64,000 nt of DNA from an uncultured Clostridia bacterium (lineage in GTDB: Bacteria; Bacillota; Clostridia; Lachnospirales; CAG-274). Shown piece by piece: positions 1-64,000 of the stretch. The stretch lies in contig CANRHR010000001.1 in assembly GCA_947630475.1 (NCBI GenBank), positions 1 through 64,000 of the forward strand, in the 5' to 3' direction. How positions within the stretch are numbered: position 1 is the stretch's first letter; each line of letters opens with the position of its first letter. The notes beneath the pieces were generated by a model. It was not told the origin of the DNA. It did not search any database and was given only the letters and a program-made list of their open reading frames with translations. A program made the translations under genes and the position numbers.

Positions 1-529
1 GAAGTATCAGCCTTTCAAGCCAGCCCTCCGGAAGTATAACGTCAGTGTTGACAAGTACAACATCTTTATCGCTTAGCGCAAGAGCTTTATTTACTGACTG
101 TACAAAGCCAAGGTTTTCTTCATTATTTATGAATGTTATATGAGGGTTTTGTTTTATTTGCTTAATAAGAAAGGGCAGCACTCTCTCATCACTGCTATGG
201 TCATTTATGACAATGATCCTGTGGGGAATTTTTGTTTTTTCGATAGTCTTGAACAGATTCTCCAAAAAATTAAACCCATTATAGACAGGTACGATTATAT
301 CTATTTCATTTTCAAATATGTCGTTGGGTACGTCAGCGCCATTTGAAATATATTTAGCCTTAAATTCAGCAAATGAATAGTAATTATCATACTCTCTCTT
401 TTCTTCATTTCTCGCAAGAACAATCCTTATTTTGCCAAACGCACTTCTAATACCATAAATTTTAATGTGTTTGCATAGCTTTTTAAAGTTAGCATATTTA
501 CACATTTTTATAATTTTTCCAATCTGCAC
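1..529 (-). CDS. Family 2 glycosyltransferase, 3'-truncated by window edge
   Basis: Minus-strand reading frame, open to the left edge of the window. The translation has an N-terminal extension of about 70 residues, then IDIIVPVYNGFNFLENLF, which is the first strand of a GT-A fold, then INDHSSDE, and then VVLVNTDVILPEGWLERLI, which carries the metal/nucleotide-binding acidic region (NTD). Such enzymes transfer a sugar from an NDP-sugar to a growing surface glycan at the cytoplasmic face. I chose the GTG at 529 because a GGTGGTG ribosome binding site lies six bases upstream; an in-frame ATG at 505 has a much weaker site. It is divergent from the glycan genes on its right, so it belongs to a neighbouring transcription unit of the same surface-polysaccharide region. 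Donor and acceptor cannot be told. Confidence 0.85.
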   Translation of the reverse strand, partial: MQIGKIIKMCKYANFKKLCKHIKIYGIRSAFGKIRIVLARNEEKREYDNYYSFAEFKAKYISNGADVPNDIFENEIDIIVPVYNGFNFLENLFKTIEKTKIPHRIIVINDHSSDERVLPFLIKQIKQNPHITFINNEENLGFVQSVNKALALSDKDVVLVNTDVILPEGWLERLIL

Positions 530-1075
530 TTATATCACCACCGGCACATTCTTGCGTTTGTCTGCAGTTCATTATGTTTTACCATTTTTGTAATACATAT
601 TCATCAATCTTCAGAAATCACTATATTCATAATTTATAAACAGATATCTACTTTTAGAATGTGCTAATTATTTACCATAAACAAACTACTGTTACAATTA
701 AAATACATCATCAAAAAAACGGGTTTTTTCTTATTTCAAGAAGAATGTATGACCTAGTTCAATCCGAACGTATTTCCAACAAACATATGCATAAATACTA
801 ATGCAAGTATATCTCATGTCAATCAAAAAATCAAGTGTTATTTTTATGCTGGACACGTTAAGAAAGTTGTAAAATAAAATGACACAATAAAAATGATTTA
901 AAGTGAAATTTGTTATAAAACGTAAGTGGTCAAATTAGTATAATTAAAGGAAAATAGAACCGAGTTATACAAATTATATAATAAGAAGGGCAACATCTGA
1001 TTAGACCCAAACCTAAATTAAAATTATTAATTGGTAGAGTTTATTAATAATTTTATGAAATAAATGTGGCTTTAC
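530..1075. other. AT-rich intergenic region between divergent glycan operons
   Basis: No convincing coding frame was found on either strand in this stretch, which lies between the divergent glycosyltransferase on the left and the promoter at 1088 on the right. I looked for a promoter for the minus-strand gene and found none with two good hexamers. A short A7/T6 inverted run near 713-731 has too little GC to call a terminator. Confidence 0.5.
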
Positions 1076-1096
1076 TGACATTTTATATTGCAATTT
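1076..1096 (+). repeat. 21-bp exact repeat, copy 1
   Basis: A 21-base block starting TGACATTTTATATTG is identical at 5614-5634. Each copy lies just upstream of a glycan transcription unit, and in this copy it overlaps the -35 box of the promoter at 1088. It may be a shared regulator site or a recently duplicated promoter region. Confidence 0.8.
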
Positions 1097-1116
1097 AAAA
1101 AAATTTTTTGTATAAT
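1088..1116 (+). promoter_or_regulatory. Sigma-A promoter of glycan transcription unit
   Basis: TTGCAA (1088-1093), a 17-base spacer and TATAAT (1111-1116). Start of transcription is expected near 1123, giving a long leader of about 275 nt before the first gene at 1399. The leader contains two hairpins, described separately. Confidence 0.7.
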
Positions 1117-1176
1117 CGACACATACCATCTTTTGTAAGCAATAGTAAATAATGGTATGGTTAAGTCTGTAAAAAT

Positions 1177-1199
1177 TTGAGCAAAATGCTTTCGCTCAA
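1177..1199 (+). other. Leader hairpin TTGAGC/GCTCAA
   Basis: A six-base-pair stem (1177-1182 with 1194-1199) with an 11-nt loop in the untranslated leader of the glycan operon. It is not followed by a T run. It could be a recognition element in the nascent transcript, for example for a NusG-family antiterminator; that role is speculative. Confidence 0.4.
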
Positions 1200-1220
1200 G
1201 TAAAGTTGTTCATGCTGCCT

Positions 1221-1250
1221 AACCTTAGGATATGAAAGTTAAGGTTTTTT
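1221..1250 (+). terminator. Possible leader attenuator
   Basis: AACCTTA (1221-1227) pairs with TAAGGTT (1240-1246) and is followed directly by more T residues to 1250. The 7-bp, AT-rich stem is weak, but its position in a 275-nt leader ahead of a polysaccharide gene fits an intrinsic attenuator. Confidence 0.35.
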
Positions 1251-1398
1251 GCGGTGACTTTTGATTATAACGAAAAACATATTAACGAAGAGGGACGATA
1301 TTTCAACAGCTGCAACAAAAAATGTAAGGTGGGCAGTGTTTAGCCTGCGGCAATTGTGGATAATTTAATAATAAAAATAAAAAGAAAAGGAAAAAATT

Positions 1399-4365
1399 AT
1401 GATAGTTGAATCAAAAAAAGCAATAGACAAAAAAGTAGTATTTATGGCATCGGTATTGTCGCTGATGATTTTATATTTTGTGAACCCGTTTGCTCCTAAA
1501 TTTGTAACAGAATGGGACAGAACTTTTTGTCATTCTTATATGTCGGGGATTTCATTTGAAAGCCGAATTTCTCATTTTTACTTACTTCTTTTTGTTTTTG
1601 TGCCATTAACATTTGCCGTGTCATACGTTTTATACGATTTGTTGAATCAAATCAGAAGCAAATGTATGCCTTTGCTGTTTAGGATTAATGTTTTATTTTT
1701 GTTTCCTGTTGTTATGGGGTATTTGACAAGGTATATCGATAATGCAAATCAGCCGTACAATATGTCGACAAGTGCTTTTATTGTCATGTTGGTGTGTTTA
1801 AACATCTTGTTATTGGTTATAAGCTTTATTGATGTAAACTCTGAGTTTGATTTTTCCGATTATGCTCTTGCCGTTGCAGCTTATTTTGTAATGAGTGTGC
1901 TTTTTATTCTTATGTCGACGGTTGAAGAAGATGCGGCGATAAAATGTCTTGCCGGATTTGCAAAGGCTGCTGCTGCCGTTGTTGTTTATTCGTTTGTTGT
2001 GCTGAAGGTCAATTATGCAAGAAAATACAAAGCCTGTATAAAAAACATAATTTATATTTTGTTGTGGCTGCCTGTGGTGATGAGGGTAACTTTAGGCGTA
2101 ATATACTTTATGGTTGAAAATGGATTTGAAATAGAAATGTACCGCAGATATGTTTCAATATCTATGTTTTTGTTCGTTCTTTTGGCGATTTTGGCTGTTG
2201 TTGGGTTAAAAAAGAAAAATGTCAATTTGAATTTCAAGACATTTGGCTACATTGGAGCAATATTGGGTTTTTGCATAATTGGGTTCTTAAATTTATATTA
2301 TAAAAACTATGTGTGGAATCCCCAGCCGAATATGTTTTTTGAATGGGGAAATAATGCTGTGGGATATGATACATTTTTGCATGGAAAACTTCCGATTATT
2401 GATTATTTTTCTGCTCATGCCGGTGCCGATGTTTTTAAATGGCTGATTGACTGTTTTCTGCATAATGTACATGAAGATTCAAATGCAGGTGCATTTGTTG
2501 TCTATAACGGTGCATATTTGGAGAAATTTATTTCATATATACTTTTGTATTGTATAATTAAAAACTTTGTTGATAAAGATGATTTGATACTGGGTATATT
2601 ATTGATTCCATTTTCTTCATATTATTTTTTAATGATGACTCCTTGTTTGCTTTCAATTGCAGCTCTTATTGCAGTGATGAAAAAGCCGACAATAAAATGC
2701 ATCTTGCTCCATTGGATTGCTCTTTTGTTCAGCGCTGTTTACAGATATGACCATGGTATATACTTGGGTATGGGGGTTATATTCTCTTACATTTTTATTT
2801 GCTGCGTCAAGCGTGAATGGAAGAATTTAAGAAATTATATAATTTCCGGATTTGCTATTGGATGTTTTGTAACGGTGTTTGCTTTTGTATATGCCTCAAT
2901 GACGGATCTTGATTTAATATCGAGGATCAAGGAATGGCTCTCTTTGTCTGTAGGCAGTAACTCAACATGGGCAATGTATAACTTTGGCGATGCAACCAAG
3001 TTTACATTTCTTTTGGTATATTTTGTTATTCCTATAACAAATTTGGCAGTGCTTGTTATAACAGCTGCGAAATTTATAAAGACAAAACAAGAACCTGTTT
3101 TGGCTGCGATGATAATGGCATTTGATTTTGCATACTTTGGATTTATTCCAAGATCAATAGTTTCTCATAGCCTTATGGGTGGTATAACAGAAGTTCTGTT
3201 AAATTACATTCCATGGATACTGTCTTTATTTGTTGTATATGTTTTTACATTAAAGAAAGAAAATGGAAGCGCAGATATAAACAGAAATTTTTTTGCTTGG
3301 GCAATATCTCTTGGTATTGTTTTTATCACAGGCAGTTCTGTAATCAGACAGAGCAATATAGGTATGGACTCGATTTTGCCTGCTCAGGCTATGTCGGTAT
3401 CAAAGAATTTCATTTTAAAAAATAATGTAAAAGAAAATATAGGGCAAGAAAGAATTTCTTATACCGATGACATGAAGAATTTTTTGGATTCTTTCGAGAC
3501 AATTTTTGATTCGCTGCTCACAGATGACCAAACATTTTTAGATTTCACCAATATGACGCCACTTTATGTGTTTACAGGCAGGGAGAGACCTTTTTATGTA
3601 GGACAAAGCCCGAGTTCACTCACAGACCTTTATTCTCAACAGTGCTATCTTGACGAAGTGGAAGAGCATGATTGTCCTTTGGCGGTTTTGGGTACATCGG
3701 ATACAGATCATTTGCAGAGTATGTGGAATATACCTCATAATATCAGATATTATAAAATTGCCGAATATATATACGCTAAATATAGGCCTCTTGTTAACTT
3801 TAATGAGTTTTCTATATGGTGTGAAAAGGAGAATTATGATAAATACAGGCAGAAACTTGTTGAAATGAATTTGCCTAATGATATATATGCTCTTGTAGAT
3901 TACGGATACGATCAAACAGAAATCACATATGATCAAAACGGTGGTGAGCAATGTAACTATAAACCGTTCCATAAATTTGATTTAGCGGCTATTCCGTATA
4001 TTTGGGCAAATAGTGATAAATACGGTTCGGTAAATAATCCTGTTTTGGCAAAGCTTGATGAGGTAATTGACGATGTATTTGTTTTTGATGGTTCTCAGTC
4101 TGTGCTTACGGATAAAGGAAATTATGTTTTGTTGGAGTTCACGAATAATACTCAAGAAACAACTGTAGGCACGATTGCATTACAAGAAGTGTCAAATTTG
4201 GGGAAGAGATATGAATACAGTTTTAATATTTTTCCGGGAAAAAATAAATATATGATAAGGGCAAGTCAGGATTATTTTTGGAGTGCCTATAATATCAATA
4301 TGATCTCAATATCTCACGGTGACTCTGTGGAAACAGACAGTGTTGAAATTTTAGAGGGTGATTAA
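1399..4365 (+). CDS. Large polytopic membrane protein, GT-C glycosyltransferase-like
   Basis: 988 residues. Roughly the first 660 residues contain many hydrophobic segments (first at about residues 14-32, then repeated), interrupted near residue 300 by an acidic, aromatic-rich loop (FFEWGNNAVGYDTFLHGK). The last 300 residues are soluble and probably outside the cell. The C-terminal part contains TNMTPLYVFTGRERPFY, which resembles the extracytoplasmic domain of GT-C proteins that use polyprenyl-phosphate sugars. The most likely role is sugar addition to a glycan on the outer face of the membrane; this rests on fold-like features, not a diagnostic motif, so a different role in polysaccharide assembly is possible. 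RBS AAAGGAAAAA lies just upstream. It has its own promoter with a long leader and is closed by a terminator at 4377. Confidence 0.6.
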   Translation: MIVESKKAIDKKVVFMASVLSLMILYFVNPFAPKFVTEWDRTFCHSYMSGISFESRISHFYLLLFVFVPLTFAVSYVLYDLLNQIRSKCMPLLFRINVLFLFPVVMGYLTRYIDNANQPYNMSTSAFIVMLVCLNILLLVISFIDVNSEFDFSDYALAVAAYFVMSVLFILMSTVEEDAAIKCLAGFAKAAAAVVVYSFVVLKVNYARKYKACIKNIIYILLWLPVVMRVTLGVIYFMVENGFEIEMYRRYVSISMFLFVLLAILAVVGLKKKNVNLNFKTFGYIGAILGFCIIGFLNLYYKNYVWNPQPNMFFEWGNNAVGYDTFLHGKLPIIDYFSAHAGADVFKWLIDCFLHNVHEDSNAGAFVVYNGAYLEKFISYILLYCIIKNFVDKDDLILGILLIPFSSYYFLMMTPCLLSIAALIAVMKKPTIKCILLHWIALLFSAVYRYDHGIYLGMGVIFSYIFICCVKREWKNLRNYIISGFAIGCFVTVFAFVYASMTDLDLISRIKEWLSLSVGSNSTWAMYNFGDATKFTFLLVYFVIPITNLAVLVITAAKFIKTKQEPVLAAMIMAFDFAYFGFIPRSIVSHSLMGGITEVLLNYIPWILSLFVVYVFTLKKENGSADINRNFFAWAISLGIVFITGSSVIRQSNIGMDSILPAQAMSVSKNFILKNNVKENIGQERISYTDDMKNFLDSFETIFDSLLTDDQTFLDFTNMTPLYVFTGRERPFYVGQSPSSLTDLYSQQCYLDEVEEHDCPLAVLGTSDTDHLQSMWNIPHNIRYYKIAEYIYAKYRPLVNFNEFSIWCEKENYDKYRQKLVEMNLPNDIYALVDYGYDQTEITYDQNGGEQCNYKPFHKFDLAAIPYIWANSDKYGSVNNPVLAKLDEVIDDVFVFDGSQSVLTDKGNYVLLEFTNNTQETTVGTIALQEVSNLGKRYEYSFNIFPGKNKYMIRASQDYFWSAYNINMISISHGDSVETDSVEILEGD

Positions 4366-4376
4366 TGTTTTTGTCG

Positions 4377-4417
4377 GACCAAGGAGTAAACTTATAGAAG
4401 GTTTTTCCTTGGTCTTT
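4377..4417 (+). terminator. Intrinsic terminator after the GT-C-like gene
   Basis: GACCAAGGA (4377-4385) pairs with TCCTTGGTC (4406-4414), followed by TTT. Nine perfect base pairs with a 20-nt loop. It separates the membrane protein gene from the downstream glycosyltransferase. Confidence 0.75.
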
Positions 4418-4516
4418 ATGCAACAATAATGTAAAATTAATAGTAATATATCAAATTGAATATAGGAGAATTTTTAGGAACAAAAAAGATTAAAAATAGT
4501 ATAAGGGGGAAATATT

Positions 4517-5503
4517 ACGAAAAAATCTACTATAACAGCTAATCCTTTGGTGTCCGTTGTGCTTGCGGTGTATAAGCCAGATAAAAAATGGTTTGGGGAG
4601 CTTTTGGACTCACTTAATGAGCAAAGCTACAAAAATACAGAATTGCTTATCTGGGACGACTGTCCGGATGAGCCTGCCGATGAGGAATTTATAAAAAACC
4701 ATACAAGCTCCCTTAACTCTAAATTATTTAGAGGGGACAAAAACAAAGGTTCGACATACGCTTTCCAAAGGCTTACAGAGCTTAGCAGCGGTGAGCTTAT
4801 ATCCTACTGCGACCAAGATGACATATGGAACAAAGATAAAATAGAAATTATGGTAAATGCCTTTAAAGAAAGCGGCGCAGACCTTGTTTATTCCGATCTG
4901 TGCGTAATAGACGGCGAGGGAAAGCCGGTATACGACAGCTACACAAAGGTATCAAAGAGGCAAAGGTTTTTAGAGGGGCGAGGTCTTTTTGAAAAACTTT
5001 GCAGCAGGAACGTAATAGTCGGCTGTGCGATGATGGTAAAAAGTGAAGTTGTTAAGGCGGCTCTTCCCTTTGAGCCAAGCTTTGTTCATGACCACTGGAT
5101 AGGGCTTTACACTGCGTCTGTAGGTGATATTTACGCTGTCAAGATCCCGCTTATAAAATACAGGATACACGGGAGAAATCAAACGGGTGTACTTAAGGGA
5201 GTGGAAACAAAGTCAGATTATTACAAAAAACGTGTAATGAGCTTTTATGAGCGTTCCATTGCCGTTAAGAAACGATTTGGGAAAAGCGCAGATGCAGATG
5301 TAAAAAAAGGGGCATATGAGCTTTATGAGCTTGCGCTTGCAAGAAAGGAATACAGCGAAAGCTTTAGCCTTAATAACCTTAGCAAAATAATAAAATACAG
5401 AAAATTCAATCCAAGTACAGCATTATTTGAAATATTTTTGCCCTTTATGCCTGAATTTGTATTTAAGCAGGCTGTAAAAATAATAAAAAAAGGAATTATA
5501 TAG
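4517..5503 (+). CDS. Family 2 glycosyltransferase (rhamnosyltransferase-like), start codon unusual
   Basis: About 320 residues with a GT-A domain: VSVVLAVYKPDKKWF, DDCPDEP, and the donor-site motif CDQDDIWNKDK typical of rhamnosyltransferase-like GT2 enzymes. It should transfer a deoxyhexose or similar sugar to a lipid-linked glycan in the cytoplasm. The first standard start (TTG at 4547) leaves no room for the N-terminal strand and has no ribosome binding site. The strong AAGGGGG at 4503-4509 sits seven bases before ACG at 4517, giving (M)KKSTITANPLVSVV. So either ACG is used as a start or an ATG has mutated. The gene follows a terminator and ends 237 bases before the acylation cassette. Family is secure; start is not. 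Confidence 0.8.
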   Translation, partial: TKKSTITANPLVSVVLAVYKPDKKWFGELLDSLNEQSYKNTELLIWDDCPDEPADEEFIKNHTSSLNSKLFRGDKNKGSTYAFQRLTELSSGELISYCDQDDIWNKDKIEIMVNAFKESGADLVYSDLCVIDGEGKPVYDSYTKVSKRQRFLEGRGLFEKLCSRNVIVGCAMMVKSEVVKAALPFEPSFVHDHWIGLYTASVGDIYAVKIPLIKYRIHGRNQTGVLKGVETKSDYYKKRVMSFYERSIAVKKRFGKSADADVKKGAYELYELALARKEYSESFSLNNLSKIIKYRKFNPSTALFEIFLPFMPEFVFKQAVKIIKKGII

Positions 5504-5613
5504 ACATAAGGCTGCACAAATTTATTTAGGATTGGATAAATATCCGAGTAAAAACTTAACTGGTTTTCTTCTTATAAAGCAGTGCTTTTGCTAAATTTTC
5601 CCCATAATTTTAT

Positions 5614-5634
5614 TGACATTTTATATTGCAATTT
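5614..5634 (+). repeat. 21-bp exact repeat, copy 2
   Basis: Identical to 1076-1096. Here the block starts just upstream of the promoter driving the acylation cassette, with TTGACA at its left end. The surrounding bases do not match beyond the block. Confidence 0.8.
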
Positions 5635-5649
5635 TCATACAATTTTGAT

Positions 5650-5679
5650 TTGATATTAGCATATTGGATATGGTATAAT
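5650..5679 (+). promoter_or_regulatory. Sigma-A promoter of the acylation cassette
   Basis: TTGATA (5650-5655), an 18-base spacer and TATAAT (5674-5679). An alternative upstream pair is TTGACA with TACAAT at a poor 19-base spacing. Transcription from here would start near 5686 and give a leader of about 55 nt with RBS AAAGGAG at about 5705. Confidence 0.6.
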
Positions 5680-5740
5680 GATATAAAATTGGTGTAATGT
5701 TGAAGAAAGGAGACACAGTTGGACTGTGTAAGTGTGAGAT

Positions 5741-7210
5741 ATGGCTTTTACATCTCTTGAGTTTTTGTTTGTATTTTTCCCTATAGCTATAGTTGGGTAT
5801 TATTTGATTAACAATAAACTTAGAAACATATTTTTACTTTTGGTTTCTCTTATATATTATGCGATAGGGCAGCTTGATATGCTTTGGCTGCTTACGGGAA
5901 GTGTTGTTGTTAATTATCTGATGGGGCTTTTAATAGGCTCTTTTGAAAATAACAATGTATTTAAGAAAATATTACTGTATGCTGTTATTATTTTTAATTT
6001 TGGCATACTTTATTATTATAAGTATTTTCTTTTCTCTATTGATACCTTTAATTCTGTTTTTGGCACTAATTTTACCTATGCAAAAAATATAATTTTGCCG
6101 CTGGGTGTTTCTTTTTATACATTCAGAACAGTTTCTTATTGTTTGGATGTGTATTGGAAAACAGTAAAACCTCAAAAGAATATAATAGATGTAGCTCTTT
6201 ATATTACTTTCTTTCCTCAGGTTATAATGGGACCTATCAGCAAATATAACGACTTTAAATCGAATTTGGCAGAAAGAGCATTTGATTTTGACAATTTTTT
6301 GCTTGGATTTAAGAGGATAATTATAGGACTTGCGAAAAAGCTTATTATTGCCGATACAATAGGTTCGGTTGTGGATAAAGTATTTGCTATGGAAACAACT
6401 GAGAGGAGCGTTGTTCTGGCTTGGCTTGGAATTTTAGGCTATATTATTCAACTTTACTATGACTTTTCGGGATATTCCGATATAGCTATAGGTATTGGAA
6501 ACCTTATAGGTTTTAAAACAGATGAAAATTTCAACTATCCCTATATATCAAAAACAGTAACCGAATATTGGTCACGTTGGCATATAACATTGGGAACATG
6601 GTTAAAAAATTATTTATACACACCTATATTTAGATCTTGCATGGATAAAGGAATGACTAAATTCCGCTGTGATACTCTTGCATTGTTGGGTGTGTGGCTT
6701 TTTGCGGGCATATGGCATGGAGTAGGCTGGAACTACCTTGTTTATGGTCTTTACTATTTTGCCTTTATTGTTTTTGAGAGGATTTGTGAAGACATAAAAA
6801 AGAAAAAACGAAAAAAAATGGGTATAAAAAAACAACCTAAAACTATTCCTCAGCTTATAAGAGCTCATGTTTATTTTTTTGTTGCTCTTATTTTCGGACA
6901 ACTTCTTTTTAGAAGTGATTCAATGACAAGCTTTTGGTTATATTTTGGCAATATGTTTGGGATTGGCGCAAAAAGCTTGTGTGATAAAGTGACATTGTAT
7001 TTTTGGAAACAAATTGCTGTTGTGTTTATTGTAGGTGTTATTTTCAGCTTTCCAGTTGTTGATGTTATAAGGCAGAGAGTGTTAAAACTTAATGGCGGAG
7101 AGATTATAAAAGGAGTTGTTTCTCCAGTTATATATGGATTGATGTTGATTGTTGCAATATCATTTGCGTTTTCCGGTTCATATCGAGGGTTTATTTATTT
7201 TCAATTTTAG
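5741..7210 (+). CDS. MBOAT-family O-acyltransferase (AlgI/DltB-like)
   Basis: 489 residues, a polytopic membrane protein with about ten hydrophobic segments. It has MBOAT hallmarks: YWSRWHITLGTWLKNYLY and the conserved histidine in FAGIWHGVGWNYL (His about residue 326, close to the catalytic His position of AlgI). MBOAT proteins of this branch move an acyl group from a cytoplasmic carrier through a membrane pore to an extracytoplasmic glycan, as in alginate acetylation and teichoic acid D-alanylation. The next gene encodes the usual secreted partner, and a carrier protein is encoded three genes on, so the donor is probably acyl-ACP and not acetyl-CoA. It is the first gene of a tightly spaced operon. 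Confidence 0.92.
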   Translation: MAFTSLEFLFVFFPIAIVGYYLINNKLRNIFLLLVSLIYYAIGQLDMLWLLTGSVVVNYLMGLLIGSFENNNVFKKILLYAVIIFNFGILYYYKYFLFSIDTFNSVFGTNFTYAKNIILPLGVSFYTFRTVSYCLDVYWKTVKPQKNIIDVALYITFFPQVIMGPISKYNDFKSNLAERAFDFDNFLLGFKRIIIGLAKKLIIADTIGSVVDKVFAMETTERSVVLAWLGILGYIIQLYYDFSGYSDIAIGIGNLIGFKTDENFNYPYISKTVTEYWSRWHITLGTWLKNYLYTPIFRSCMDKGMTKFRCDTLALLGVWLFAGIWHGVGWNYLVYGLYYFAFIVFERICEDIKKKKRKKMGIKKQPKTIPQLIRAHVYFFVALIFGQLLFRSDSMTSFWLYFGNMFGIGAKSLCDKVTLYFWKQIAVVFIVGVIFSFPVVDVIRQRVLKLNGGEIIKGVVSPVIYGLMLIVAISFAFSGSYRGFIYFQF

Positions 7211-7227
7211 AAAGGGTTTGATGGAAA

Positions 7228-8706
7228 ATGAAGGGCATATTTAAAATAAAGCATATTCCGGAGATTATTATTGCAGCCGAATTGTGCCTTGCCATATTGC
7301 TTCCACTGTTTAATTTCAACTTTGATCAAAATAAAATTTCTGCACAAGAAAACAGAGCAGTGGCTAAAATACCGAAATTGTTTGATGAAAATATGTCATT
7401 GAACAAAAATCTTAGAGGTGATGCAGGTATGTGGTTTGAGGATAACCTTGGGCTCAGAGATTATTTTTTAAGGCTGAATGGTGTAATAAATTATAATCTC
7501 TTTAACAGATCTCCTGTTGATAAGGTCGAATTGGGCAAAGATGATTGGCTTTTTTACAGTGCCGAAAACAATATGGAGCTTGTAGATGGTAATTATCCGG
7601 ATTTTGATGAAAAGGCTCTCGAATTTTATTGCAACAAGCAAATTGCAACAAAGGATAGACTTGCAAAGCAGGGAATAGATTACATACTTGTTTTGCCGCC
7701 AAGCAAGGTGAGTATATATCCGGAATATATTGCCCATGGCGATTACAAGGTACAGAGAACGGCTGCGGATATTTTTGCCGACTATATTCAACAACATTCC
7801 GATATTAAGGTTGTTAGGCTTAAAGATGTTATTTTGCAAGAAAAAGCAAAAACCGATGATCTTTTGTTTTTTAAAACAGATACACATTGGACACCAAAGG
7901 GAAAATATGTGGCATATAAAGAAATTATTAAAAATATGGTTGATTGGGGATTGGCAGACAAGGATCATTTACAGCCCGAGTTTTATGAAGATAAAGGATA
8001 TTCCGGAGATCTTGCGGGAATGTTGGGTGCAGTTCAGATGACGGCAGAAAGAGATTTGCTGAAAGAAGATTATATAAACTGGAAATTTAAAGATCCGAAA
8101 GCGTATGAGCTTAAAAGTGGACCACGTTATGACGAAATGCTTGGTTTGGCGCAGATACAAGGGCTTCCTGCTGAAAAATGTAATTTTTTTATAAATGATT
8201 GTGTTAAAGAAAACAAGGTTCTTATTTATGGAGATTCCATGATTGGATCTCATCTGCTTTCGGCATTTGCAGAAGATTTTTCACAGTTAACTTTTATGTG
8301 GACATATGAATTTAATCAGCAAGTGATTGATGGCCTTAAACCTAATACAGTGATCCTTGATGTGTCGGAAAGAGGATTAAGTCAATATATGAAAACATGG
8401 AACGATGTGTATCTTGCATCAGATACACACATAGATACTTCCAAAAAGACACTTGAAGTTTATTACTATGACGGCGGAGAATATGATAGTATGTATGCGC
8501 CTACATGGAGTGAAGAAAACGATCAAGATGATCTTGTATGGTACGAAATGAAACGAATTGATGCAAACACATGGTATGTTTGTGTTGATTTGAATGAGCA
8601 TAGATCATGCGGTAAATACTATACTCATTTTTATAACGGACCAAACGGTGTGGGAGGTTATGTGAGCGGTATAGGCTATAATGTAGAGGGTGTTAAATTT
8701 GATTAA
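7228..8706 (+). CDS. AlgX/AlgJ-like DHHW-family acetyl/acyl-transfer protein
   Basis: 492 residues. An N-terminal hydrophobic segment (about residues 12-29) acts as a membrane anchor or signal. The SGNH-like domain contains FKTDTHWTPKGKYVAY (the DHHW motif, Asp218/His220 by my count) and YGDSMIGSHL with the GDS serine near residue 335. In alginate and related systems such proteins receive the acyl group from the MBOAT partner and place it on the polysaccharide; DltD plays the same role for teichoic acids. The last 90 residues, rich in Trp, Tyr and Asp, look like an extra glycan-binding module. Spacing to the MBOAT gene is 17 bases, so the two are co-transcribed. Confidence 0.88.
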   Translation: MKGIFKIKHIPEIIIAAELCLAILLPLFNFNFDQNKISAQENRAVAKIPKLFDENMSLNKNLRGDAGMWFEDNLGLRDYFLRLNGVINYNLFNRSPVDKVELGKDDWLFYSAENNMELVDGNYPDFDEKALEFYCNKQIATKDRLAKQGIDYILVLPPSKVSIYPEYIAHGDYKVQRTAADIFADYIQQHSDIKVVRLKDVILQEKAKTDDLLFFKTDTHWTPKGKYVAYKEIIKNMVDWGLADKDHLQPEFYEDKGYSGDLAGMLGAVQMTAERDLLKEDYINWKFKDPKAYELKSGPRYDEMLGLAQIQGLPAEKCNFFINDCVKENKVLIYGDSMIGSHLLSAFAEDFSQLTFMWTYEFNQQVIDGLKPNTVILDVSERGLSQYMKTWNDVYLASDTHIDTSKKTLEVYYYDGGEYDSMYAPTWSEENDQDDLVWYEMKRIDANTWYVCVDLNEHRSCGKYYTHFYNGPNGVGGYVSGIGYNVEGVKFD

Positions 8707-8718
8707 GGAGAGATAAAT

Positions 8719-10443
8719 ATGTATTCTTTTAAGGAATTGAAAAAAGCTGCAAAGCTCTCTGTAGCTGCAAAGGAAATGAAGCTTGCTGTGGTTGGTAACT
8801 GTGCAACGCAATTTTTTTCAAAATCGATACAAGGCTATGCAAAGCTTTTAGGAATGAACTTGAATGTTTATGATACGGATTACAATCAAATAGATGTTCA
8901 GCTGCTTGATCAAAACTCGGAGGTGTATCGATTTTCACCCGATAATATCCTTATATGGCTTGCAACAGATAAACTTTATGAAGAATTTTTAGATATGGAG
9001 CTTCAAGCAAGAGAAAGTTTTGCACAGGGAGTAATTGACAAACTCAATTTTTGGTGGGATCTTGTTGAAAAAAATTCAAAAGCAAGAATTATTCAGCCGA
9101 ACTTTACGGAAATTGACGATAAAGCACTTGGAAGCTACTCATGTAAAGTTGAAACGTCATTTATATATCAAATCAGAAAGCTGAACTTTCTTCTTCAAAA
9201 TGAAATAATCAAAAGAAAATCGGTTTATCCCGTTGATTTTCTTGCGGTGCAAATTCGCCAAGGGCTTAATTTATTTTATGATCCATCATTGTATTACAAT
9301 GCAAAAATGACTATATCCATGGAAAGCCTGCCATGGATTGCGAAGTCGGTTGTTGACGTTCTATCAGCAATGAACGGCAAAATTAAAAAATGTATTATTT
9401 TGGATTTGGACAACACCCTTTGGGGCGGGGTTATTGGCGATGACGGCATGGGTGGCATACAAATTGGAGAGCTTGGCGCAGGTCATGCCTTTGCGGATTT
9501 TCAGAGATGGCTCAAGCAGCTTAAAGAATACGGTATAATTTTAGCTGTTTGCAGCAAGAACAATGAAGACACAGCGAAAGAGCCTTTTGAAAGCCATGAA
9601 GAAATGATATTGAGATTATCCGATATTTCGATTTTTGTTGCAAATTGGCAGGACAAAGCATCAAATATAAAAATGATACAAGAAAGCTTGAATATCGGTA
9701 TGGATTCCATTGTTTTTGTTGACGACAATCCTTTTGAAAGAAATCTTGTAAAGACAATAATTCCCGACATAGAAGTACCAGAACTGCCGGAAGATCCTGC
9801 GTTGTATTTGGATTATCTTCAAAGCAAGAATTATTTTGAAACAGCATCTTATATAGGTAAAGGCTCTGACAGGACCGAGCTTTACAGAGCAGAGTTTGAA
9901 AGAAAAAAACTTCAAATGCAGTTTGGCTCTATCGATGATTATTTGATAAGCCTTGATATGATCGGAGAGGCAAAACCTTTTGAACCTGTAAGGTTTGCAA
10001 GAATTGCACAGCTTACCCAAAGGTCAAATCAATTTAACTTAAGAACGGTTAGATACACCGAGGACGAAATCGAAAGAGTTGCAAACGATGATCATTATCT
10101 TACTCTTTATTACACATTGAAAGATAAGTTTGGCGATCATGGGTTGGTATCAGTGGTGATAATGGAAAAAATCTCCGATAAAGAGCTTTTTGTTGACACA
10201 TGGCTTATGAGCTGTCGTGTGCTTAAGAGAGGTATGGAGGAATTTATTGTCAACAAAATGATTGAAACGGCAAAGAGTAATGGGTTTGAACAGGTGATAG
10301 GTGAATATATCCCAACGGCAAAAAATGCTATGGTTAAGGATATATATAAGACAATGGGCTTTGAGCAAACAGACGAAAACAAGTATTGTATCGATGTTGA
10401 CAGCTATAAGCCCCAAAATAATTATATTAAGGAGGAAGAATAA
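8719..10443 (+). CDS. FkbH-like protein (HAD subfamily IIIC, glyceryl-ACP synthase type)
   Basis: 574 residues. The N-terminal 200 residues form a nucleoside/SGNH-like region (VVGNCATQFF). A HAD domain starts with ILDLDNTLWGGVIGDDG at about residues 228-244 and continues with CSKNNEDTAKEPF and VFVDDNPFERNLV. A GNAT-like domain occupies about residues 430-560. FkbH proteins take 1,3-bisphosphoglycerate, remove the phosphate and load D-glycerate onto an acyl carrier protein. The immediate neighbour is an ACP, one base after the stop, which supports that reaction. FkbH is best known from polyketide starter and extender synthesis; here there is no polyketide synthase, and the partners are polysaccharide O-acyltransferases. 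Family is certain, substrate inferred. Confidence 0.9.
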   Translation: MYSFKELKKAAKLSVAAKEMKLAVVGNCATQFFSKSIQGYAKLLGMNLNVYDTDYNQIDVQLLDQNSEVYRFSPDNILIWLATDKLYEEFLDMELQARESFAQGVIDKLNFWWDLVEKNSKARIIQPNFTEIDDKALGSYSCKVETSFIYQIRKLNFLLQNEIIKRKSVYPVDFLAVQIRQGLNLFYDPSLYYNAKMTISMESLPWIAKSVVDVLSAMNGKIKKCIILDLDNTLWGGVIGDDGMGGIQIGELGAGHAFADFQRWLKQLKEYGIILAVCSKNNEDTAKEPFESHEEMILRLSDISIFVANWQDKASNIKMIQESLNIGMDSIVFVDDNPFERNLVKTIIPDIEVPELPEDPALYLDYLQSKNYFETASYIGKGSDRTELYRAEFERKKLQMQFGSIDDYLISLDMIGEAKPFEPVRFARIAQLTQRSNQFNLRTVRYTEDEIERVANDDHYLTLYYTLKDKFGDHGLVSVVIMEKISDKELFVDTWLMSCRVLKRGMEEFIVNKMIETAKSNGFEQVIGEYIPTAKNAMVKDIYKTMGFEQTDENKYCIDVDSYKPQNNYIKEEE

Positions 10444-10444
10444 C

Positions 10445-10696
10445 ATGACAAAAGAAAGTGTACTTAAAGATGTTGAGGAAATAATGAGAGAGGAGTTTGA
10501 AGATGACGAACTTGAGATAACATATGAAACCACAGCAGCTGATGTGGAAGAATGGGATTCTCTTGCGCATTTGAGCCTTATTCATGAAATAGAGGCAAAA
10601 TTTAAGATCAAATTTACAATGGGAGAAATACAAGATTCCAAAAATGTCGGAGAACTTTTAGATGCTCTTCTTAAGCACGTTGAAGAAAAGAAATGA
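10445..10696 (+). CDS. Acyl carrier protein
   Basis: 83 residues, acidic. The phosphopantetheine attachment site is EEWDSLAHLSL with Ser39. I used the ATG at 10445, preceded by AAGGAGGAAGAA; longer in-frame extensions run back into the FkbH gene and are not credible. The protein would carry a thioester-bound acyl group made by the upstream FkbH protein and processed by the downstream dehydratase and reductase, in the position DltC has in D-alanylation. It is not the fatty-acid ACP, since no fab genes are nearby. Confidence 0.92.
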   Translation: MTKESVLKDVEEIMREEFEDDELEITYETTAADVEEWDSLAHLSLIHEIEAKFKIKFTMGEIQDSKNVGELLDALLKHVEEKK

Positions 10697-10724
10697 GCAA
10701 TATTTTTGATGGTAGGGATGCATT

Positions 10725-11162
10725 ATGAATAGATACACATTTGAAGATTGTCAAATTGGAAAAAAAGAATCTTTTGAAGCAGAAATAACCGAAGAAAAAA
10801 TGGAAGCTTTCCGCATGATATCCGGAGATGTAAACCCGCTGCACACAGATGAGGATTTTGCACAGAAAAAAGGATTTGAAACAAAGGTTGTATACGGATT
10901 GTTGACGGCATCTTTTTTCAGTACTCTGGTCGGAGTTTATTTGCCGGGTGAAAGATGCCTTATTCAGGAAACAAACTTTAAGTTTTTAAAACCCGTGCAC
11001 ATATTGTGCGGGGGGGGGGCGCTTGAAATAACAGGCGAAGTTGCAGATCGAGATGAAAGAACAAAGCAGCTTATGCTCAAAGTGCGTATAAGGCGAAAAT
11101 CCGATAATGCTTTGGTTGTGCGTGGAAAGATGACAGTTGGAGTATTGGAGGATAAGTTATGA
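10725..11162 (+). CDS. MaoC-like hotdog dehydratase with internal G10 tract
   Basis: 145 residues. Hotdog-fold (R)-specific hydratase/dehydratase with the catalytic pair in SGDVNPLHTDEDFA (Asp35 and His40). Enzymes of this family add or remove water at a hydroxyacyl thioester. In this cassette the likely substrate is the ACP-bound product of FkbH; water loss from glyceryl-ACP would give enol-pyruvyl-ACP. A run of ten G at 11010-11019 falls in the codons for Cys-Gly-Gly-Gly after KPVHIL, where relatives usually have a shorter turn. The tract is in frame here, but gain or loss of one G would truncate the protein. The stop overlaps the next start as ATGA. Confidence 0.85.
   Translation: MNRYTFEDCQIGKKESFEAEITEEKMEAFRMISGDVNPLHTDEDFAQKKGFETKVVYGLLTASFFSTLVGVYLPGERCLIQETNFKFLKPVHILCGGGALEITGEVADRDERTKQLMLKVRIRRKSDNALVVRGKMTVGVLEDKL
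11010..11019 (+). repeat. G10 homopolymer inside the MaoC gene
   Basis: Ten consecutive G residues in an AT-rich region, inside a coding frame. Tracts of this length are prone to slipped-strand mispairing and often mark phase-variable surface-structure genes. A sequencing or assembly miscall of length is also possible at such a tract. Confidence 0.85.
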
Positions 11163-11887
11163 ATGATAATGTTTTGTTGGTTATGGGGGCATCATCAGAA
11201 GTCGGAATAAAGTTGATTGAAAAAGTAAAGGATAATTACAGTTTGATCTATGCTCATTATGGCAGCAGTCGATCTGAAATTGAAAAGCTTGGAGATATTG
11301 GAGGAAAACTCCGTTTGATTCAAGCTGATTTAAGAGATAAGTCTGCGATAGATACTATAATAAATCAAATTCAGCAGGAAGATGTTGTGCCAAATCATGT
11401 TGTTCTTCTTCCTGCCCCCAAAGTGAAAAACGAGAGATTTACAAAAACAAATTGGGAATCGTTCGAGGATAATATAAATATTTCATTGCGATCGGCGGTG
11501 CTTGTTTTGCAGTGGGTGTTAAAAAGGCTGACAAAAGAAAAAAGAAGTGGCAGAGTTGTTTTTATGCTTTCTTCATACACTGTAAATATCCCCCCGAGAT
11601 TTATGTCATCTTATGTTTGCGTTAAGTATGCTATGCTTGGTCTGATGAAGGCACTTGCTACGGAATATGATAGTAAGAATATTACTGTCAACGGAGTATC
11701 ACCCGGTATGATGGAAACTAAATTTTTGATGAATATTTTCGATTCCGTTATTGAGGATAATGCACAAAAAAGTCCTTTTGGGAGAAATCTTTTTGTTGAT
11801 GAAGTGATACCCACAATACAATATCTGCTTTCCGACGGTGCACAAAGACTAACAGGGCAGAATATTGTTGTGACAGGTGGTATGTAA
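11159..11887 (+). CDS. SDR-family reductase (FabG-like)
   Basis: 242 residues with a Rossmann fold: LLVMGASSEVGIKLI as the nucleotide-binding turn, serine in FMLSSYTVN, and the catalytic YVCVK (Tyr152, Lys156). The C-terminal GQNIVVTGGM is typical of 3-oxoacyl-ACP reductases and relatives. It should reduce a keto group on an acyl thioester with NAD(P)H. After FkbH and a dehydratase the fitting substrate is pyruvyl-ACP, giving lactyl-ACP. It overlaps the MaoC gene by four bases and is the last gene before the terminator at 11931. An ordinary sugar or alcohol reductase function is the alternative. Confidence 0.85.
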   Translation: MNDNVLLVMGASSEVGIKLIEKVKDNYSLIYAHYGSSRSEIEKLGDIGGKLRLIQADLRDKSAIDTIINQIQQEDVVPNHVVLLPAPKVKNERFTKTNWESFEDNINISLRSAVLVLQWVLKRLTKEKRSGRVVFMLSSYTVNIPPRFMSSYVCVKYAMLGLMKALATEYDSKNITVNGVSPGMMETKFLMNIFDSVIEDNAQKSPFGRNLFVDEVIPTIQYLLSDGAQRLTGQNIVVTGGM

Positions 11888-11930
11888 TAATTTGTGCCCT
11901 TAATTGATCGTTTAATAAAAAAATCGGCAG

Positions 11931-11981
11931 TACTGCCTATATTTGTTGCAGGGTATATTGCAAAATATAGGCAGTATTTTT
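11931..11981 (+). terminator. Strong terminator closing the acylation cassette
   Basis: A 14-bp perfect stem, TACTGCCTATATTT (11931-11944) with its complement at 11963-11976, an 18-nt loop and TTTTT. The small open frame that overlaps it is not a gene. Confidence 0.85.
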
Positions 11982-12249
11982 ATGATGTTATTGCTAGGCA
12001 TTATTATTACGCTCAAAATATAAATATATTGATTATTCATGATATAACGATAGTTTTATATAAATTTATATGTTCTGTATTATAAATGAATACAAGAACA
12101 ATGTGGCAAATTATTACGAGAGCTGCAAGCACTTTCACTAAAACAAATGAGGAAGCTTCATCAAGCGTAAACAGAAAAATTGTTAATTGATAATAATGGA
12201 AAGACCAATAGTATAGAGAGAAATTTATATGATTTACAAAAAAATGTTA
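11982..12249. other. Intergenic sequence left of the IS remnant
   Basis: No supported gene. Short frames of 29 residues (plus, from 12101) and about 50 residues (minus) have no ribosome binding site or recognisable family. The stretch may be older insertion or deletion debris. Confidence 0.4.
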
Positions 12250-13144
12250 CTATAGTAATCCTATAAATTATTACCTTAAGCCAACAGCAGAAAACCAACC
12301 AAATGAAGCAAGAGAATTATTGGTAGAAGCATACGAAAAAATAGGTAATGCAAGAGAAGCTGCCGAATGTTTTGGAGTTGACACAAGTACGGTATATCGT
12401 CTGAATCGCCAAAAGAAAGCAGCCGGTTCAGTAAAGCTTAGAATAAATACTCAAGGAAGAAAACCGTTATTATCTGCAGAAGATTTGTCAAATATTGATA
12501 AAGTAATTCAAGAACAGTCTGATATAACAATAGATGAAATAATAGAAAAACTTGATCTGCATGCTGCAAATGAAACTGTTCACAAAGCAGTTATAAAAAT
12601 GGGATATGTTTATAAGAAAAAATCTCTTTATGCTTCGGAGCGTGAACGCTCCCGATGTGAAAAATAAAAGAAAAATATGGCTTGAAAATCTTCCCAATTA
12701 TGCAAAAGAAAAGCTTGTATTCATTGATGAAAGTGGAGTAAATACAAATATGACAAAAATTTACGGTCGTTCTATCGAAGGAACACGCTCTGTTGATAAA
12801 ACACCGTTAAATACACCTGCAAATACAACAATTCAACTCTAAATGATGGAGATATTATTGTTATGGACAATATGCGCTCTCATCATGTAAAAAAAGTTTC
12901 GGAAACAATAAACAATTTGGAAAAACATTTGACTTTACTGTATTTGCCTCCATATAGTCCGGATTTTGATCCTATTGAAATGATGTGGTCAAAAATAAAA
13001 TCTATTTTGCGTAAAATAAAAATAAGGGATGTTTCTATGCTTTTAGATACCATTAATACTGCTTTTTTAAAAATCACATTATTCGATTGCATTGGTTGGT
13101 TTTCTGCTGTTTGCTTGAGGTAATAATTTACAGGATTGCTATAG
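12250..13144 (+). mobile_element. Decayed IS630-family insertion sequence
   Basis: Bounded by terminal inverted repeats at 12250-12302 and 13092-13144 that match at 49 of 53 positions by my alignment. TATA occurs at both outer ends (12251-12254 and 13140-13143), fitting the TA target-site preference of IS630/Tc1 elements. The transposase inside is frameshifted and has lost its middle, so the element cannot move by itself. The well-kept ends could still be mobilised by a related transposase. It lies exactly between the accessory glycan region and the conserved nusB operon. Confidence 0.88.
12302..13123 (+). pseudogene. IS630-family transposase, broken
   Basis: Three pieces in different frames. 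The first (to 12667) has the helix-turn-helix region GNAREAAECFGVDTSTVYRL and ends by frameshift after YVYKKKSLYASERER. The second (about 12640-12842) has the first catalytic Asp in KLVFIDESGVNTNM. The third (about 12843-13123) has DGDIIVMDNMRSHH, with the second Asp, and LPPYSPDFDPIEMMWSKIK, with the catalytic Glu. The stretch between the first and second Asp is far too short compared with intact members, so a deletion of roughly 150-250 bp is likely near 12840. Not functional. Confidence 0.9.
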
Positions 13145-13246
13145 AGAAAAGTATGCAATCTGAAAGTATTTGTATGAAATCAGCAAAGAAGAAAAAATTA
13201 TATCTTTATAATAATAAATTTATTTTACATAACAAAAAATATAAGT

Positions 13247-13274
13247 TTGCAAAAACCTTAAAATCTGATATAAT
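13247..13274 (+). promoter_or_regulatory. Probable promoter of the nusB operon
   Basis: TTGCAA (13247-13252), a 16-base spacer and TATAAT (13269-13274), about 130 bases upstream of nusB. It lies just outside the right end of the IS remnant, so the insertion did not separate promoter and gene. Confidence 0.55.
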
Positions 13275-13402
13275 AAGAAATAATTGTAAAATAATAATGG
13301 TATATTTGCTTAAAAAAAGCATTCCAAGTACATGGTATTTCAGCGTTTTATCCGATTGATCTGTTATATGTTATGGCAATATGTTAAGGAGTTTATTCTG
13401 TT

Positions 13403-13879
13403 ATGAGCGAGGAAAACAAAAAATATGCAAAAATGGAAACAAGAAGAGAATCAAGAAATCATGTTTTCAATATAATATTTCAAAGTGAATTTCATGATTT
13501 AAATGAACTTGAGCAAGCAACCAAACAATATTATGAAATTTTGGATGACGAGGCTTTGGAGGAAGAAAAAATTAATCCTAATTTTTGCCGTCCAACGCTT
13601 GATAAAGCTTTTATTGAATCTGAGCTTAACGGAATAAGAAAAAATCTTGAACAAATAGACAATATAATAAATGAATATTGCGTAGGATGGAGTGTTTCAA
13701 GAATTTCCAAAATAGATTTGGCTATTTTAAGGCTTGCTGTTTATGAAATAATGTTCAGAGATGATATTCCTGATGGAGTTTGTGTAAACGAGGCTGTTGA
13801 ACTTGCAAAAAAATATTCACACTCAAAATCTCCTTCATTTATTAACGGAGTTTTGGGCAATATTTTAAACAACAAGTAA
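13403..13879 (+). CDS. nusB: Transcription antitermination factor NusB
   Basis: 158 residues, all-helical NusB domain. TRRESRNHVFNIIFQSEF at the N-terminus and AILRLAVYEIMFRDDIPDGVCVNEAVELAKKYS near the C-terminus are family signatures. With NusE (S10) it binds boxA in rRNA leaders and supports processive transcription. There is an acidic insertion around residues 45-70. It heads the conserved nusB-xseA-xseB-ispA order. RBS AAGGAG is upstream. Confidence 0.95.
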   Translation: MSEENKKYAKMETRRESRNHVFNIIFQSEFHDLNELEQATKQYYEILDDEALEEEKINPNFCRPTLDKAFIESELNGIRKNLEQIDNIINEYCVGWSVSRISKIDLAILRLAVYEIMFRDDIPDGVCVNEAVELAKKYSHSKSPSFINGVLGNILNNK

Positions 13880-13934
13880 ATCCTCGTTTTTTGAGCGGTT
13901 ATATCATTGACAGGATAAAAAAGGATTAAATAAA

Positions 13935-15125
13935 ATGGTTTACACTGTAAGTCAGATAAATAAATATATAAAAGGAATTTTAGATAATGATTTTGTTTTG
14001 AATAATATTTATATTGAAGCTGAAATATCAAATTTTAAGCTTCACAGTTCTGGACATCTGTATTTTACAATAAAGGATGAGCAAAGCTCAATGAATGCCA
14101 TAATGTTTAGAAGTTTTGCTCAAAATCTTAAATTTATGCCTTACAATGGATTAACTGTAACTGTTTTCGGTTATATCTCCCTTTATGAAAAAACAGGGCA
14201 ATATGCTTTTTATGCGGAAGTTATGGAGCCAAAAGGAATAGGCGCTTTATATATGGCATATGAAAAATTAAAAAATCGTCTTGCTAAGGCAGGTTTGTTT
14301 GATGAAATACATAAAAAGCCCATTCCTGCTTTTTCAAAGACGATTGCTGTAATAACCTCTCCTACGGGAGCGGCTGTAAGGGATATAATAAGAATATCCC
14401 AAAGAAGAAACCCCGGTATTAAAATTGTGATATCTCCCACATTAGTTCAGGGAGAAAATGCAGCCGATGATATTGTAAGAGCCATAAAAGAAGTAAATGA
14501 ATGGGCAGGAGCCGATGTTATTATTCTCGGCAGAGGAGGCGGCTCTATAGAAGACCTATGGGCGTTTAATGAAGAAAAGGTTGCAAGAGCTGTTTTTGAA
14601 TCCAAAATTCCTATAATATCGGCCGTAGGGCATGAAACCGATTTTACAATTTCCGATTTTATTGCAGATATGAGAGCATCAACGCCATCTGCGGCGGCAG
14701 AGCTTGCGGTTGCGGAAATAAAGGGTATGAATGAGAAAATTAAAATGCTTAATAATAATTTTAACAAAGCTTTTCTTATTAAATATGAAGCGTTTAAAAA
14801 TAAATTTAAAGAATTAAATAGCCGCATTGCATTTAAAAGATTTCCTCAAAAAATTTTAGAAAATGAAATTTATGTTGAAAATATTGCCAAAAAACTTAAT
14901 TTTATTATTTTGCATAAAAAAGACAATTTTAAAAATAAATTTTTGAGGGCAAGTGACAGGCTTGAGTCTGCATCTCCCATCAATATTTTAAAAAAGGGAT
15001 ATGCAATAGTATTAAACGATAAAAATAAATTCGTAAAGAGAATAGAAGATGTTGAAATAGGGGATAAAATAAAAATAAAGCTAAACAACGGAAATATTTT
15101 GGCTGAAGTTAAAGATAAGGAGTAG
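13935..15125 (+). CDS. xseA: Exodeoxyribonuclease VII large subunit
   Basis: 396 residues. N-terminal OB-fold (about residues 1-100) that binds single-stranded DNA, then the catalytic region with TSPTGAAVRDIIRISQRRNP and GRGGGSIEDLWAFNEE, followed by VGHETDFTISDFIADMRASTPSAAAE split across the domain, and a coiled-coil C-terminus. It degrades single-stranded DNA from both ends with the small subunit encoded three bases downstream. Confidence 0.97.
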   Translation: MVYTVSQINKYIKGILDNDFVLNNIYIEAEISNFKLHSSGHLYFTIKDEQSSMNAIMFRSFAQNLKFMPYNGLTVTVFGYISLYEKTGQYAFYAEVMEPKGIGALYMAYEKLKNRLAKAGLFDEIHKKPIPAFSKTIAVITSPTGAAVRDIIRISQRRNPGIKIVISPTLVQGENAADDIVRAIKEVNEWAGADVIILGRGGGSIEDLWAFNEEKVARAVFESKIPIISAVGHETDFTISDFIADMRASTPSAAAELAVAEIKGMNEKIKMLNNNFNKAFLIKYEAFKNKFKELNSRIAFKRFPQKILENEIYVENIAKKLNFIILHKKDNFKNKFLRASDRLESASPINILKKGYAIVLNDKNKFVKRIEDVEIGDKIKIKLNNGNILAEVKDKE

Positions 15126-15127
15126 AT

Positions 15128-15379
15128 ATGGCAAGAAAAAAACAAACTTATGAGCAGGCTCTTGAAAGACTTGAAAAAATAACGGAGCTTATTGAAGACG
15201 AAAGCACAACTCTTGAGGAGGCTGTTAAACTTTATAAGGAGGGCGCAAATCTTTCATTATTTTGTTCCGAAGGACTGATAAAAATGGAACAGGAAATTTC
15301 TGTTTTAAAAAAGAATCTGGATGGAAGCTTTAGTCTTGAAAGATTTGAAACGGCGGAGGAAGCAGATTATGATGAATAA
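15128..15379 (+). CDS. xseB: Exodeoxyribonuclease VII small subunit
   Basis: 83 residues, helical hairpin: YEQALERLEKITELIEDES followed by LEEAVKLYKEGANL. It assembles on the XseA coiled coil. Starts three bases after xseA and overlaps the ispA start by 11 bases, suggesting translational coupling. Confidence 0.96.
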   Translation: MARKKQTYEQALERLEKITELIEDESTTLEEAVKLYKEGANLSLFCSEGLIKMEQEISVLKKNLDGSFSLERFETAEEADYDE

Positions 15380-16235
15380 TGATTATATAGAAAAAATAAA
15401 TAATAAACTTAATGAATATCTTAAGCCTGTGTATCCTAACGAAATTTATAATGCAATGGCATACAGCGTAAATGCAGGAGGGAAAAGATTAAGACCTATT
15501 ATTCTGATTGCCGCATGCGAAGCTTTGGGCGGCTGCATAGATGAAGCTCTTCCTTTTGCCTGCTCAATTGAAATGATTCATACTTATTCTTTGATACATG
15601 ATGATCTTCCTGCGCTGGATAACGATGAGCTAAGACGAGGAAAACCTACCTGCCATATGCAATTTGATGAAGCTATTGCAATTTTGGCAGGAGATTCTCT
15701 TTTAAATATGGCTTACGAAATAATGAGTTCAGAGGCTTTAAAGGCTATGGATAAAAAATTTTTAAAAGCTATGAGCTTTATTGCACAGGCAGCGGGAACA
15801 AAAGGAATGATAGGCGGTCAAGTTGTGGATATCCTCTCAGAGAGTAAAATTATCGATGCGGATACATTGATTTATATACATAAAAATAAAACAGCGGCTT
15901 TAATAAAAGCTGCTCTTAAAGCAGGAGCTGCCATTGGAGGCGCTGACAATAAAATACTTGATGCCTTTGATTTGATTGGGGAAAAAATTGGGATTGCATT
16001 TCAAATTAAAGATGATATATTGGATGTGACAAGCACTGAAGAGATTTTGGGAAAACCTGTATTAAGCGACGAAAAAAACAGTAAAAATACATATGTCAGC
16101 ATATATGGTTTGGAAAAAGCTCAGTCTGACTATAACAGCCTAAGCGCTGAAGGATTGAAGCTCATTGCCGAGGTAAGCGGCGAAAACAGCTTTTTATACA
16201 ACTATGTAAAAGAGATTTCGGCAAGAATCAACTAA
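15369..16235 (+). CDS. ispA: Farnesyl (or geranyl) diphosphate synthase
   Basis: 288 residues. Condenses isopentenyl diphosphate with allylic diphosphates to feed undecaprenyl and quinone synthesis. The first aspartate-rich motif is HDDLPALDNDELRRG, the second is KDDILD. GGKRLRP at residues 36-42 binds the diphosphate. I chose ATG 15369 because GGAGG at 15355-15359 is at the right distance; an upstream frame start at 15321 would lie deep in xseB. A precursor supply role is shared with dxs, two genes on. Confidence 0.95.
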   Translation: MMNNDYIEKINNKLNEYLKPVYPNEIYNAMAYSVNAGGKRLRPIILIAACEALGGCIDEALPFACSIEMIHTYSLIHDDLPALDNDELRRGKPTCHMQFDEAIAILAGDSLLNMAYEIMSSEALKAMDKKFLKAMSFIAQAAGTKGMIGGQVVDILSESKIIDADTLIYIHKNKTAALIKAALKAGAAIGGADNKILDAFDLIGEKIGIAFQIKDDILDVTSTEEILGKPVLSDEKNSKNTYVSIYGLEKAQSDYNSLSAEGLKLIAEVSGENSFLYNYVKEISARIN

Positions 16236-16261
16236 ACGAAATCAGCAAAGGGAGGCTTTTG

Positions 16262-16714
16262 ATGGAATATTTAAGTCAGTTTTTCAGCAACAGAATAATT
16301 GGAGTGGGCGCTTTATCTTGGGCGGCAGCTCAGATAATAAAAATTATTTTGGATTTTTTAGCGAATAAAAAAATTAATTTTACCCGTTTGTTAAGCTCGG
16401 GCGGTATGCCAAGCTCACACAGTTCTTTTGTTACCTCGGTTTCTATGTATATGGGGTTTACGGAAGGTTTTGATTCACCTATATTTGCTTTGTGCTTTGC
16501 TTTTTCTATGGTTGTTATGTATGATGCGGCAGGGGTAAGAAGAGCTGCGGGAAAACAGGCGGAAATATTAAACCTCTTTATAGAAAATGCAGAAAGTATC
16601 GGCCTGAAAATTGACAAAAAATTAAAAGAGCTTCTTGGACACAGCCCAATAGAGGTGTTTGCAGGGGCAATATTGGGCATTATTGTTGCTGCCATTTTTT
16701 ATAAATTTCGGTAA
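16262..16714 (+). CDS. DUF212 / divergent PAP2-family membrane protein
   Basis: 150 residues, four hydrophobic segments. SSGGMPSSHSSFVTS and YDAAGVRRAAGKQAEILN are the conserved blocks of the DUF212 family, which is distantly related to PAP2 phosphatases; the SxxxH arrangement is kept. Substrate is unknown. Its place between the prenyl diphosphate synthase and Dxs suggests a lipid-phosphate, perhaps prenyl-phosphate, role. The ATG at 16262 follows GGGAGGC. Confidence 0.9.
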   Translation: MEYLSQFFSNRIIGVGALSWAAAQIIKIILDFLANKKINFTRLLSSGGMPSSHSSFVTSVSMYMGFTEGFDSPIFALCFAFSMVVMYDAAGVRRAAGKQAEILNLFIENAESIGLKIDKKLKELLGHSPIEVFAGAILGIIVAAIFYKFR

Positions 16715-16749
16715 AATTCATTAAAATTTAAGGAAAAGTGGTAATTATT

Positions 16750-18624
16750 ATGAGTTATCTTGAAAATATTAAATCTCCACAGGATCTTAAAAAATTAAAA
16801 TTAAAAGAGCTTGATATTTTAGCATCGGAAATAAGAAATTTTCTTATAAACTCAATTTCAAAAACAGGAGGACACCTTGCGTCAAATCTTGGCGTTGTTG
16901 AGCTTACTATTGCTATGCATTACTGTTTTAATTCTCCACGAGATAAATTTATATGGGATGTTGGGCACCAAGCATATACTCATAAAATTCTTACAGGCAG
17001 AATGAACGGTTTTTCAAGCCTTAGAAAATACGGCGGATTAAGCGGCTTTCCAAAATCCGAAGAAAGCCCGTACGATGCTTTTAATACAGGGCACAGCTCT
17101 ACATCTATTTCCGCCGCAATAGGTCTTGCCGAGGCAAGGGACTTGCTTGGAGAAGATTATAATGTTGTTTCGGTTATAGGCGACGGCTCTATGACGGGAG
17201 GGCTTGTTTATGAGGCTATGAACAATGTGGGAAGAAACAACACTAAGCTTTTAATAATATTAAATGATAATCAGATGTCTATTTCAAAAAATGTAGGTGC
17301 GATGAGTAAATATTTAAGCGAACTCAGAACAGCTCCAAAGTATCTTGCGGCAAAAAGCGGTATATACAGTTTTTTTGACGGTATGCCGATTGTCGGAGGG
17401 GCAGTTAACAACATTTTGGAAAAAGCCAAAGAAGGTATAAAATATGCTCTTGTTCCCAACATTATGTTTGAACAGCTTGGAATTAAATATATAGGCCCTA
17501 TAGATGGGCATGATTTGGACAAGCTTATTAATGTTATTAACAAAGTTAAGGTAATGAATCAGCCTATTCTTTTGCATGTAATAACAAAAAAAGGAAAAGG
17601 TTACAAACAGGCTGAAAAAAATCCATGCGCTTTTCATGGCGTTTCAAGCTTTAATGTTAAAACAGGACAAGCATTAAAAGCAAAGGTTAAAGAAACATAC
17701 TCGGATATATTCGGACAAACAATGGTTAAGCTTGCCAATAAAAATAAGAAGCTTATTGCAATAACGGCAGCCATGCCTTCGGGAACAGGGCTTGAATTTT
17801 TTTCAAAGCTTTATCCCGAGCGCATATTTGATGTAGGCATAGCTGAAGAGCATGCCGTAACATTTTCGGCAGGGCTTGCAAAAAGTGGGTTTATTCCGGT
17901 TTTTGCTGTTTATTCAACATTTTTGCAAAGAAGTTATGATCAGATTGTTCATGATGTATGTCTGCAAAAGCTTCATGTTGTTTTTGCAATTGACAGAGCG
18001 GGAATTGTCGGAGCTGATGGCGAAACCCATCAAGGAATATATGATTTGTCATTTTTGTCACATATTCCTAATCTTGTGCTTCTTGCGCCAAAAAATAAAG
18101 AAGAACTTGAAGATATGCTTGATTATGCCGTTAACAGGCAGAAAAATCCCATTGCTATAAGGTATCCGAAGGGAAACGTCAGCTCAAATATTAAGTCTTT
18201 AGATAAAAAGGTAAGCGATTTTAGTTTTGATATTATAAAGCAGGGAAAAGAAATTGCTGTAATCTCTGTAGGCGTTATGGCTGATACTGCCTGCAAAACA
18301 GCCGAAATGCTTGAAAAAGACGGATATTGTCCATCGGTAATAGACCCAAGATTTATAAGCCCGATAAGCCCTGAGCTTATAAATGAGCTGAAAAATAAAT
18401 ATAAATATATTTTTACAATTGAAGATAATATAGTATCCGGCGGTTTTGGCTCTAAGCTTTGCCAAAATTTGATTCAAAATAAAATATACAATAAAGTTAT
18501 TTATAATTTTGCTTTTCCTAACGCATTTATAGAGCAGGGAAGCAGAGAAGAGCTTTTGAAAAAATATAAACTAGACAGTGAAAATATTTATAAAATAATT
18601 AAAAAGATTTTGGAGCAGAGTTAA
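16750..18624 (+). CDS. dxs: 1-deoxy-D-xylulose-5-phosphate synthase
   Basis: 624 residues, the usual length. Thiamine diphosphate enzyme that joins pyruvate and glyceraldehyde 3-phosphate in the first step of the MEP isoprenoid pathway. Visible blocks: GHSSTSISAAIGLAEA, GDGSMTGGLVYEAMNN (TPP/Mg binding), GIAEEHAVTFSAGLA (catalytic Glu) and DRAGIVGADGETHQG. ATG 16750 gives the typical MSYLENIKSP start; a GTG at 16738 is possible because the nearest ribosome binding site is weak. Confidence 0.97.
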   Translation: MSYLENIKSPQDLKKLKLKELDILASEIRNFLINSISKTGGHLASNLGVVELTIAMHYCFNSPRDKFIWDVGHQAYTHKILTGRMNGFSSLRKYGGLSGFPKSEESPYDAFNTGHSSTSISAAIGLAEARDLLGEDYNVVSVIGDGSMTGGLVYEAMNNVGRNNTKLLIILNDNQMSISKNVGAMSKYLSELRTAPKYLAAKSGIYSFFDGMPIVGGAVNNILEKAKEGIKYALVPNIMFEQLGIKYIGPIDGHDLDKLINVINKVKVMNQPILLHVITKKGKGYKQAEKNPCAFHGVSSFNVKTGQALKAKVKETYSDIFGQTMVKLANKNKKLIAITAAMPSGTGLEFFSKLYPERIFDVGIAEEHAVTFSAGLAKSGFIPVFAVYSTFLQRSYDQIVHDVCLQKLHVVFAIDRAGIVGADGETHQGIYDLSFLSHIPNLVLLAPKNKEELEDMLDYAVNRQKNPIAIRYPKGNVSSNIKSLDKKVSDFSFDIIKQGKEIAVISVGVMADTACKTAEMLEKDGYCPSVIDPRFISPISPELINELKNKYKYIFTIEDNIVSGGFGSKLCQNLIQNKIYNKVIYNFAFPNAFIEQGSREELLKKYKLDSENIYKIIKKILEQS

Positions 18625-18679
18625 TTAGCTAAGTTGATTATAAGCACAAAGCGAAGAGGAGTATATCATTGATGTTAAG

Positions 18680-19498
18680 ATGAACGATAAAAAAAGACTT
18701 GATTTGGCTTTGAAAGAAAAATTTAATTTTTCAAGGCAATATATAAAAAATATCATAATAAAAGGTAAAGTGGAAGTAAACGGAAAAATTATTTTAAAAC
18801 CCTCATTTTTGGTGACCGAATCAGATATTTTGAAAATAAAAGACGATGCCGCTCCAAAATATGTAGGCAGGGGAGGTCTTAAGCTTGAAAAGGCCGTTAA
18901 TGAATTTAAAATAGATCTCAATGGTATGATATGTATTGATATAGGCTCTTCCACAGGCGGATTTACAGATTGTATGCTAAAAAATAAAGCGGCGTTGGTT
19001 TATGCTGTTGATGTGGGAACAAATCAGCTATCTGAAAGTTTAAGAGAAGATAAAAGAGTTATTTCCATGGAAAAAACAGATATAAGAAATGTTAAAGATA
19101 TTCCTTATGATATTGATTTTATAGGAACAGATGTTTCTTTTATTTCATTAAAGAAAATATCCAAAGATATATTAAGACTGCTTAAACCGAACGGATCGGC
19201 TGTTGTTTTGCTTAAGCCTCAGTTTGAGGCAGGAAGAGAAAACTTATCAAAGGGCGGTATTGTTAAAAATTCTAAAATCCACAAAAAAATTATAAAGGAT
19301 ATTATAAATCATTTTAATGAGATAGGGTTATTTGTAAAGGCACTTACATATTCGCCTATAACGGGAGGAGATGGAAATATAGAATATCTTATTTATCTGA
19401 TAAAAACCGCAAAGGCTGAGGTTTTAGAATTTGATTTAAATAAAATCGGCATAGTTGTGGATACTGCATTTTACAACCTTAACGGAGGCTTAAAATGA
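18680..19498 (+). CDS. tlyA: TlyA-family rRNA 2'-O-methyltransferase
   Basis: 272 residues. N-terminal S4 RNA-binding domain (residues 1-60) and an FtsJ-type methyltransferase domain with the AdoMet site CIDIGSSTGGFTDCML. Family members methylate ribose of cytidines in 16S and 23S rRNA. GAGGAG (18656-18661) is 18 bases from the ATG but six bases from an in-frame ATT (18668); I kept the ATG since MNDKKRLDLAL matches family N-termini. Stop overlaps nadK as ATGA. Confidence 0.93.
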   Translation: MNDKKRLDLALKEKFNFSRQYIKNIIIKGKVEVNGKIILKPSFLVTESDILKIKDDAAPKYVGRGGLKLEKAVNEFKIDLNGMICIDIGSSTGGFTDCMLKNKAALVYAVDVGTNQLSESLREDKRVISMEKTDIRNVKDIPYDIDFIGTDVSFISLKKISKDILRLLKPNGSAVVLLKPQFEAGRENLSKGGIVKNSKIHKKIIKDIINHFNEIGLFVKALTYSPITGGDGNIEYLIYLIKTAKAEVLEFDLNKIGIVVDTAFYNLNGGLK

Positions 19499-20346
19499 AA
19501 AGGATAGCTTTTATTGCAAATATTGAAAAGGATCCCGATTTATCATTTACAAAAGAGCTTATTGACTTTGTGCTAAAAACGGGCTGTGTTCCTATGCTTT
19601 CGGGAGATGCTGAAAAATGTGTATGCAAGGGCTGTGAAATTGCCAAAAGTGATGAAATATATCAGCTTTCAGATTTTGTTATAGTGCTGGGCGGTGACGG
19701 AACTATTTTAAGAGTAGCAGGGAAAAGCTCGGTTTATGATTTGCCTATATTGGGAATAAACTTAGGTACACTAGGTTATCTTGCCGAGGTTGAAAAAAAT
19801 GATGCTAAAGAAGCCGTTTTAGCTGTTTTAAACGGAAAATATACAATTGAAAGAAGAATGATGCTTGAAGCATCCGTATATGACGGAAAAAAAACAAATA
19901 AAATGTTGGCATTAAATGAAGCTGCGCTAAGCAACGGTGTTTTTTCAAGAATGATAGAAATAAATCTTAAAATAAACAATCAGTATGTTGATACGTTAAG
20001 GGCAGATGGAGTTATTATATCAACCCCGACAGGCTCTACCGCCTATAATCTTTCAGCCGGAGGGCCTATATTAAAGCCTGATACCGAGCTTATGGCGATA
20101 ACATATGTTTGTCCGCATGCTCTTTTTTCAAGGCCTTATGTAGTATCCGGCAACGATAAAATTAAAATATCAATAGGAAACGGCGGCAGCGCTGTTCTTA
20201 CTCTTGACGGTCAGCATACTTTTCCTATAAAAAACGGCGATGTTATAACTGTGGGGCGCTCTGAATACAGCACGAGCATAATAAAAACAACTAAGCTTAG
20301 CTTTTATGATATTTTAAGGCGAAAAATGGTTGAGGTAAGAAAGTAG
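19495..20346 (+). CDS. nadK: NAD kinase
   Basis: 283 residues. Phosphorylates NAD to NADP. Contains FVIVLGGDGTILRVAG (GGDGT nucleotide motif) and IISTPTGSTAYNLSAGG. Overlaps tlyA by four bases. In many Clostridia argR and recN follow here; in this genome an HD-domain gene follows instead. Confidence 0.96.
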   Translation: MKRIAFIANIEKDPDLSFTKELIDFVLKTGCVPMLSGDAEKCVCKGCEIAKSDEIYQLSDFVIVLGGDGTILRVAGKSSVYDLPILGINLGTLGYLAEVEKNDAKEAVLAVLNGKYTIERRMMLEASVYDGKKTNKMLALNEAALSNGVFSRMIEINLKINNQYVDTLRADGVIISTPTGSTAYNLSAGGPILKPDTELMAITYVCPHALFSRPYVVSGNDKIKISIGNGGSAVLTLDGQHTFPIKNGDVITVGRSEYSTSIIKTTKLSFYDILRRKMVEVRK

Positions 20347-20354
20347 GTTTTTAT

Positions 20355-20777
20355 ATGGATATGCTTAATAAGGCTATTATCATAGCGATAAACGCCCATA
20401 AGGGGCAGAAAGATAAATGCGGTGTAGATTATATAAATCATCCTGTTTATGTTGCCTTAAATATGCAAACTGATTATGAAAAAATAACGGCTCTTTTGCA
20501 TGATGTCGTTGAAGACTGTGAAATAACCATTGAAGAGCTTTCGTCATTTGGCTTTGATAAAGAGATAATTGAGGCGGTAAGGCTTCTTACAAGAAAGCAT
20601 GGAGAGGATTATTTTGATTATCTTAAGCTTATAAAATCAAACAAAATTGCTCTTAAAGTTAAGCTTGCGGATTTAAAGCATAATTCAGACAAGGAAAGAC
20701 TTGCCTGTTTGGGAGAAAAAGGACAAATTCTGTTAAAAAAATATGAAACGGCAATTAAATATTTATCCGATACATAG
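20355..20777 (+). CDS. HD-domain hydrolase, RelA/SpoT-like
   Basis: 140 residues. Single HD domain: AINAHKGQKDKCGVDYINHP, ALLHDVVEDCE, and KLADLKHNSD near the C-terminus, as in the hydrolase half of RelA/SpoT and small alarmone hydrolases. No synthetase domain. It could hydrolyse (p)ppGpp or another nucleotide; the substrate cannot be told. Eight bases after nadK. Confidence 0.85.
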   Translation: MDMLNKAIIIAINAHKGQKDKCGVDYINHPVYVALNMQTDYEKITALLHDVVEDCEITIEELSSFGFDKEIIEAVRLLTRKHGEDYFDYLKLIKSNKIALKVKLADLKHNSDKERLACLGEKGQILLKKYETAIKYLSDT

Positions 20778-20856
20778 TAAATTATATTAATAACCCATAA
20801 ACCATACTTTATATATTTATTTGCGTTTATTTTATAAAAAGAATAGAGGTGATTTT

Positions 20857-21330
20857 ATGGGCAAAAAAGAAAAAGGTATTCGAATAGGAATAATTTTAAT
20901 AATTTTTGGCATACTTTTTGCAATAAAGAAATATTTTAATTTCGGCTTTGGCTCAATGATATGGTTCGTTTTGGGGCTTGCTTTTTTTGTTTTATACAAA
21001 AATAAGGGCAAAAAATGGGCTCTTGTTCCAAGCGGATATTTTGTTTATTTTTGGCTGAGCAAAATTTTAAACGGATTTGGAATAAATATATTTTTGTTAA
21101 CGGCAGGTATGTTTTTTATTGTACCGGGAATAGTATTTGTTATTTTGTTTTTTGATAACAAAAAAGATATTTTCAGAAAATGTTCATGTATTTTCTTAAG
21201 CGCAGGTATTTTTATAATATTAAACAAGCTTTTGTCAATTTCGTTATTGTGTTTGATTTTATTTTGTGCCGGATTTGGCTTTATTCTTTCTTCCGTTTTA
21301 AAAAAGCTTAAAAATGACCGAGTAGACTAA
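20857..21330 (+). CDS. Small integral membrane protein, unknown
   Basis: 157 residues with about five closely packed hydrophobic segments, no signal for a known family. N-terminal MGKKEKGIRIGII; Lys-rich C-terminus (KKLKNDRVD). ATG 20857 is preceded by AGAGGTGAT; the longer TTG frame is not supported. Six bases from the end, the next gene's ribosome binding site begins, so it is co-transcribed with the DUF445 gene. Confidence 0.75.
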   Translation: MGKKEKGIRIGIILIIFGILFAIKKYFNFGFGSMIWFVLGLAFFVLYKNKGKKWALVPSGYFVYFWLSKILNGFGINIFLLTAGMFFIVPGIVFVILFFDNKKDIFRKCSCIFLSAGIFIILNKLLSISLLCLILFCAGFGFILSSVLKKLKNDRVD

Positions 21331-21348
21331 ATTTCTAGGAGAATGTTT

Positions 21349-22761
21349 ATGCTTAAATATATAATTTCGCCTGTTTTGGGGGCAGCGGTGGGCTACTTTA
21401 CAAACTGGCTTGCAATAAAGATGCTTTTTAAGCCATATGAAGAAAAGAGAATAATGGGAATAAAAATTCCTTTTACGCCGGGGCTGATTTTTAAACAGAG
21501 GTATAAAATATCTCAAAAAATAGGCAGAGTGTCCGAGGATTATATACTTACAAATTATGTTATGGGCAAATATATTTCGCTGCCGCAAAATAAAAAAAGT
21601 CTTTACAATCATATTGATTCATTTTTAAAAAAAATCGAAGAAAAAGACTATACAGTTGAAAAAGTAACAAAGCTTTATTTAAAAAAAAATTACGAAAACT
21701 TCTTTAAAAACACAGAGCTTAATATACAAAAAGCTTTTGTTTTTTTATTGAATAATGAAGTTTTGGCTGCCAATGCTGATAAAGCCGCAAAAATATTTAT
21801 AGATGAAGCTTTAAGTAATATTAAAATTGATAAATATATAGATATTTTATTTAAATCGACAGATAACATCGATACAGCTTATGATTTGAAAGATAAGCTT
21901 TTGGTTGATGGAATTTTGGATAAAAGCTTTGAGGATATATTTGGTGAAAATGCAATTGATAAAATAAAAAACGGAATAAAAAATACAGTTCCGAAATTTT
22001 GTGATAAGCTTGCTTATTTTATAAATAACGAGCATGTTGATGATAAGCTTAATAAGCTTGCAAAAAAAATTATTGAAGAAAATGTAAGAGGCTTTGCAGG
22101 ACTTTTTGTTAATTCAAACAAAATATATTTAAACATAAAAAGTAAATTTTTAGACTTTATAAACTCCGAAGACGGTAAAAAATTAATAGAAGATAAAATT
22201 TTAAGCTTTGTATGTGAAAATTATAATTTGAGCTTTAAAAATATTTTGTTTAAAGTAGATATCAATGATTTTTTATATAAAAATTTATATAATTTTTCGC
22301 AGTATCTTAGAGAAAAGTCGAGTGGAATGTCGTTTAATGATGCTCTTAAAGTTTTTTGTCCGGATTTTAAAGATAAGATTTTAAACAAAGCCGGAAGTAA
22401 TTTTAAAGCATATCTTGAAAAAAGGGTTGAAATTTTTTCTCATAATATAACAGAATATATTAAAAATATGAAAATAAACGGAATTTTATCATTTTTAAGA
22501 AAAATAATTTTAAATGAAGAAAATTATGAATGGCTGTGGGAAAATATAGCCGAAAAGGGCTTTGCTGAAATTGTAAAGCATATAAAAATTTCTTCTGTTA
22601 TAGAAGAGAGAATAAATGAATTTGATATGAAGCTAATTGAAGAAATAACGTTATCTATAGTAAAAAAAGAGCTTAATGCCATAACCCTATTTGGGGGAGT
22701 ATTGGGCTTTATTATAGGGCTTATTCCGATTGCTGCCGAGCTTTTTGGCAGATATATATAA
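21349..22761 (+). CDS. DUF445 family membrane protein
   Basis: 470 residues. The N-terminal ISPVLGAAVGYFTNWLAIKMLFKPYEE is the family signature, with a membrane segment that contains Asn and Trp. A long Lys-rich helical region follows, and a second membrane segment lies at the very C-terminus (FGGVLGFIIGLIPIAAELFG). Proteins with this layout (YheB type) have no established function. I chose the second ATG because AGGAG (21337-21341) is only one base from the first. Confidence 0.88.
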   Translation: MLKYIISPVLGAAVGYFTNWLAIKMLFKPYEEKRIMGIKIPFTPGLIFKQRYKISQKIGRVSEDYILTNYVMGKYISLPQNKKSLYNHIDSFLKKIEEKDYTVEKVTKLYLKKNYENFFKNTELNIQKAFVFLLNNEVLAANADKAAKIFIDEALSNIKIDKYIDILFKSTDNIDTAYDLKDKLLVDGILDKSFEDIFGENAIDKIKNGIKNTVPKFCDKLAYFINNEHVDDKLNKLAKKIIEENVRGFAGLFVNSNKIYLNIKSKFLDFINSEDGKKLIEDKILSFVCENYNLSFKNILFKVDINDFLYKNLYNFSQYLREKSSGMSFNDALKVFCPDFKDKILNKAGSNFKAYLEKRVEIFSHNITEYIKNMKINGILSFLRKIILNEENYEWLWENIAEKGFAEIVKHIKISSVIEERINEFDMKLIEEITLSIVKKELNAITLFGGVLGFIIGLIPIAAELFGRYI

Positions 22762-22778
22762 AGCTTCTCATTTAAGTA

Positions 22779-22808
22779 TTGCTTTAAATTTATATATTAT
22801 GGTATAAT
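22779..22808 (+). promoter_or_regulatory. Promoter of the second glycan locus
   Basis: TTGCTT (22779-22784), an 18-base spacer and TATAAT (22803-22808). Leader to the first gene is about 170 nt. Confidence 0.55.
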
Positions 22809-22890
22809 AAAGCTTATTAAACAGCAGATTACAGTTTTTGTATATTTTTGAGAGCCGATTTTTGTAATATAGTCAAGTATATTTCATATT

Positions 22891-22935
22891 GCTTACGCTG
22901 CGTACTTATAACCGATTAAGCAGCGCCTTAAGGCG
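22891..22935 (+). other. Leader with competing hairpins
   Basis: CGCTGC (22896-22901) can pair with GCAGCG (22920-22925), while GCTTA (22891-22895) can pair with TAAGC (22917-22921). A perfect 12-bp palindrome CGCCTTAAGGCG follows at 22924-22935 and overlaps the first pairing. The three cannot all form at once. It does not match any riboswitch consensus I know. Confidence 0.4.
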
Positions 22936-22986
22936 TATACTTTGTTAGTTGGTTAAAATTACATTTTAAAGAATAGGGGAATTACT

Positions 22987-24801
22987 ATGAGTGGTTTAAA
23001 AAAAAATGATGATAATTTAACAAGTTATGTTATAGGAATTATATTGATTTTATCGGTAAGTATAGTTCCGCTGATATGTAGGCTTAATTCTGTGCCGGTC
23101 AGCGATGTTGAACATTCATTATTAAGATCATCTACTGCCATATATGATATTTTTTCCTACAGCAAGAGCATATGTCTTTGTGTTTTAGCTGCTGTTTTGG
23201 TTATTTTTTTTGCTCTTGATATTTTAACGCAGACATCTCCCGCCAAACCTAATTTAAAAAAGCCCCAGTTTATTTTAATCGGTGTTTATGTCGCTTTGGC
23301 TGTTATTTCGGCTGTTTTTTCAAAGTACAAGCCTGTTTCCTTTAACGGAATAAGCGAAAGATACGAAGGGCTATGGGTTCTTTTATCCTATGTGGTTTTG
23401 TTTTTATTTTCTCAGATATTTATAAATAAAAAAAGAAATCTTTATTTTATTTTAATAGGCTTTTTTTTATCAGCTCTTCTTATAGGCGGAATAGGTATGA
23501 TGCAGTTTTTTGGCAAAGATATTTTTAAAAATGCTTTTGCCATTAAAATAATTGTAGGCAAATATTACGGAAAAATTAAAGGACTTAATGTTAAATTTGA
23601 CAGTGCTTATTCAACGCTTTACAACCCAAACTGTTTGGGGCTTTATTCGGCTATGTTAAGCCCGTTTTTCTTGGCTATTACGTTTTTTGCGCCGTTAAAA
23701 AGCTTATTAAAATATATTTCAATTCCATTTTCCGTTATTATGCTGATAAATCTTATTGGCAGTGATTCTCTGGGCGGTTTGCTTGGTTTTGCGGTGGCTA
23801 TGTTTGTTATGGCGGCTGTATTTGTGTCAGATGTATTTTTTAACAAAAAATATAAAGTAAAGCCTGTGCTGTATTGTTCAATTTTTATTGGAGTAATATT
23901 GGCTGTTTTAGTGGGTTTTTTATTTGTTTATACAAATTTTATTTCAAATAACAAGCTTGTTCCTATTCTTAATTCTGCGTTTAATTTATCCGGAAAAACA
24001 GAATATTTTTATAAAGATTTAAGTATTAAAGACAATAAGGCGTTTATTACAACTCAGGACGGAACAATAACCTTAAGCTATAACAACGAAGAAAAAAATG
24101 TTGAGCTTTTTGATATTGACGGCAAAAAAATCGAGCCTTCAAATATTCAGGATGTTACCGAAAATGAAGCCGGTAAATTGTACAATTTTGATTATGTTAA
24201 AGGAATAAATGCAAATTGTCAAATAAATTGTACAGATGATGTAATCACTCTTTCGGCAGGAGGAAAATCTTTCTTATTTTCTCCGCTGGAAGATGGGAAT
24301 CTTGCTGTTCTTTCAAAAAAATATCAAATGGCAAAATCTGAAGCCGATATAAAATCTATTGGATTTAAAAATTTACAATATTTTGCTTCCGGAAGAGGGT
24401 ATATTTGGTCAAGGAGTATACCCGTTGCCCTTAAATTTTTAATTATAGGAAGCGGACCGGATACATTTGCCTTTGAGTTTCCGCAAAATGATATTTTTGG
24501 AAAAGTAAGAATTTTAGGCAGCCCCGAAATTATTGTGGATAAGCCTCACAGCTTTTATTTGCAGAGCGCCGTAAATACTGGAGACATTTCCCTTGTTGCA
24601 CTTTTGGCTATATTCTTGTATTATATTTATACAAGCTTTAAGAGTATTTTAAAGAAAAATGGATTTAAAGCTGTTAAAATAGCGGCTTTAACAGGAGTAT
24701 GCGGATATCTTTGCGCAGCTATAGCAACTGACAGCGTAGTTTCTGTGGCGCCTGTTTTTTGGGTTCTTTTAGGGATGGGCTTTGCTGTCGATGAACTGTA
24801 A
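22987..24801 (+). CDS. O-antigen ligase/polymerase-family membrane protein
   Basis: 604 residues, about 12 hydrophobic segments. The WaaL/Wzy-type region includes VISAVFSKYKPVSFNGISER with EGLWVLLSY, and a second half with GRGYIWSRSIP and DKPHSFYLQSAVNTG. Between them, about residues 320-470 form a soluble, beta-rich extracellular insert. Such proteins join lipid-linked glycans to an acceptor or polymerise repeat units outside the membrane. First gene of the second glycan locus, 18 bases before the next. Ligase and polymerase functions cannot be separated by sequence. Confidence 0.8.
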   Translation: MSGLKKNDDNLTSYVIGIILILSVSIVPLICRLNSVPVSDVEHSLLRSSTAIYDIFSYSKSICLCVLAAVLVIFFALDILTQTSPAKPNLKKPQFILIGVYVALAVISAVFSKYKPVSFNGISERYEGLWVLLSYVVLFLFSQIFINKKRNLYFILIGFFLSALLIGGIGMMQFFGKDIFKNAFAIKIIVGKYYGKIKGLNVKFDSAYSTLYNPNCLGLYSAMLSPFFLAITFFAPLKSLLKYISIPFSVIMLINLIGSDSLGGLLGFAVAMFVMAAVFVSDVFFNKKYKVKPVLYCSIFIGVILAVLVGFLFVYTNFISNNKLVPILNSAFNLSGKTEYFYKDLSIKDNKAFITTQDGTITLSYNNEEKNVELFDIDGKKIEPSNIQDVTENEAGKLYNFDYVKGINANCQINCTDDVITLSAGGKSFLFSPLEDGNLAVLSKKYQMAKSEADIKSIGFKNLQYFASGRGYIWSRSIPVALKFLIIGSGPDTFAFEFPQNDIFGKVRILGSPEIIVDKPHSFYLQSAVNTGDISLVALLAIFLYYIYTSFKSILKKNGFKAVKIAALTGVCGYLCAAIATDSVVSVAPVFWVLLGMGFAVDEL

Positions 24802-24818
24802 TTTTTGGGGGAGTATGT

Positions 24819-26780
24819 ATGTCTAAAAAGGATATTTTATTTTCAGACAGAATAAAAAATATTTTCCTTTATATATTGTTTGATATAATTGTTATTGATT
24901 TTTCAATTCTTGCCGGAGTTGGTCTTTGGTATGACGGAAGTATACCGGGAGGAATCAAAACAATTATATCCGATCAAACTTGGCAATGGTATATATATGT
25001 TTCAATTATTGCTCCTATTATAAAAGTAGCAGTATATTTTCTTATGAAATTTTATAATAAACTGTGGAAATATACAACAAGCGAAGAGTTAATAAAAGTT
25101 TTGATTGCTGAAACAATTATTTTTATAGGCGTTTTTTGTGTTGACAATTATTTTTTAAGCGGATTTAAACTTATGGTTTTGCCTAAAAGATTATTGTTTG
25201 TATCATGGAGCATTGATTTAATTTTATTTATATTTTCACGTTTTGGCTACAGAATTATAAAAAGATTTTTTATATCTTTTGAATATTTTATAAGCAAGAA
25301 AACAGGAAAAAAAAGAGTTATGATCGTTGGCGCCGGTTATGCCGGCTATGGTGTTGTAAGAAGCATATTAAATAATGAATCGGGATATCAGGACAGAACC
25401 CCAATTATTATTGTTGATGATGATATTAATAAACACAATACAAATATTAACGGCATAAGGATAGTTAAAGGCATAGATGAAATACCTGAATTGACTGAGC
25501 TTTATGAGATAGAAGAAATTATAGTTGCTATTCCTTCTGCAAATAATATTGAGCTTAAAAGAATACTTGAAAACTGCAATAAAACAAATTGTACGCTTAA
25601 AATGATACCCCCTATGAGTGATGTTTCCGATGGCGTTAAAAGACATTTAAGAGATGTTAAAATAACGGATTTGCTTTTTAGGGATGAGGTTAATATCGAT
25701 GTTAAAAATATAGCGGGATATTTAAACGGCAGAAATGTACTTGTTACGGGAGGAGGCGGCTCTATAGGTTCTGAGCTTTGCAGGCAGATTGCTAAATTTT
25801 CTCCTGCTAAGCTTATTATTTTTGATATTTATGAAAACAATGCCTATGAGCTTATGCATGAGCTTAAAAATAAATATGAAGACAGCCTTGATATCTCAAT
25901 AAGAATAGGTTCTATACGAGATATTGAAAGGTTAGAGGCGGTTTTTGAAGAATTTTCTCCAAAGGTAGTTTTTCATGCAGCCGCTCATAAACACGTTTCA
26001 TTAATGCAGCAATGTCCCGGGGAGGCTGTAAAAAATAATGTTTTTGGAACACTGAACGTAGCAAAATGCGCTGATAAATATAACGCCGACAGGTTTGTGC
26101 TTTTATCTACCGATAAGGCTGTTAATCCTACAAATGTTATGGGAGCGACAAAAAGAGTAACAGAGCTTATTATTCAGCATATGGCGCAAATAAGCAAAAC
26201 AAAGTTTATGGCGGTAAGATTTGGCAATGTTTTAGGCAGCAACGGCAGTGTTATACCTTTATTTCAAAAACAGATTGAAGCAGGAGGGCCGGTTACTGTA
26301 ACTCACCCCGAGGTTGTAAGATATTTTATGACTATACCTGAGGCATCTAAGCTTGTTTTGCAGGCCGGCGGAATAGGCAAAAGCGGTAAAATATTCGTTT
26401 TGGATATGGGAGAGCCGGTAAAAATAAATGATCTTGCAAAAAATTTGATAAAGCTTTCGGGCTATGTTCCCGGAAGAGATATAAATATAAAATATATCGG
26501 CTTAAAACCGGGCGAAAAATTATACGAAGAACTTATTATGGCAGATGAAAAAGAAGAGATGAAGGTTACTTATCATAATAAGATTTTTGTTACAAAACCT
26601 ATTGATATCGATCCGAATATTTTTGAAAACCAGCTTGAAAGGCTTTATAAAGCAGCTTTACATTCACCGGATGATGTATATGACATTCTTAAAGAAATTG
26701 TGCCCAATTACAATAATGTTGAAAATAACGATAGTTTCTATCAAGTTAAAAAAATCGTTGGAGAAGAATCGATGCTTTAG
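24819..26780 (+). CDS. CapD/FlaA1-type membrane UDP-sugar 4,6-dehydratase
   Basis: 653 residues. Four N-terminal membrane segments (residues 1-150), a CoA-binding-like Rossmann domain (VMIVGAGYAGYGVV), then the catalytic SDR domain with VLVTGGGGSIGSELCRQI and, in place of YxxxK, NVMGATKR; Met in the Tyr position is characteristic of the PglF/CapD/WbpM group. They dehydrate UDP-GlcNAc to the 4-keto-6-deoxy sugar. Together with the next two genes this supplies and loads the first sugar of a glycan. Confidence 0.93.
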   Translation: MSKKDILFSDRIKNIFLYILFDIIVIDFSILAGVGLWYDGSIPGGIKTIISDQTWQWYIYVSIIAPIIKVAVYFLMKFYNKLWKYTTSEELIKVLIAETIIFIGVFCVDNYFLSGFKLMVLPKRLLFVSWSIDLILFIFSRFGYRIIKRFFISFEYFISKKTGKKRVMIVGAGYAGYGVVRSILNNESGYQDRTPIIIVDDDINKHNTNINGIRIVKGIDEIPELTELYEIEEIIVAIPSANNIELKRILENCNKTNCTLKMIPPMSDVSDGVKRHLRDVKITDLLFRDEVNIDVKNIAGYLNGRNVLVTGGGGSIGSELCRQIAKFSPAKLIIFDIYENNAYELMHELKNKYEDSLDISIRIGSIRDIERLEAVFEEFSPKVVFHAAAHKHVSLMQQCPGEAVKNNVFGTLNVAKCADKYNADRFVLLSTDKAVNPTNVMGATKRVTELIIQHMAQISKTKFMAVRFGNVLGSNGSVIPLFQKQIEAGGPVTVTHPEVVRYFMTIPEASKLVLQAGGIGKSGKIFVLDMGEPVKINDLAKNLIKLSGYVPGRDINIKYIGLKPGEKLYEELIMADEKEEMKVTYHNKIFVTKPIDIDPNIFENQLERLYKAALHSPDDVYDILKEIVPNYNNVENNDSFYQVKKIVGEESML

Positions 26781-26804
26781 AGTCTGTCAAAATGGGGGGA
26801 TCTT

Positions 26805-27425
26805 ATGTATAAGTATATAAAAAGAGTCGGTGATTTTTTGCTGGCATTGCTTGCCTTATTGTGCCTTTTTTGGATTATGGCGTTGATAGCTGTTTTAATT
26901 AAAGTTGAATCAAAAGGTCCTGTAATTTTTAAGCAAAAACGTATAGGAAAAAACAAAAAGGAGTTTTATATTTATAAGTTCAGAACAATGAGAATTGATG
27001 CTCCCAAGGATATGCCTACACATTTATTAACCAATCCCGAAAGTTTTATAACAAAAGTAGGAGGTTTCTTGAGAAAAACAAGCCTTGATGAGTTGCCTCA
27101 GATTTTTAATATTTTAAAAGGAGATATGAGCATAGTAGGACCAAGACCCGCATTATGGAATCAATATGACTTAATCGAGCTTAGAGATAAAAACGGCGCC
27201 AATGCTCTTGTTCCGGGCCTTACGGGCTGGGCGCAGATTAATGGGCGAGATGAGCTTGAGATTGAACAAAAGGCTGAGCTTGACGGCGAATATGCTGAAA
27301 AAATAAGCTTTTTATTTGATTTAAAGTGTTTTTTTATGACATTTGTATGCGTTTTAAAGAAAGATGGATATGCAGAGGGTATGTCTGAAAGCATAAACAA
27401 AAAAGAAAAAGAAAGAAGTCTTTAA
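26805..27425 (+). CDS. Phosphoglycosyl transferase (PglC/WcaJ type)
   Basis: 206 residues. A single N-terminal membrane segment (residues 10-32) followed by the polyprenyl-phosphate phosphoglycosyl transferase core: GPVIFKQKRIGKNKKEFYIYKFRTM, LRKTSLDELPQIFNILKGDMS (catalytic Asp-Glu) and VGPRPAL. It transfers a sugar-1-phosphate to undecaprenyl phosphate and so starts a glycan. Short PglC-like length. It follows the dehydratase by 24 bases and uses GGGGGA as ribosome binding site. Confidence 0.94.
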   Translation: MYKYIKRVGDFLLALLALLCLFWIMALIAVLIKVESKGPVIFKQKRIGKNKKEFYIYKFRTMRIDAPKDMPTHLLTNPESFITKVGGFLRKTSLDELPQIFNILKGDMSIVGPRPALWNQYDLIELRDKNGANALVPGLTGWAQINGRDELEIEQKAELDGEYAEKISFLFDLKCFFMTFVCVLKKDGYAEGMSESINKKEKERSL

Positions 27426-27446
27426 ACAAAGATGGGAATAAACCTT

Positions 27447-28325
27447 ATGAAAAAAATTCTTATTACCGGAGTAAACAGTTTTATCGGCAATTCTTTTGAA
27501 AATTGGATAAAAAATAATTATTCTCAAAATTACGATATATATAAGATAAGCCTTAGAAATAATGATATTTCCAATATTGATTTTTCATTTTATGATGCAG
27601 TTTTGTATGTTACAGGCATAGCACACGCAGATACCAATAAAAAACACACAGAAAATAAAGAGCTTTATTATAAAATAAATACAGAGCTGACTGTTGAAAC
27701 AGCTAAAAAAGCAAAAAAAGACGGTTTAAAGCAGTTTATTTATTTGAGCAGTATTATAGTTTATTCAAACAGCGGAAAAATAAACGAAAAAAAAATAATA
27801 AATATTAACACAAAGGAAATGCCCGAGGGTTTTTACGGCGACAGCAAGCTTAGGGCTGATAAAGAAATAATGAAATTAAATGACGAATGCTTTAAGGTTG
27901 TAAGCGTAAGGCCGCCTATGATTTATGGCAAAGGGGCAAAAGGAAATTATCCTAAGTTGTCTCGGCTATCTAAAATCACTCCGATTTTTCCGGATATAAA
28001 AAATGAAAGAAGCATGATATATATAGATAATCTATGTGAATTTTTGAGGCTTATTATAGATAATTGCGAAAGAGGGTATTTTTATCCGCAAAACAGAGAA
28101 TATGTTGCTACCGCAGATATGGTTAAGATGATTGCAAAAGCAAACGGTAAAAAAATTAGGCTGATAAAAAGTTTTAATCCTATTATTAAGGCGCTTGGAA
28201 ATAAAATTGACATAATAAATAAGGTTTTTGGCAATTTAGTATATGATAAATCAATGTCGAATTATTTGGATTTTAAATATTGTGTTTTTGATTTCGAACA
28301 AAGTATAATGCAAACCGAAAAATAG
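27447..28325 (+). CDS. NAD-dependent epimerase/4-reductase (WbpV-like)
   Basis: 292 residues, Rossmann-fold extended SDR. KKILITGVNSFIGNSF is the cofactor turn; FYGDSKLRAD carries YxxxK; SVRPPMIYGKGAKGNYPKL and ERSMIYIDNL resemble 4-reductases that turn the CapD product into UDP-N-acetylquinovosamine. That substrate is inferred from context (dehydratase and phosphoglycosyl transferase next door). ATG 27447 gives MKKILITG; an ATG 15 bases upstream is possible. Confidence 0.82.
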   Translation: MKKILITGVNSFIGNSFENWIKNNYSQNYDIYKISLRNNDISNIDFSFYDAVLYVTGIAHADTNKKHTENKELYYKINTELTVETAKKAKKDGLKQFIYLSSIIVYSNSGKINEKKIININTKEMPEGFYGDSKLRADKEIMKLNDECFKVVSVRPPMIYGKGAKGNYPKLSRLSKITPIFPDIKNERSMIYIDNLCEFLRLIIDNCERGYFYPQNREYVATADMVKMIAKANGKKIRLIKSFNPIIKALGNKIDIINKVFGNLVYDKSMSNYLDFKYCVFDFEQSIMQTEK

Positions 28326-28349
28326 CCTTTTGAAATGGAGTTGATTTTA

Positions 28350-29504
28350 TTGAAAGACAAGGCCTTAATTATTGCATCCGTAGCATCTATGATAGATCAA
28401 TTTAATATGAGAAATATAGAGATATTAAAAAAATTAGGCTATAAGGTTGAAGTTGCTTGTAATTTTGAAGATGGAAACACAACTAACGAGAGAAGGCTAA
28501 AGCAGTTTAAAAAAGAACTTACGGCAATGGGAGTTGAATTTTATCATATACCCATACCAAGAAGAATAAGCGCTGTTTATGATATTATTAAATCATATCG
28601 AGAGCTTAAAAAGCTTATTAAAAATTCAGATTATAAGATTGTTCACTGTCAATCTCCTATAGGAAGTATTGTTTCAAGGCTTGCTTGTATAAAAATAAGA
28701 AAAAAAGGAACAAAGGTTATTTATACGGCTCATGGTTTTCATTTTTTTAAAGGAGCCGGAATAATTAATTGGATTGTTTTTTATAGTATTGAGAGATTTT
28801 TTTCGTATTTTACAGATGTGCTTATAACGATAAATAATGAGGACTATAAAAGAGCTAAAACATTTAAGGCAAAAAAAATCGAATATCTGCCGGGAATAGG
28901 GATCGATATTGAAAGATTTAATAAAATAAATGAATCAAAATCCGAAATTAAAGAAAGTCTTTGCTTGAGAGATGAGGATTTTGTTTTGATATCAGTAGGT
29001 CAGCTATCAAAAAGAAAAAATCATCAGGCTGTTATAAGAGCGGCTGCAAAATTAAATAAGCCGGATATTTTTTATATTATATGCGGTATAGGTGAATTAA
29101 AGGACGAACTTGTCTCTCTTGCTGAAAGGCTTGGAATTTTAGACAGAATTATTTTTACAGGTTATAGAAGTGATGTAAAAAGGCTTCTTCACGGAGCCGA
29201 TTGTTTTGTTTTCCCTTCAACTCAGGAAGGGCTTCCGGTATCGCTTATGGAAGCTATGGCATCAGGGCTTGCCTGCATAGCATCTAAAATAAGAGGAAAC
29301 ACAGATTTGCTTGAGGAAGAAAACAGTGAATTTTTAGTTGATATATTTGATATTGACGGATACAGCCAATGTATTAAAAGGTTTTATGAAAACAGAGAGC
29401 TTATGCTTGAATCAGGTGAAAAAAATTACAGAGCAGTAAAGAAATTTGATAAAGAGGTTGTAGATTCTCAGATGAAGCGCATTTATGAAGAATGCAGACA
29501 ATAA
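28350..29504 (+). CDS. Family 4 glycosyltransferase
   Basis: 384 residues from TTG 28350, GT-B fold. Donor-site half has SVGQLSKRKNHQAVIRAAAK and FPSTQEGLPVSLMEAMASG (the E-x7-E region). The acceptor half has HCQSPIGSIVSRLA and YTAHGFHFFKG, typical of EpsD/CapM-like enzymes of capsule loci. It probably adds the second sugar to the lipid-linked primer. I chose TTG because GGAG sits nine bases upstream, inside what would be codons of the ATG at 28335. Last gene of the locus, closed by the terminator at 29518. Confidence 0.88.
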   Translation: MKDKALIIASVASMIDQFNMRNIEILKKLGYKVEVACNFEDGNTTNERRLKQFKKELTAMGVEFYHIPIPRRISAVYDIIKSYRELKKLIKNSDYKIVHCQSPIGSIVSRLACIKIRKKGTKVIYTAHGFHFFKGAGIINWIVFYSIERFFSYFTDVLITINNEDYKRAKTFKAKKIEYLPGIGIDIERFNKINESKSEIKESLCLRDEDFVLISVGQLSKRKNHQAVIRAAAKLNKPDIFYIICGIGELKDELVSLAERLGILDRIIFTGYRSDVKRLLHGADCFVFPSTQEGLPVSLMEAMASGLACIASKIRGNTDLLEEENSEFLVDIFDIDGYSQCIKRFYENRELMLESGEKNYRAVKKFDKEVVDSQMKRIYEECRQ

Positions 29505-29517
29505 TTTTTTTAAATTT

Positions 29518-29553
29518 AAAGGCTGTCTGATTTTTTAGATTCAGACAGCCTTT
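29518..29553. terminator. Bidirectional terminator between convergent genes
   Basis: 13-bp perfect stem, AAAGGCTGTCTGA with its complement at 29541-29553, a 10-nt loop, and T-rich or A-rich flanks usable from both strands. Serves the GT4 gene (plus) and the M18 gene (minus). Confidence 0.85.
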
Positions 29554-29567
29554 ATTATTATAAAATT

Positions 29568-30860
29568 TTAAAATTTATAAAATTCCTCAAAAAATTTAAG
29601 ACAGTCATAATTATCTGAAACGCAGCCAAGCTCTCTTATTGAATGCATTGAAAGTATAGGTGCGCCCATATCTATAACAGGTATCGAAAATTCACTTGCA
29701 AGCATAGGACCGATTGTGGAGCCTCCGGTTATATTGGAATGATTTGCAAATTTTTGAAATTTAATCTGCGCTTTTGAACAAATTTCACTGAAAATTGCTG
29801 CACTTAAGCTGTTTGTGCTGTATTTTTGATTAGCTGAATATTTTAGGCATATGCCCGAGCCTAAAACAGGACGATTTGTAGGATCGGTCTTATCATTATG
29901 ATTTGGATGAAGAGCATGCGCAAGATCAGCCGAAATTATTACAGAATTGCTTAAAGCAATATAATAAGAGTCATTTTTGCCGTTGCAAAGACAAATCCTT
30001 TTTAATGTATCTTTTAAAAAAGAGCTTTTTGCCCCCTGTGAAGTTTCAGAGCCTATCTCTTCATTATCGGAAAAATACATAACCCTTGTTTTATTTGAAA
30101 TATTATCAATTTTATTTGTAAAAGCTTTGAAAATATTAAAGCACATCATTAAATCATCGAGCCTTGAGGCGGAAATAAATTCATTTTTTAAGCCTGTTAT
30201 GCAGCCTTTTTCATATTCGTATAAATAAAGCTCAAAATCTATAATTTCACTTTTATCAACTTTTATTTCATCAGATATTAAATTTAAAAGATAATTGTCT
30301 TTTTCAAGGCTGTCATTTAAAATAGAAATTATTGGGCTTATATCGTTTTGTTTATCATATTTGTATCCATTGTTTATTTCTCTGTTTAGATGTATAGCCA
30401 AATTCGGTATTACGGCAATAGGTTTGTTTATATTTAAAATAACAGATTTTGGTTTTAGAATGTCATCGTTTTTTAATATTACTCTCCCGCATAATGCTAA
30501 AGGTCTGTCAAACCATGTTGATAAAATAGCACCGCCGTAAACTTCGGTATTAAGCTTAATATAAGCATTTTCAGCCGTTATTTCACTGTTAGGTTTTATT
30601 GCCGCGCAAGGCGAATCCATGTGAGCGGCGGCAATTGAAAATCCATTTTCTGTATTTTCGCCATAAATAAATGCAATTACAGAGGAATCATTTTTTGTTA
30701 TAAAATATTTTCCGTTTTGTTTTAAATCCCAGCTATCAGATTCCAAAAGTTCTGTAAAGCCAAGCTGAGACAGTTTAATATTGATATTTTTGCAGCATTG
30801 AAACGCTGAAGGGCTTTTATTTATAAATTCTATTAATTCTTGAGCATGTTTATATTTCAT
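29568..30860 (-). CDS. M18-family aminopeptidase
   Basis: 430 residues. Dinuclear-zinc aminopeptidase of the ApeB/aspartyl aminopeptidase family, cytoplasmic. Zinc-site blocks: IAAAHMDSPCAAIKPN, SRLDDLMMCFNIF, SDNEEIGSETSQGA and the C-terminal MGAPILSMHSIRE. Removes N-terminal residues from peptides. Monocistronic, divergent from topB. RBS AAGGAGA precedes the ATG. Confidence 0.94.
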   Translation of the reverse strand: MKYKHAQELIEFINKSPSAFQCCKNINIKLSQLGFTELLESDSWDLKQNGKYFITKNDSSVIAFIYGENTENGFSIAAAHMDSPCAAIKPNSEITAENAYIKLNTEVYGGAILSTWFDRPLALCGRVILKNDDILKPKSVILNINKPIAVIPNLAIHLNREINNGYKYDKQNDISPIISILNDSLEKDNYLLNLISDEIKVDKSEIIDFELYLYEYEKGCITGLKNEFISASRLDDLMMCFNIFKAFTNKIDNISNKTRVMYFSDNEEIGSETSQGAKSSFLKDTLKRICLCNGKNDSYYIALSNSVIISADLAHALHPNHNDKTDPTNRPVLGSGICLKYSANQKYSTNSLSAAIFSEICSKAQIKFQKFANHSNITGGSTIGPMLASEFSIPVIDMGAPILSMHSIRELGCVSDNYDCLKFFEEFYKF

Positions 30861-30889
30861 TTGTATTCTCCTTAAAAATTTTTTATAAT
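30861..30889 (+). promoter_or_regulatory. topB promoter
   Basis: TTGTAT (30861-30866), 17-base spacer, TATAAT (30884-30889). It overlaps the 5' end of the divergent M18 leader. Confidence 0.6.
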
Positions 30890-30892
30890 ATT

Positions 30893-30920
30893 ATTATACG
30901 ATTTTTTTAGCTTTTATCAA
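30893..30920 (-). promoter_or_regulatory. M18 aminopeptidase promoter
   Basis: On the minus strand: TTGATA (30920-30915), a 16-base spacer, TATAAT (30898-30893). It is back to back with the topB promoter, three bases between the two -10 boxes, so the two promoters probably compete. Confidence 0.55.
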
Positions 30921-30948
30921 TTATTTTTAATATATCGGGAGGATTTAA

Positions 30949-33078
30949 ATGAGCAAGCAACTTATTATAGCCGAAAAGCCTTCTGTTGCAAGTGATATAG
31001 CAAGGGTGCTTAAATGCGGACAAAAAGGAAACGGCTGTTTTTTTAACGATGAATATGTTATCTCTTGGGCTATAGGTCATCTTGTAGCTTTAAGCGATCC
31101 TGAGGATTACAATAGTAATTTTAAAAAATGGAAAAAAGAAGATCTTCCAATAATACCTGATAAAATTAAAGTAAAAGCAATAAAAAATACAAAACAACAG
31201 CTTGATATCTTAAATAATCTTATGAATGATAAAGATATATCTTATCTTATCTGCGCAACGGATTCCGGGCGTGAGGGTGAATTGATTTTTAGATATATTT
31301 ATGAAATAACAAAATGCTCCAAGCCATTTAAAAGGCTTTGGATATCCAGCATGACGGATGCCGCAATAAAAGCGGGCTTTGAAAATCTTAAAGATGGAAG
31401 AGAGTACGATAATTTATATTTGAGCGCAAAATGTCGCTCTGAAGCGGATTGGCTTGTGGGCATAAATGCTTCAAGAGCATTTACGCTTAAATACAATGTT
31501 CTTTTATCAATAGGCAGGGTACAGACTCCTACTTTAGCTATACTCGTTAACAGACAAAAAGAAATAAACTCTTTTGTTTCAAGAGATTATTGGGAAGTTG
31601 AAGCGGATTTTGGAAAATATAAGGGTATACGCTTTGATGCAAATAATAATGAAACAAAAATTTTTGATAAAAATGAAGCCGAAAAAATAGTTAATAAAGT
31701 AAAAAACAAAGATGCTTTGGTTAAAAATATAGATTATGAGGAAAAAAAGCAGGCTCCGCCGCTGCTTTATGATTTAACGGAGCTTCAAAGGGATTGTAAT
31801 AAAAAATTCGGTTATTCAGCGCAAAAAACTCTTTCTTTGGCACAAGATTTATATGAAAAAAGAAAGATGATTACATATCCAAGAACAGACAGCCGATATA
31901 TATCCGATGATATTATAGATAAACTTAAGATTATTTTAAATAAATTAAATGCAGTTGATAAATACAATTGCTATGCAAGCTATGTTTTGGGGCTTAAAAA
32001 GCTGCCTATTACAAAGAGGATTGCAGATAATTCTAAAATATCGGATCATCATGCCATCATACCAACAGAGGTAAATATAAGGCTTGATATATTAAGCAAT
32101 GACGAATTTAATGTTTATGATTTAATTGCAAGACGTTTTATTCAAGTTTTTTATCCTCATTATATATACGGCACAACAAAGGTAATAACCGAATCCGAGG
32201 GAGAATGTTTTATAAGCAAAGGAACAATGGTGATACAAAAGGGTTGGACAAAGCTTAATAAAATAAGTGAAAAAGAAAAAAACAAAAAAGAAAGTGAACC
32301 TATGCCCGAAATAAAAAAGGGCGAAGAGCTTAATGTTAAAAATGTTAAAGCCTTAAAAAAAGAAACCAAACCACCATCATTATATAATGAAGCAACATTG
32401 CTTTCGGCTATGGAAAATGCAGGCAGATTCGTTGAAAATGAAGAACTTAAAGAACAGCTTAAGGAATCGGGGCTTGGCACTCCGGCAACAAGAGCGGCTA
32501 TTATAGAAAGGCTTATTAAGGTAGGCTATGTTGTAAGAAAGGGCAAAAACCTTATTCCCACAGATAAGGGAATAAAACTTGTTTCTGTTGTACCCCAAGA
32601 GCTCAAATCAGCGGAAACAACAGGAAGATGGGAAAAGGGGCTTTCTTCTGTTGCCAAAGGAAAGCTTGAAAATAAAAAATTTATGGAAAGTATAAAAAGA
32701 TATGTTTATTTTCTTGTTGACAATGCTGAAAAAAACAATATTAATGTTATATTTTCGTCAGAAAATACAAACAAAAAATCTCAGAAAGTTAAAAAAGAAT
32801 CATTAGGAATCTGTCCTAATTGTCATGGTGAAATTTATGAAAATTCAAAAAGTTTTTATTGTTCAAATTGGAATAGGGGATGTAAATTTTCGGTTTGGAA
32901 AAATTCTCTTGAACAATATGATTTTGTAATTGATAAAGAAATTTTTAAAAATATACTTTCAAATAAAACAACAATTATAAACAATGTAAAAAACCCTGCC
33001 ACAAAAAACGATTGCAATATTGAGGTTAAAATAAGGGATAATCAAAAAGGGGGATTAAGCGTTATATCTGTAAAATAA
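30949..33078 (+). CDS. topB: DNA topoisomerase III
   Basis: 709 residues, type IA topoisomerase. Toprim domain at the N-terminus (LIIAEKPSVASDIARV; ATDSGREGELIFRYI) and the catalytic tyrosine near residue 310 in KMITYPRTDSRYISD. The C-terminus has a zinc-ribbon-like segment, CPNC...CSNWNRGC, at about residues 624-645. It decatenates and relaxes negatively supercoiled DNA. Housekeeping copies and copies on mobile elements both exist; nothing here suggests transfer, and no conjugation genes are near. Confidence 0.95.
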   Translation: MSKQLIIAEKPSVASDIARVLKCGQKGNGCFFNDEYVISWAIGHLVALSDPEDYNSNFKKWKKEDLPIIPDKIKVKAIKNTKQQLDILNNLMNDKDISYLICATDSGREGELIFRYIYEITKCSKPFKRLWISSMTDAAIKAGFENLKDGREYDNLYLSAKCRSEADWLVGINASRAFTLKYNVLLSIGRVQTPTLAILVNRQKEINSFVSRDYWEVEADFGKYKGIRFDANNNETKIFDKNEAEKIVNKVKNKDALVKNIDYEEKKQAPPLLYDLTELQRDCNKKFGYSAQKTLSLAQDLYEKRKMITYPRTDSRYISDDIIDKLKIILNKLNAVDKYNCYASYVLGLKKLPITKRIADNSKISDHHAIIPTEVNIRLDILSNDEFNVYDLIARRFIQVFYPHYIYGTTKVITESEGECFISKGTMVIQKGWTKLNKISEKEKNKKESEPMPEIKKGEELNVKNVKALKKETKPPSLYNEATLLSAMENAGRFVENEELKEQLKESGLGTPATRAAIIERLIKVGYVVRKGKNLIPTDKGIKLVSVVPQELKSAETTGRWEKGLSSVAKGKLENKKFMESIKRYVYFLVDNAEKNNINVIFSSENTNKKSQKVKKESLGICPNCHGEIYENSKSFYCSNWNRGCKFSVWKNSLEQYDFVIDKEIFKNILSNKTTIINNVKNPATKNDCNIEVKIRDNQKGGLSVISVK

Positions 33079-33107
33079 TAAATAGCCTGTTTTATAAACC
33101 AATAATA

Positions 33108-33136
33108 TTGACTTTTATTTATGGCTGTTATATCAT
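33108..33136 (+). promoter_or_regulatory. Promoter of the AIM24 gene
   Basis: TTGACT (33108-33113), 17-base spacer, TATCAT (33131-33136), about 60 bases before the start codon. Confidence 0.5.
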
Positions 33137-33197
33137 AAATTTTAAGTTATAAAGCACATAGCTTAAGATTAATGCAAAGATTTAGGAGGATTATACT

Positions 33198-33959
33198 ATG
33201 ATAAAGACTAATTTGTTTCAGCCTACAGATGCACATAAAATAGTTTCTAAGTTGGGAAGATATTCTCTGCTTGAATATGAAAAAGATTTGTCTGTTAATC
33301 CGCAAGCGGCGATTACTTCTTATTTTGCTTCTCAAATGAATGTAAGAAAAAGACAAGTTATTGTTGAAATGAATAATGACGGCGGAGTTGTTTTACAGTC
33401 GGGCGCTATGCAGCTCATGATAGGCAAAATTCATGCGGCAACCAATGTAAAAGGCGCAGTTGATTTTGTGAAGAAGTTTGCCGGTAGCAAAGTTACAGGT
33501 GAATCAGCTATAAAGCCCAGATATGAGGGAAACGGTTTGCTGGTATTAGAGCCTACATATAAATATATTCTTTTTGAAGATTTGGCAAAATGGAATAAAA
33601 ATATGGTTATTGAAGATGGAATGTTTTTGGCATGCGATGATTCTGTTAATATGAAAGTTACAGCCAGAGCTACATTATCATCTGCAATCTTAGGCAAAGA
33701 AGGATTGTTTAACACCTCATTGACAGGAGATGGCATTGTTGTTTTGGAAAGCCCTGCTCCGGCAGAAGAACTTATTGTTGTTGATCTTGATAAAGATGAA
33801 ATTCGTATAGATGGAAATATGGCTATAGCATGGTCAAACTCTTTGGAATTTACAGTAGAAAAAACAACAAATACTCTTATCGGCTCATCTGTTTCCGGTG
33901 AGGGGCTTGTTAATGTTTATCGTGGTACAGGACGAATATTGATAGCCCCTGTTGCATGA
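33198..33959 (+). CDS. AIM24 family protein
   Basis: 253 residues, predicted all-beta. The region RKRQVIVEMNNDGGVVLQSGAMQLMIG and the later GLLVLEPTYKYILF, GVVLE-like and GTGRILIAPV blocks match the AIM24/TerD-like beta-prism family. The bacterial function is unknown. No signal peptide, so cytoplasmic. Single-gene unit with RBS TAGGAGG and a shared terminator on its right. Confidence 0.85.
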   Translation: MIKTNLFQPTDAHKIVSKLGRYSLLEYEKDLSVNPQAAITSYFASQMNVRKRQVIVEMNNDGGVVLQSGAMQLMIGKIHAATNVKGAVDFVKKFAGSKVTGESAIKPRYEGNGLLVLEPTYKYILFEDLAKWNKNMVIEDGMFLACDDSVNMKVTARATLSSAILGKEGLFNTSLTGDGIVVLESPAPAEELIVVDLDKDEIRIDGNMAIAWSNSLEFTVEKTTNTLIGSSVSGEGLVNVYRGTGRILIAPVA

Positions 33960-33993
33960 ATTTTTCAGCGCAAGTAAATTTAGGGCAAAACTA

Positions 33994-34014
33994 AGGCAGG
34001 AGAAACTCCTGCCT
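33994..34014. terminator. Hairpin between convergent genes
   Basis: AGGCAGGAG and CTCCTGCCT around an AAA loop, nine perfect base pairs. The T tract after it is imperfect on both strands, so termination efficiency is uncertain. Confidence 0.6.
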
Positions 34015-34027
34015 ACAGTAATTAATT

Positions 34028-35377
34028 TTAATCTGATTTTATAGCTTCAAGAGCTGAAATTTTAATAGCTTTGTTGGCAGGGTACAGCCCTGAAACTACG
34101 CCTACCAATACTGAAAATACAACAGCGCTTATGGCAAGCCAAACAGGAATAACGCTTACCCTGTCTGTGTTTGTAAGCAATACTTGCTTAAGAATTTGAA
34201 AATCCGTTATTTCGTTTTCTGTACTGACTATATTTATTACTCCGGATATGGCAAGGCTTATCAAAGAGCCGGCAATGCCGCCTATAAGCCCCATAAAGCC
34301 TGCTTCCATAAGAAACATTGTTCTTATGTTTTTTAAAAAGCATCCAAGCGCTTTCATAACGCCTATCTCTTTTTTTCTCTCGGAAATTGACATAATCATG
34401 GTATTCATAATGCCAAGCGCTGCCACAAACAGCGATACTGTGCCTAAGCCGGCAAACATAAGCTGTTTTTGTCTTACTTCCTTTTCCATAGGCTCTCTTA
34501 TGCTTTCAAGAGAGGATGTATAAAATCCCATTTCCTTTATTCTGTTTTCAACCTCTGCAACATCTTCTATTTTGTTCACCTTTACGCTTATTTGGCTGTA
34601 AGAGTTATCTGCCTGAGGATTATTATTAAGTCTGTAAAATTCTTTTTTAAGCTTTTTTATATCATCGGCTTTAAAAATTAAGCCTTCGATTGTTTCATAA
34701 CCTTTGCTGTAATCTTCATCTAAAATACCTGTTATTTTAAATTCTTTTGTAAGAGTTTTTTCGGTTTCACTGTTGCCCAATGTCAGTTTAAAGACGGAAT
34801 TTAAAGGATCTACATATGGTTTTGGCATATTTTCATAGTCTACAAAGCCGTTTTCGTCCATATATTCCCAATAGTTAATTATATTATTTCCCTCGGGGCG
34901 CTGCGTATCGATAAGCGTATATATAAAGTATTTACCCACAAGAGCTTCCATAGGCTCACCTTTAAAATTTTCGCCGCTTAAAATTTTATATCCAAAATTA
35001 TCAACAGCTTCTTTTTTAAGCCCGCTGATATTATTGTAATTAGATATATATCTGTCGCCCTGACCTGTAGTTATCGAATTTTGGATTTCAAGATTAACTT
35101 TTGGGCTTACGCACTTTACTTTATCCATAGCATCTATACTTTCAACAACAGAATCTGTAAGCTTAATGTCGTCACGATTAAGGTATACATCTATAACGGT
35201 AAGATCTCCCATTTCTGCAAGCATACTTTCCTGAGAAATTTTCATTGCTGTGCCAAACGAGATCATTATAACCACAGAGCAGCATCCAACAATAACTCCC
35301 AGCACTGTAAGAATAGTTCTTGATTTATGCCTAAACAAATTATGAATACAAATAACTGTTAAGTCCTTAAGCCTCAT
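34028..35377 (-). CDS. MacB/FtsX-like ABC transporter permease
   Basis: 449 residues. N-terminal membrane segment (RTILTVLGVIVGCCSVVIMISFGTA split at about residues 16-40), a large extracytoplasmic domain (about residues 45-300), then three membrane segments with the FtsX signature (SISERKKEIGVMKALGCFLKN). This is the layout of type VII/MacB transporters, which move or pull on substrates outside the membrane and do not form a classic channel. It is the last gene of an operon with its ATPase and an exported repeat protein, seven bases after the latter. Confidence 0.9.
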   Translation of the reverse strand: MRLKDLTVICIHNLFRHKSRTILTVLGVIVGCCSVVIMISFGTAMKISQESMLAEMGDLTVIDVYLNRDDIKLTDSVVESIDAMDKVKCVSPKVNLEIQNSITTGQGDRYISNYNNISGLKKEAVDNFGYKILSGENFKGEPMEALVGKYFIYTLIDTQRPEGNNIINYWEYMDENGFVDYENMPKPYVDPLNSVFKLTLGNSETEKTLTKEFKITGILDEDYSKGYETIEGLIFKADDIKKLKKEFYRLNNNPQADNSYSQISVKVNKIEDVAEVENRIKEMGFYTSSLESIREPMEKEVRQKQLMFAGLGTVSLFVAALGIMNTMIMSISERKKEIGVMKALGCFLKNIRTMFLMEAGFMGLIGGIAGSLISLAISGVINIVSTENEITDFQILKQVLLTNTDRVSVIPVWLAISAVVFSVLVGVVSGLYPANKAIKISALEAIKSD

Positions 35378-35383
35378 ATTATG

Positions 35384-37831
35384 CTATGCCTCCCAGTCAA
35401 CCTTAACAAGATTCTTTTGATTTTTCTTTCTTTTCTTTATTATAAATATAAAAATTATTACAACTATAATAAAAATTACAATACCGATGATAACAATGAT
35501 TTTTGTAGGAAAATGTTTTTCATTTTCAACATTATCCTGAAAATCTTCCATAGGAGGCTCGGGAACAAAATCTTCAACATTCATTACACATGGGAAAACC
35601 TGACTTTTTTGTTCCATATTTGCATCTTCATATGATACGGTTAAATCAAATTTAATTTCTCCCGGTGTATCCGGAACAACAACAAAATTTATTGAACCGC
35701 TTTTTCCGGGTTCAAAATTTCCAAGATTTTGGACTGATGTCAAAGCGGTAATATCATCACTTATTTCAGCCTTTACGTTTGACAGCTCACCTTTGCCCTT
35801 GTTTACATAATTCATAGTTATTGTCTGTTCTCCGCCGACAACAGCGGCAGAAATAGGTTCGAGGGTTATTTCGAGCTTATCGGGCTTATATACGGGTATA
35901 GATACATTTTGTGATGATGTTATCTGATTTCTTTCATTATTGTCAACATATTCATATTTAAAATTAAGAGTAAGACTTACAGAGCCGCTTTCTGCCGCAG
36001 GCAAAACCTGCATACGAACATTTTCGCTCTTTTTGCCGAGAGCATTAAGGCGTTCATAAAAATAAGTGTTTGAAGCAGAGGAAATATTTACGCCTTCTCC
36101 GGTTTCAATTGTCATAACAATATTTTCAACATATGTATCCTTGCTTGTGTTTTTAAACACAACATTAAAATCAAAATAAGAGCCGTTTGCTACGGGTACA
36201 CCTCCATAGCTGTAAGAATCCGCAATAATATTTGGCGTTATTTTTTTTATTGTTTTGTCTTCTTCTTTATCAGCTATTGTGGGAATGGTTATTTTAATGC
36301 TTTCTGTCCCTCTTTCTATTGAATCTTCGCTTTTATAATTATATTTCAGTTCACCTGTAATATTTTGAGAGGATGAGAGTTTATCGGCTGTTTTTGCTTT
36401 TATATCTATTTTTTTGCTTTCGCCAACTTTAATGTCACCTATATTTGCAGAAGCTGTTTTATCGGTAATAATAAGACCATCGCTTGCTTCCCATACTATT
36501 AATGCATTATTTATATCACACAAACCTATATTTTTTATAAGAACAGAGGTTGAAAAGCTTTTTCCGGATTCTATCGGAGAAGGAAGATCATCCGGTATAA
36601 TTTGTATAAGAGGCTCTGATTTTTTATCGTCATTTGGCTGTGACGGAACAATAAGCTTTGCGCTTTCGGAAGCCTGCACCCATTCGTTTGATGATTTATA
36701 ATTATATTTAAGTTCTGAATTTATTTCCTGTACAGGCTGTGAAAGCTTATTTTTTGCTTTAAGACGCAAAGATAAATTTTTTTGAGAATTTGGGTTTAAA
36801 GTATCAAGCTCGATTGATGTATTATCTTCCAAAAACATAAGCTCGTCTGATATTGCAAATGAGATCAGCGCTGAGCTGACAGCTGTTTCACCTATGTTTT
36901 TTACGGTAATGGGGAGTATAAATTCTTCGTTTGCTTCAACAGGTTTTTTAATTGGTTCTCTTATTATTTGTATAATCGGAGTTGCGGCTTTTTTAGTGGC
37001 TTCCATGGGTATAAAAATTTTGTCGGTATAAGTTCCGACTTCGTTTTTATTGTAATTGTAATTTACTGCAACTTCGATTTCTTCGGATGAAGATTCAATA
37101 TAATTTTCAGCCCTAAGCTTCAAGGTAAATTTAGTGCTTCCTCCGGGTTTAATATCAGGTAGCTTTTTATTGCCTATAGATTCGGCTGATGATATTGAAG
37201 AGGGCAGCGAAATTGTAATATATGGCTTTTCAATCTCTACAGCCCCTCTGTTTTTAACTATAAATAAAATTTCAAAATATTCATTTGCTTTAATAGGTTC
37301 GGTAATGTCACCTCTTGAAATTTCTATATATGGCAAAGAGTTTGTTTGACCCTGAGAATCTGTTTCATTTTGATAATCATCACTGTCGATATCAGCTTCG
37401 CTACATTCTATGATTTTTAGCATCAGCTTTTCAGAAGTTAAATTTAGGTTTTTATACCTTATTTTAAATGACATTGTATTTCCTGTTCCGGAATAAACGA
37501 TGTCTTTAAACAGTATTGTATATTCTAATTCATTTTCTCCATCGGAATTTATGCTTATACTTTCGGGATCGGGGCTTCCAAAGCTGCCGTCAACACCTAC
37601 TATGCTTATACTATTGATATCTGTAATTTCGCTGCTTTTAATTGATTTGTCTTTAATATCAATAGAAATATTGCATTTGTCGCCCATTTGCAGTCGGCTT
37701 AAAGTTACATTTACATTGTCTTTAAGGGTGTATTTGTCTATTTCCGGAGTACATATTTGCGCTGCGAAAACCCTAAAACAACTTAATGTAAAAAGAATAC
37801 ATAAAAAAATTGATACAAATTTTTTATTCAT
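35384..37831 (-). CDS. Large exported repeat protein with CARDB-like domains and C-terminal anchor
   Basis: 815 residues from ATG 37831. Signal peptide (KKFVSIFLCILFTLSCFRVFAA), an N-terminal beta domain (residues 25-150), then at least four immunoglobulin-like repeats of about 115 residues. Each repeat carries an element such as IVKNRGAVEIEKP, TVKNIGETAVSSA or LIKNIGLCDINNA, followed by LKYNYKS. A membrane segment (IIVIIGIVIFIIVVIIFIFI) and a basic tail end the protein. Repeats resemble CARDB domains. It should project from the membrane and work with the MacB-like permease and ATPase encoded on either side. The substrate or partner is unknown. Its start overlaps the ATPase stop by eight bases; AAAGGA lies upstream. 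Confidence 0.82.
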   Translation of the reverse strand: MNKKFVSIFLCILFTLSCFRVFAAQICTPEIDKYTLKDNVNVTLSRLQMGDKCNISIDIKDKSIKSSEITDINSISIVGVDGSFGSPDPESISINSDGENELEYTILFKDIVYSGTGNTMSFKIRYKNLNLTSEKLMLKIIECSEADIDSDDYQNETDSQGQTNSLPYIEISRGDITEPIKANEYFEILFIVKNRGAVEIEKPYITISLPSSISSAESIGNKKLPDIKPGGSTKFTLKLRAENYIESSSEEIEVAVNYNYNKNEVGTYTDKIFIPMEATKKAATPIIQIIREPIKKPVEANEEFILPITVKNIGETAVSSALISFAISDELMFLEDNTSIELDTLNPNSQKNLSLRLKAKNKLSQPVQEINSELKYNYKSSNEWVQASESAKLIVPSQPNDDKKSEPLIQIIPDDLPSPIESGKSFSTSVLIKNIGLCDINNALIVWEASDGLIITDKTASANIGDIKVGESKKIDIKAKTADKLSSSQNITGELKYNYKSEDSIERGTESIKITIPTIADKEEDKTIKKITPNIIADSYSYGGVPVANGSYFDFNVVFKNTSKDTYVENIVMTIETGEGVNISSASNTYFYERLNALGKKSENVRMQVLPAAESGSVSLTLNFKYEYVDNNERNQITSSQNVSIPVYKPDKLEITLEPISAAVVGGEQTITMNYVNKGKGELSNVKAEISDDITALTSVQNLGNFEPGKSGSINFVVVPDTPGEIKFDLTVSYEDANMEQKSQVFPCVMNVEDFVPEPPMEDFQDNVENEKHFPTKIIVIIGIVIFIIVVIIFIFIIKKRKKNQKNLVKVDWEA

Positions 37832-38525
37832 TTGACTTATCCTTTCTTTCATCTGATATAATTTTACCGTCTGCGATAGTTATTACCCTAGTTGCATATT
37901 TTGATAAGTTTTTTTCGTGAGTAACCAAAATTATCGTCTGATTGTATTGTTCTGCAAAGCTTTTTATCATATCCATAACCTCAAGAGTTGTTTTTGTATC
38001 TAGATTGCCTGTAGGCTCATCGGCAAAGACTATTTTTGGCTTTGTTATAAAAGCTCTGGCTATACCCACTCTTTGCTGCTGCCCGCCTGACATTTCTTTG
38101 GGATAGTGGCTTAATCTGTGTTCAAGGCCGACTGTTTTAAGCATTTCACGTGCCTGTTTTATTGCTTGTTTTTTATTTATGCCCTTAAACATAAGCGGCA
38201 GAGCTGTATTTTCCAGTGCTGTCATGGTTTCCATAAGGTTGTAGGATTGAAATATGAAGCCAAGATAACGTTGCCTGAATATAGCCAAATCCTTTTCCGA
38301 AAGCAGTGATATAGGAATTCCGCCTATAATTACTTGTCCGGAAGTTGGCTTTTCAAGCCCTGCAAGCTGATTTAGAAGTGTGCTTTTGCCGGAGCCGGAT
38401 GTTCCGAATATGCAGCAAAGTTCCCCGGGCATAATATCAAAACTTATATTATCAAGAGCAATGACAGATTCATATTTTACAGGATATTCTTTTCTTAAAT
38501 TTTGCACACGGATAATAGGCTTCAT
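37824..38525 (-). CDS. LolD/MacB-type ABC transporter ATPase
   Basis: 233 residues. Walker A GTSGSGKSTLLNQL, signature SGGQQQRVGIARAF, Walker B PKIVFADEPTGNLD and H-loop VTHEKN. ATPases of this type pair with FtsX-like permeases such as the one encoded two genes downstream. ATG 38525 follows AAAGGAAAG; a further in-frame start 24 bases upstream has no ribosome binding site. First gene of the operon. Confidence 0.95.
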   Translation of the reverse strand: MKPIIRVQNLRKEYPVKYESVIALDNISFDIMPGELCCIFGTSGSGKSTLLNQLAGLEKPTSGQVIIGGIPISLLSEKDLAIFRQRYLGFIFQSYNLMETMTALENTALPLMFKGINKKQAIKQAREMLKTVGLEHRLSHYPKEMSGGQQQRVGIARAFITKPKIVFADEPTGNLDTKTTLEVMDMIKSFAEQYNQTIILVTHEKNLSKYATRVITIADGKIISDERKDKSNE

Positions 38526-38552
38526 GATTATCTTTCCTTTAGTTTTCATTAC

Positions 38553-38570
38553 TAAAGTAATTTTACTTTA
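38553..38570. promoter_or_regulatory. Palindrome overlapping the ABC operon -10 box
   Basis: TAAAGTAA and TTACTTTA arms around TT (38553-38570). The right arm covers part of the -10 hexamer at 38567-38572, a good position for a repressor site. No cognate regulator is identified. Confidence 0.5.
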
Positions 38571-38595
38571 TAAGATTATAAAAATCAAGACTCAA
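38567..38595 (-). promoter_or_regulatory. Promoter of the ABC/CARDB operon
   Basis: On the minus strand TTGAGT (38595-38590), 17-base spacer, TATAAA (38572-38567), 40 bases before the ATPase start. Confidence 0.5.
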
Positions 38596-38630
38596 TATTT
38601 TGATTAAAAATCTTAAAAAATTTTTAAATG

Positions 38631-38828
38631 TCGAAAAAGTTCCTGCGGGACTTTTTCGAGAGAAAATAGATGTATAAACAGCTCATTCCATCGGGATTAA
38701 AAATTCCTTGAAACTCGCTGTTTTCCTCGGCGGAAGTGAATTCCGCCTGCGGATTATAAGTCTGCGACGCTTTAAGTTGCTTGTTCAAAGCAGTTTTTTT
38801 GATAGTCTGAAACTTCTGTTAGAAGTTT
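38631..38828. other. Structured intergenic element with three hairpins
   Basis: This stretch between the ABC operon and marR is richer in GC than its flanks and contains three perfect hairpins: TCGAAAAAGT/ACTTTTTCGA (38631-38659), GGCGGAA/TTCCGCC with a 5-nt loop (38729-38747), and AAACTTCT/AGAAGTTT with a GTT loop (38810-38828) followed by TTA. An open frame of about 65 residues runs through it on the minus strand but has no ribosome binding site. It could be an interspersed repeat unit, a degraded element or a small RNA. Confidence 0.45.
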
Positions 38829-38919
38829 TATACGGCATGGAAGAAATAATATTTTGGCTTTATTATCTATATAAAAATAAACAATATATTGAATATTATA
38901 ATTTTTTGTGTGTAAATTA

Positions 38920-38948
38920 TTGACATATGTATTTACAAATACTATAAT
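38920..38948 (+). promoter_or_regulatory. Consensus promoter of marR
   Basis: TTGACA (38920-38925), 17-base spacer, TATAAT (38943-38948): a perfect sigma-A promoter, 35 bases before the start codon and covered by operator-like palindromes. Confidence 0.88.
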
Positions 38949-38967
38949 AGTATTTATAAATACTATT
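38929..38967. promoter_or_regulatory. Overlapping operator palindromes at the marR promoter
   Basis: Three inverted repeats built from the same GTATTT/AAATAC unit: 38929-38942 (6-bp arms), 38938-38954 (AATACTA/TAGTATT) and a perfect 22-bp palindrome at 38946-38967. They cover the spacer, the -10 box and the start site, as expected for autorepression by the MarR protein encoded directly downstream. Confidence 0.75.
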
Positions 38968-38982
38968 ATAGGAGATGAAACT

Positions 38983-39414
38983 ATGAAATCTTACGAAAAA
39001 AAGTTTTGGGAAGCATGGGGAAGGACAAATGCATTATACAGTCTTTGGGCATCATCAAGAAATGTAAGTTATTATCAGCTTTTTGTATTGTATGCCTTAG
39101 ATGGTCAACAATATACAACTCAAAAAAAGATATGCGAATGCACAGGGCTTACAAAGCAAACTGTAAACGGTGTTGTAAGAATGCTTAAAAACAAGAGGTA
39201 TATAGAATTATCATCGGGGTGTAAAGACAAGAGAGAAAAACAGCTTACTTTGACAAACAGCGGTATAATGTATGCTAAAGAGTTATTGACTCCCCTATAT
39301 GAACTTGAACGTATGATTTTTGAATTTATGGGAGATGAACGGGTACATTGGATGATAGATTCGCTTGAACTATTTAATATTATATTTCAAAAAGAAATGG
39401 GGGACAAAATTTGA
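38983..39414 (+). CDS. MarR-family transcriptional regulator
   Basis: 143 residues, winged helix-turn-helix. YTTQKKICECTGLTKQTVNGVVRMLKNKRYIEL is the recognition helix region and DKREKQLTLTNSG the wing. It probably represses its own promoter and the MATE gene that overlaps its stop codon, with release by a ligand that the pump exports. ATG 38983 follows TAGGAGAT. Confidence 0.93.
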   Translation: MKSYEKKFWEAWGRTNALYSLWASSRNVSYYQLFVLYALDGQQYTTQKKICECTGLTKQTVNGVVRMLKNKRYIELSSGCKDKREKQLTLTNSGIMYAKELLTPLYELERMIFEFMGDERVHWMIDSLELFNIIFQKEMGDKI

Positions 39415-40709
39415 TGAATTCAAAACTCTATCATACATTTTTTTCATATGTTATACCATCTGTATTTGCTTTTGCATTATCCGGTATATATACTATAATT
39501 GACGGATTCTTTGTAGGGAACAGTGTGGGGGATATAGGTTTATCTACTATTAATATCGCATATCCTGTAGTATCATTGCTGCAAGCAGTTGGTACTGGCG
39601 TGGGCATGGGCGGAGCGGTAATGTATACACTCAAATTATCTATCGGAGAAAATGCCGAGGCAAAGAAATATCTGTACTGTACTGCGGCTGTTTTATGCGT
39701 TATGAGCCTTGTTCTTACAATTATTTTGCATATTGCCTTAAGACCAATTTTGCATATGTTGGGCGCAGTCGGAGAAATTGAAGATTTGGGCGTAAAATAT
39801 CTTAAATATATAATTATCGGCGCAATCTTTCAAATTTTTGCAACAGGAATTGTCCCTATAATACGAAATAACAATGGAGCTAATTTTGCCATGGCAATAA
39901 TGATAGCGGGTTTTGTATGTAATATTCTTTTGGATTATTTGTTTGTATGGATCTTTGGATGGAGCGTTGCTGGGGCTGCGATTGCAACAGTTATAGGTCA
40001 GGCTTTTACTGCTGTTGGAGGATTTGCTTATCTTGTATACCATAAAATTCCTTTTTTGGGGATAGAAATAAAAAATTCAGAAAAGGAAATAAAAAATATA
40101 TTGAAAATAGGTATCGCTCCGTTTGGAATATCTATCATGCCGTTGATTTCTCATTTGTTTATGAACAGATTTTCAATGCAATATGGAGGAAAAACGGCAG
40201 TTGCTGGATATGCCTGCATAGGTTATGTATTTGCTGTTGTATGCTTGCTTATACAAGGTGTAGGAGATGGCAGTCAGCCTTTGATCAGCAGATATTATAG
40301 CATGAATGATGAAATATCTGTTTCGGAAGTACAGACTTTGGCATATAGGACTGCTGCGATATTGTCTGTTGTGTGTATGGTTGTGCTTTATGCAATACGT
40401 GGTTATATCGGTTTGATTTTTGGCGCATCGAATTTGGTTATTAAAACTGTTTCAACAATACTTCCTATATTTTTGAGCGGTTATATTTTTCTTTCATTTT
40501 CTCGAATTACAACAGCAGCTTTTTATGCAACCGAAAGAATATTATATTCTTATTTTTTGGTATATGCGGAACCGATTTTTCAAATTGTTCTGCTTGCATT
40601 GTTGCCTTACCTTTGGAGACAAACAGGTGTATGGTGGTGTATGCCTTTATCACAGATAATAACGGCTATGGCTGCTTTTATACTTAAAATAATAACAAAG
40701 AAACATTAA
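39414..40709 (+). CDS. MATE-family efflux transporter
   Basis: 431 residues, 12 hydrophobic segments in two homologous halves (first: IIDGFFVGNSVGDIGLSTINIAYPV; second begins near residue 225). Exports drugs or organic cations against a Na+ or H+ gradient. The ATG overlaps the marR stop (TGATG), so the two are translationally coupled; GGGGGA is the ribosome binding site. The substrate cannot be predicted. Confidence 0.93.
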   Translation: MNSKLYHTFFSYVIPSVFAFALSGIYTIIDGFFVGNSVGDIGLSTINIAYPVVSLLQAVGTGVGMGGAVMYTLKLSIGENAEAKKYLYCTAAVLCVMSLVLTIILHIALRPILHMLGAVGEIEDLGVKYLKYIIIGAIFQIFATGIVPIIRNNNGANFAMAIMIAGFVCNILLDYLFVWIFGWSVAGAAIATVIGQAFTAVGGFAYLVYHKIPFLGIEIKNSEKEIKNILKIGIAPFGISIMPLISHLFMNRFSMQYGGKTAVAGYACIGYVFAVVCLLIQGVGDGSQPLISRYYSMNDEISVSEVQTLAYRTAAILSVVCMVVLYAIRGYIGLIFGASNLVIKTVSTILPIFLSGYIFLSFSRITTAAFYATERILYSYFLVYAEPIFQIVLLALLPYLWRQTGVWWCMPLSQIITAMAAFILKIITKKH

Positions 40710-40820
40710 TCTTTGTCAACATAATATCATGCATTTTTATTACACTGTTCTATGAGCCAAAAATATCTGCTTCAATATTTATATTTTAAATTTATATATC
40801 TGTCAAATATCAAATGAAAT

Positions 40821-40853
40821 ATCCTGCCGATAATTTTGGACAGGATTTATTTT
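40821..40853 (+). terminator. Weak terminator-like hairpin
   Basis: ATCCTG (40821-40826) with CAGGAT (40841-40846) and a TTTATTTT tail, downstream of the MATE gene. Short stem and long loop. Confidence 0.4.
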
Positions 40854-40923
40854 GCACTGTTTTTAAATATTAAGTTATATACAATAATTAAAAAAGCTGA
40901 TATTGGCTTTTTTATAAAATTAT

Positions 40924-40952
40924 TTGTTTTTATCTCTTGTTTATTATATAAT
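40924..40952 (+). promoter_or_regulatory. Promoter of the aminotransferase gene
   Basis: TTGTTT (40924-40929), 17-base spacer, TATAAT (40947-40952), about 58 bases before the start codon. Likely drives the genes that follow as well. Confidence 0.5.
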
Positions 40953-41009
40953 ATCTTTAATAAAGCGGCTTTGATTGGCTACACCATTATTATACTAGGA
41001 GGTAATAAA

Positions 41010-42212
41010 ATGATCTCAAATAAAATGAAAAAACTTATTGAGGGCAGCTCTATGATAAGGGCTATGTTTCAAGAGGGAAAAATTATGAAGCAAAGGCTTG
41101 GCGAGCAGAATGTCTTTGATTATTCTTTGGGCAATCCGTCTATAGTTCCGCCTAAGAGTGTTAAAGAAGCTATTTTGGATATAGTTGAAAACGAATCCGA
41201 AATGGAGCTTCATGGCTATATGAATAACGGAGGCTATGAGGATGTAAGAGAAATTGTAGCACAAAGCATAAATAAAAAACACCAAACGGATTTAAAAGGC
41301 AAAAACATTATTATGACAGTTGGTGCTGCCGGAGGGCTTAATATAGCTCTTAAAGCTGTTTTAAACCCCGGTGATGAGGTTATTGTTATTGCTCCTTTTT
41401 TTGGTGAATATACAAGCTATATAAGCAATTATGACGGTGTTATGGTTGTTGTAAGCCCTAATTATGAAAATTTTGGAATTAATTTAGATGAGCTTGAAAG
41501 CAAAATTACAGCAAAAACAAAGGCTGTTATTATAAATTCTCCAAATAATCCGTCCGGTGCTGTTTACAGTGAGTCCGATATTATAAGTCTTTCGGAAATA
41601 CTTTCCAAAAAACAGGAACAGTATAATTCGATTATTTATATTATTTCCGATGAGCCGTACAGGGAAATTATTTTTGGTGGTGCAAAAGTGCCTTATTTAA
41701 CCAAATATTACAAAAATACTATTGTAGGTTATTCATTCAGCAAGACTCTTTCACTTCCGGGAGAAAGAATAGGTTATCTTGCCGTTTCAAGTGAGGCTGA
41801 CGGATTTGATGAGCTTATTGGAGCGCTTGAGGTAGCAAATAGAATTTTGGGATTTGTCAATGCTCCGTCTTTAATGCAGAAAGTTGTTTCAAAATGTATA
41901 GACGATACTTCGGATTTGGCGGTTTATGAAGAAAATAAAAATATACTTTACAACGCCCTTACAAAATATGGATATAATTGTGTTGAGCCTAAAGGAACAT
42001 TCTATATGCTTCCAAAATGTTTTATAGATGATGACAAAAAATTCTGTGATGATGCAAAAGAGTTTGGGCTTGTTATTGTGCCGGGTTCGGCTTTTTGCTG
42101 CCCGGGATATTTTAGGATTGCTTATTGCGTGGATAAGCAAACTGTGATTAACTCATTGGAAAGCTTTAGAAAACTTGCTCAAAAATATGGCATCAATCCT
42201 ATAGAGGAATAA
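41010..42212 (+). CDS. PLP-dependent aminotransferase, class I/II
   Basis: 400 residues. Fold-type I aminotransferase of the aspartate aminotransferase superfamily. Pyridoxal phosphate lysine in GYSFSKTLSLPGERIGYL; INSPNNPSGAVYSESD and IISDEPYREI are cofactor-contact blocks. The amino donor cannot be told. I used ATG 41010, preceded by AGGAGGTAATAAA; a longer in-frame stretch upstream is hydrophobic AT-rich leader and contains the promoter. Confidence 0.92.
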   Translation: MISNKMKKLIEGSSMIRAMFQEGKIMKQRLGEQNVFDYSLGNPSIVPPKSVKEAILDIVENESEMELHGYMNNGGYEDVREIVAQSINKKHQTDLKGKNIIMTVGAAGGLNIALKAVLNPGDEVIVIAPFFGEYTSYISNYDGVMVVVSPNYENFGINLDELESKITAKTKAVIINSPNNPSGAVYSESDIISLSEILSKKQEQYNSIIYIISDEPYREIIFGGAKVPYLTKYYKNTIVGYSFSKTLSLPGERIGYLAVSSEADGFDELIGALEVANRILGFVNAPSLMQKVVSKCIDDTSDLAVYEENKNILYNALTKYGYNCVEPKGTFYMLPKCFIDDDKKFCDDAKEFGLVIVPGSAFCCPGYFRIAYCVDKQTVINSLESFRKLAQKYGINPIEE

Positions 42213-42215
42213 TCA

Positions 42216-42980
42216 ATGAATGAATCTATAAGTGTGATAAAAGAAAAATACAATCAATGCAGCATTAATGAAATAGCTGATTTTATAAACAGGTATAAAT
42301 CTGATCCAAGAAAAGGTGTTAAGGATTTAATAAAAAATGCTGAAAATAAAATTATAAAACATAACAATGAGCTTGTCAGGCTTGATAAAATGCTTTGTTA
42401 TGAAAAAAAATATTATTTAAAAGGCTTTTCTCTTATAGCGGGCATTGACGAAGTCGGAAGAGGCCCTTTAGCAGGCCCTGTTGTGGCTGCGGCTGTTATT
42501 TTGCCGGAAGGAACTTTAATAGAAGGAATTAACGATTCAAAAAAGCTTACGGCAAAAAAAAGGCAGCAGCTTTTTGATGTAATATCCGAAAAAGCTGTTT
42601 CAATAGGAATAGGCCTTGAAACAAATTATGTTATAGATGAAATAAATATACTTAATGCTACATACAGCGCAATGAAAAAGGCAATTTCAAATCTTAATGT
42701 AAAAGCTGATTTCATTCTTGTTGACGGCAGTGCTGTACCGGGGCTTGAAACAGAGCAGGAGGCTATAATAAAAGGTGACGAAAAAAGCATTTCCATTGCT
42801 GCCGCAAGTATAATAGCAAAAGTGACAAGGGATAAAATGATGGAAGATTATCACATCAAATATCCTGATTATAATTTTAAAAGCAATAAAGGCTATGGAA
42901 GTGCCTCTCATATAGAAGCCATTAAAAAAAATGGGCTTTGTCCTATTCACAGAAAAAGTTTTACAAAGAATTTTATTTAA
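42216..42980 (+). CDS. rnhB: Ribonuclease HII
   Basis: 254 residues. Cleaves RNA in RNA-DNA hybrids and removes single ribonucleotides from DNA. Catalytic block SLIAGIDEVGRGPLAGPVV and later FILVDGSAVPG and KSISIAAASIIAKVTRD. An N-terminal extension of about 70 residues is as in other Firmicutes RnhB. Three bases after the aminotransferase stop. Confidence 0.95.
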   Translation: MNESISVIKEKYNQCSINEIADFINRYKSDPRKGVKDLIKNAENKIIKHNNELVRLDKMLCYEKKYYLKGFSLIAGIDEVGRGPLAGPVVAAAVILPEGTLIEGINDSKKLTAKKRQQLFDVISEKAVSIGIGLETNYVIDEINILNATYSAMKKAISNLNVKADFILVDGSAVPGLETEQEAIIKGDEKSISIAAASIIAKVTRDKMMEDYHIKYPDYNFKSNKGYGSASHIEAIKKNGLCPIHRKSFTKNFI

Positions 42981-42995
42981 AAAGGATTGACGCTT

Positions 42996-44321
42996 ATGCA
43001 AATTCCGTTTAATGAAATATATTTTAATAACGCCGCTTCATTTGTTACAGCTTATAAAAAAATAAATGAGCTTGTAAAAGGTGATAAATTTATGGCTGAA
43101 ATTGTCGATATAAAAGCTGAAACAATTACTCTTAGGCTTAACGATAATTCTACAATAGAAGCAAAAAGCCTTGTTTTGCCTGAAGCAAAAATAGGTGAGA
43201 GAGTTGTTTTTGCCGTTAAAGAAAATTCTGATTCGGTTATAGAGCTTGAATTTGTTAAGGATTCTCAATCCGAAATAAGCGATAACTTTGCAAAAAGTAT
43301 TTTAAGTAAATTTGAAATGCCTATAAATCGTGAAAATTGTCAGATCATAAAATTTCTGATTGATAATAATATTGAGCTTAACAAAGAAAATGTTAATAAA
43401 GCCATGTTTTTTAAATACAGCGATGACAGCATATCATCTGATAAACTTTTGTTTTTGCTTGAAGAAAATATACCTGCCGATAAAAATACAATATCGGTTT
43501 TAAATGACATTATAAGTAAAAATACATCTGTAAAAACCGCCATTCTTTCACTTTGCGAACACCTTGTTTCGATAAAAGATACCCCTTTGGGAGAAAAGCT
43601 TTTTAAGCTTTTGGATATAGATAAAGATTTTTTTGATATTAAAGGCAATATAAAAAATTTTGGTTTAAACACAGAAAAAAAAGAAGAAGCTATATCTAAA
43701 AAGCTTTTCAATGAAATTTCGGATAAGCTTTTTATAAAGATTAAATTGCATAATCCCGAAGAAAATTTAAGAAAAACCCCCGAAAAGCTTCGCAATATAT
43801 ATGAGTTTGCTCTCAAAGGCAGTCAACTTTCACAAGGCACTGACGAGTCATTGACAAAATTATTTGACAATATTAAAAAAGATTTAGAGTTTGCAAGTCA
43901 TATAAGTGAATTTAAAGATTATATTCAAATTCCGTTCAGCTTTGGCGAAACTGCAAAAAATCAATGCGAGCTTTATGTTTTTAAAAATCCAAAAGGTTCA
44001 AAGACAGATGCTGAAAGGGCATCCATGCTTTTAGGGCTCGATACGGCATTTTTGGGAAGAATTGAAATATATATAAACAAAAGCCTTAAAAATTTAAGCA
44101 TACAGATAAAATCAGATAAAACAGAATCTCTTTCGATGTTAAAAAAGGGATTTCCAAGGCTTGAATCTATGCTTAAATCAAAGGGCTACAGCATAAGCAC
44201 GGTAAGCTTTAAGAGCATAGACGAACCTTTTGATGTAACAATGAAAACTGATGAGCAAAAAATATCAGATAATAATGGAAATATAAACAAGAAAAGATTT
44301 TCTTTTGATATGAGAATATGA
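42996..44321 (+). CDS. FliK-like protein (YlqG-like)
   Basis: 441 residues. The N-terminal 90 residues form a small beta domain (FMAEIVDIKAETITLRLNDN). The middle is charged and helical. The C-terminal 120 residues (ERASMLLGLDTAFLGRIEIYI and LKKGFPRLESMLKSKGYSIS) look like the flagellar hook-length control (FliK) C-terminal domain. The gene order rnhB, this gene, flhX matches Bacillus rnhB-ylqG-ylqH. There are no flagellar structural genes in the window, so whether it serves a secretion apparatus is unknown. Confidence 0.65.
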   Translation: MQIPFNEIYFNNAASFVTAYKKINELVKGDKFMAEIVDIKAETITLRLNDNSTIEAKSLVLPEAKIGERVVFAVKENSDSVIELEFVKDSQSEISDNFAKSILSKFEMPINRENCQIIKFLIDNNIELNKENVNKAMFFKYSDDSISSDKLLFLLEENIPADKNTISVLNDIISKNTSVKTAILSLCEHLVSIKDTPLGEKLFKLLDIDKDFFDIKGNIKNFGLNTEKKEEAISKKLFNEISDKLFIKIKLHNPEENLRKTPEKLRNIYEFALKGSQLSQGTDESLTKLFDNIKKDLEFASHISEFKDYIQIPFSFGETAKNQCELYVFKNPKGSKTDAERASMLLGLDTAFLGRIEIYINKSLKNLSIQIKSDKTESLSMLKKGFPRLESMLKSKGYSISTVSFKSIDEPFDVTMKTDEQKISDNNGNINKKRFSFDMRI

Positions 44322-44358
44322 TATAATATTTAATGATATTTTGATTGGAATGGTATAA

Positions 44359-44658
44359 ATGGATAATGAAAATAAAAAACCCAATATAAACCAAAAGGCG
44401 GTTGCTTTAAATTATCGCCCAGGCGACAGAAGCCCAAAAGTTATAGCAAAGGGTCAAGGCTTTGTTGCACAAAAAATCCTTGAAAAAGCAAAGGCAAGCG
44501 ATATTCCGATTTATGAAGATAAGGCTCTTGCAGGAGAACTTTCAAAGCTTGATTTGGGAAATAATATTCCGCCGGAGCTTTATGATGTTGTTGCGCAGGT
44601 GCTTGTTTTTGTAAGCGATTTGGACAGAAGAGAGGAACTTAAAAAATATGGCAAATAA
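44359..44658 (+). CDS. FlhX, stand-alone FlhB C-terminal-like protein
   Basis: 99 residues. KAVALNYRPGDRSPKVIAKGQGFVAQKILEKA and VYEDKALAGELSKLDLGNNIP-like blocks match the cytoplasmic export-switch domain of FlhB, but the membrane part and the NPTH autocleavage site are absent. Matches the family of small FlhB homologues (YlqH in Bacillus). Overlaps the yraN start by 11 bases. Confidence 0.88.
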   Translation: MDNENKKPNINQKAVALNYRPGDRSPKVIAKGQGFVAQKILEKAKASDIPIYEDKALAGELSKLDLGNNIPPELYDVVAQVLVFVSDLDRREELKKYGK

Positions 44659-44986
44659 TCGCCTTAAAGGAAAAGCCGGCGAGGATATGGCGGCAATGTT
44701 TCTTGAAAAAAACGGTTATTTTATAGTTAAACGCAATTACTCAATACGCAGTGCCGAAATAGATATTATTGCCGAAAATAAGGATTATCTTGTTTTTGTT
44801 GAGGTTAAGTTTAGAAGCAATATAAAAAACGGTTATCCGAGGGAATCTGTTGACAACAGAAAACAAAAGAAAATTAGGAGCGCCGCCCTTGCGTATATAT
44901 CGGAAAATGATACTGATAAAAATATCAGATTTGATGTTATCGAGATAATTAACGATAAAATAGAACATATTGAAAACGCTTTTTAG
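44648..44986 (+). CDS. YraN/UPF0102 endonuclease-like protein
   Basis: 112 residues. Restriction-endonuclease-like fold with AEIDIIAENKDYLVFVEVKFR (D-x(n)-ExK). Starts KGKAGEDMAAMFLEKNGY. Thought to act on DNA in recombination or repair, function not settled. Terminator hairpin at its stop codon. Confidence 0.92.
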   Translation: MANNRLKGKAGEDMAAMFLEKNGYFIVKRNYSIRSAEIDIIAENKDYLVFVEVKFRSNIKNGYPRESVDNRKQKKIRSAALAYISENDTDKNIRFDVIEIINDKIEHIENAF

Positions 44987-44993
44987 GCGTTTT
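44973..44993 (+). terminator. Terminator over the yraN stop codon
   Basis: AAAACGC (44973-44979) pairs with GCGTTTT (44987-44993); the TAG stop at 44984-44986 is in the loop. The short stem probably terminates only in part. Confidence 0.5.
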
Positions 44994-45032
44994 GTATTTA
45001 TTGTACCAAGGAATAAACAGGAGGGCTATATA

Positions 45033-45536
45033 ATGGAAAGCCTATTTGAAAATATAAGCAGTATGCTTCCAAAAGGAGATTTTATAAAATATCAGCGTCA
45101 AATATATCTTAAGCTTAACAAATTTACCCGAAGTTTTTTTCTTATAGGCGGTATTTTGCTTATTATAGGAGGCTGCGTCTGCATTATGCAGGGCAAAAAT
45201 CCTTATGCGGTTGTTTTTTTTATGATAGGAGCTTATTATTTGTACAGCTTTAAAAATCATTATAAAATGATGGCAGGAAGATATTATCTAAAAGCGCTTT
45301 CAACAGGCTCAAATGAATATCATTGGATATTTTACAACGATAAAGCAATAAGAAAAACTGAGGATGCTCAAATAAAAATAGATTTAAATAGCCTAAGTTA
45401 TGTTTTTGAAACAGATACTCATATATTTTTTGCCATAGGAAAAATTTCTTATTGGGTTGATAAATCCGGCTTTACAAAAGGAAGCTCAGATGAATTTAAA
45501 GAGTTTTTAAATGAAAAACTTTGCCAAAAAATTTAA
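45033..45536 (+). CDS. YcxB-family membrane protein
   Basis: 167 residues. Two membrane segments (about residues 33-75) and a C-terminal YcxB-like domain with LKALSTGSNEYHWIFYNDKAI, TDTHIFFAIGKISYWVDKSGFT and FLNEKL. Function unknown. ATG 45033 follows AGGAGGG, whereas the longer frame reads back into yraN. Confidence 0.78.
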   Translation: MESLFENISSMLPKGDFIKYQRQIYLKLNKFTRSFFLIGGILLIIGGCVCIMQGKNPYAVVFFMIGAYYLYSFKNHYKMMAGRYYLKALSTGSNEYHWIFYNDKAIRKTEDAQIKIDLNSLSYVFETDTHIFFAIGKISYWVDKSGFTKGSSDEFKEFLNEKLCQKI

Positions 45537-45583
45537 AAGCACCGCAGCCAAAGTACATAAATTTAGGCGAAGGAGTGAAAGCT

Positions 45584-46891
45584 TTGTGGGAAAATGTTAT
45601 AATAAAGGTTGAAGATGGCAGCATTGCGCAAGAGCTTGATATTGAAGCCGGAGATATACTTTTGGATATAAACGGCAAGCCTGTAAAGGATATTTTTGAT
45701 TATCGATACTTAATACAAGATGAATATATAGAGCTTGGCATAAGAAAGTCAAGCGGTGAAGAATGGATTCTTGAGATAGATAAAGATGAGTATGAGGACA
45801 TAGGCATTATTTTTGAAAGAGGCCTTATGGATAAGGCAAAAGTATGTTCAAATAAATGTATATTTTGTTTTATAGATCAGCTTCCAAAAGGAATGAGAAA
45901 AACGCTCTATTTTAAGGATGATGATTCAAGGCTGTCTTTTTTGCAGGGTAATTATGTTACGCTTACAAATATGAAAAAAGAAGATATTGACAGAATAATT
46001 TTTTATCATCTTTCACCCATAAATATTTCTATACATTCAACCGAACCTCAGCTTAGGGTTCGTATGCTTAGAAATCCGAATGCCGCTCATATCATGGATA
46101 ATATAAAAAGACTTGCAGAAGCAAATATAAAAATGAATTTTCAAATTGTGCTGTGCAAAGGAATAAATGATGGTATCCATTTGGATAAAAGCATAGAAGA
46201 TTTAAGCTCTTTTATTCCTAATGCCATAAGCTTGAGCGTTGTTCCTTTCGGAAAAACAAAATACAGAAACGGACTTGAAGATATTGAGCTTTTTGACAGC
46301 AATGACTGTATAAAAATTATAAAACAGGTAGAAAATTGGCAAAAAAGGCTGAAAGAAAATTTTGGTTTTAGATTCGTTTATATTTCTGATGAATTTTATA
46401 TCAAAGCTGAAGCAAATATTCCTGAGGGTGAATGCTATGACGGTTACCCTCAGCTTGAAAACGGAGTAGGTATGCTTGCTTTAATGAAAGACGAGTTTGA
46501 AAAAGCCTTTGAAAACGCTGAAGGCGATAATGTTAAAAGGCATTTCAGTGCGGTAACGGGTTTGGGAGCATATAAATTTATAAAGGAACTCTGCGATAAA
46601 ATTAAGGAAAAGTTTATCAATACAAAAATCGACGTATATATGATAAAAAATGAATTTTTTGGCGAGGATATAACCGTATCTGGTCTTATTACGGGAAGGG
46701 ATGTTATAAATAGACTCAAGGAAAAGCCATTGGGAGAAGCATTGTTTTTACCCGAAAATTGTTTTAGATCGGGTGAAAAAGTTATGCTTGATGATATTGA
46801 TATAGATGATATTGAAAAAGCTCTCGGTGTAAAAGTCAGAATTTCTAAAGATAATGGAGAAAGCTTTTTAAAACAATTTACAGGAGGATAA
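45584..46891 (+). CDS. DUF512 radical SAM protein with PDZ-like domain
   Basis: 435 residues. N-terminal PDZ-like domain (KVEDGSIAQELDIEAGDILL), a CX3CX2C iron-sulfur motif in KVCSNKCIFCFIDQLPKGM at about residues 93-105, then GNYVTLTN and the DUF512 C-terminal domain. Family members are common in anaerobic Firmicutes and sit next to der; their reaction is not known. The TTG start at 45584 is eight bases after AGGAG and gives MWENVIIKVEDGS. Confidence 0.9.
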   Translation: MWENVIIKVEDGSIAQELDIEAGDILLDINGKPVKDIFDYRYLIQDEYIELGIRKSSGEEWILEIDKDEYEDIGIIFERGLMDKAKVCSNKCIFCFIDQLPKGMRKTLYFKDDDSRLSFLQGNYVTLTNMKKEDIDRIIFYHLSPINISIHSTEPQLRVRMLRNPNAAHIMDNIKRLAEANIKMNFQIVLCKGINDGIHLDKSIEDLSSFIPNAISLSVVPFGKTKYRNGLEDIELFDSNDCIKIIKQVENWQKRLKENFGFRFVYISDEFYIKAEANIPEGECYDGYPQLENGVGMLALMKDEFEKAFENAEGDNVKRHFSAVTGLGAYKFIKELCDKIKEKFINTKIDVYMIKNEFFGEDITVSGLITGRDVINRLKEKPLGEALFLPENCFRSGEKVMLDDIDIDDIEKALGVKVRISKDNGESFLKQFTGG

Positions 46892-46894
46892 AAA

Positions 46895-48217
46895 ATGTCT
46901 AAACCGATAGTTGCAGTTGTCGGACGCCCAAATGTTGGCAAGTCGACTCTTTTTAACAGAATAGCGGGAGAAAGAATTTCTATAGTTGAGGATACGCCCG
47001 GGGTTACAAGAGACAGAATTTATGCGGAAGCTCAGTGGCTTAACAAAAACTTTACGCTTATAGATACGGGCGGGCTTGAGCCGGAAACAGACGACATTAT
47101 TATGAAGCATATATATTCTCAAGCTGAGATAGCTATGGAGACAGCAGATGTTATATTGTTTGTATGTGATGTTAAAACAGGGGTGACCGATTCTGATATG
47201 CAGGTTGCAAATATTTTAAGAAAGGCAAATAAACCTGTGGTTACGGCCGTAAACAAAGTTGACGATCTTAAAAAATACAGCATGGATGTTTATGAATTTT
47301 ATAAGCTTGGGCTTGGAGATCCTTTGGGAGTTTCAGCAGGACAGGCTCTTGGCATAGGTGATTTGCTTGACGAGATAGTAAAGCATTTTCCCGAAGACAG
47401 CGCTGACGATGAAGAGCAAGAGGCTATAAAGGTTGCGGTTGTGGGCAAGCCTAATGCAGGCAAAAGCTCTTTGATTAATAAAATTTTGGGAGAAGAAAGA
47501 GTTATAGTAAGTGATATTGCGGGCACAACAAGAGATGCGGTTGATTCTCCGTATGAAAAGAATGGACGCAAATATGTTTTTATCGATACTGCCGGAATGA
47601 GAAGAAAAAGCAAGATAAAAGAAAATATTGAAAAATACAGCATAATAAGAGCCATTGCCGCTGTTGAAAGATCCGATGTATGTATTATTATGATAGATGC
47701 CGAAATCGGAGTTACCGATCAGGATACAAAAATAGCAGGCATTGCTCATGAGGCTGGAAAGGCATCTATTATAGCCGTTAATAAATGGGATAAAATTGAA
47801 AAAGACGGCAAAACAATGAATAAATTTATTAAGGATATAGATGCCGAGTTTAAATATATGACTTATGCGCCTAAGATGTTTATCTCAGCTTTAACTGGAC
47901 AAAGACTGGATAAGTTGTTTGATACTATCACAGCCTGCTATGAAAATAATGCAAGAAGAATCCAAACAGGAATTTTAAATGATGTTCTTATTGAAGCTAT
48001 GGCAATTAATCAGCCTCCAGCCGAAAAAGGACGTCCTCTTAAAATTTATTATATAACTCAGGTAAGCGTCAAGCCTCCAAGCTTTGTGCTGTTTGTAAAT
48101 GATTCTCAGCTTCTTCATTTTTCTTATAAAAGGTACATTGAAAATCAGCTAAGACAAGCATTTGGCTTTGACGGAACTCCTATTCATTTTATAGTAAGAA
48201 ACAAGGGAAAGGATTAA
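46895..48217 (+). CDS. der: Ribosome biogenesis GTPase Der (EngA)
   Basis: 440 residues. Two GTPase domains in tandem: [14 protein letters not shown] with DTGG, and [14 protein letters not shown] with DTAGMRRK, followed by a KH-like C-terminal domain. Needed for maturation of the 50S subunit. Three bases from the DUF512 gene, with GGAGGA as ribosome binding site. Confidence 0.97.
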
Positions 48218-48220
48218 AAA

Positions 48221-48844
48221 ATGTTCAGATTGATATGTCTTATTATAGGATACGCCATAGGTTGTATTCAAACTGCTTTTATCGTAGGCAGATTAGTTGG
48301 AAAAATAGATATACGCAGTTACGGAAGCGGAAATGCCGGAACAACAAACGTAACAAGAGTTTTGGGTGCAAAAGCGGGAGCAATTGTGTTTATATGCGAC
48401 ATACTGAAAGGAATTTTAGCTTATATGATTTGCTCTATTATATTTAAATCGGGTGGTACATTTTTGGGAAGCGGCTCAATCTTGCCCGGAATATATGCGG
48501 GAGCAGGAGTTATTTTAGGTCACGATTTTCCGTTTTATTTAAAATTTAAAGGCGGAAAGGGAATTGCTTCAACTTTAGGCTTTATATTGTGCATAAATCC
48601 TGTTGTGGCTGCCATTACATACGTTTTTGGCTTTGCCGCTGTTGTAATTACAAAATATATATCTGTTTCTTCACTTGTTATGACGCTTGTTTGCCCTATT
48701 GTGATGCTTATTTTTAAGCTTGAAAAAGAAGCTGCGATTGTAATGTTTTTGGTTATGGTTCTTGCTTATTATCAGCATAGGGGAAATATTAAAAGGCTTA
48801 TTAATGGCGAAGAAAACAAATTCAGCATTAAGAAAAAAAGCTGA
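48221..48844 (+). CDS. plsY: Acyl-phosphate:glycerol-3-phosphate acyltransferase
   Basis: 207 residues, five to six membrane segments. Conserved blocks SYGSGNAGTTNVTRVLG, GHDFPFYLKFKGGKGIAS and AYYQHRGNIKRLINGEE. Makes lysophosphatidic acid from acyl phosphate and the glycerol 3-phosphate produced by GpsA, encoded next. Confidence 0.96.
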   Translation: MFRLICLIIGYAIGCIQTAFIVGRLVGKIDIRSYGSGNAGTTNVTRVLGAKAGAIVFICDILKGILAYMICSIIFKSGGTFLGSGSILPGIYAGAGVILGHDFPFYLKFKGGKGIASTLGFILCINPVVAAITYVFGFAAVVITKYISVSSLVMTLVCPIVMLIFKLEKEAAIVMFLVMVLAYYQHRGNIKRLINGEENKFSIKKKS

Positions 48845-48879
48845 TTAAGCTTAATAAATCAAATTGGAGGTGAAAGCAT

Positions 48880-49890
48880 ATGAAAGTGGCTGTAATAGGC
48901 TCCGGCAGTTGGGGTACGGCATTGGCTGTACTTTTGGCGGATAATAATCACGATGTAATTTTATGGGATGAAAAAAAAGAGATTTCTCAAAGCATACAAC
49001 TTAAAAGAGAAAATACTCATGCTCTGCCGGGAGTAATTCTTAATGATAATATTTTTGCTTCAAGCGATGATGCCGCCGTATCTCAAGCGGATATGGCTGT
49101 CATTGTTGTATCATCAAAGGCTGTAAGAAGTGTATGTGAAAGATTTAAAAATATATTTAAAAAAGATGAAATAATAATCAGCGCTTCCAAGGGTCTTGAA
49201 GAAGGTAGCCTGTTAAGGCTTTCTCAAGTTATAGAAGATGTTTTGCCTCAATGCAGGGCTGCTGTTTTATCCGGACCAAGCCATGCGGAAGAGGTTGGAA
49301 GAAAAATGGCTACTACTTGTGTTGCTTGTGCGAAAGATTTAAAAACAGCCCAAGAGGTACAAGATGTTTTTATGAACCCCGTATTTAGAGTATATACAAA
49401 CGATGACGTTATAGGTGTTGAGCTTGGCGGGGCTCTTAAAAATCTTATAGCTTTGGCAGCGGGTTTTTCAGACGGCGCCGGATTTGGAGATAATGCAAAG
49501 GCAGCGCTTATGACAAGGGGTATTGTTGAAATATCCAGGCTTGGCGTTGCTATGGGTGCAAAAAAGGAAACCTTCAGCGGTCTTTCCGGTATAGGCGATT
49601 TGATTGTAACTTGTACAAGTATGCATTCCAGAAATCGCCGTGCAGGTATTCTGCTTGGACAAGGCAAAAGCCTTAATGAAGCTCTTGATGAAGTTAAAAT
49701 GGTTGTAGAGGGAGTTAATACGGCAAAAGCTGCCTATGATCTTTCGGTTAAATATAATGTAAATATGCCGATTACAAAGGCAATTTACAATGTTTTGTTT
49801 AATAAAGCGGATACAAAACAAACGGTCATAGAGCTTATGACAAGAGATAAGACCTCGGAGCATGAAAGTGAAGCTAAGCTTTTTGGCTGA
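48880..49890 (+). CDS. gpsA: Glycerol-3-phosphate dehydrogenase [NAD(P)+]
   Basis: 336 residues. Cofactor turn VAVIGSGSWGTALAVLLA; catalytic Lys in ELGGALKNLIALAAG; GIGDLIVTCTS. Reduces dihydroxyacetone phosphate for phospholipid synthesis, coupled to PlsY. RBS TTGGAGGTGAAA. Confidence 0.97.
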   Translation: MKVAVIGSGSWGTALAVLLADNNHDVILWDEKKEISQSIQLKRENTHALPGVILNDNIFASSDDAAVSQADMAVIVVSSKAVRSVCERFKNIFKKDEIIISASKGLEEGSLLRLSQVIEDVLPQCRAAVLSGPSHAEEVGRKMATTCVACAKDLKTAQEVQDVFMNPVFRVYTNDDVIGVELGGALKNLIALAAGFSDGAGFGDNAKAALMTRGIVEISRLGVAMGAKKETFSGLSGIGDLIVTCTSMHSRNRRAGILLGQGKSLNEALDEVKMVVEGVNTAKAAYDLSVKYNVNMPITKAIYNVLFNKADTKQTVIELMTRDKTSEHESEAKLFG

Positions 49891-49908
49891 GGTTGGGGGA
49901 TTTAAATT

Positions 49909-50220
49909 GTGAATTTTCATAAAAAGCTTTTTATAAGTGAAAAAATAGAAAATAAAGAAGAAATTTTTGAGCTGCTTGATAATAATATTCCTGTTTTAAA
50001 TTTATATCTGATTTGTGTATGCAAGAAAGATAATAATATGTTTGATATTATTGAAAGCAATGAGTATTTTAAAGAAATTAACAAAAATAAAAATTATATT
50101 ATAATAGGACTTGCAATGGGCAAAAAAGATTCTTTAAATCTAATTAAGAATATTATTGAATGGTGGATTGAGGGCGGAAAGAATTTAACCTCACTCAAAC
50201 GTTATTTTATGCTTCACTGA
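49909..50220 (+). CDS. Small hypothetical protein
   Basis: 103 residues, Asn-, Lys- and Ile-rich, no signal peptide. Begins at GTG 49909, preceded by TTGGGGGA. Mixed alpha/beta by eye (NYIIIGLAMGKKDSLNLIKNIIEWW). No family recognised. Co-directional and 18 bases after gpsA, 19 bases before the next gene, so part of the same operon. Confidence 0.65.
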   Translation: MNFHKKLFISEKIENKEEIFELLDNNIPVLNLYLICVCKKDNNMFDIIESNEYFKEINKNKNYIIIGLAMGKKDSLNLIKNIIEWWIEGGKNLTSLKRYFMLH

Positions 50221-50239
50221 ATGCTTCGGAGTTGATTAA

Positions 50240-51004
50240 ATGTCATTGTTGCTCTTGGTTTTAAAGATTATTGCAATTATATTGCTGTTTATACTTTTTT
50301 TTGTTTTAATTATAATTGCCGCTTTATTATTTATGCCGATAAGCTATTATTTTGAATCAAAAAATAAGGATAAACTCTATATTTCTTTAAAGTTATTTGT
50401 ATTGTTTAAAATGCTTGGCTTTTATTATTTTTACAATAACGGCATTGGACAAAGCAGACTTATTTTATTTTGGAAAAGTTTTGAATTTGATAAGCTTTTT
50501 GGCCCAAAAAGAAATGACCGTATTAAAAAAAATAAAAAAGCATCAAAACACCTTAAAAAAGACATTATCAACAAAACAACAAAAAAAAATAACAAAAAAC
50601 AAATAAAAAAGAAAAAAGAAAGCAATATCGGCAATACTATAAATATTATTAAAGAAAAGTATGAGCTGTTTAAAGGTATTGAAAATAAAAAAGAAATTTT
50701 TAATCAGAGCATTGCTCTTATTAAAAAATTAATAAAAGCATTAAAGAATAAATATTTTAAAATAAGTGTATATTTTGGCTTAAGCGAACCGGATAAAACA
50801 GGTATAGCTTTAGGTTTGGGATGTATTATAAAAAGTATGATTCCGATTGAAATAGAACTTAAGCCGGATTTTGAAAATGAATGTTTTGAATATAATGCTG
50901 ACATGATGGGAAAGACGACAATTTTTTTTCTTATTGTTCCCATTATAAATTTTATATTAAAAAAACCTGTTAGAAATTTAATTTTTAAAGGAAAGGATGA
51001 ATAA
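50240..51004 (+). CDS. DUF2953 (YtfI-like) membrane protein
   Basis: 254 residues. One N-terminal membrane segment (residues 2-35), a Lys-rich linker (about residues 95-130) and a C-terminal region ending YFGLSEPDKTGIALGLGCII and FLIVPIINFILKKP. The family accompanies ytfJ in spore-forming Firmicutes, as it does here with five bases between the two. A sporulation role is inferred from that pairing. Confidence 0.82.
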   Translation: MSLLLLVLKIIAIILLFILFFVLIIIAALLFMPISYYFESKNKDKLYISLKLFVLFKMLGFYYFYNNGIGQSRLILFWKSFEFDKLFGPKRNDRIKKNKKASKHLKKDIINKTTKKNNKKQIKKKKESNIGNTINIIKEKYELFKGIENKKEIFNQSIALIKKLIKALKNKYFKISVYFGLSEPDKTGIALGLGCIIKSMIPIEIELKPDFENECFEYNADMMGKTTIFFLIVPIINFILKKPVRNLIFKGKDE

Positions 51005-51009
51005 AAGAA

Positions 51010-51387
51010 ATGAGCGGATACAACGGAAGTCTTGAAACATTATTTAACAAAATGGAAAATTTTATATCCACAAAAACTGTGGTAGGAGAGCCTGTTAATA
51101 TAGGCGATGTAATTATAATACCTTTGGTTGATGTTGTTTTTGGCGTAGGAGCAGGATCTGCAGATGCAGCAAAAGATAAGGAAGAAAACAAAGGAGCGGG
51201 AGGCCTTGGAGCTAAGCTTTCTCCATCGGCGGTTTTGGTTGTTCAAAACGGAACGGTTCAATTGGTTAATGTTAAAAATCAAAACGGAGTAAATAAGCTT
51301 ATAGATATGATACCCGGGGTTGTTTCCAAGTTTGATTTTGTATTTAAGGGCAAGGATTCAAAAGATTCATCCGAAAAAAAATACTGA
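51010..51387 (+). CDS. ytfJ: YtfJ/GerW-family sporulation protein
   Basis: 125 residues. TKTVVGEPVNIGDVIIIPLVDVVFGVGAG and GAGGLGAKLSPSAVLVVQNG are the family blocks. In Bacillus the homologue is made in the forespore and is needed for normal germination. Together with YabP and YabQ it marks the organism as a spore former. Confidence 0.95.
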   Translation: MSGYNGSLETLFNKMENFISTKTVVGEPVNIGDVIIIPLVDVVFGVGAGSADAAKDKEENKGAGGLGAKLSPSAVLVVQNGTVQLVNVKNQNGVNKLIDMIPGVVSKFDFVFKGKDSKDSSEKKY

Positions 51388-51415
51388 AGAATAAAAATTT
51401 AAGGCGGTGATATTA

Positions 51416-51934
51416 ATGGGTGATATTTTTAAGGAACAGCTTATTAAAAGAGAAAAAAATGCAAAAGATGATTTTAAAAAATTTATTATTGCAGCAGTTG
51501 CTGTTGCGCTGTCTATTTTTGTGATATTGATTTTAGGTATTTTTGCAGGCTCTGTTGTAGTTCTTGTAATTGCATTGATTGCAGCTTATTTTATTTTTAA
51601 TTTAAATATAGAATATGAATATGCTGTTACAAATGATGAGCTTGATATTGACAGAATTTATAACAAATCCAGAAGAAAGAGAGTTTTTTCCGGAAACTGT
51701 GCCGATTTTGAGATTATGACTCACATTGATGATAAAGAGAGATTGGCTAAATATGAAGGGCTTAAAACATTGGATTTTTCAAGCGGCGGTATTTATGGCA
51801 ATACATATGTTTTTGTTGCAAGCTTAAATGGCAAAAATACAAAAATCATAATTGAGCCAAATGATGAAATTTTAAATGCAATGTATATTACCATGACACC
51901 AAAAAAATTGTTTAAAAGAGAAAACAAAAAATAA
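51416..51934 (+). CDS. DUF6106-like membrane protein
   Basis: 172 residues. MGDIFKEQLIKREKNAKDDFKKF, two adjacent membrane segments (residues 25-65), then a PH-like beta domain (YEYAVTNDELDIDRIYNKSRRKRVF). Resembles a clostridial family without known function. ATG 51416 follows AAGGCGGTGA. Confidence 0.75.
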   Translation: MGDIFKEQLIKREKNAKDDFKKFIIAAVAVALSIFVILILGIFAGSVVVLVIALIAAYFIFNLNIEYEYAVTNDELDIDRIYNKSRRKRVFSGNCADFEIMTHIDDKERLAKYEGLKTLDFSSGGIYGNTYVFVASLNGKNTKIIIEPNDEILNAMYITMTPKKLFKRENKK

Positions 51935-51955
51935 ATACATCCGGAGGCTTATATT

Positions 51956-53488
51956 ATGAAAGAGGAGCTTATTATTGTTTTGGATTTCGGCGGTCAGTAT
52001 AATCAGCTAATCGCAAGGAGAGTTAGGGATTTAAATGTTTACTGTGAAGTTATGTCTTACAAAAATCCTATAGAAAAAATAAAAGAGAAAAATCCAAAGG
52101 GAATTATTTTTACCGGAGGGCCAAACAGTGTTTATCTTGAAAACTCGCCATCTATAGGAAAAGAAATTTTTGAAGCAGGAATACCTATATTGGGTATTTG
52201 CTATGGTTCTCAGCTTATGGCCCACATACTTGGCGGCAAAGTTTCTCCGGCACCGTCAAGAGAATATGGAAGGACTGATACATATTTTGACACAAATTCG
52301 GCGTTGTTTAAAAACATCGAAAATAACAGCGTTACATGGATGAGCCATACCGATTATATAGAAGCTTTGCCCGATGGTTTTGTATGCAGCGCTCATTCTG
52401 AAAGCTGTCCTGTTGCCGCAATGGAAAATAAACAGAAAAAGTTGTATGCCGTTCAGTTTCACCCTGAGGTTATGCATACAGAAAAGGGACAGGAAATACT
52501 TTCAAATTATTTATATGATGTATGCGGCTGTACAGGAAGCTGGAGTATGAAAAATTATGCAAAAACAGCTATAAATGAAATTAGGCAGAGGGTTGGAGAT
52601 GGAAAAGTTTTGCTTGCTCTTTCGGGCGGCGTAGACAGCTCCGTGCTTGCCGCTTTGCTCTCTAAAGCTGTAGGAAACAGACTTAGCTGCATATTTGTTG
52701 ATCATGGTTTGATGAGAAAAAATGAATGTGATGAAATTGAAGAAGCATTTAAAAATTGGGAAATAAATTTTATAAGAGTTAATGCAAAGGACAGATTTTT
52801 AAAAAGGCTTCAGGGTATTTCGGATCCGGAAAAAAAGAGAAAAATTATAGGTGAGGAATTTATTAGAGTTTTTGAGGAAGAAGCAAAAAAAATAGGAAGT
52901 GTTGATTTTCTTGCCCAAGGAACAATATATCCCGATGTTATTGAATCCGGCGCAGGCGATGCTGCGGTAATAAAAAGCCATCATAATGTTGGAGGGCTTC
53001 CCGATTATGTAGATTTTAAAGAAATTATAGAGCCTTTAAGGCTGTTATTTAAAGATGAAGTAAGAAAGCTTGGATCGGAACTTGGTTTGGCAGAATATCT
53101 CGTTTGGCGTCAGCCGTTTCCCGGTCCGGGGCTTGCCATAAGAATTATCGGTGAAATTACGGAGGATAAGATATCTATACTTCAGGATGCGGATTATATT
53201 TTTAGAGATGAAATTGCAAATGCCGGCTTGGACAAAAAGATAAATCAGTATTTTGCTGTACTTACATCCATGAGAAGCGTTGGTGTTATGGGTGATGCCA
53301 GAACATATGATTATACCTTGGCTTTAAGAGGAGTTGAAACTACTGATTTTATGACGGCGGAATTTGCTGAAATACCGTATGAAATTTTATCCAAAGTAAG
53401 CACCAGAATTGTAAATGAAGTTGGCCATATTAATAGAGTTGTTTATGATATAACAAGCAAGCCTCCGGCTACTATTGAGTGGGAATAA
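51956..53488 (+). CDS. guaA: GMP synthase (glutamine-hydrolysing)
   Basis: 510 residues. Amidotransferase half with catalytic Cys in [11 protein letters not shown] and His in VQFHPEV; ATP pyrophosphatase half with [14 protein letters not shown]; dimerisation domain ending [11 protein letters not shown]. Converts XMP to GMP. Start ATG after CCGGAGG. Confidence 0.98.
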
Positions 53489-53503
53489 AATTATAATTAT
53501 TAC

Positions 53504-53534
53504 AGCCATAGGCGTTTATGCTTATGGCTTTTTT
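53504..53534 (+). terminator. guaA terminator
   Basis: AGCCATA (53504-53510) pairs with TATGGCT (53523-53529), followed by TTTTTT. Confidence 0.75.
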
Positions 53535-53585
53535 GGCGAACAAATATAAAAAAGTGTATTTTTGAAAAAATATTAAAAAAAATAC

Positions 53586-53614
53586 TTGACAGTGCTTGTT
53601 AAATTTGTTAAACT
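53586..53614 (+). promoter_or_regulatory. Promoter of the ylxM-ffh-rpsP-khpA operon
   Basis: TTGACA (53586-53591), 17-base spacer, TAAACT (53609-53614), about 50 bases before ylxM. Confidence 0.65.
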
Positions 53615-53664
53615 GATTTAGTCTGATGGTGTAAAGGGAAAATGTTTTACAGCAGGTGATTAAA

Positions 53665-54012
53665 ATGGATAAAGTCCTGTTTGTTACAATGCTCTATGAT
53701 TTTTATGGTGAGCTTCTTACGGAAAAACAAAAAATGATTATCGAGCTTCATTTTCTTAATGATTTATCTCTTAATGAAATTGGTCAGCAATTTGGAATTA
53801 CTCGCCAAGCTGTTTATGATATTATTAAAAGAACCCTTAAAGCTTTGGAGCAATATGAAGAAAAATTAAAGCTTTATGAAAAATATATTATACAAAAACA
53901 AAAGCTTAACAACATTCTTATTAAACTTGATGAGATAGGAAGATCATATAGGATTGATGCATCAGAAGATTTTAAAAATTTAAAAAAAGAGTTTTCCGAT
54001 ATTTTAGATTAG
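53665..54012 (+). CDS. ylxM: YlxM-family DNA-binding protein (SRP-associated)
   Basis: 115 residues. Helix-turn-helix of sigma-70 region 4 type: LTEKQKMIIELHFLNDLSLNEIGQQFGITRQAVYDIIKR, then a helical tail. The family (UPF0122) always sits with ffh and modulates the SRP pathway. ATG 53665, with AGGTG seven bases upstream. Confidence 0.94.
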   Translation: MDKVLFVTMLYDFYGELLTEKQKMIIELHFLNDLSLNEIGQQFGITRQAVYDIIKRTLKALEQYEEKLKLYEKYIIQKQKLNNILIKLDEIGRSYRIDASEDFKNLKKEFSDILD

Positions 54013-54022
54013 GAGGCTGATT

Positions 54023-55357
54023 ATGGCTTTTGAAAGTTTATCCGCTAAGCTTCAGGATGTTTTTAAAAAGCTTACGGGAAAAGGCAAGCTTACCGAAAAG
54101 GATGTAAAAGCCGCTTTAAGAGAAGTTAAGCTGGCTCTTCTCGAAGCTGATGTAAATTTTAAAATAGTTAAGGATTTTATAAATAAGCTGAGCGAAAAAG
54201 CTGTTGGCGTTGATGTATTGGAAGGTCTTAATCCGGGTCAGCAGGTTATAAAAATTGTTAGAGATGAGCTTATGGATTTAATGGGAAGCTCACAGAGCAA
54301 GCTTACGTTTTCATCCAAGCCGCCCACGGTTTATATGATGGCGGGTCTTCAGGGAGCAGGAAAAACCACAACTATTGGCAAGCTTGCAGGTCAGCTTAGG
54401 AAGCAAAATAAAAAGCCGCTGCTTGTCGCCTGTGACATATACAGACCGGCTGCGATAAAACAGCTTGAGGTTGTTGGAGGAAATTATAATATTCCTGTTT
54501 TTTCTATGGGGCAGGAGAATCCTGTTAAAATAGCTAAAGCTTCTTTAGAATTTGCTTTAAAAAATAATCATGATGTTGTTATTATAGATACAGCGGGAAG
54601 GCTTCATATTAACGAAGAGCTTATGCAGGAGCTTGAGGATATAAAAAAAGAGGTTCATCCGCAAGAGATTTTGCTTGTAGTTGATGCAATGACAGGTCAG
54701 GATGCCGTTAATGTTGCCGAAACTTTTAATGAAAGGCTTGGCATTGACGGAATTATCATAACTAAGCTTGACGGTGATACAAGGGGCGGATGCGCCCTTT
54801 CTGTAAGAGCTGTTACAGGAAAGCCTATCAAATATGTTGGTATGGGTGAAAAGCTTGAGGATCTTGAGCCTTTTTATCCCGATAGAATGGCTTCAAGAAT
54901 ATTAGGCATGGGTGATGTTTTAAGCTTAATTGAAAAGGCTCAGCAGGCATATGATGCAAATCAGGCGGCTGAACTTGAAAAAAAGCTTAGAACTCAGGAT
55001 TTTAACTTTGAAGATTTTTTAAACCAAATGCAGCAGGTTAAAAAAATGGGCCCTTTGAAAGATCTTATGGGTATGTTTCCCGGAATGAACAAAATAAATT
55101 TTGATTCTGTTGATTTTGACGATAAAGCAATAGCACATATTGAGGCAATTATACAATCTATGACAGTTAAGGAAAGAAAAAATCCCGAAATAATCAACGG
55201 TTCAAGAAAGAAAAGAATTGCAAAGGGCAGCGGTCGCTCTATTCAGGAAATCAATAAGCTTTTAAAGCAGTTTGAAGAAATGAAAAAAATGATGAAAATG
55301 ATGACCGATATGACAAGGGGAAAAAAGGGCAGATTTAATCTTCCTTTTTTCAGATAA
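54023..55357 (+). CDS. ffh: Signal recognition particle GTPase Ffh
   Basis: 444 residues. N domain, G domain with GLQGAGKTTTIGKLA, DTAGRLH and TKLDGDTRGGCAL, and a Met-rich M domain (FEEMKKMMKMMTDMTRGKKG) that binds signal sequences and SRP RNA. The SRP RNA gene itself is not in the neighbouring intergenic regions. Confidence 0.98.
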   Translation: MAFESLSAKLQDVFKKLTGKGKLTEKDVKAALREVKLALLEADVNFKIVKDFINKLSEKAVGVDVLEGLNPGQQVIKIVRDELMDLMGSSQSKLTFSSKPPTVYMMAGLQGAGKTTTIGKLAGQLRKQNKKPLLVACDIYRPAAIKQLEVVGGNYNIPVFSMGQENPVKIAKASLEFALKNNHDVVIIDTAGRLHINEELMQELEDIKKEVHPQEILLVVDAMTGQDAVNVAETFNERLGIDGIIITKLDGDTRGGCALSVRAVTGKPIKYVGMGEKLEDLEPFYPDRMASRILGMGDVLSLIEKAQQAYDANQAAELEKKLRTQDFNFEDFLNQMQQVKKMGPLKDLMGMFPGMNKINFDSVDFDDKAIAHIEAIIQSMTVKERKNPEIINGSRKKRIAKGSGRSIQEINKLLKQFEEMKKMMKMMTDMTRGKKGRFNLPFFR

Positions 55358-55415
55358 ATCAGCATAATTACAGAAAACTTAACAGATTCTGTATATAATT
55401 AAGGAGGTGAACAAA

Positions 55416-55664
55416 ATGGCTGTAAAAATCAGATTAAAAAGAATGGGCGCTAAAAAGGCTCCTTTTTATAGAATTGTTGTGGCTGATGCCAGAACCCCAA
55501 GAGGCGGCAAGTCTATTGATGAAATCGGTTATTATGATCCTACAAAACAGCCTTGTGTATTAAAGGTTGATGGAGAAAGTGCAAAAAAATGGATCGGCAA
55601 TGGCGCTCAGCCTACCGATACTGTAAGAATTTTATTAAAAAAGGCAGGAGTTATCTCTGAATAA
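55416..55664 (+). CDS. rpsP: 30S ribosomal protein S16
   Basis: 82 residues. [25 protein letters not shown] is diagnostic. ATG 55416 follows AAGGAGGTGAAC. Confidence 0.98.
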
Positions 55665-55681
55665 ATCTCTTGGAGGTTTTT

Positions 55682-55909
55682 ATGAAAGAGCTTTTAGAAA
55701 TTATTGCCAAAAATTTAGTTGACAATCCCGATTCTGTTGTTGTCAGCCAGAGAGAAGAGGAAGATGCAATTATACTTGAATTAAAGGTTGATAACGATGA
55801 TATGGGAAAGGTTATCGGAAAGCAGGGCAGAATAGCAAAAGCAATAAGGACTGTTGTTAAGGCTGCTGCTGTCCATAGTGATAAAAAAGTAGTAGTAAAA
55901 ATATCTTAA
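55682..55909 (+). CDS. khpA: KH-domain RNA-binding protein KhpA
   Basis: 75 residues. Single KH domain with MGKVIGKQGRIAKAIRTVVKAAA. Partner of KhpB in RNA binding. ATG 55682 after TTGGAGG; closed by a strong terminator. Confidence 0.94.
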   Translation: MKELLEIIAKNLVDNPDSVVVSQREEEDAIILELKVDNDDMGKVIGKQGRIAKAIRTVVKAAAVHSDKKVVVKIS

Positions 55910-55913
55910 TGTG

Positions 55914-55947
55914 TTAAAATCCTCCGCTTTCCGGCGGAGGATTTTAA
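55914..55947. terminator. Bidirectional terminator
   Basis: 14-bp perfect stem TTAAAATCCTCCGC (55914-55927) with its complement at 55934-55947, 6-nt loop. A/T tracts within the stem ends allow use from both strands, for khpA (plus) and the HAD gene (minus). Confidence 0.85.
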
Positions 55948-55951
55948 ATAT

Positions 55952-56548
55952 TTATGCCTTTAAAATTTTGTTTCCGTTTTTATATTCATTCCATTTATAA
56001 AGCTTAGAGCCAAGCACCAAAAAGGCTGATTTTGACAAAGAGGCAAGAGGCTGGTCAGAATAGCTGTCAGAATAAAACTCATTAATTTTGATATTTGGGA
56101 ATATCTCATTAAGCCTGTTTACTTTTTCTTCTCCATAACAGTTTTCACCGTTATATATGCCTGTTTTGCAGTCAACCCTAGATGCGATAAGATTTTTGAT
56201 GCCAAGCCTTTCACAGATTGGTTCTAATAAAAATTCGGGAGAGGCGGAAATCACTATATCATCAACTTTTTGATTTTTAAGATACCATGTTTTTATTCCT
56301 TTTTGATTTTTATCCCAAAAAAAATTCACTTCGTTTTCAATATTTTTTACACTTTTAAAAAAAGAATAAAACCTTTGCTTAAAGCTTGTTTTTGAAATCA
56401 GTTTTAAGGCAAAAAGCAGAAAAAAGAAGCCTTGATAAGGCAGATAAAGAGCTATCCAAGGCTGTCTTTTAAGCAGAAAAAAATAAAAATGCTGTGTACT
56501 GTCACCGATATATATTGTTTTATCAAAATCATAAACATTTCTGTACAT
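55952..56548 (-). CDS. HAD-IB family phosphatase
   Basis: 198 residues. Nucleophile in YDFDKTIYIGDST, motif II in VISASPEFLLEP, Lys in GEEKVNRL and acidic motif near YSDSYSDQP. SerB/CicA-like family; the substrate is unknown, often a small phosphorylated metabolite or lipid precursor. Six bases separate it from argF upstream, so it is in the argF operon. Confidence 0.88.
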   Translation of the reverse strand: MYRNVYDFDKTIYIGDSTQHFYFFLLKRQPWIALYLPYQGFFFLLFALKLISKTSFKQRFYSFFKSVKNIENEVNFFWDKNQKGIKTWYLKNQKVDDIVISASPEFLLEPICERLGIKNLIASRVDCKTGIYNGENCYGEEKVNRLNEIFPNIKINEFYSDSYSDQPLASLSKSAFLVLGSKLYKWNEYKNGNKILKA

Positions 56549-56554
56549 AAAATA

Positions 56555-57499
56555 TTATCCTCTTATACTTGCAACCATTACAGCTTTTATTGTATGCATT
56601 CTGTTTTCAGCTTCATCAAAAACAACTGATTGAGATGATTCAAATACCTCGCTTGTAACTTCTTTTTCTTTTACGGCAGGAAGGCAATGCATAAATATTG
56701 TTTGGGGCTTTCCTGTTGCAGCCATAACCTTTGAATTTACCTGATATGGTGAAAGAAGCTTTATTCTTTCGGCGCTTTTATCCTCTTCACCCATAGAGCA
56801 CCATACGTCGGTATAAATTACATCGGCATCTTTAACTCCATTTTCAATATCATCTGTTATGGTTATGCTGCCTGAGCTTAATTTTGCAAAATCAGAACAT
56901 TGCTCAACCAATTCTTTGCTTGGATAGAGCTGCTTAGGTGAAATAATCGTATAATCAAGCCCTACCTTTGAACAGCCTATCATAAGCGCATTTGACATAT
57001 TGTTTCTTCCATCGCCTATGTAGACAAATTTTATATTTTCAAGTCTTTTTAAATGTTCTCTTATTGTTAAAAAATCCGCTAAAACCTGGGTTGGATGATC
57101 GTCATCTGTAAGACCGTTCCAAACAGGCACACCGCTATATTCGGCAAGTTTTTCAACAACTTGCTGTGAAAATCCTCTAAATTCTATTCCGTCAAACATT
57201 CTGCCAAGCACTCTTGCAGTATCTTCAACAGATTCCTTATGACCAAGTTGTATATCATTTTTACCTAAATACTCAGGATGAGCGCCTTCATCGATACAGG
57301 CTACGGTAAATGAGCATCTCGTTCTTGTGGAGGGTTTTTCAAATATTAAAGCTATATTTTTATTAAGCATATTTTTTTCAAATATACCTGCCTTTTTCTT
57401 TTTCTTTAAATCCTCCGCCAAATCAAGAAGATATAAAATCTCTTCTTTTGTAAAGTCTTTTAAAGTTAAAAGATTTCTGTTTTTTAAGTTAATTGACAT
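56555..57499 (-). CDS. argF: Ornithine carbamoyltransferase
   Basis: 314 residues. Carbamoyl phosphate site [19 protein letters not shown] in [16 protein letters not shown] near the C-terminus. Makes citrulline in arginine synthesis. ATG 57499 is eight bases after GGAGG. No other arg genes are near, so it is a stand-alone arg gene with the HAD phosphatase. Confidence 0.95.
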
Positions 57500-57573
57500 T
57501 GAACATACCTCCAAAATTAAAACTTATAACAGATTTTGCCTGTTATAGAAACGTATTATAACATAATTTAGTT

Positions 57574-57617
57574 AAAAATAAAAGATTTTATTTAATTAAA
57601 AATAAGATTTTATTTAA
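57574..57617. promoter_or_regulatory. Tandem AT-rich near-palindromes upstream of argF
   Basis: Two copies of a GATTTTATTTAA-containing near-palindrome at 57574-57593 and 57598-57617, in phase at 22 bases (two helical turns). The first has arms AAATAAAA and TTTTATTT around GA. A -10-like TATAAT for argF lies between them and the gene (minus strand, about 57563-57558). This arrangement could bind an arginine-type repressor. Confidence 0.4.
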
Positions 57618-57691
57618 ATGAGAACTGCATAAGCTAAATACGAATATCGTTGACAAGACAAATTATTTTAATTTTTTTATTTTATTAATGT

Positions 57692-57720
57692 GTATAAGAT
57701 TAGGCTGTTTAGGGCAATAT
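57692..57720 (+). promoter_or_regulatory. Possible sigma-F-type promoter of the M23 gene
   Basis: GTATA (57692-57696), 15-base spacer and GGGCAATAT (57712-57720), close to the sigma-F pattern GYATA/GGnnAnAHT. The expected start site lies almost at the ribosome binding site GGAGGTG (57728), leaving a very short leader, which weakens the call. Confidence 0.35.
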
Positions 57721-57739
57721 TAATAACGGAGGTGTTATT

Positions 57740-58552
57740 ATGAATAATGACAAGAAGCCAAAGAGCGAGGCGGATAAAAAGAGATTTTATATTGGGCTTT
57801 ATACCTGTGCGGGAATAATGATTGCAATAGCCGGCATTATTTCAGCCGCAAATCTTAAATCAATAAATAACAGTGCAAAAAAGTCTGAAATTCAAACAAA
57901 ACAACAATCTGAGCTTACTGACTTAAAGCCTGTTAACAATTCAAAAGATGAAAGTTTTAAAGAAAAGGAAACTCAAATTAAGCAAAATAATACCGCTGAA
58001 ACAAAAGAAAACACTGAAAATACAAAAATAGAAAGCAAAACGGAAACAACAGAAAACAAACCGATTAAACAGCCTGAGACAGAGCCTGAAACAACAACCA
58101 ACAATTCAAAAACATTCAGTCTTTTTGATGAAAGCAAGGAAATGAGCTGGCCCGTAAATGGACAGATAGTTATGGATTACAGTGTTGAAACGGCTATATT
58201 TGATAAAACTCTTGAGCAGTACAGAACTAATGATTCTATATGCATTTCAGCTCAGGCCGGAACAGATGTAAAAGCAGCGGCAGAGGGTGTAGTTGAAAAT
58301 ATTTTTGAAGACAATGAAAACGGCAAAAGCGTTGTTATTAACCACGGTAACGGCTGGATGACTACATACAGCCAGCTTGAAAACAATCTTATGGTTGAAT
58401 TAGGGCAGGTTGTAGGTGAAGGAGAGGTTATCGGCAAGGTAGGCAAGCCTACCAATTACAGCGTTATGCTTGGAGATCATCTGGATTTTAAAATTACCAA
58501 AAATGATGCTTCAACTGATCCGAAGCTTGTTTTGGCTCAATATGATGAATAA
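57740..58552 (+). CDS. Membrane-anchored degenerate M23 (LytM-like) protein, SpoIIQ-like
   Basis: 270 residues. Short cytoplasmic N-terminus, one membrane segment (residues 16-38), a long Thr/Glu/Lys-rich linker (residues 45-130), then an M23 fold beginning MSWPVNGQIVMDYSVE. Zinc and catalytic positions are altered: HxxxD reads QAGTD, the usual YAHL reads YSQL and HLHF reads HLDF. So it should not hydrolyse peptidoglycan. The topology resembles SpoIIQ, the forespore protein that docks SpoIIIAH during engulfment, and many Clostridia have such inactive versions. An alternative is a divisome or cell-wall scaffold. RBS GGAGGTG; own terminator. Confidence 0.78.
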   Translation: MNNDKKPKSEADKKRFYIGLYTCAGIMIAIAGIISAANLKSINNSAKKSEIQTKQQSELTDLKPVNNSKDESFKEKETQIKQNNTAETKENTENTKIESKTETTENKPIKQPETEPETTTNNSKTFSLFDESKEMSWPVNGQIVMDYSVETAIFDKTLEQYRTNDSICISAQAGTDVKAAAEGVVENIFEDNENGKSVVINHGNGWMTTYSQLENNLMVELGQVVGEGEVIGKVGKPTNYSVMLGDHLDFKITKNDASTDPKLVLAQYDE

Positions 58553-58559
58553 ATTGATT

Positions 58560-58582
58560 GGGGGAGTGATCCCCCGTTTTTT
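58560..58582 (+). terminator. Terminator of the M23 gene
   Basis: GGGGGA (58560-58565), GTGA loop, TCCCCC (58570-58575), then G and T6. Confidence 0.85.
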
Positions 58583-58633
58583 ATGAGCAAAAATTATTGC
58601 TTAAAAAAATTTTTATATAAAAAAATGTTTGTA

Positions 58634-58663
58634 TTGACACTATATATAGTGTTGGTGTAAAAT
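58634..58663 (+). promoter_or_regulatory. nrdDG promoter
   Basis: TTGACA (58634-58639), 18-base spacer, TAAAAT (58658-58663). A 170-nt leader follows, with small hairpins (CGCC/GGCG near 58729-58741; GACAG/CTGTC near 58755-58780). Confidence 0.7.
58637..58652. promoter_or_regulatory. NrdR box
   Basis: Perfect 16-bp palindrome ACACTATATATAGTGT, matching the NrdR consensus, inside the promoter spacer. A second, weak copy may lie 31 bases downstream (58668-58683), the usual spacing of NrdR box pairs. NrdR with ATP/dATP would repress nrdDG here. Confidence 0.88.
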
Positions 58664-58833
58664 ATCATTACTAAATACTTGCAAACATAAAAGCATTTAT
58701 ATTTTAACCAATAAGTAAGTTTTCTACGCCTTTTAGGCGATAGGTACTTAATTGACAGCTTATTTTTACAATAAACTGTCTTTATACATAAAATGCAGTT
58801 TGCTAAATTATATAGAAAAGGTAGGGGGTTTAT

Positions 58834-60987
58834 ATGATTAGAATAATAAAAAAAGACGGTACTTTAGAGGGGTTTGACAGCCGTAAAATAGTTGCTGCCG
58901 TAACCAAATCAGCAAACAGAGTTATGTACAGCTTTAAGGAAGATGAGCTTAATCGTATTGTTAATTGGATTGAGAACAAAATAGCTGAAAAGGAGCTTAA
59001 AGACATACCTATACAGACTATGCATAATTTGGTTGAGAGCGCCTTGGAAGCAATAGAACCTAAGGTTGCAAAAAGCTATAAGGATTATCGAAATTACAAA
59101 ACCGATTTTGTCCATATGCTTGATGATGTGTACCAAAAGGCTCAGTCTATTATGTATATAGGGGATAAAGAAAACAGCAATACTGATTCAGCTTTGGTTG
59201 CCACAAAAAGAAGCCTTATATATAATCAGCTCAATAAAGAGCTTTATAAAAAGTTTTTTTTAACAACAGAGGAAATACAGGCGTGCAAAGACGGGTATAT
59301 ATACATACACGATATGTCATCAAGAAGGGATACTATGAATTGCTGCCTTTTTGATATGAAAAATGTTCTTAAGGGCGGCTTTGAAATGGGTAACCTTTGG
59401 TATAACGAGCCTAAAACATTAGCTGTTGCATTTGATGTTATAGGAGATATAGTTCTTTCTGCAGCATCTCAGCAATACGGAGGTTTTACCGTTGGTGAGA
59501 TTGATAAAATTTTAAGCCCTTATGCACAGCTTAGTTTTGAAAAATATGTTAGTGAAGAAATTGAAATATTTGAATATATAAAAGGTGACGGAAATATTGA
59601 TGAACAAGACCATAAATATATAGAAAAAAGCGCTTTAAAAAAAGTAAAAAGAGAGTTTGAGCAAGGCTTTCAGGGCTTAGAGTATAAGCTAAATTCAGTA
59701 GGTTCATCAAGAGGCGATTATCCGTTTATCACAATAACGCTGGGGCTTGGAAAGGATAGATTTTCCAAAATGGCTGCAATTACGGCATTGGAAGTTCATA
59801 AAAACGGACAGGGAAAAAAGGACAACAAAAAGCCTGTGCTTTTCCCGAAAATTGTGTTTTTGTATGATGAAAAGCTTCATAAAGACGGCTGTGAGCTTGA
59901 AGATGTTTTCAAGGCTGCGCTTGAGTGTTCAAGCAAAACAATGTATCCTGATTATTTAAGCTTAAGCGGCGAAGGATATGTTGCCTCTATTTATAAAAAA
60001 TACGGAGAAGTAATTTCTCCTATGGGCTGCCGTGCATTTTTAAGCCCATGGTTTGAAAGAGGAGGAATGGAGCCTGCTGACGAAGATGACAAGCCTGTTT
60101 TTACCGGAAGATTTAATATAGGCGCAATAAGTCTTCATCTTCCTATGATTTATGCAAAGTCAAAATCCGAAAGCAAAGATTTTTATGAGGTTTTGGATTA
60201 TTATCTTAATATGATAAGGCAGCTTCATATAAGAACCATGCAGTATTTGGGAGAGATGAAAGCATCTACAAATCCTATAGCATACTGTGAAGGTGGTTTT
60301 TATGGCGGGCATTTAAAGCCTAAAGACAAAATAAAGCCTATTTTAAAGGCAAGCACTGCAAGCTTCGGCATAACTGCATTAAATGAGCTTCAGCAGATAT
60401 ATAATCACAAATCTATAGTTGAAGATGGTAAATTTGCTCTCGAGGTTATGGAATATATAAATAAAAAGGTTGCGCAGTTTAAAAAAGAGGATGGAATATT
60501 ATATGCCATTTACGGAACGCCGGCCGAAAATTTATGTGGGCTTCAGGTTAAGCAGTTCAGAAAAAAATACGGAATAATTGAAAATGTTTCGGATAAAGCG
60601 TATGTAAGCAATTCATTTCATGCCCATGTCAGCGAAGATATTTCGCCCATAGAAAAGCAAGACTGCGAAAAACGTTTTTGGGACTTAATGAACGGAGGCA
60701 AAATTCAATATGTAAAATATCCGATAGGATACAATAAAAATGCCGTTAAAACACTTGTTGAAAGGGCTATGGATATGGGATTTTACGAGGGAGTTAATTT
60801 AAGTCTTTCATATTGTGACAGTTGCGGTCATCAAGAGCTTGATATGGATATTTGTCCTAAATGCGGAAGCTCGGATTTAACTAAGATAGACAGAATGAAC
60901 GGTTATCTCAGCTATTCCAGAGTGCATGGAGATACAAGGCTTAATGATGCCAAAATGGCTGAAATTGCAGACAGAAGGAGTATGTGA
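58834..60987 (+). CDS. nrdD: Anaerobic (class III) ribonucleoside-triphosphate reductase
   Basis: 717 residues. N-terminal ATP-cone (residues 1-90; IRIIKKDGTLEGFDSRKIV). The glycyl radical barrel follows. A C-terminal zinc site has CDSCGHQELDMDICPKCGSS, then RMNGYLSYSRVHGDTRLND, with the radical Gly in NGYL. Makes deoxyribonucleotides without oxygen, using NrdG for radical formation. The ATP-cone allows allosteric control by dATP. The organism is therefore at least facultatively, more likely strictly, anaerobic. Confidence 0.97.
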   Translation: MIRIIKKDGTLEGFDSRKIVAAVTKSANRVMYSFKEDELNRIVNWIENKIAEKELKDIPIQTMHNLVESALEAIEPKVAKSYKDYRNYKTDFVHMLDDVYQKAQSIMYIGDKENSNTDSALVATKRSLIYNQLNKELYKKFFLTTEEIQACKDGYIYIHDMSSRRDTMNCCLFDMKNVLKGGFEMGNLWYNEPKTLAVAFDVIGDIVLSAASQQYGGFTVGEIDKILSPYAQLSFEKYVSEEIEIFEYIKGDGNIDEQDHKYIEKSALKKVKREFEQGFQGLEYKLNSVGSSRGDYPFITITLGLGKDRFSKMAAITALEVHKNGQGKKDNKKPVLFPKIVFLYDEKLHKDGCELEDVFKAALECSSKTMYPDYLSLSGEGYVASIYKKYGEVISPMGCRAFLSPWFERGGMEPADEDDKPVFTGRFNIGAISLHLPMIYAKSKSESKDFYEVLDYYLNMIRQLHIRTMQYLGEMKASTNPIAYCEGGFYGGHLKPKDKIKPILKASTASFGITALNELQQIYNHKSIVEDGKFALEVMEYINKKVAQFKKEDGILYAIYGTPAENLCGLQVKQFRKKYGIIENVSDKAYVSNSFHAHVSEDISPIEKQDCEKRFWDLMNGGKIQYVKYPIGYNKNAVKTLVERAMDMGFYEGVNLSLSYCDSCGHQELDMDICPKCGSSDLTKIDRMNGYLSYSRVHGDTRLNDAKMAEIADRRSM

Positions 60988-60988
60988 T

Positions 60989-61480
60989 ATGAGATACCAT
61001 AACATTACTCATGATGATATGCTTAATGGAACGGGTTTAAGAGTTGTTTTGTGGGTTTCGGGCTGCACCCATTGCTGTGAAGGTTGCCATAACAAAATAA
61101 CATGGGATATAAACGACGGTATTTTATTTGATGAAAAAGCGAAAAAAGAATTGTTTTATTATCTTGAAAAGAATTATACAGAGGGAATAACCTTTAGCGG
61201 AGGAGATCCGCTCCATCCTCTTAACAGAGCCGAAATAACGGCTCTTGCAAAGGAGATAAGAGAAAGGTTTCCCAATAAAAATTTATGGCTGTATACGGGC
61301 TTTAAATGGGAAAATATCCAAAACCTTGATATAATGAAATACATAGACGTGTTGGTTGATGACAAATTTATTATTCAGCTTAAGGATAATAACCTTCATT
61401 GGAAAGGCTCTTCCAATCAAAGAGTTATTGATGTTAAAAAAAGTATCGAAAAAGGAGAGGTCTGCCTTTTTGATAAATAA
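60989..61480 (+). CDS. nrdG: Anaerobic ribonucleotide reductase activase
   Basis: 163 residues. Radical SAM enzyme with CX3CX2C in VSGCTHCCEGCHNK and ITFSGGDPLHPLNR. Installs the glycyl radical on NrdD. ATG 60989 follows AAGGAG one base after the nrdD stop. Confidence 0.97.
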   Translation: MRYHNITHDDMLNGTGLRVVLWVSGCTHCCEGCHNKITWDINDGILFDEKAKKELFYYLEKNYTEGITFSGGDPLHPLNRAEITALAKEIRERFPNKNLWLYTGFKWENIQNLDIMKYIDVLVDDKFIIQLKDNNLHWKGSSNQRVIDVKKSIEKGEVCLFDK

Positions 61481-61495
61481 ATTTTTGAGGTGCTT

Positions 61496-62203
61496 ATGGA
61501 TAAAAATTATAATTTCGAAGATTTTATAAATATTATGAAAAAGCTTATTGCAGATGACGGATGTCCATGGGACAGAATACAAACCCATGAAAGCTTAAGA
61601 AGATATCTTATTGAGGAGAGCTATGAGGTTATAGAGGCAATTAACAACAATAATTCGGAAAATTTGTGTGAAGAGCTTGGCGATGTGCTTTTGCAGGTTG
61701 TTTTTCATTCATTGATTGCCGAAAAAAACTCTGAATTTTTATTGGATGATGTTATAAACGAAGTGAGCAAAAAGATGATAAGAAGGCATCCTCACATATT
61801 TGCCGATTCATCGGCAAAGGATGCCGAAGAGGTATTGGTTAATTGGGATGAAATAAAGAAAAAAGAAAAAAATTACACTCGCACGGAGGATATATTAAAA
61901 GCTGTTCCAAAAGCGCTGCCTGCTCTTATGAGGGCGGAAAAGGTTCAGGATAAGGCTTATAAAGCCGGATTTGGATTAGACGGCATCTTAGCTTGCATAA
62001 ATGAAATTGAGAGAAATATTGACAGTATAAAATCAAAAATAGATTCAAATTGTGATGAAATTTTTGAAGATTATGGCAATTTATTGTTCTGTGCAGCAAA
62101 TATTTCAAGATTTTTAAAAATAAATCCCGAATTTGCCTTGACAAATGCTACAGAAAAGTTTATAAATAGATTTGGACATATTGAAGATAATAGTCCAAAT
62201 TAA
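61496..62203 (+). CDS. mazG: Nucleoside triphosphate pyrophosphohydrolase MazG
   Basis: 235 residues. Motifs CPWDRIQTHESLRRYLIEESYEV and CEELGDVLLQVVFH; second half repeats the helical fold. Hydrolyses non-standard NTPs. ATG 61496 follows TGAGGTGC. Confidence 0.95.
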   Translation: MDKNYNFEDFINIMKKLIADDGCPWDRIQTHESLRRYLIEESYEVIEAINNNNSENLCEELGDVLLQVVFHSLIAEKNSEFLLDDVINEVSKKMIRRHPHIFADSSAKDAEEVLVNWDEIKKKEKNYTRTEDILKAVPKALPALMRAEKVQDKAYKAGFGLDGILACINEIERNIDSIKSKIDSNCDEIFEDYGNLLFCAANISRFLKINPEFALTNATEKFINRFGHIEDNSPN

Positions 62204-62293
62204 GGAGTTTCTTATATCGATAAAATGAACGAATTAAGAAATTAATAAAAGGGTAGTTTTAAAGCCCACATTTATTTAAGGAGGAAAATAATT

Positions 62294-62572
62294 ATGAACA
62301 AAACTGAATTTGTTGCAGCTATTGCGGAAAAGGCTGAGTTAAGCAAAAAAGATACAGAAAAAGTTTTAAAAGCATTTGAAGATGTTATAACCGAGGAGCT
62401 TATTAAATCCGGAGAGGTTCGCTTAGTAGGCTTTGGAACTTTTGATGTTTTGGAAAGAGCAGCTCACGAAGGCAGAAATCCAAGAACCAAAGAAGTTATG
62501 ATGATACCGGCATCTAAGGCGCCAAGATTTAGAGCAGGTAAGGCATTAAAGGATGCAGTAAACGGCAAATAA
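62294..62572 (+). CDS. hup: HU-family DNA-binding protein
   Basis: 92 residues. MNKTEFVAAIAEKAELSKKD and GFGTFDVLERAAHEGRNPRT, the DNA-binding beta arm. Nucleoid protein. RBS AAGGAGGAAA; own terminator. Confidence 0.97.
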   Translation: MNKTEFVAAIAEKAELSKKDTEKVLKAFEDVITEELIKSGEVRLVGFGTFDVLERAAHEGRNPRTKEVMMIPASKAPRFRAGKALKDAVNGK

Positions 62573-62608
62573 AATTTATGAAATATAACGGTTTATTTTG
62601 ATATTTAC

Positions 62609-62641
62609 AGACGTTTGAAGTTATCCTTTAAACGTCTTTTG
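62609..62641 (+). terminator. hup terminator
   Basis: 12-bp stem AGACGTTTGAAG (62609-62620) with CTTTAAACGTCT (62626-62637), one G-U pair, followed by TTT. Confidence 0.8.
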
Positions 62642-62692
62642 TTTAAGCGGGAAATAAATAACTCGTATCTTAGCTATATAGATGAGGTGTAT

Positions 62693-62932
62693 ATGAGATT
62701 AGATAAATATTTGAAGGTTTCAAGAATCATTAAAAGAAGAACTGTCGCAAATGAAGCCTGTGATGCCGGCAGAGTTGAGGTTAACGGCAAAACGGCTAAG
62801 GCAGGGCTTGAAATAAAAGAAGGAGATATTATCGAAATTAAGTTCGGCAATAACACAACAAGAGTTCAGGTTTTAAGTGTTAAAGAAAGTATTCGAAAAG
62901 AAGACGCCAATTCAATGTATAAAAGTTTGTAA
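62693..62932 (+). CDS. rqcP: RqcP, S4-domain ribosome quality control protein
   Basis: 79 residues. S4 domain: [26 protein letters not shown] and [17 protein letters not shown]. Hsp15/YabO family, which helps alanine-tailing of stalled nascent chains with RqcH. ATG 62693 follows GATGAGGTG; a longer frame would run back through the hup terminator. Confidence 0.93.
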
Positions 62933-62933
62933 T

Positions 62934-62987
62934 AAAACCTCCTGTATTTTTATATAATTATAATGGACAAAATACAGGAGGTTTTTT
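62934..62987 (+). terminator. 17-bp hairpin that also buries the yabP ribosome binding site
   Basis: AAAACCTCCTGTATTTT (62934-62950) pairs with all 17 bases of 62969-62985 and is followed by TT and ATG of yabP. The right arm contains the yabP ribosome binding site CAGGAGG. Read from rqcP it is a strong terminator. TATAAT boxes at 62953 and 62959 lie in the loop and could start transcripts that contain only the right arm. Confidence 0.8.
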
Positions 62988-63272
62988 ATGAGCGAAGAAA
63001 AGGGCAGTGTTAAGCATAATTTTATTATGAACAACAGACGAGAAATAAGCATGACCGGCGTAATTGATATTATAAGTTTTGATGAAGAAATGATTGCAGC
63101 CGAAACGGAAATGGGAATTATTATAATAAAAGGTGAAAATTTTCGTATTAATAATTTGAATATTGAAAAAAAAGAGCTGGAAGCAGAAGGAGATATCAAC
63201 TCTATAAACTATGAAGACAGCGCTTCATATGGGAAGCTTGGCGGCTCATTTTTCGGAAAAATATTTAAATAG
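62988..63272 (+). CDS. yabP: Sporulation protein YabP
   Basis: 94 residues. Spore-coat-like beta domain: NNRREISMTGVIDIISFDEEMIAAETEMG and IKGENFRINNLNIEKKELEAEGDI. In Bacillus it is made in the mother cell under sigma-E. The start site is inside a terminator-like hairpin (62934-62987). Confidence 0.93.
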   Translation: MSEEKGSVKHNFIMNNRREISMTGVIDIISFDEEMIAAETEMGIIIIKGENFRINNLNIEKKELEAEGDINSINYEDSASYGKLGGSFFGKIFK

Positions 63273-63283
63273 GCGGCGATTAT

Positions 63284-63802
63284 ATGATTTTATCAATGTC
63301 AGAGCAGGCAAGATTATTTTTGATAAGCGTTGTTTTAGGATTTATTTTTGGGTTTGGTTATGATTGGATAAGAGTATTTAGAAGAATAATAAAACACCTT
63401 GGTTTTTTGGTTCAGGCGGAAGATATTTTATATTGGCTTTTTGCCTGCGGAATTTTGTTTTTTGTTATGCTTAAGGAAAATTACGGCGAAATAAGAGCAT
63501 ATCTTATCATAGGAACTTTTATAGGCATGATTTTATATTTTAATACGTTAAGCGGGCTTTTTTTGAATATATCAATGGCTGTTGTAGGGTTTATAAAAAG
63601 GATTATTATTCTGTTTTTTAACATAATTACAGCCCCGTTTAAAATGATGTTTAAAATTTTGATTATACCTTGCAAATTTTTTACAAATGTATTAAAAAAT
63701 ACTCAAAAAAATTTAAAAAATCTATTGAAAAAAAATCCAATTTATGCAAAAATAATAAATTATAGGAATAGTATACATAAAAAAAATAAAAGTTCCGGCT
63801 GA
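63284..63802 (+). CDS. yabQ: Sporulation protein YabQ
   Basis: 172 residues, about four membrane segments (FLISVVLGFIFGFGYDWIRVFRR; ILYWLFACGILFFVML). Lys-rich C-terminus. Mother-cell membrane protein needed for the spore cortex in Bacillus. Eleven bases after yabP. Confidence 0.92.
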   Translation: MILSMSEQARLFLISVVLGFIFGFGYDWIRVFRRIIKHLGFLVQAEDILYWLFACGILFFVMLKENYGEIRAYLIIGTFIGMILYFNTLSGLFLNISMAVVGFIKRIIILFFNIITAPFKMMFKILIIPCKFFTNVLKNTQKNLKNLLKKNPIYAKIINYRNSIHKKNKSSG

Positions 63803-63819
63803 TAAGGATGTGATTTTGA

Positions 63820-64000
63820 TTGAAAAAAAATAAGCTTAAAGGTATTTTATTATATATTTTAGCTATGTTCATTCTTTTTATGTTCTTTTTTATTATTATT
63901 TTAAATCAATATAAAATAATAATGAATAATGACGATCAAATCAAAATGCTTAATAAACAAATTGCTGATGCAACAAAATTCAGAGAAGAGCTTACAGCAC
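63820..64000 (+). CDS. DivIC/FtsB-like septum formation protein, partial
   Basis: First 60 residues, cut off by the window edge. Short basic N-terminus, one membrane segment (GILLYILAMFILFMFFFIIIL), then the start of a coiled coil (DDQIKMLNKQIADATKF). DivIC acts with FtsL and DivIB in division. TTG 63820 is immediately preceded by an in-frame stop, and AAGGA is 11 bases upstream. Its position after yabQ is the standard Firmicutes order. Confidence 0.85.
   Translation, partial: MKKNKLKGILLYILAMFILFMFFFIIILNQYKIIMNNDDQIKMLNKQIADATKFREELTA

Follow-up and report, generated by a model that had tools for sequence, protein, structure and literature searches.

Teichoic acids are D-alanylated by the Dlt proteins (DltA, DltB, DltC, DltD and DltX), the carrier of which is loaded by an adenylating enzyme. 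A different enzyme set is found in bryostatin-type loading modules, where FkbH, a dehydratase and a ketoreductase give a lactyl starter. Outside Dlt, the MBOAT/SGNH pathways have no carrier protein, and a FxYxxF motif has been described whose tyrosine is auto-acylated in PatA (PMC12148441). Acyl-CoA is the donor of those non-Dlt MBOAT-SGNH pairs that have been described, a counterpoint to an acyl-ACP donor (PMC12148441). Glycerate on a surface glycan is known from Campylobacter jejuni; its flagellin bears N-linked dimethylglycerate (PMC3068675), which is lacking in a strain with a pseudogene of cj1302, an fkbH-domain gene (PMC7099621).

Organization of the locus

The window analysed here is a stretch of 64,000 nucleotides from an uncultured Clostridia bacterium (contig CANRHR010000001.1, positions 1 to 64,000). 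Six plus-strand genes at 5741-11887 form an operon encoding an MBOAT, an AlgX/DHHW-type SGNH protein, a long FkbH, an ACP, a MaoC dehydratase and a FabG-like SDR (Table 1). At most 28 bp separate neighbouring genes, and at the other extreme two of them overlap by 4 bp; the SGNH gene lies 17 bp downstream of the MBOAT gene, and the ACP gene starts 1 bp after FkbH. The original prediction had described a tight operon of these six genes, and all were found at the positions it gave. The catalytic residues expected of the six proteins are all present. The best promoter-like site of the scanned region lies 62 bp upstream of the MBOAT start.

Table 1. Features of the operon and its upstream neighbours, with coordinates in the window
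Feature	Position	Strand	Evidence
Promoter-like site TTGATA-18-TATAAT, extended -10 TG	5650..5679	+	11/12 consensus matches; consensus match only
988-aa multi-membrane-span protein, upstream	1399..4365	+	Hydrophobic N-terminal two thirds
Family 2 glycosyltransferase (GT2), upstream	4547..5503	+	PF00535 68 bits
MBOAT acyltransferase, 489 aa, C-terminal FIYFQF acyl-shuttle motif	5741..7210	+	PF03062 90.5 bits
AlgX/DHHW-type SGNH protein, membrane-anchored, GBS_Bsp-like C-terminal domain	7228..8706	+	PF16822 72.5 bits, PF08481 43 bits
Long FkbH (FkbH_N + HAD + GNAT-like domain), predicted glyceryl loader	8719..10443	+	PF21211 219 bits, TIGR01686 288 bits
Acyl carrier protein	10445..10696	+	PF00550
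MaoC-type hot-dog dehydratase; proposed substrate glyceryl-ACP	10725..11162	+	PF01575 63 bits
FabG-like SDR; proposed 2-keto (pyruvyl-ACP) reductase	11159..11887	+	PF13561 116 bits; best NCBIfam YmfI/FabG

Judging from its position, the upstream GT2 is a probable neighbour within a glycan locus. The 988-aa protein, for which no Pfam or NCBIfam match was found, might be a glycosyltransferase of the GT-C type or a polymer enzyme. FkbH, a carrier, a dehydratase and a ketoreductase, the gene set of a lactyl-starter module, are all together here. When window positions 1-13200 were scanned for motifs of ketosynthases, malonyl transferases and adenylation domains, none turned up, in agreement with the originally noted lack of a polyketide synthase (PKS) such as is attached to lactyl-starter modules.

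Family assignment and conserved residues

The MBOAT protein matches DltB chains in the PDB (1e-28 to 1e-29), and its score against the DltB equivalog model TIGR04091 is 168 bits, under the cut-off of 375 bits. H281 and H326 are kept in all 71 aligned sequences and Tyr486 in 65 of 72, and the FxYxxF motif is present in 58 of 71 MBOATs; the protein thus has both the conserved histidine and the C-terminal FxYxxF tyrosine of MBOAT-SGNH envelope acyltransferases. The SGNH protein has an N-terminal hydrophobic anchor and the Ser/Asp/His residues of such a partner (D218, H220 and S337, within TDTHW and YGDSM). It resembles AlgJ and PatB1 in the PDB and is presumed to be a glycan O-acyltransferase.

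FkbH, with intact HAD motifs, exceeds the TIGR01686 cut-off of 146.65 bits and matches structure 3SLR; its AF2 model (mean pLDDT 91.6) has a GNAT-like C-terminal fold. D229, D231, S279, K313, D335, D336 and C499 have few or no exceptions among 146 sequences. The ACP has the DSL serine, as do its relatives (114/114), and the NCBIfam models that it matches best are those for acyl carrier proteins in general rather than for the DltC family. MaoC was aligned to the R-hydratase 1IQ6, with D35, N37 and H40 in 22/22 sequences, and Y152 and K156 of the SDR are found in 24/24. A true Dlt operon was ruled out because the MBOAT falls short of the DltB equivalog score, the carrier is not of the DltC family, and DltA is missing; window positions 1-13200 contain no AMP-binding motif, and FkbH stands in DltA's place.

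Recurrence of the gene set across genomes

The original prediction had proposed searching genomes for FkbH near an MBOAT and an ACP but without a PKS, and for co-occurring MaoC and SDR. This pattern recurs among 79 surveyed non-PKS loci: eight have FkbH-ACP-MBOAT together with MaoC-SDR, and an MBOAT lies within 5 kb of FkbH in 27, against 0.6 expected from MBOAT density (P ~3e-12 even with the density raised tenfold for clustering). An ACP lies within 5 kb of FkbH in 65 of the 79. Among protein families of at least 100 aa in the surroundings of 137 FkbH loci, MBOAT is the most frequent (54 loci), followed by SDR (23) and MaoC (20), with sugar epimerases and GT2 ranking below them. In genomes with FkbH, 20 of 44 MaoC genes are within 12 kb of it, versus 0.4 expected. 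Neighbour ranking and expected counts, together with FkbH and MaoC (PF01575) each being the only one of its kind in the 2.18-Mb assembly, rule out a chance neighbourhood. FkbH-ACP-MBOAT was found in Lachnospiraceae, other Clostridia, Burkholderiales, Sphingomonadaceae and Acidobacteria.

ACP, MaoC and SDR are contiguous in most MaoC loci, with gaps mostly of 2-90 bp, even where FkbH is 2 kb off. MaoC of the cassette type (at least 181 bits; next best 141) occurs in 21 of 392 genomes, every one of which has FkbH, itself present in 73 of the 392; six of these MaoCs are neither near FkbH nor part of the seed. Three genomes (G303, G365 and G360) carry an ACP-MaoC pair beside other genes and FkbH elsewhere, suggesting that other acyl groups may also serve as MaoC substrates. 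Mapped on the FkbH tree, the 21 carriers of MaoC require 17 changes; gains and losses of the module by FkbH loci have thus been frequent. Its presence does not follow that of MBOAT on the tree; MaoC-SDR was therefore read as tailoring the ACP cargo and not as an MBOAT-specific partner. In addition, MBOAT, MaoC and SDR are all absent within 9.5 kb in 31 of 79 FkbH-ACP loci, pointing to other uses of FkbH-ACP. Two PKS loci bear on the substrate of MaoC and SDR: in L077, MaoC and SDR are fused as one 391-aa protein beside FkbH-ACP-PKS, and in L074 a single PKS holds MaoC-like, FkbH and KR domains. Such fusions would be anticipated were the FkbH product the substrate of both the dehydratase and the ketoreductase.

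The loci L083 and L090 are syntenic and about 85-93% identical; one carries MaoC-SDR and the other a VOC gene, encoding a methylmalonyl-CoA-epimerase-like protein, at the same spot after ACP. This suggests that acyl-tailoring modules are exchangeable. Among 143 loci, VOC occurs in 25 and MaoC in 20; one locus has both, so strict exclusivity was rejected and the pattern is a trend, not proof. We tentatively propose a modular acyl code across phyla, in which the FkbH-loaded ACP might feed MBOAT-SGNH with D-glyceryl where there is no module, L-glyceryl with VOC and lactyl with MaoC-SDR.

Proposed pathway and alternative explanations

The operon probably encodes an MBOAT-SGNH system, fed by a carrier protein, through which esters of a three-carbon hydroxy acid are formed on a surface glycan. 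The steps that we infer from the genes would run as follows. FkbH would transfer the glyceryl group of 1,3-bisphosphoglycerate to ACP, presumably via Cys499 after HAD dephosphorylation. MaoC could then dehydrate glyceryl-ACP to 2-hydroxyacryloyl/pyruvyl-ACP, which the SDR would reduce to lactyl-ACP. On the outer face, the MBOAT is predicted to load lactyl onto its own Tyr486 in the C-terminal motif, from which the SGNH protein would take it to its own serine and on to a glycan that is probably made by the neighbouring glycosyltransferases. That FkbH and ACP replace DltA and DltC in feeding the MBOAT/SGNH pair, as originally proposed, is well supported by comparative genomics, recurrence and the MBOAT shuttle motif. 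The proposed lactyl step is plausible: the conserved, contiguous ACP-MaoC-SDR unit, its retained active-site residues and the lack of a nearby ketosynthase favour it, although MaoC-SDR varies independently of MBOAT. We give lactyl a slightly better than even chance of being the acyl group, and consider glyceryl rather doubtful.

The acyl group that this route puts on the glycan might instead be D-glycerate without modification (or pyruvate), with MaoC and SDR working on another ACP-bound substrate or being only partly active. FkbH-ACP-MBOAT without MaoC-SDR is indeed commoner than with it (18 vs 8 survey loci), so glyceryl is probably a substrate of the MBOATs in this group. However, MaoC and SDR with complete catalytic residues lie here between ACP and the operon end, the ACP-MaoC-SDR unit is conserved, and no other acyl source occurs in such loci, making this reading unlikely. 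We regard as still less likely that the operon combines two unrelated functions, O-acetylation from acetyl-CoA by the MBOAT and SGNH proteins, and cytoplasmic transfer of the FkbH-ACP-MaoC-SDR acyl group to an amino sugar, as for dimethylglyceroyl-pseudaminic acid of C. jejuni. Acetyl-CoA is the donor of PatA-type MBOATs (PMC12148441), the NeuB loci L011 and L013 contain FkbH-ACP-MaoC-SDR, and the C. jejuni findings cited above fit as well (PMC3068675, PMC7099621). Yet MBOAT is the top FkbH neighbour family across phyla and in many cases follows FkbH-ACP immediately, in loci that are not nonulosonate loci; neither a sugar N-acyltransferase gene nor any nonulosonate gene is part of the cassette in the window.

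Common substrates of MaoC and FabG-like SDRs are 3-hydroxyacyl and 3-oxoacyl thioesters, and FkbH accompanies PKSs elsewhere (L069, L074 and L077). Accordingly, a fatty-acid-type group, for example 3-hydroxybutyryl, could be the product of MaoC, SDR and ACP, or FkbH could feed a methoxymalonyl-type or cryptic polyketide product. Neither the window region nor any non-PKS MaoC locus has a ketosynthase or malonyl transferase, and a Pfam search of the cassette found no FkbI-, FkbK- or FkbG-like genes (two dehydrogenases and an O-methyltransferase) for methoxymalonyl-ACP; a polyketide or fatty-acid origin, which we consider very improbable, was rejected because of the missing ketosynthase and malonyl transferase.

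If the lactyl or glyceryl pathway proposed here holds, a glycolysis-derived three-carbon acid acylates envelope polymers by a non-Dlt carrier route that needs no ATP-dependent adenylation, and acyl-ACP is an acceptable donor for MBOAT-SGNH pairs whose tyrosine shuttle is fused. It would offer an origin for glyceryl or lactyl substituents of bacterial polysaccharides. Gellan, for example, carries L-glycerate, which would be a testable lead for FkbH-derived glyceryl. A known natural-product enzyme set would also be tied to the surface antigen diversity of gut bacteria.

Comparison with known systems

A search of openly accessible papers found no description of FkbH-fed polysaccharide acylation. 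The novelty claimed originally calls for one proviso: FkbH was already weakly linked to glycan glycerylation in C. jejuni (PMC7099621). That di-O-methylglyceroyl-pseudaminic acid system is the nearest precedent, with glycerate on a surface glycan and an FkbH-domain gene in the locus (PMC7099621); it differs in being N-linked, on a flagellin nonulosonate and with a Cj1295-type enzyme (PMC3068675), and the available portions of both papers mention no MBOAT. The FkbH-ACP glycerate genes of tetronate and methoxymalonyl pathways differ from the present set, which has no FabH-like or PKS partner, dehydrogenases or methyltransferase and has MBOAT-SGNH as its outlet. With bryostatin-type modules the locus shares a dehydratase and then a ketoreductase after the FkbH product, but its enzymes stand alone, without a PKS, and the proposed destination is a glycan.

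PatA/PatB (peptidoglycan O-acetylation) and AlgI/AlgJ/AlgX (alginate) likewise join an MBOAT with a C-terminal FxYxxF to an AlgX/AlgJ-like SGNH partner; their donor is acetyl-CoA, whereas here it appears to be an FkbH-fed acyl-ACP. The operon, a probable variant of MBOAT-SGNH envelope acylation in a gut bacterium, is Dlt-like in its proposed working but is not Dlt. The "Dlt-like" label thus applies to the working principle and not to membership, given the missing DltA and the short DltB score. As in teichoic acid D-alanylation, a carrier-bound acyl group would be moved outward by an MBOAT, with a tyrosine shuttle motif and SGNH-type transfer to the polymer, and the four roles are in one operon. 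In contrast to Dlt, FkbH takes the part of the adenylating enzyme, MaoC and SDR would tailor the acyl group, and the shuttle tyrosine belongs to the C-terminus of the MBOAT itself instead of to DltX.

Operon organization and genomic setting

Gene positions and family matches in the window bear out the original prediction that the MBOAT, SGNH protein, FkbH, ACP, MaoC and SDR are encoded in one tight operon, with successive intergenic gaps of 17, 12, 1 and 28 bp and a 4-bp overlap of the MaoC and SDR genes. Upstream lie genes for a GT2 and for a 988-aa membrane protein that matched no family; because the window begins at the contig end, the glycan locus may have further genes that the window lacks. 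Downstream, a broken IS630-like transposase separates this accessory glycan locus from the nusB-dxs housekeeping run, in which NusB-, XseA- and Dxs-like ORFs were judged by inspection. The 2.18-Mb assembly (99.6% complete) contains one FkbH, one PF01575 MaoC and four MBOATs.

Features of the operon, its surroundings and the loci compared
Feature	Locus	Position	Strand	Remark
Promoter match, extended -10	window	5650-5679		Upstream of MBOAT; good consensus match
MBOAT	window	5741-7210	+	Operon gene 1
AlgX/DHHW-type SGNH protein	window	7228-8706	+	Operon gene 2
GBS_Bsp-like domain (PF08481)	window	8488-8634		Near SGNH protein C-terminus, fused to AlgX-type acyltransferase
FkbH	window	8719-10443	+	Operon gene 3
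ACP	window	10445-10696	+	Operon gene 4
MaoC	window	10725-11162	+	Operon gene 5
SDR	window	11159-11887	+	Operon gene 6
IS630-like transposase, broken	window	12320-13123		Split over three ORFs; directly 3' of operon
MaoC-SDR	L083	6268-7485		After ACP
VOC	L090	7006-7489		After ACP, in place of MaoC-SDR
Split transketolase pair	L095	7554-9337		Between FkbH and ACP
Split transketolase pair	L024	8188-9989		Directly before FkbH
Aminoglycoside-acetyltransferase-like + DUF4910/DUF2172 fusion	L160	7269-10040		Adjoins ACP-MaoC; FkbH not nearby
Same fusion	L161			As in L160

Catalytic residues and predicted route

The window FkbH has the long architecture, in which FkbH_N and HAD domains are followed by a GNAT-like one at the C-terminus. 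In an alignment of 146 sequences, its HAD residues D229, D231, S279, K313, D335 and D336, like the SCR cysteine C499, are invariant or almost so. The ACP has the DSL serine, MaoC the D-x-N-P-x-H active site of R-hydratases, and the SDR its catalytic Tyr152 and Lys156. The SGNH protein carries a TDTHW block resembling that of AlgJ, and also a GDS block; its GBS_Bsp-like domain is possibly a cell-wall or glycan-binding module. Both conserved histidines are present in the MBOAT, which ends in FIYFQF. This fits FXYXXF, an acyl-shuttle motif found in DltX and at the C-terminus of PatA-type MBOATs; the tyrosine of the motif is auto-acetylated in PatA (PMC12148441). Given these residues and motifs, the predicted hardware for transmembrane acyl transfer is, at the sequence level, complete. 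The FkbH-linked MBOATs of loci L049, L052, L054, L056 and L029 from other genomes are about 420-475 aa long and lack a C-terminal FxYxxF, in place of which a separate DltX-like peptide may serve.

In the best supported route, FkbH would charge the ACP with glyceryl, as is established for the family (PMC7489565), MaoC would dehydrate glyceryl-ACP to 2-hydroxyacryloyl/pyruvyl-ACP, and the SDR would reduce this to lactyl-ACP; the acyl group would then move onto the MBOAT's own C-terminal tyrosine and be handed to a glycan by the SGNH protein. Motif identity points to the tyrosine shuttle, and chemistry together with gene linkage suggests lactyl formation. Bryostatin is a precedent for a lactyl starter, for which no source was found in the literature searched.

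Linkage of FkbH, ACP and MBOAT

A genome scan with FkbH as sole query returned 50 loci, from Lachnospiraceae, other Clostridia, Pandoraea, Paraburkholderia, Sphingomonadaceae, Acidobacteria and Magnetococcales, and in most of them FkbH, ACP and MBOAT follow in direct succession. Evenly drawn samples of 392 genomes from the order and 399 from the phylum yielded 93 FkbH loci, of which 79 encode a long FkbH without PKS linkage. Among these 79 an ACP lies within 5 kb in 65, an MBOAT in 27, MaoC in 16 and SDR in 17. Given the density of MBOAT genes (319 in 76 genomes), 0.6 rather than 27 MBOAT-bearing loci would be expected, and P is about 3e-12 even at tenfold higher density. When all neighbouring proteins 100 aa or longer, up to 6 kb from FkbH in 137 loci, were clustered, MBOAT (54), SDR (23) and MaoC (20) outranked sugar epimerases (19) and GT2 (17), which argues against a general polysaccharide-locus effect.

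The MaoC-SDR module

MaoC is rare (44 matches over the cut-off in 76 genomes), and 20 of the 44 lie within 12 kb of FkbH against 0.4 expected. Nearly all of these loci keep ACP-MaoC-SDR contiguous, even with FkbH 2 kb away. In the 392 genomes, a cassette-MaoC profile separated 21 members (at least 181 bits) from all other MaoCs (at most 141 bits). FkbH is present in 21/21 genomes with this type against 73/392 overall; as 15 of the 21 MaoCs are near FkbH, most of them in the profile seed, the fair test is the remaining six, non-seed and distant from FkbH, which mostly adjoin an ACP. On a 121-row FkbH tree, 17 changes are needed to account for the 21 MaoC carriers and 19 for the 60 MBOAT carriers, and the two genes vary independently.

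We interpret MaoC-SDR as an exchangeable unit that tailors the ACP cargo. This is shown directly by FkbH loci L083 and L090, whose DNA is 85-93% identical across an alignment of about 19 kb and which differ by a swap of MaoC-SDR for VOC after the ACP. The VOC protein, of a kind encoded in 25 of 143 FkbH loci, best matches methylmalonyl-CoA epimerase in NCBIfam (58 bits, under the 115-bit cut-off); if it acts as an alpha-carbon epimerase, it would convert D- to L-glyceryl-ACP. A fused MaoC-SDR protein adjoins FkbH-ACP-PKS in locus L077, and a single PKS in L074 contains MaoC-like, FkbH and KR domains; both arrangements are what one would predict were FkbH loading followed by dehydration and ketoreduction.

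Alternative products and outlets

A fatty-acid or polyketide product is unlikely, because ketosynthase and malonyl transferase motifs are absent from every non-PKS MaoC locus. Rivals to the lactyl ester are a glyceryl ester placed on the glycan without conversion, and an MBOAT using acetyl-CoA while FkbH-ACP serves an N-acylated sugar. For the latter a real precedent exists: the flagellin of C. jejuni bears N-linked di-O-methylglycerate (PMC3068675). Strain 12664, whose fkbH-domain gene cj1302 is a pseudogene, lacks di-O-methylglycerate; this strain also differs in other genes (PMC7099621). Some Lachnospirales carry FkbH-ACP-MaoC-SDR within NeuB loci (L011, L013), and in L160 ACP-MaoC adjoins a DUF2172/DUF4910 protein. 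The DUF2172 part we take to be of the Cj1295 type, and the L160/L161 fusion is a possible N-acylation outlet. Together with the C. jejuni precedent, these contexts indicate that the FkbH-ACP module probably serves two or more outlets, the window representing the MBOAT one.

Comparison with known systems

The literature searched, which did not extend to subscription papers or patents, contains no description of FkbH as the acyl source for an MBOAT or for a polysaccharide. The cassette system is widespread and makes directly testable predictions. In Pandoraea, an AlgX/DHHW-like protein is encoded upstream of FkbH, ACP and MBOAT; this set is in essence Dlt-like, except that FkbH substitutes for DltA. 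MBOAT/SGNH pathways except Dlt lack a carrier protein (PMC12148441); the cassette system would be a second carrier-fed type, after Dlt, and shares with PatA a shuttle motif fused to the MBOAT.
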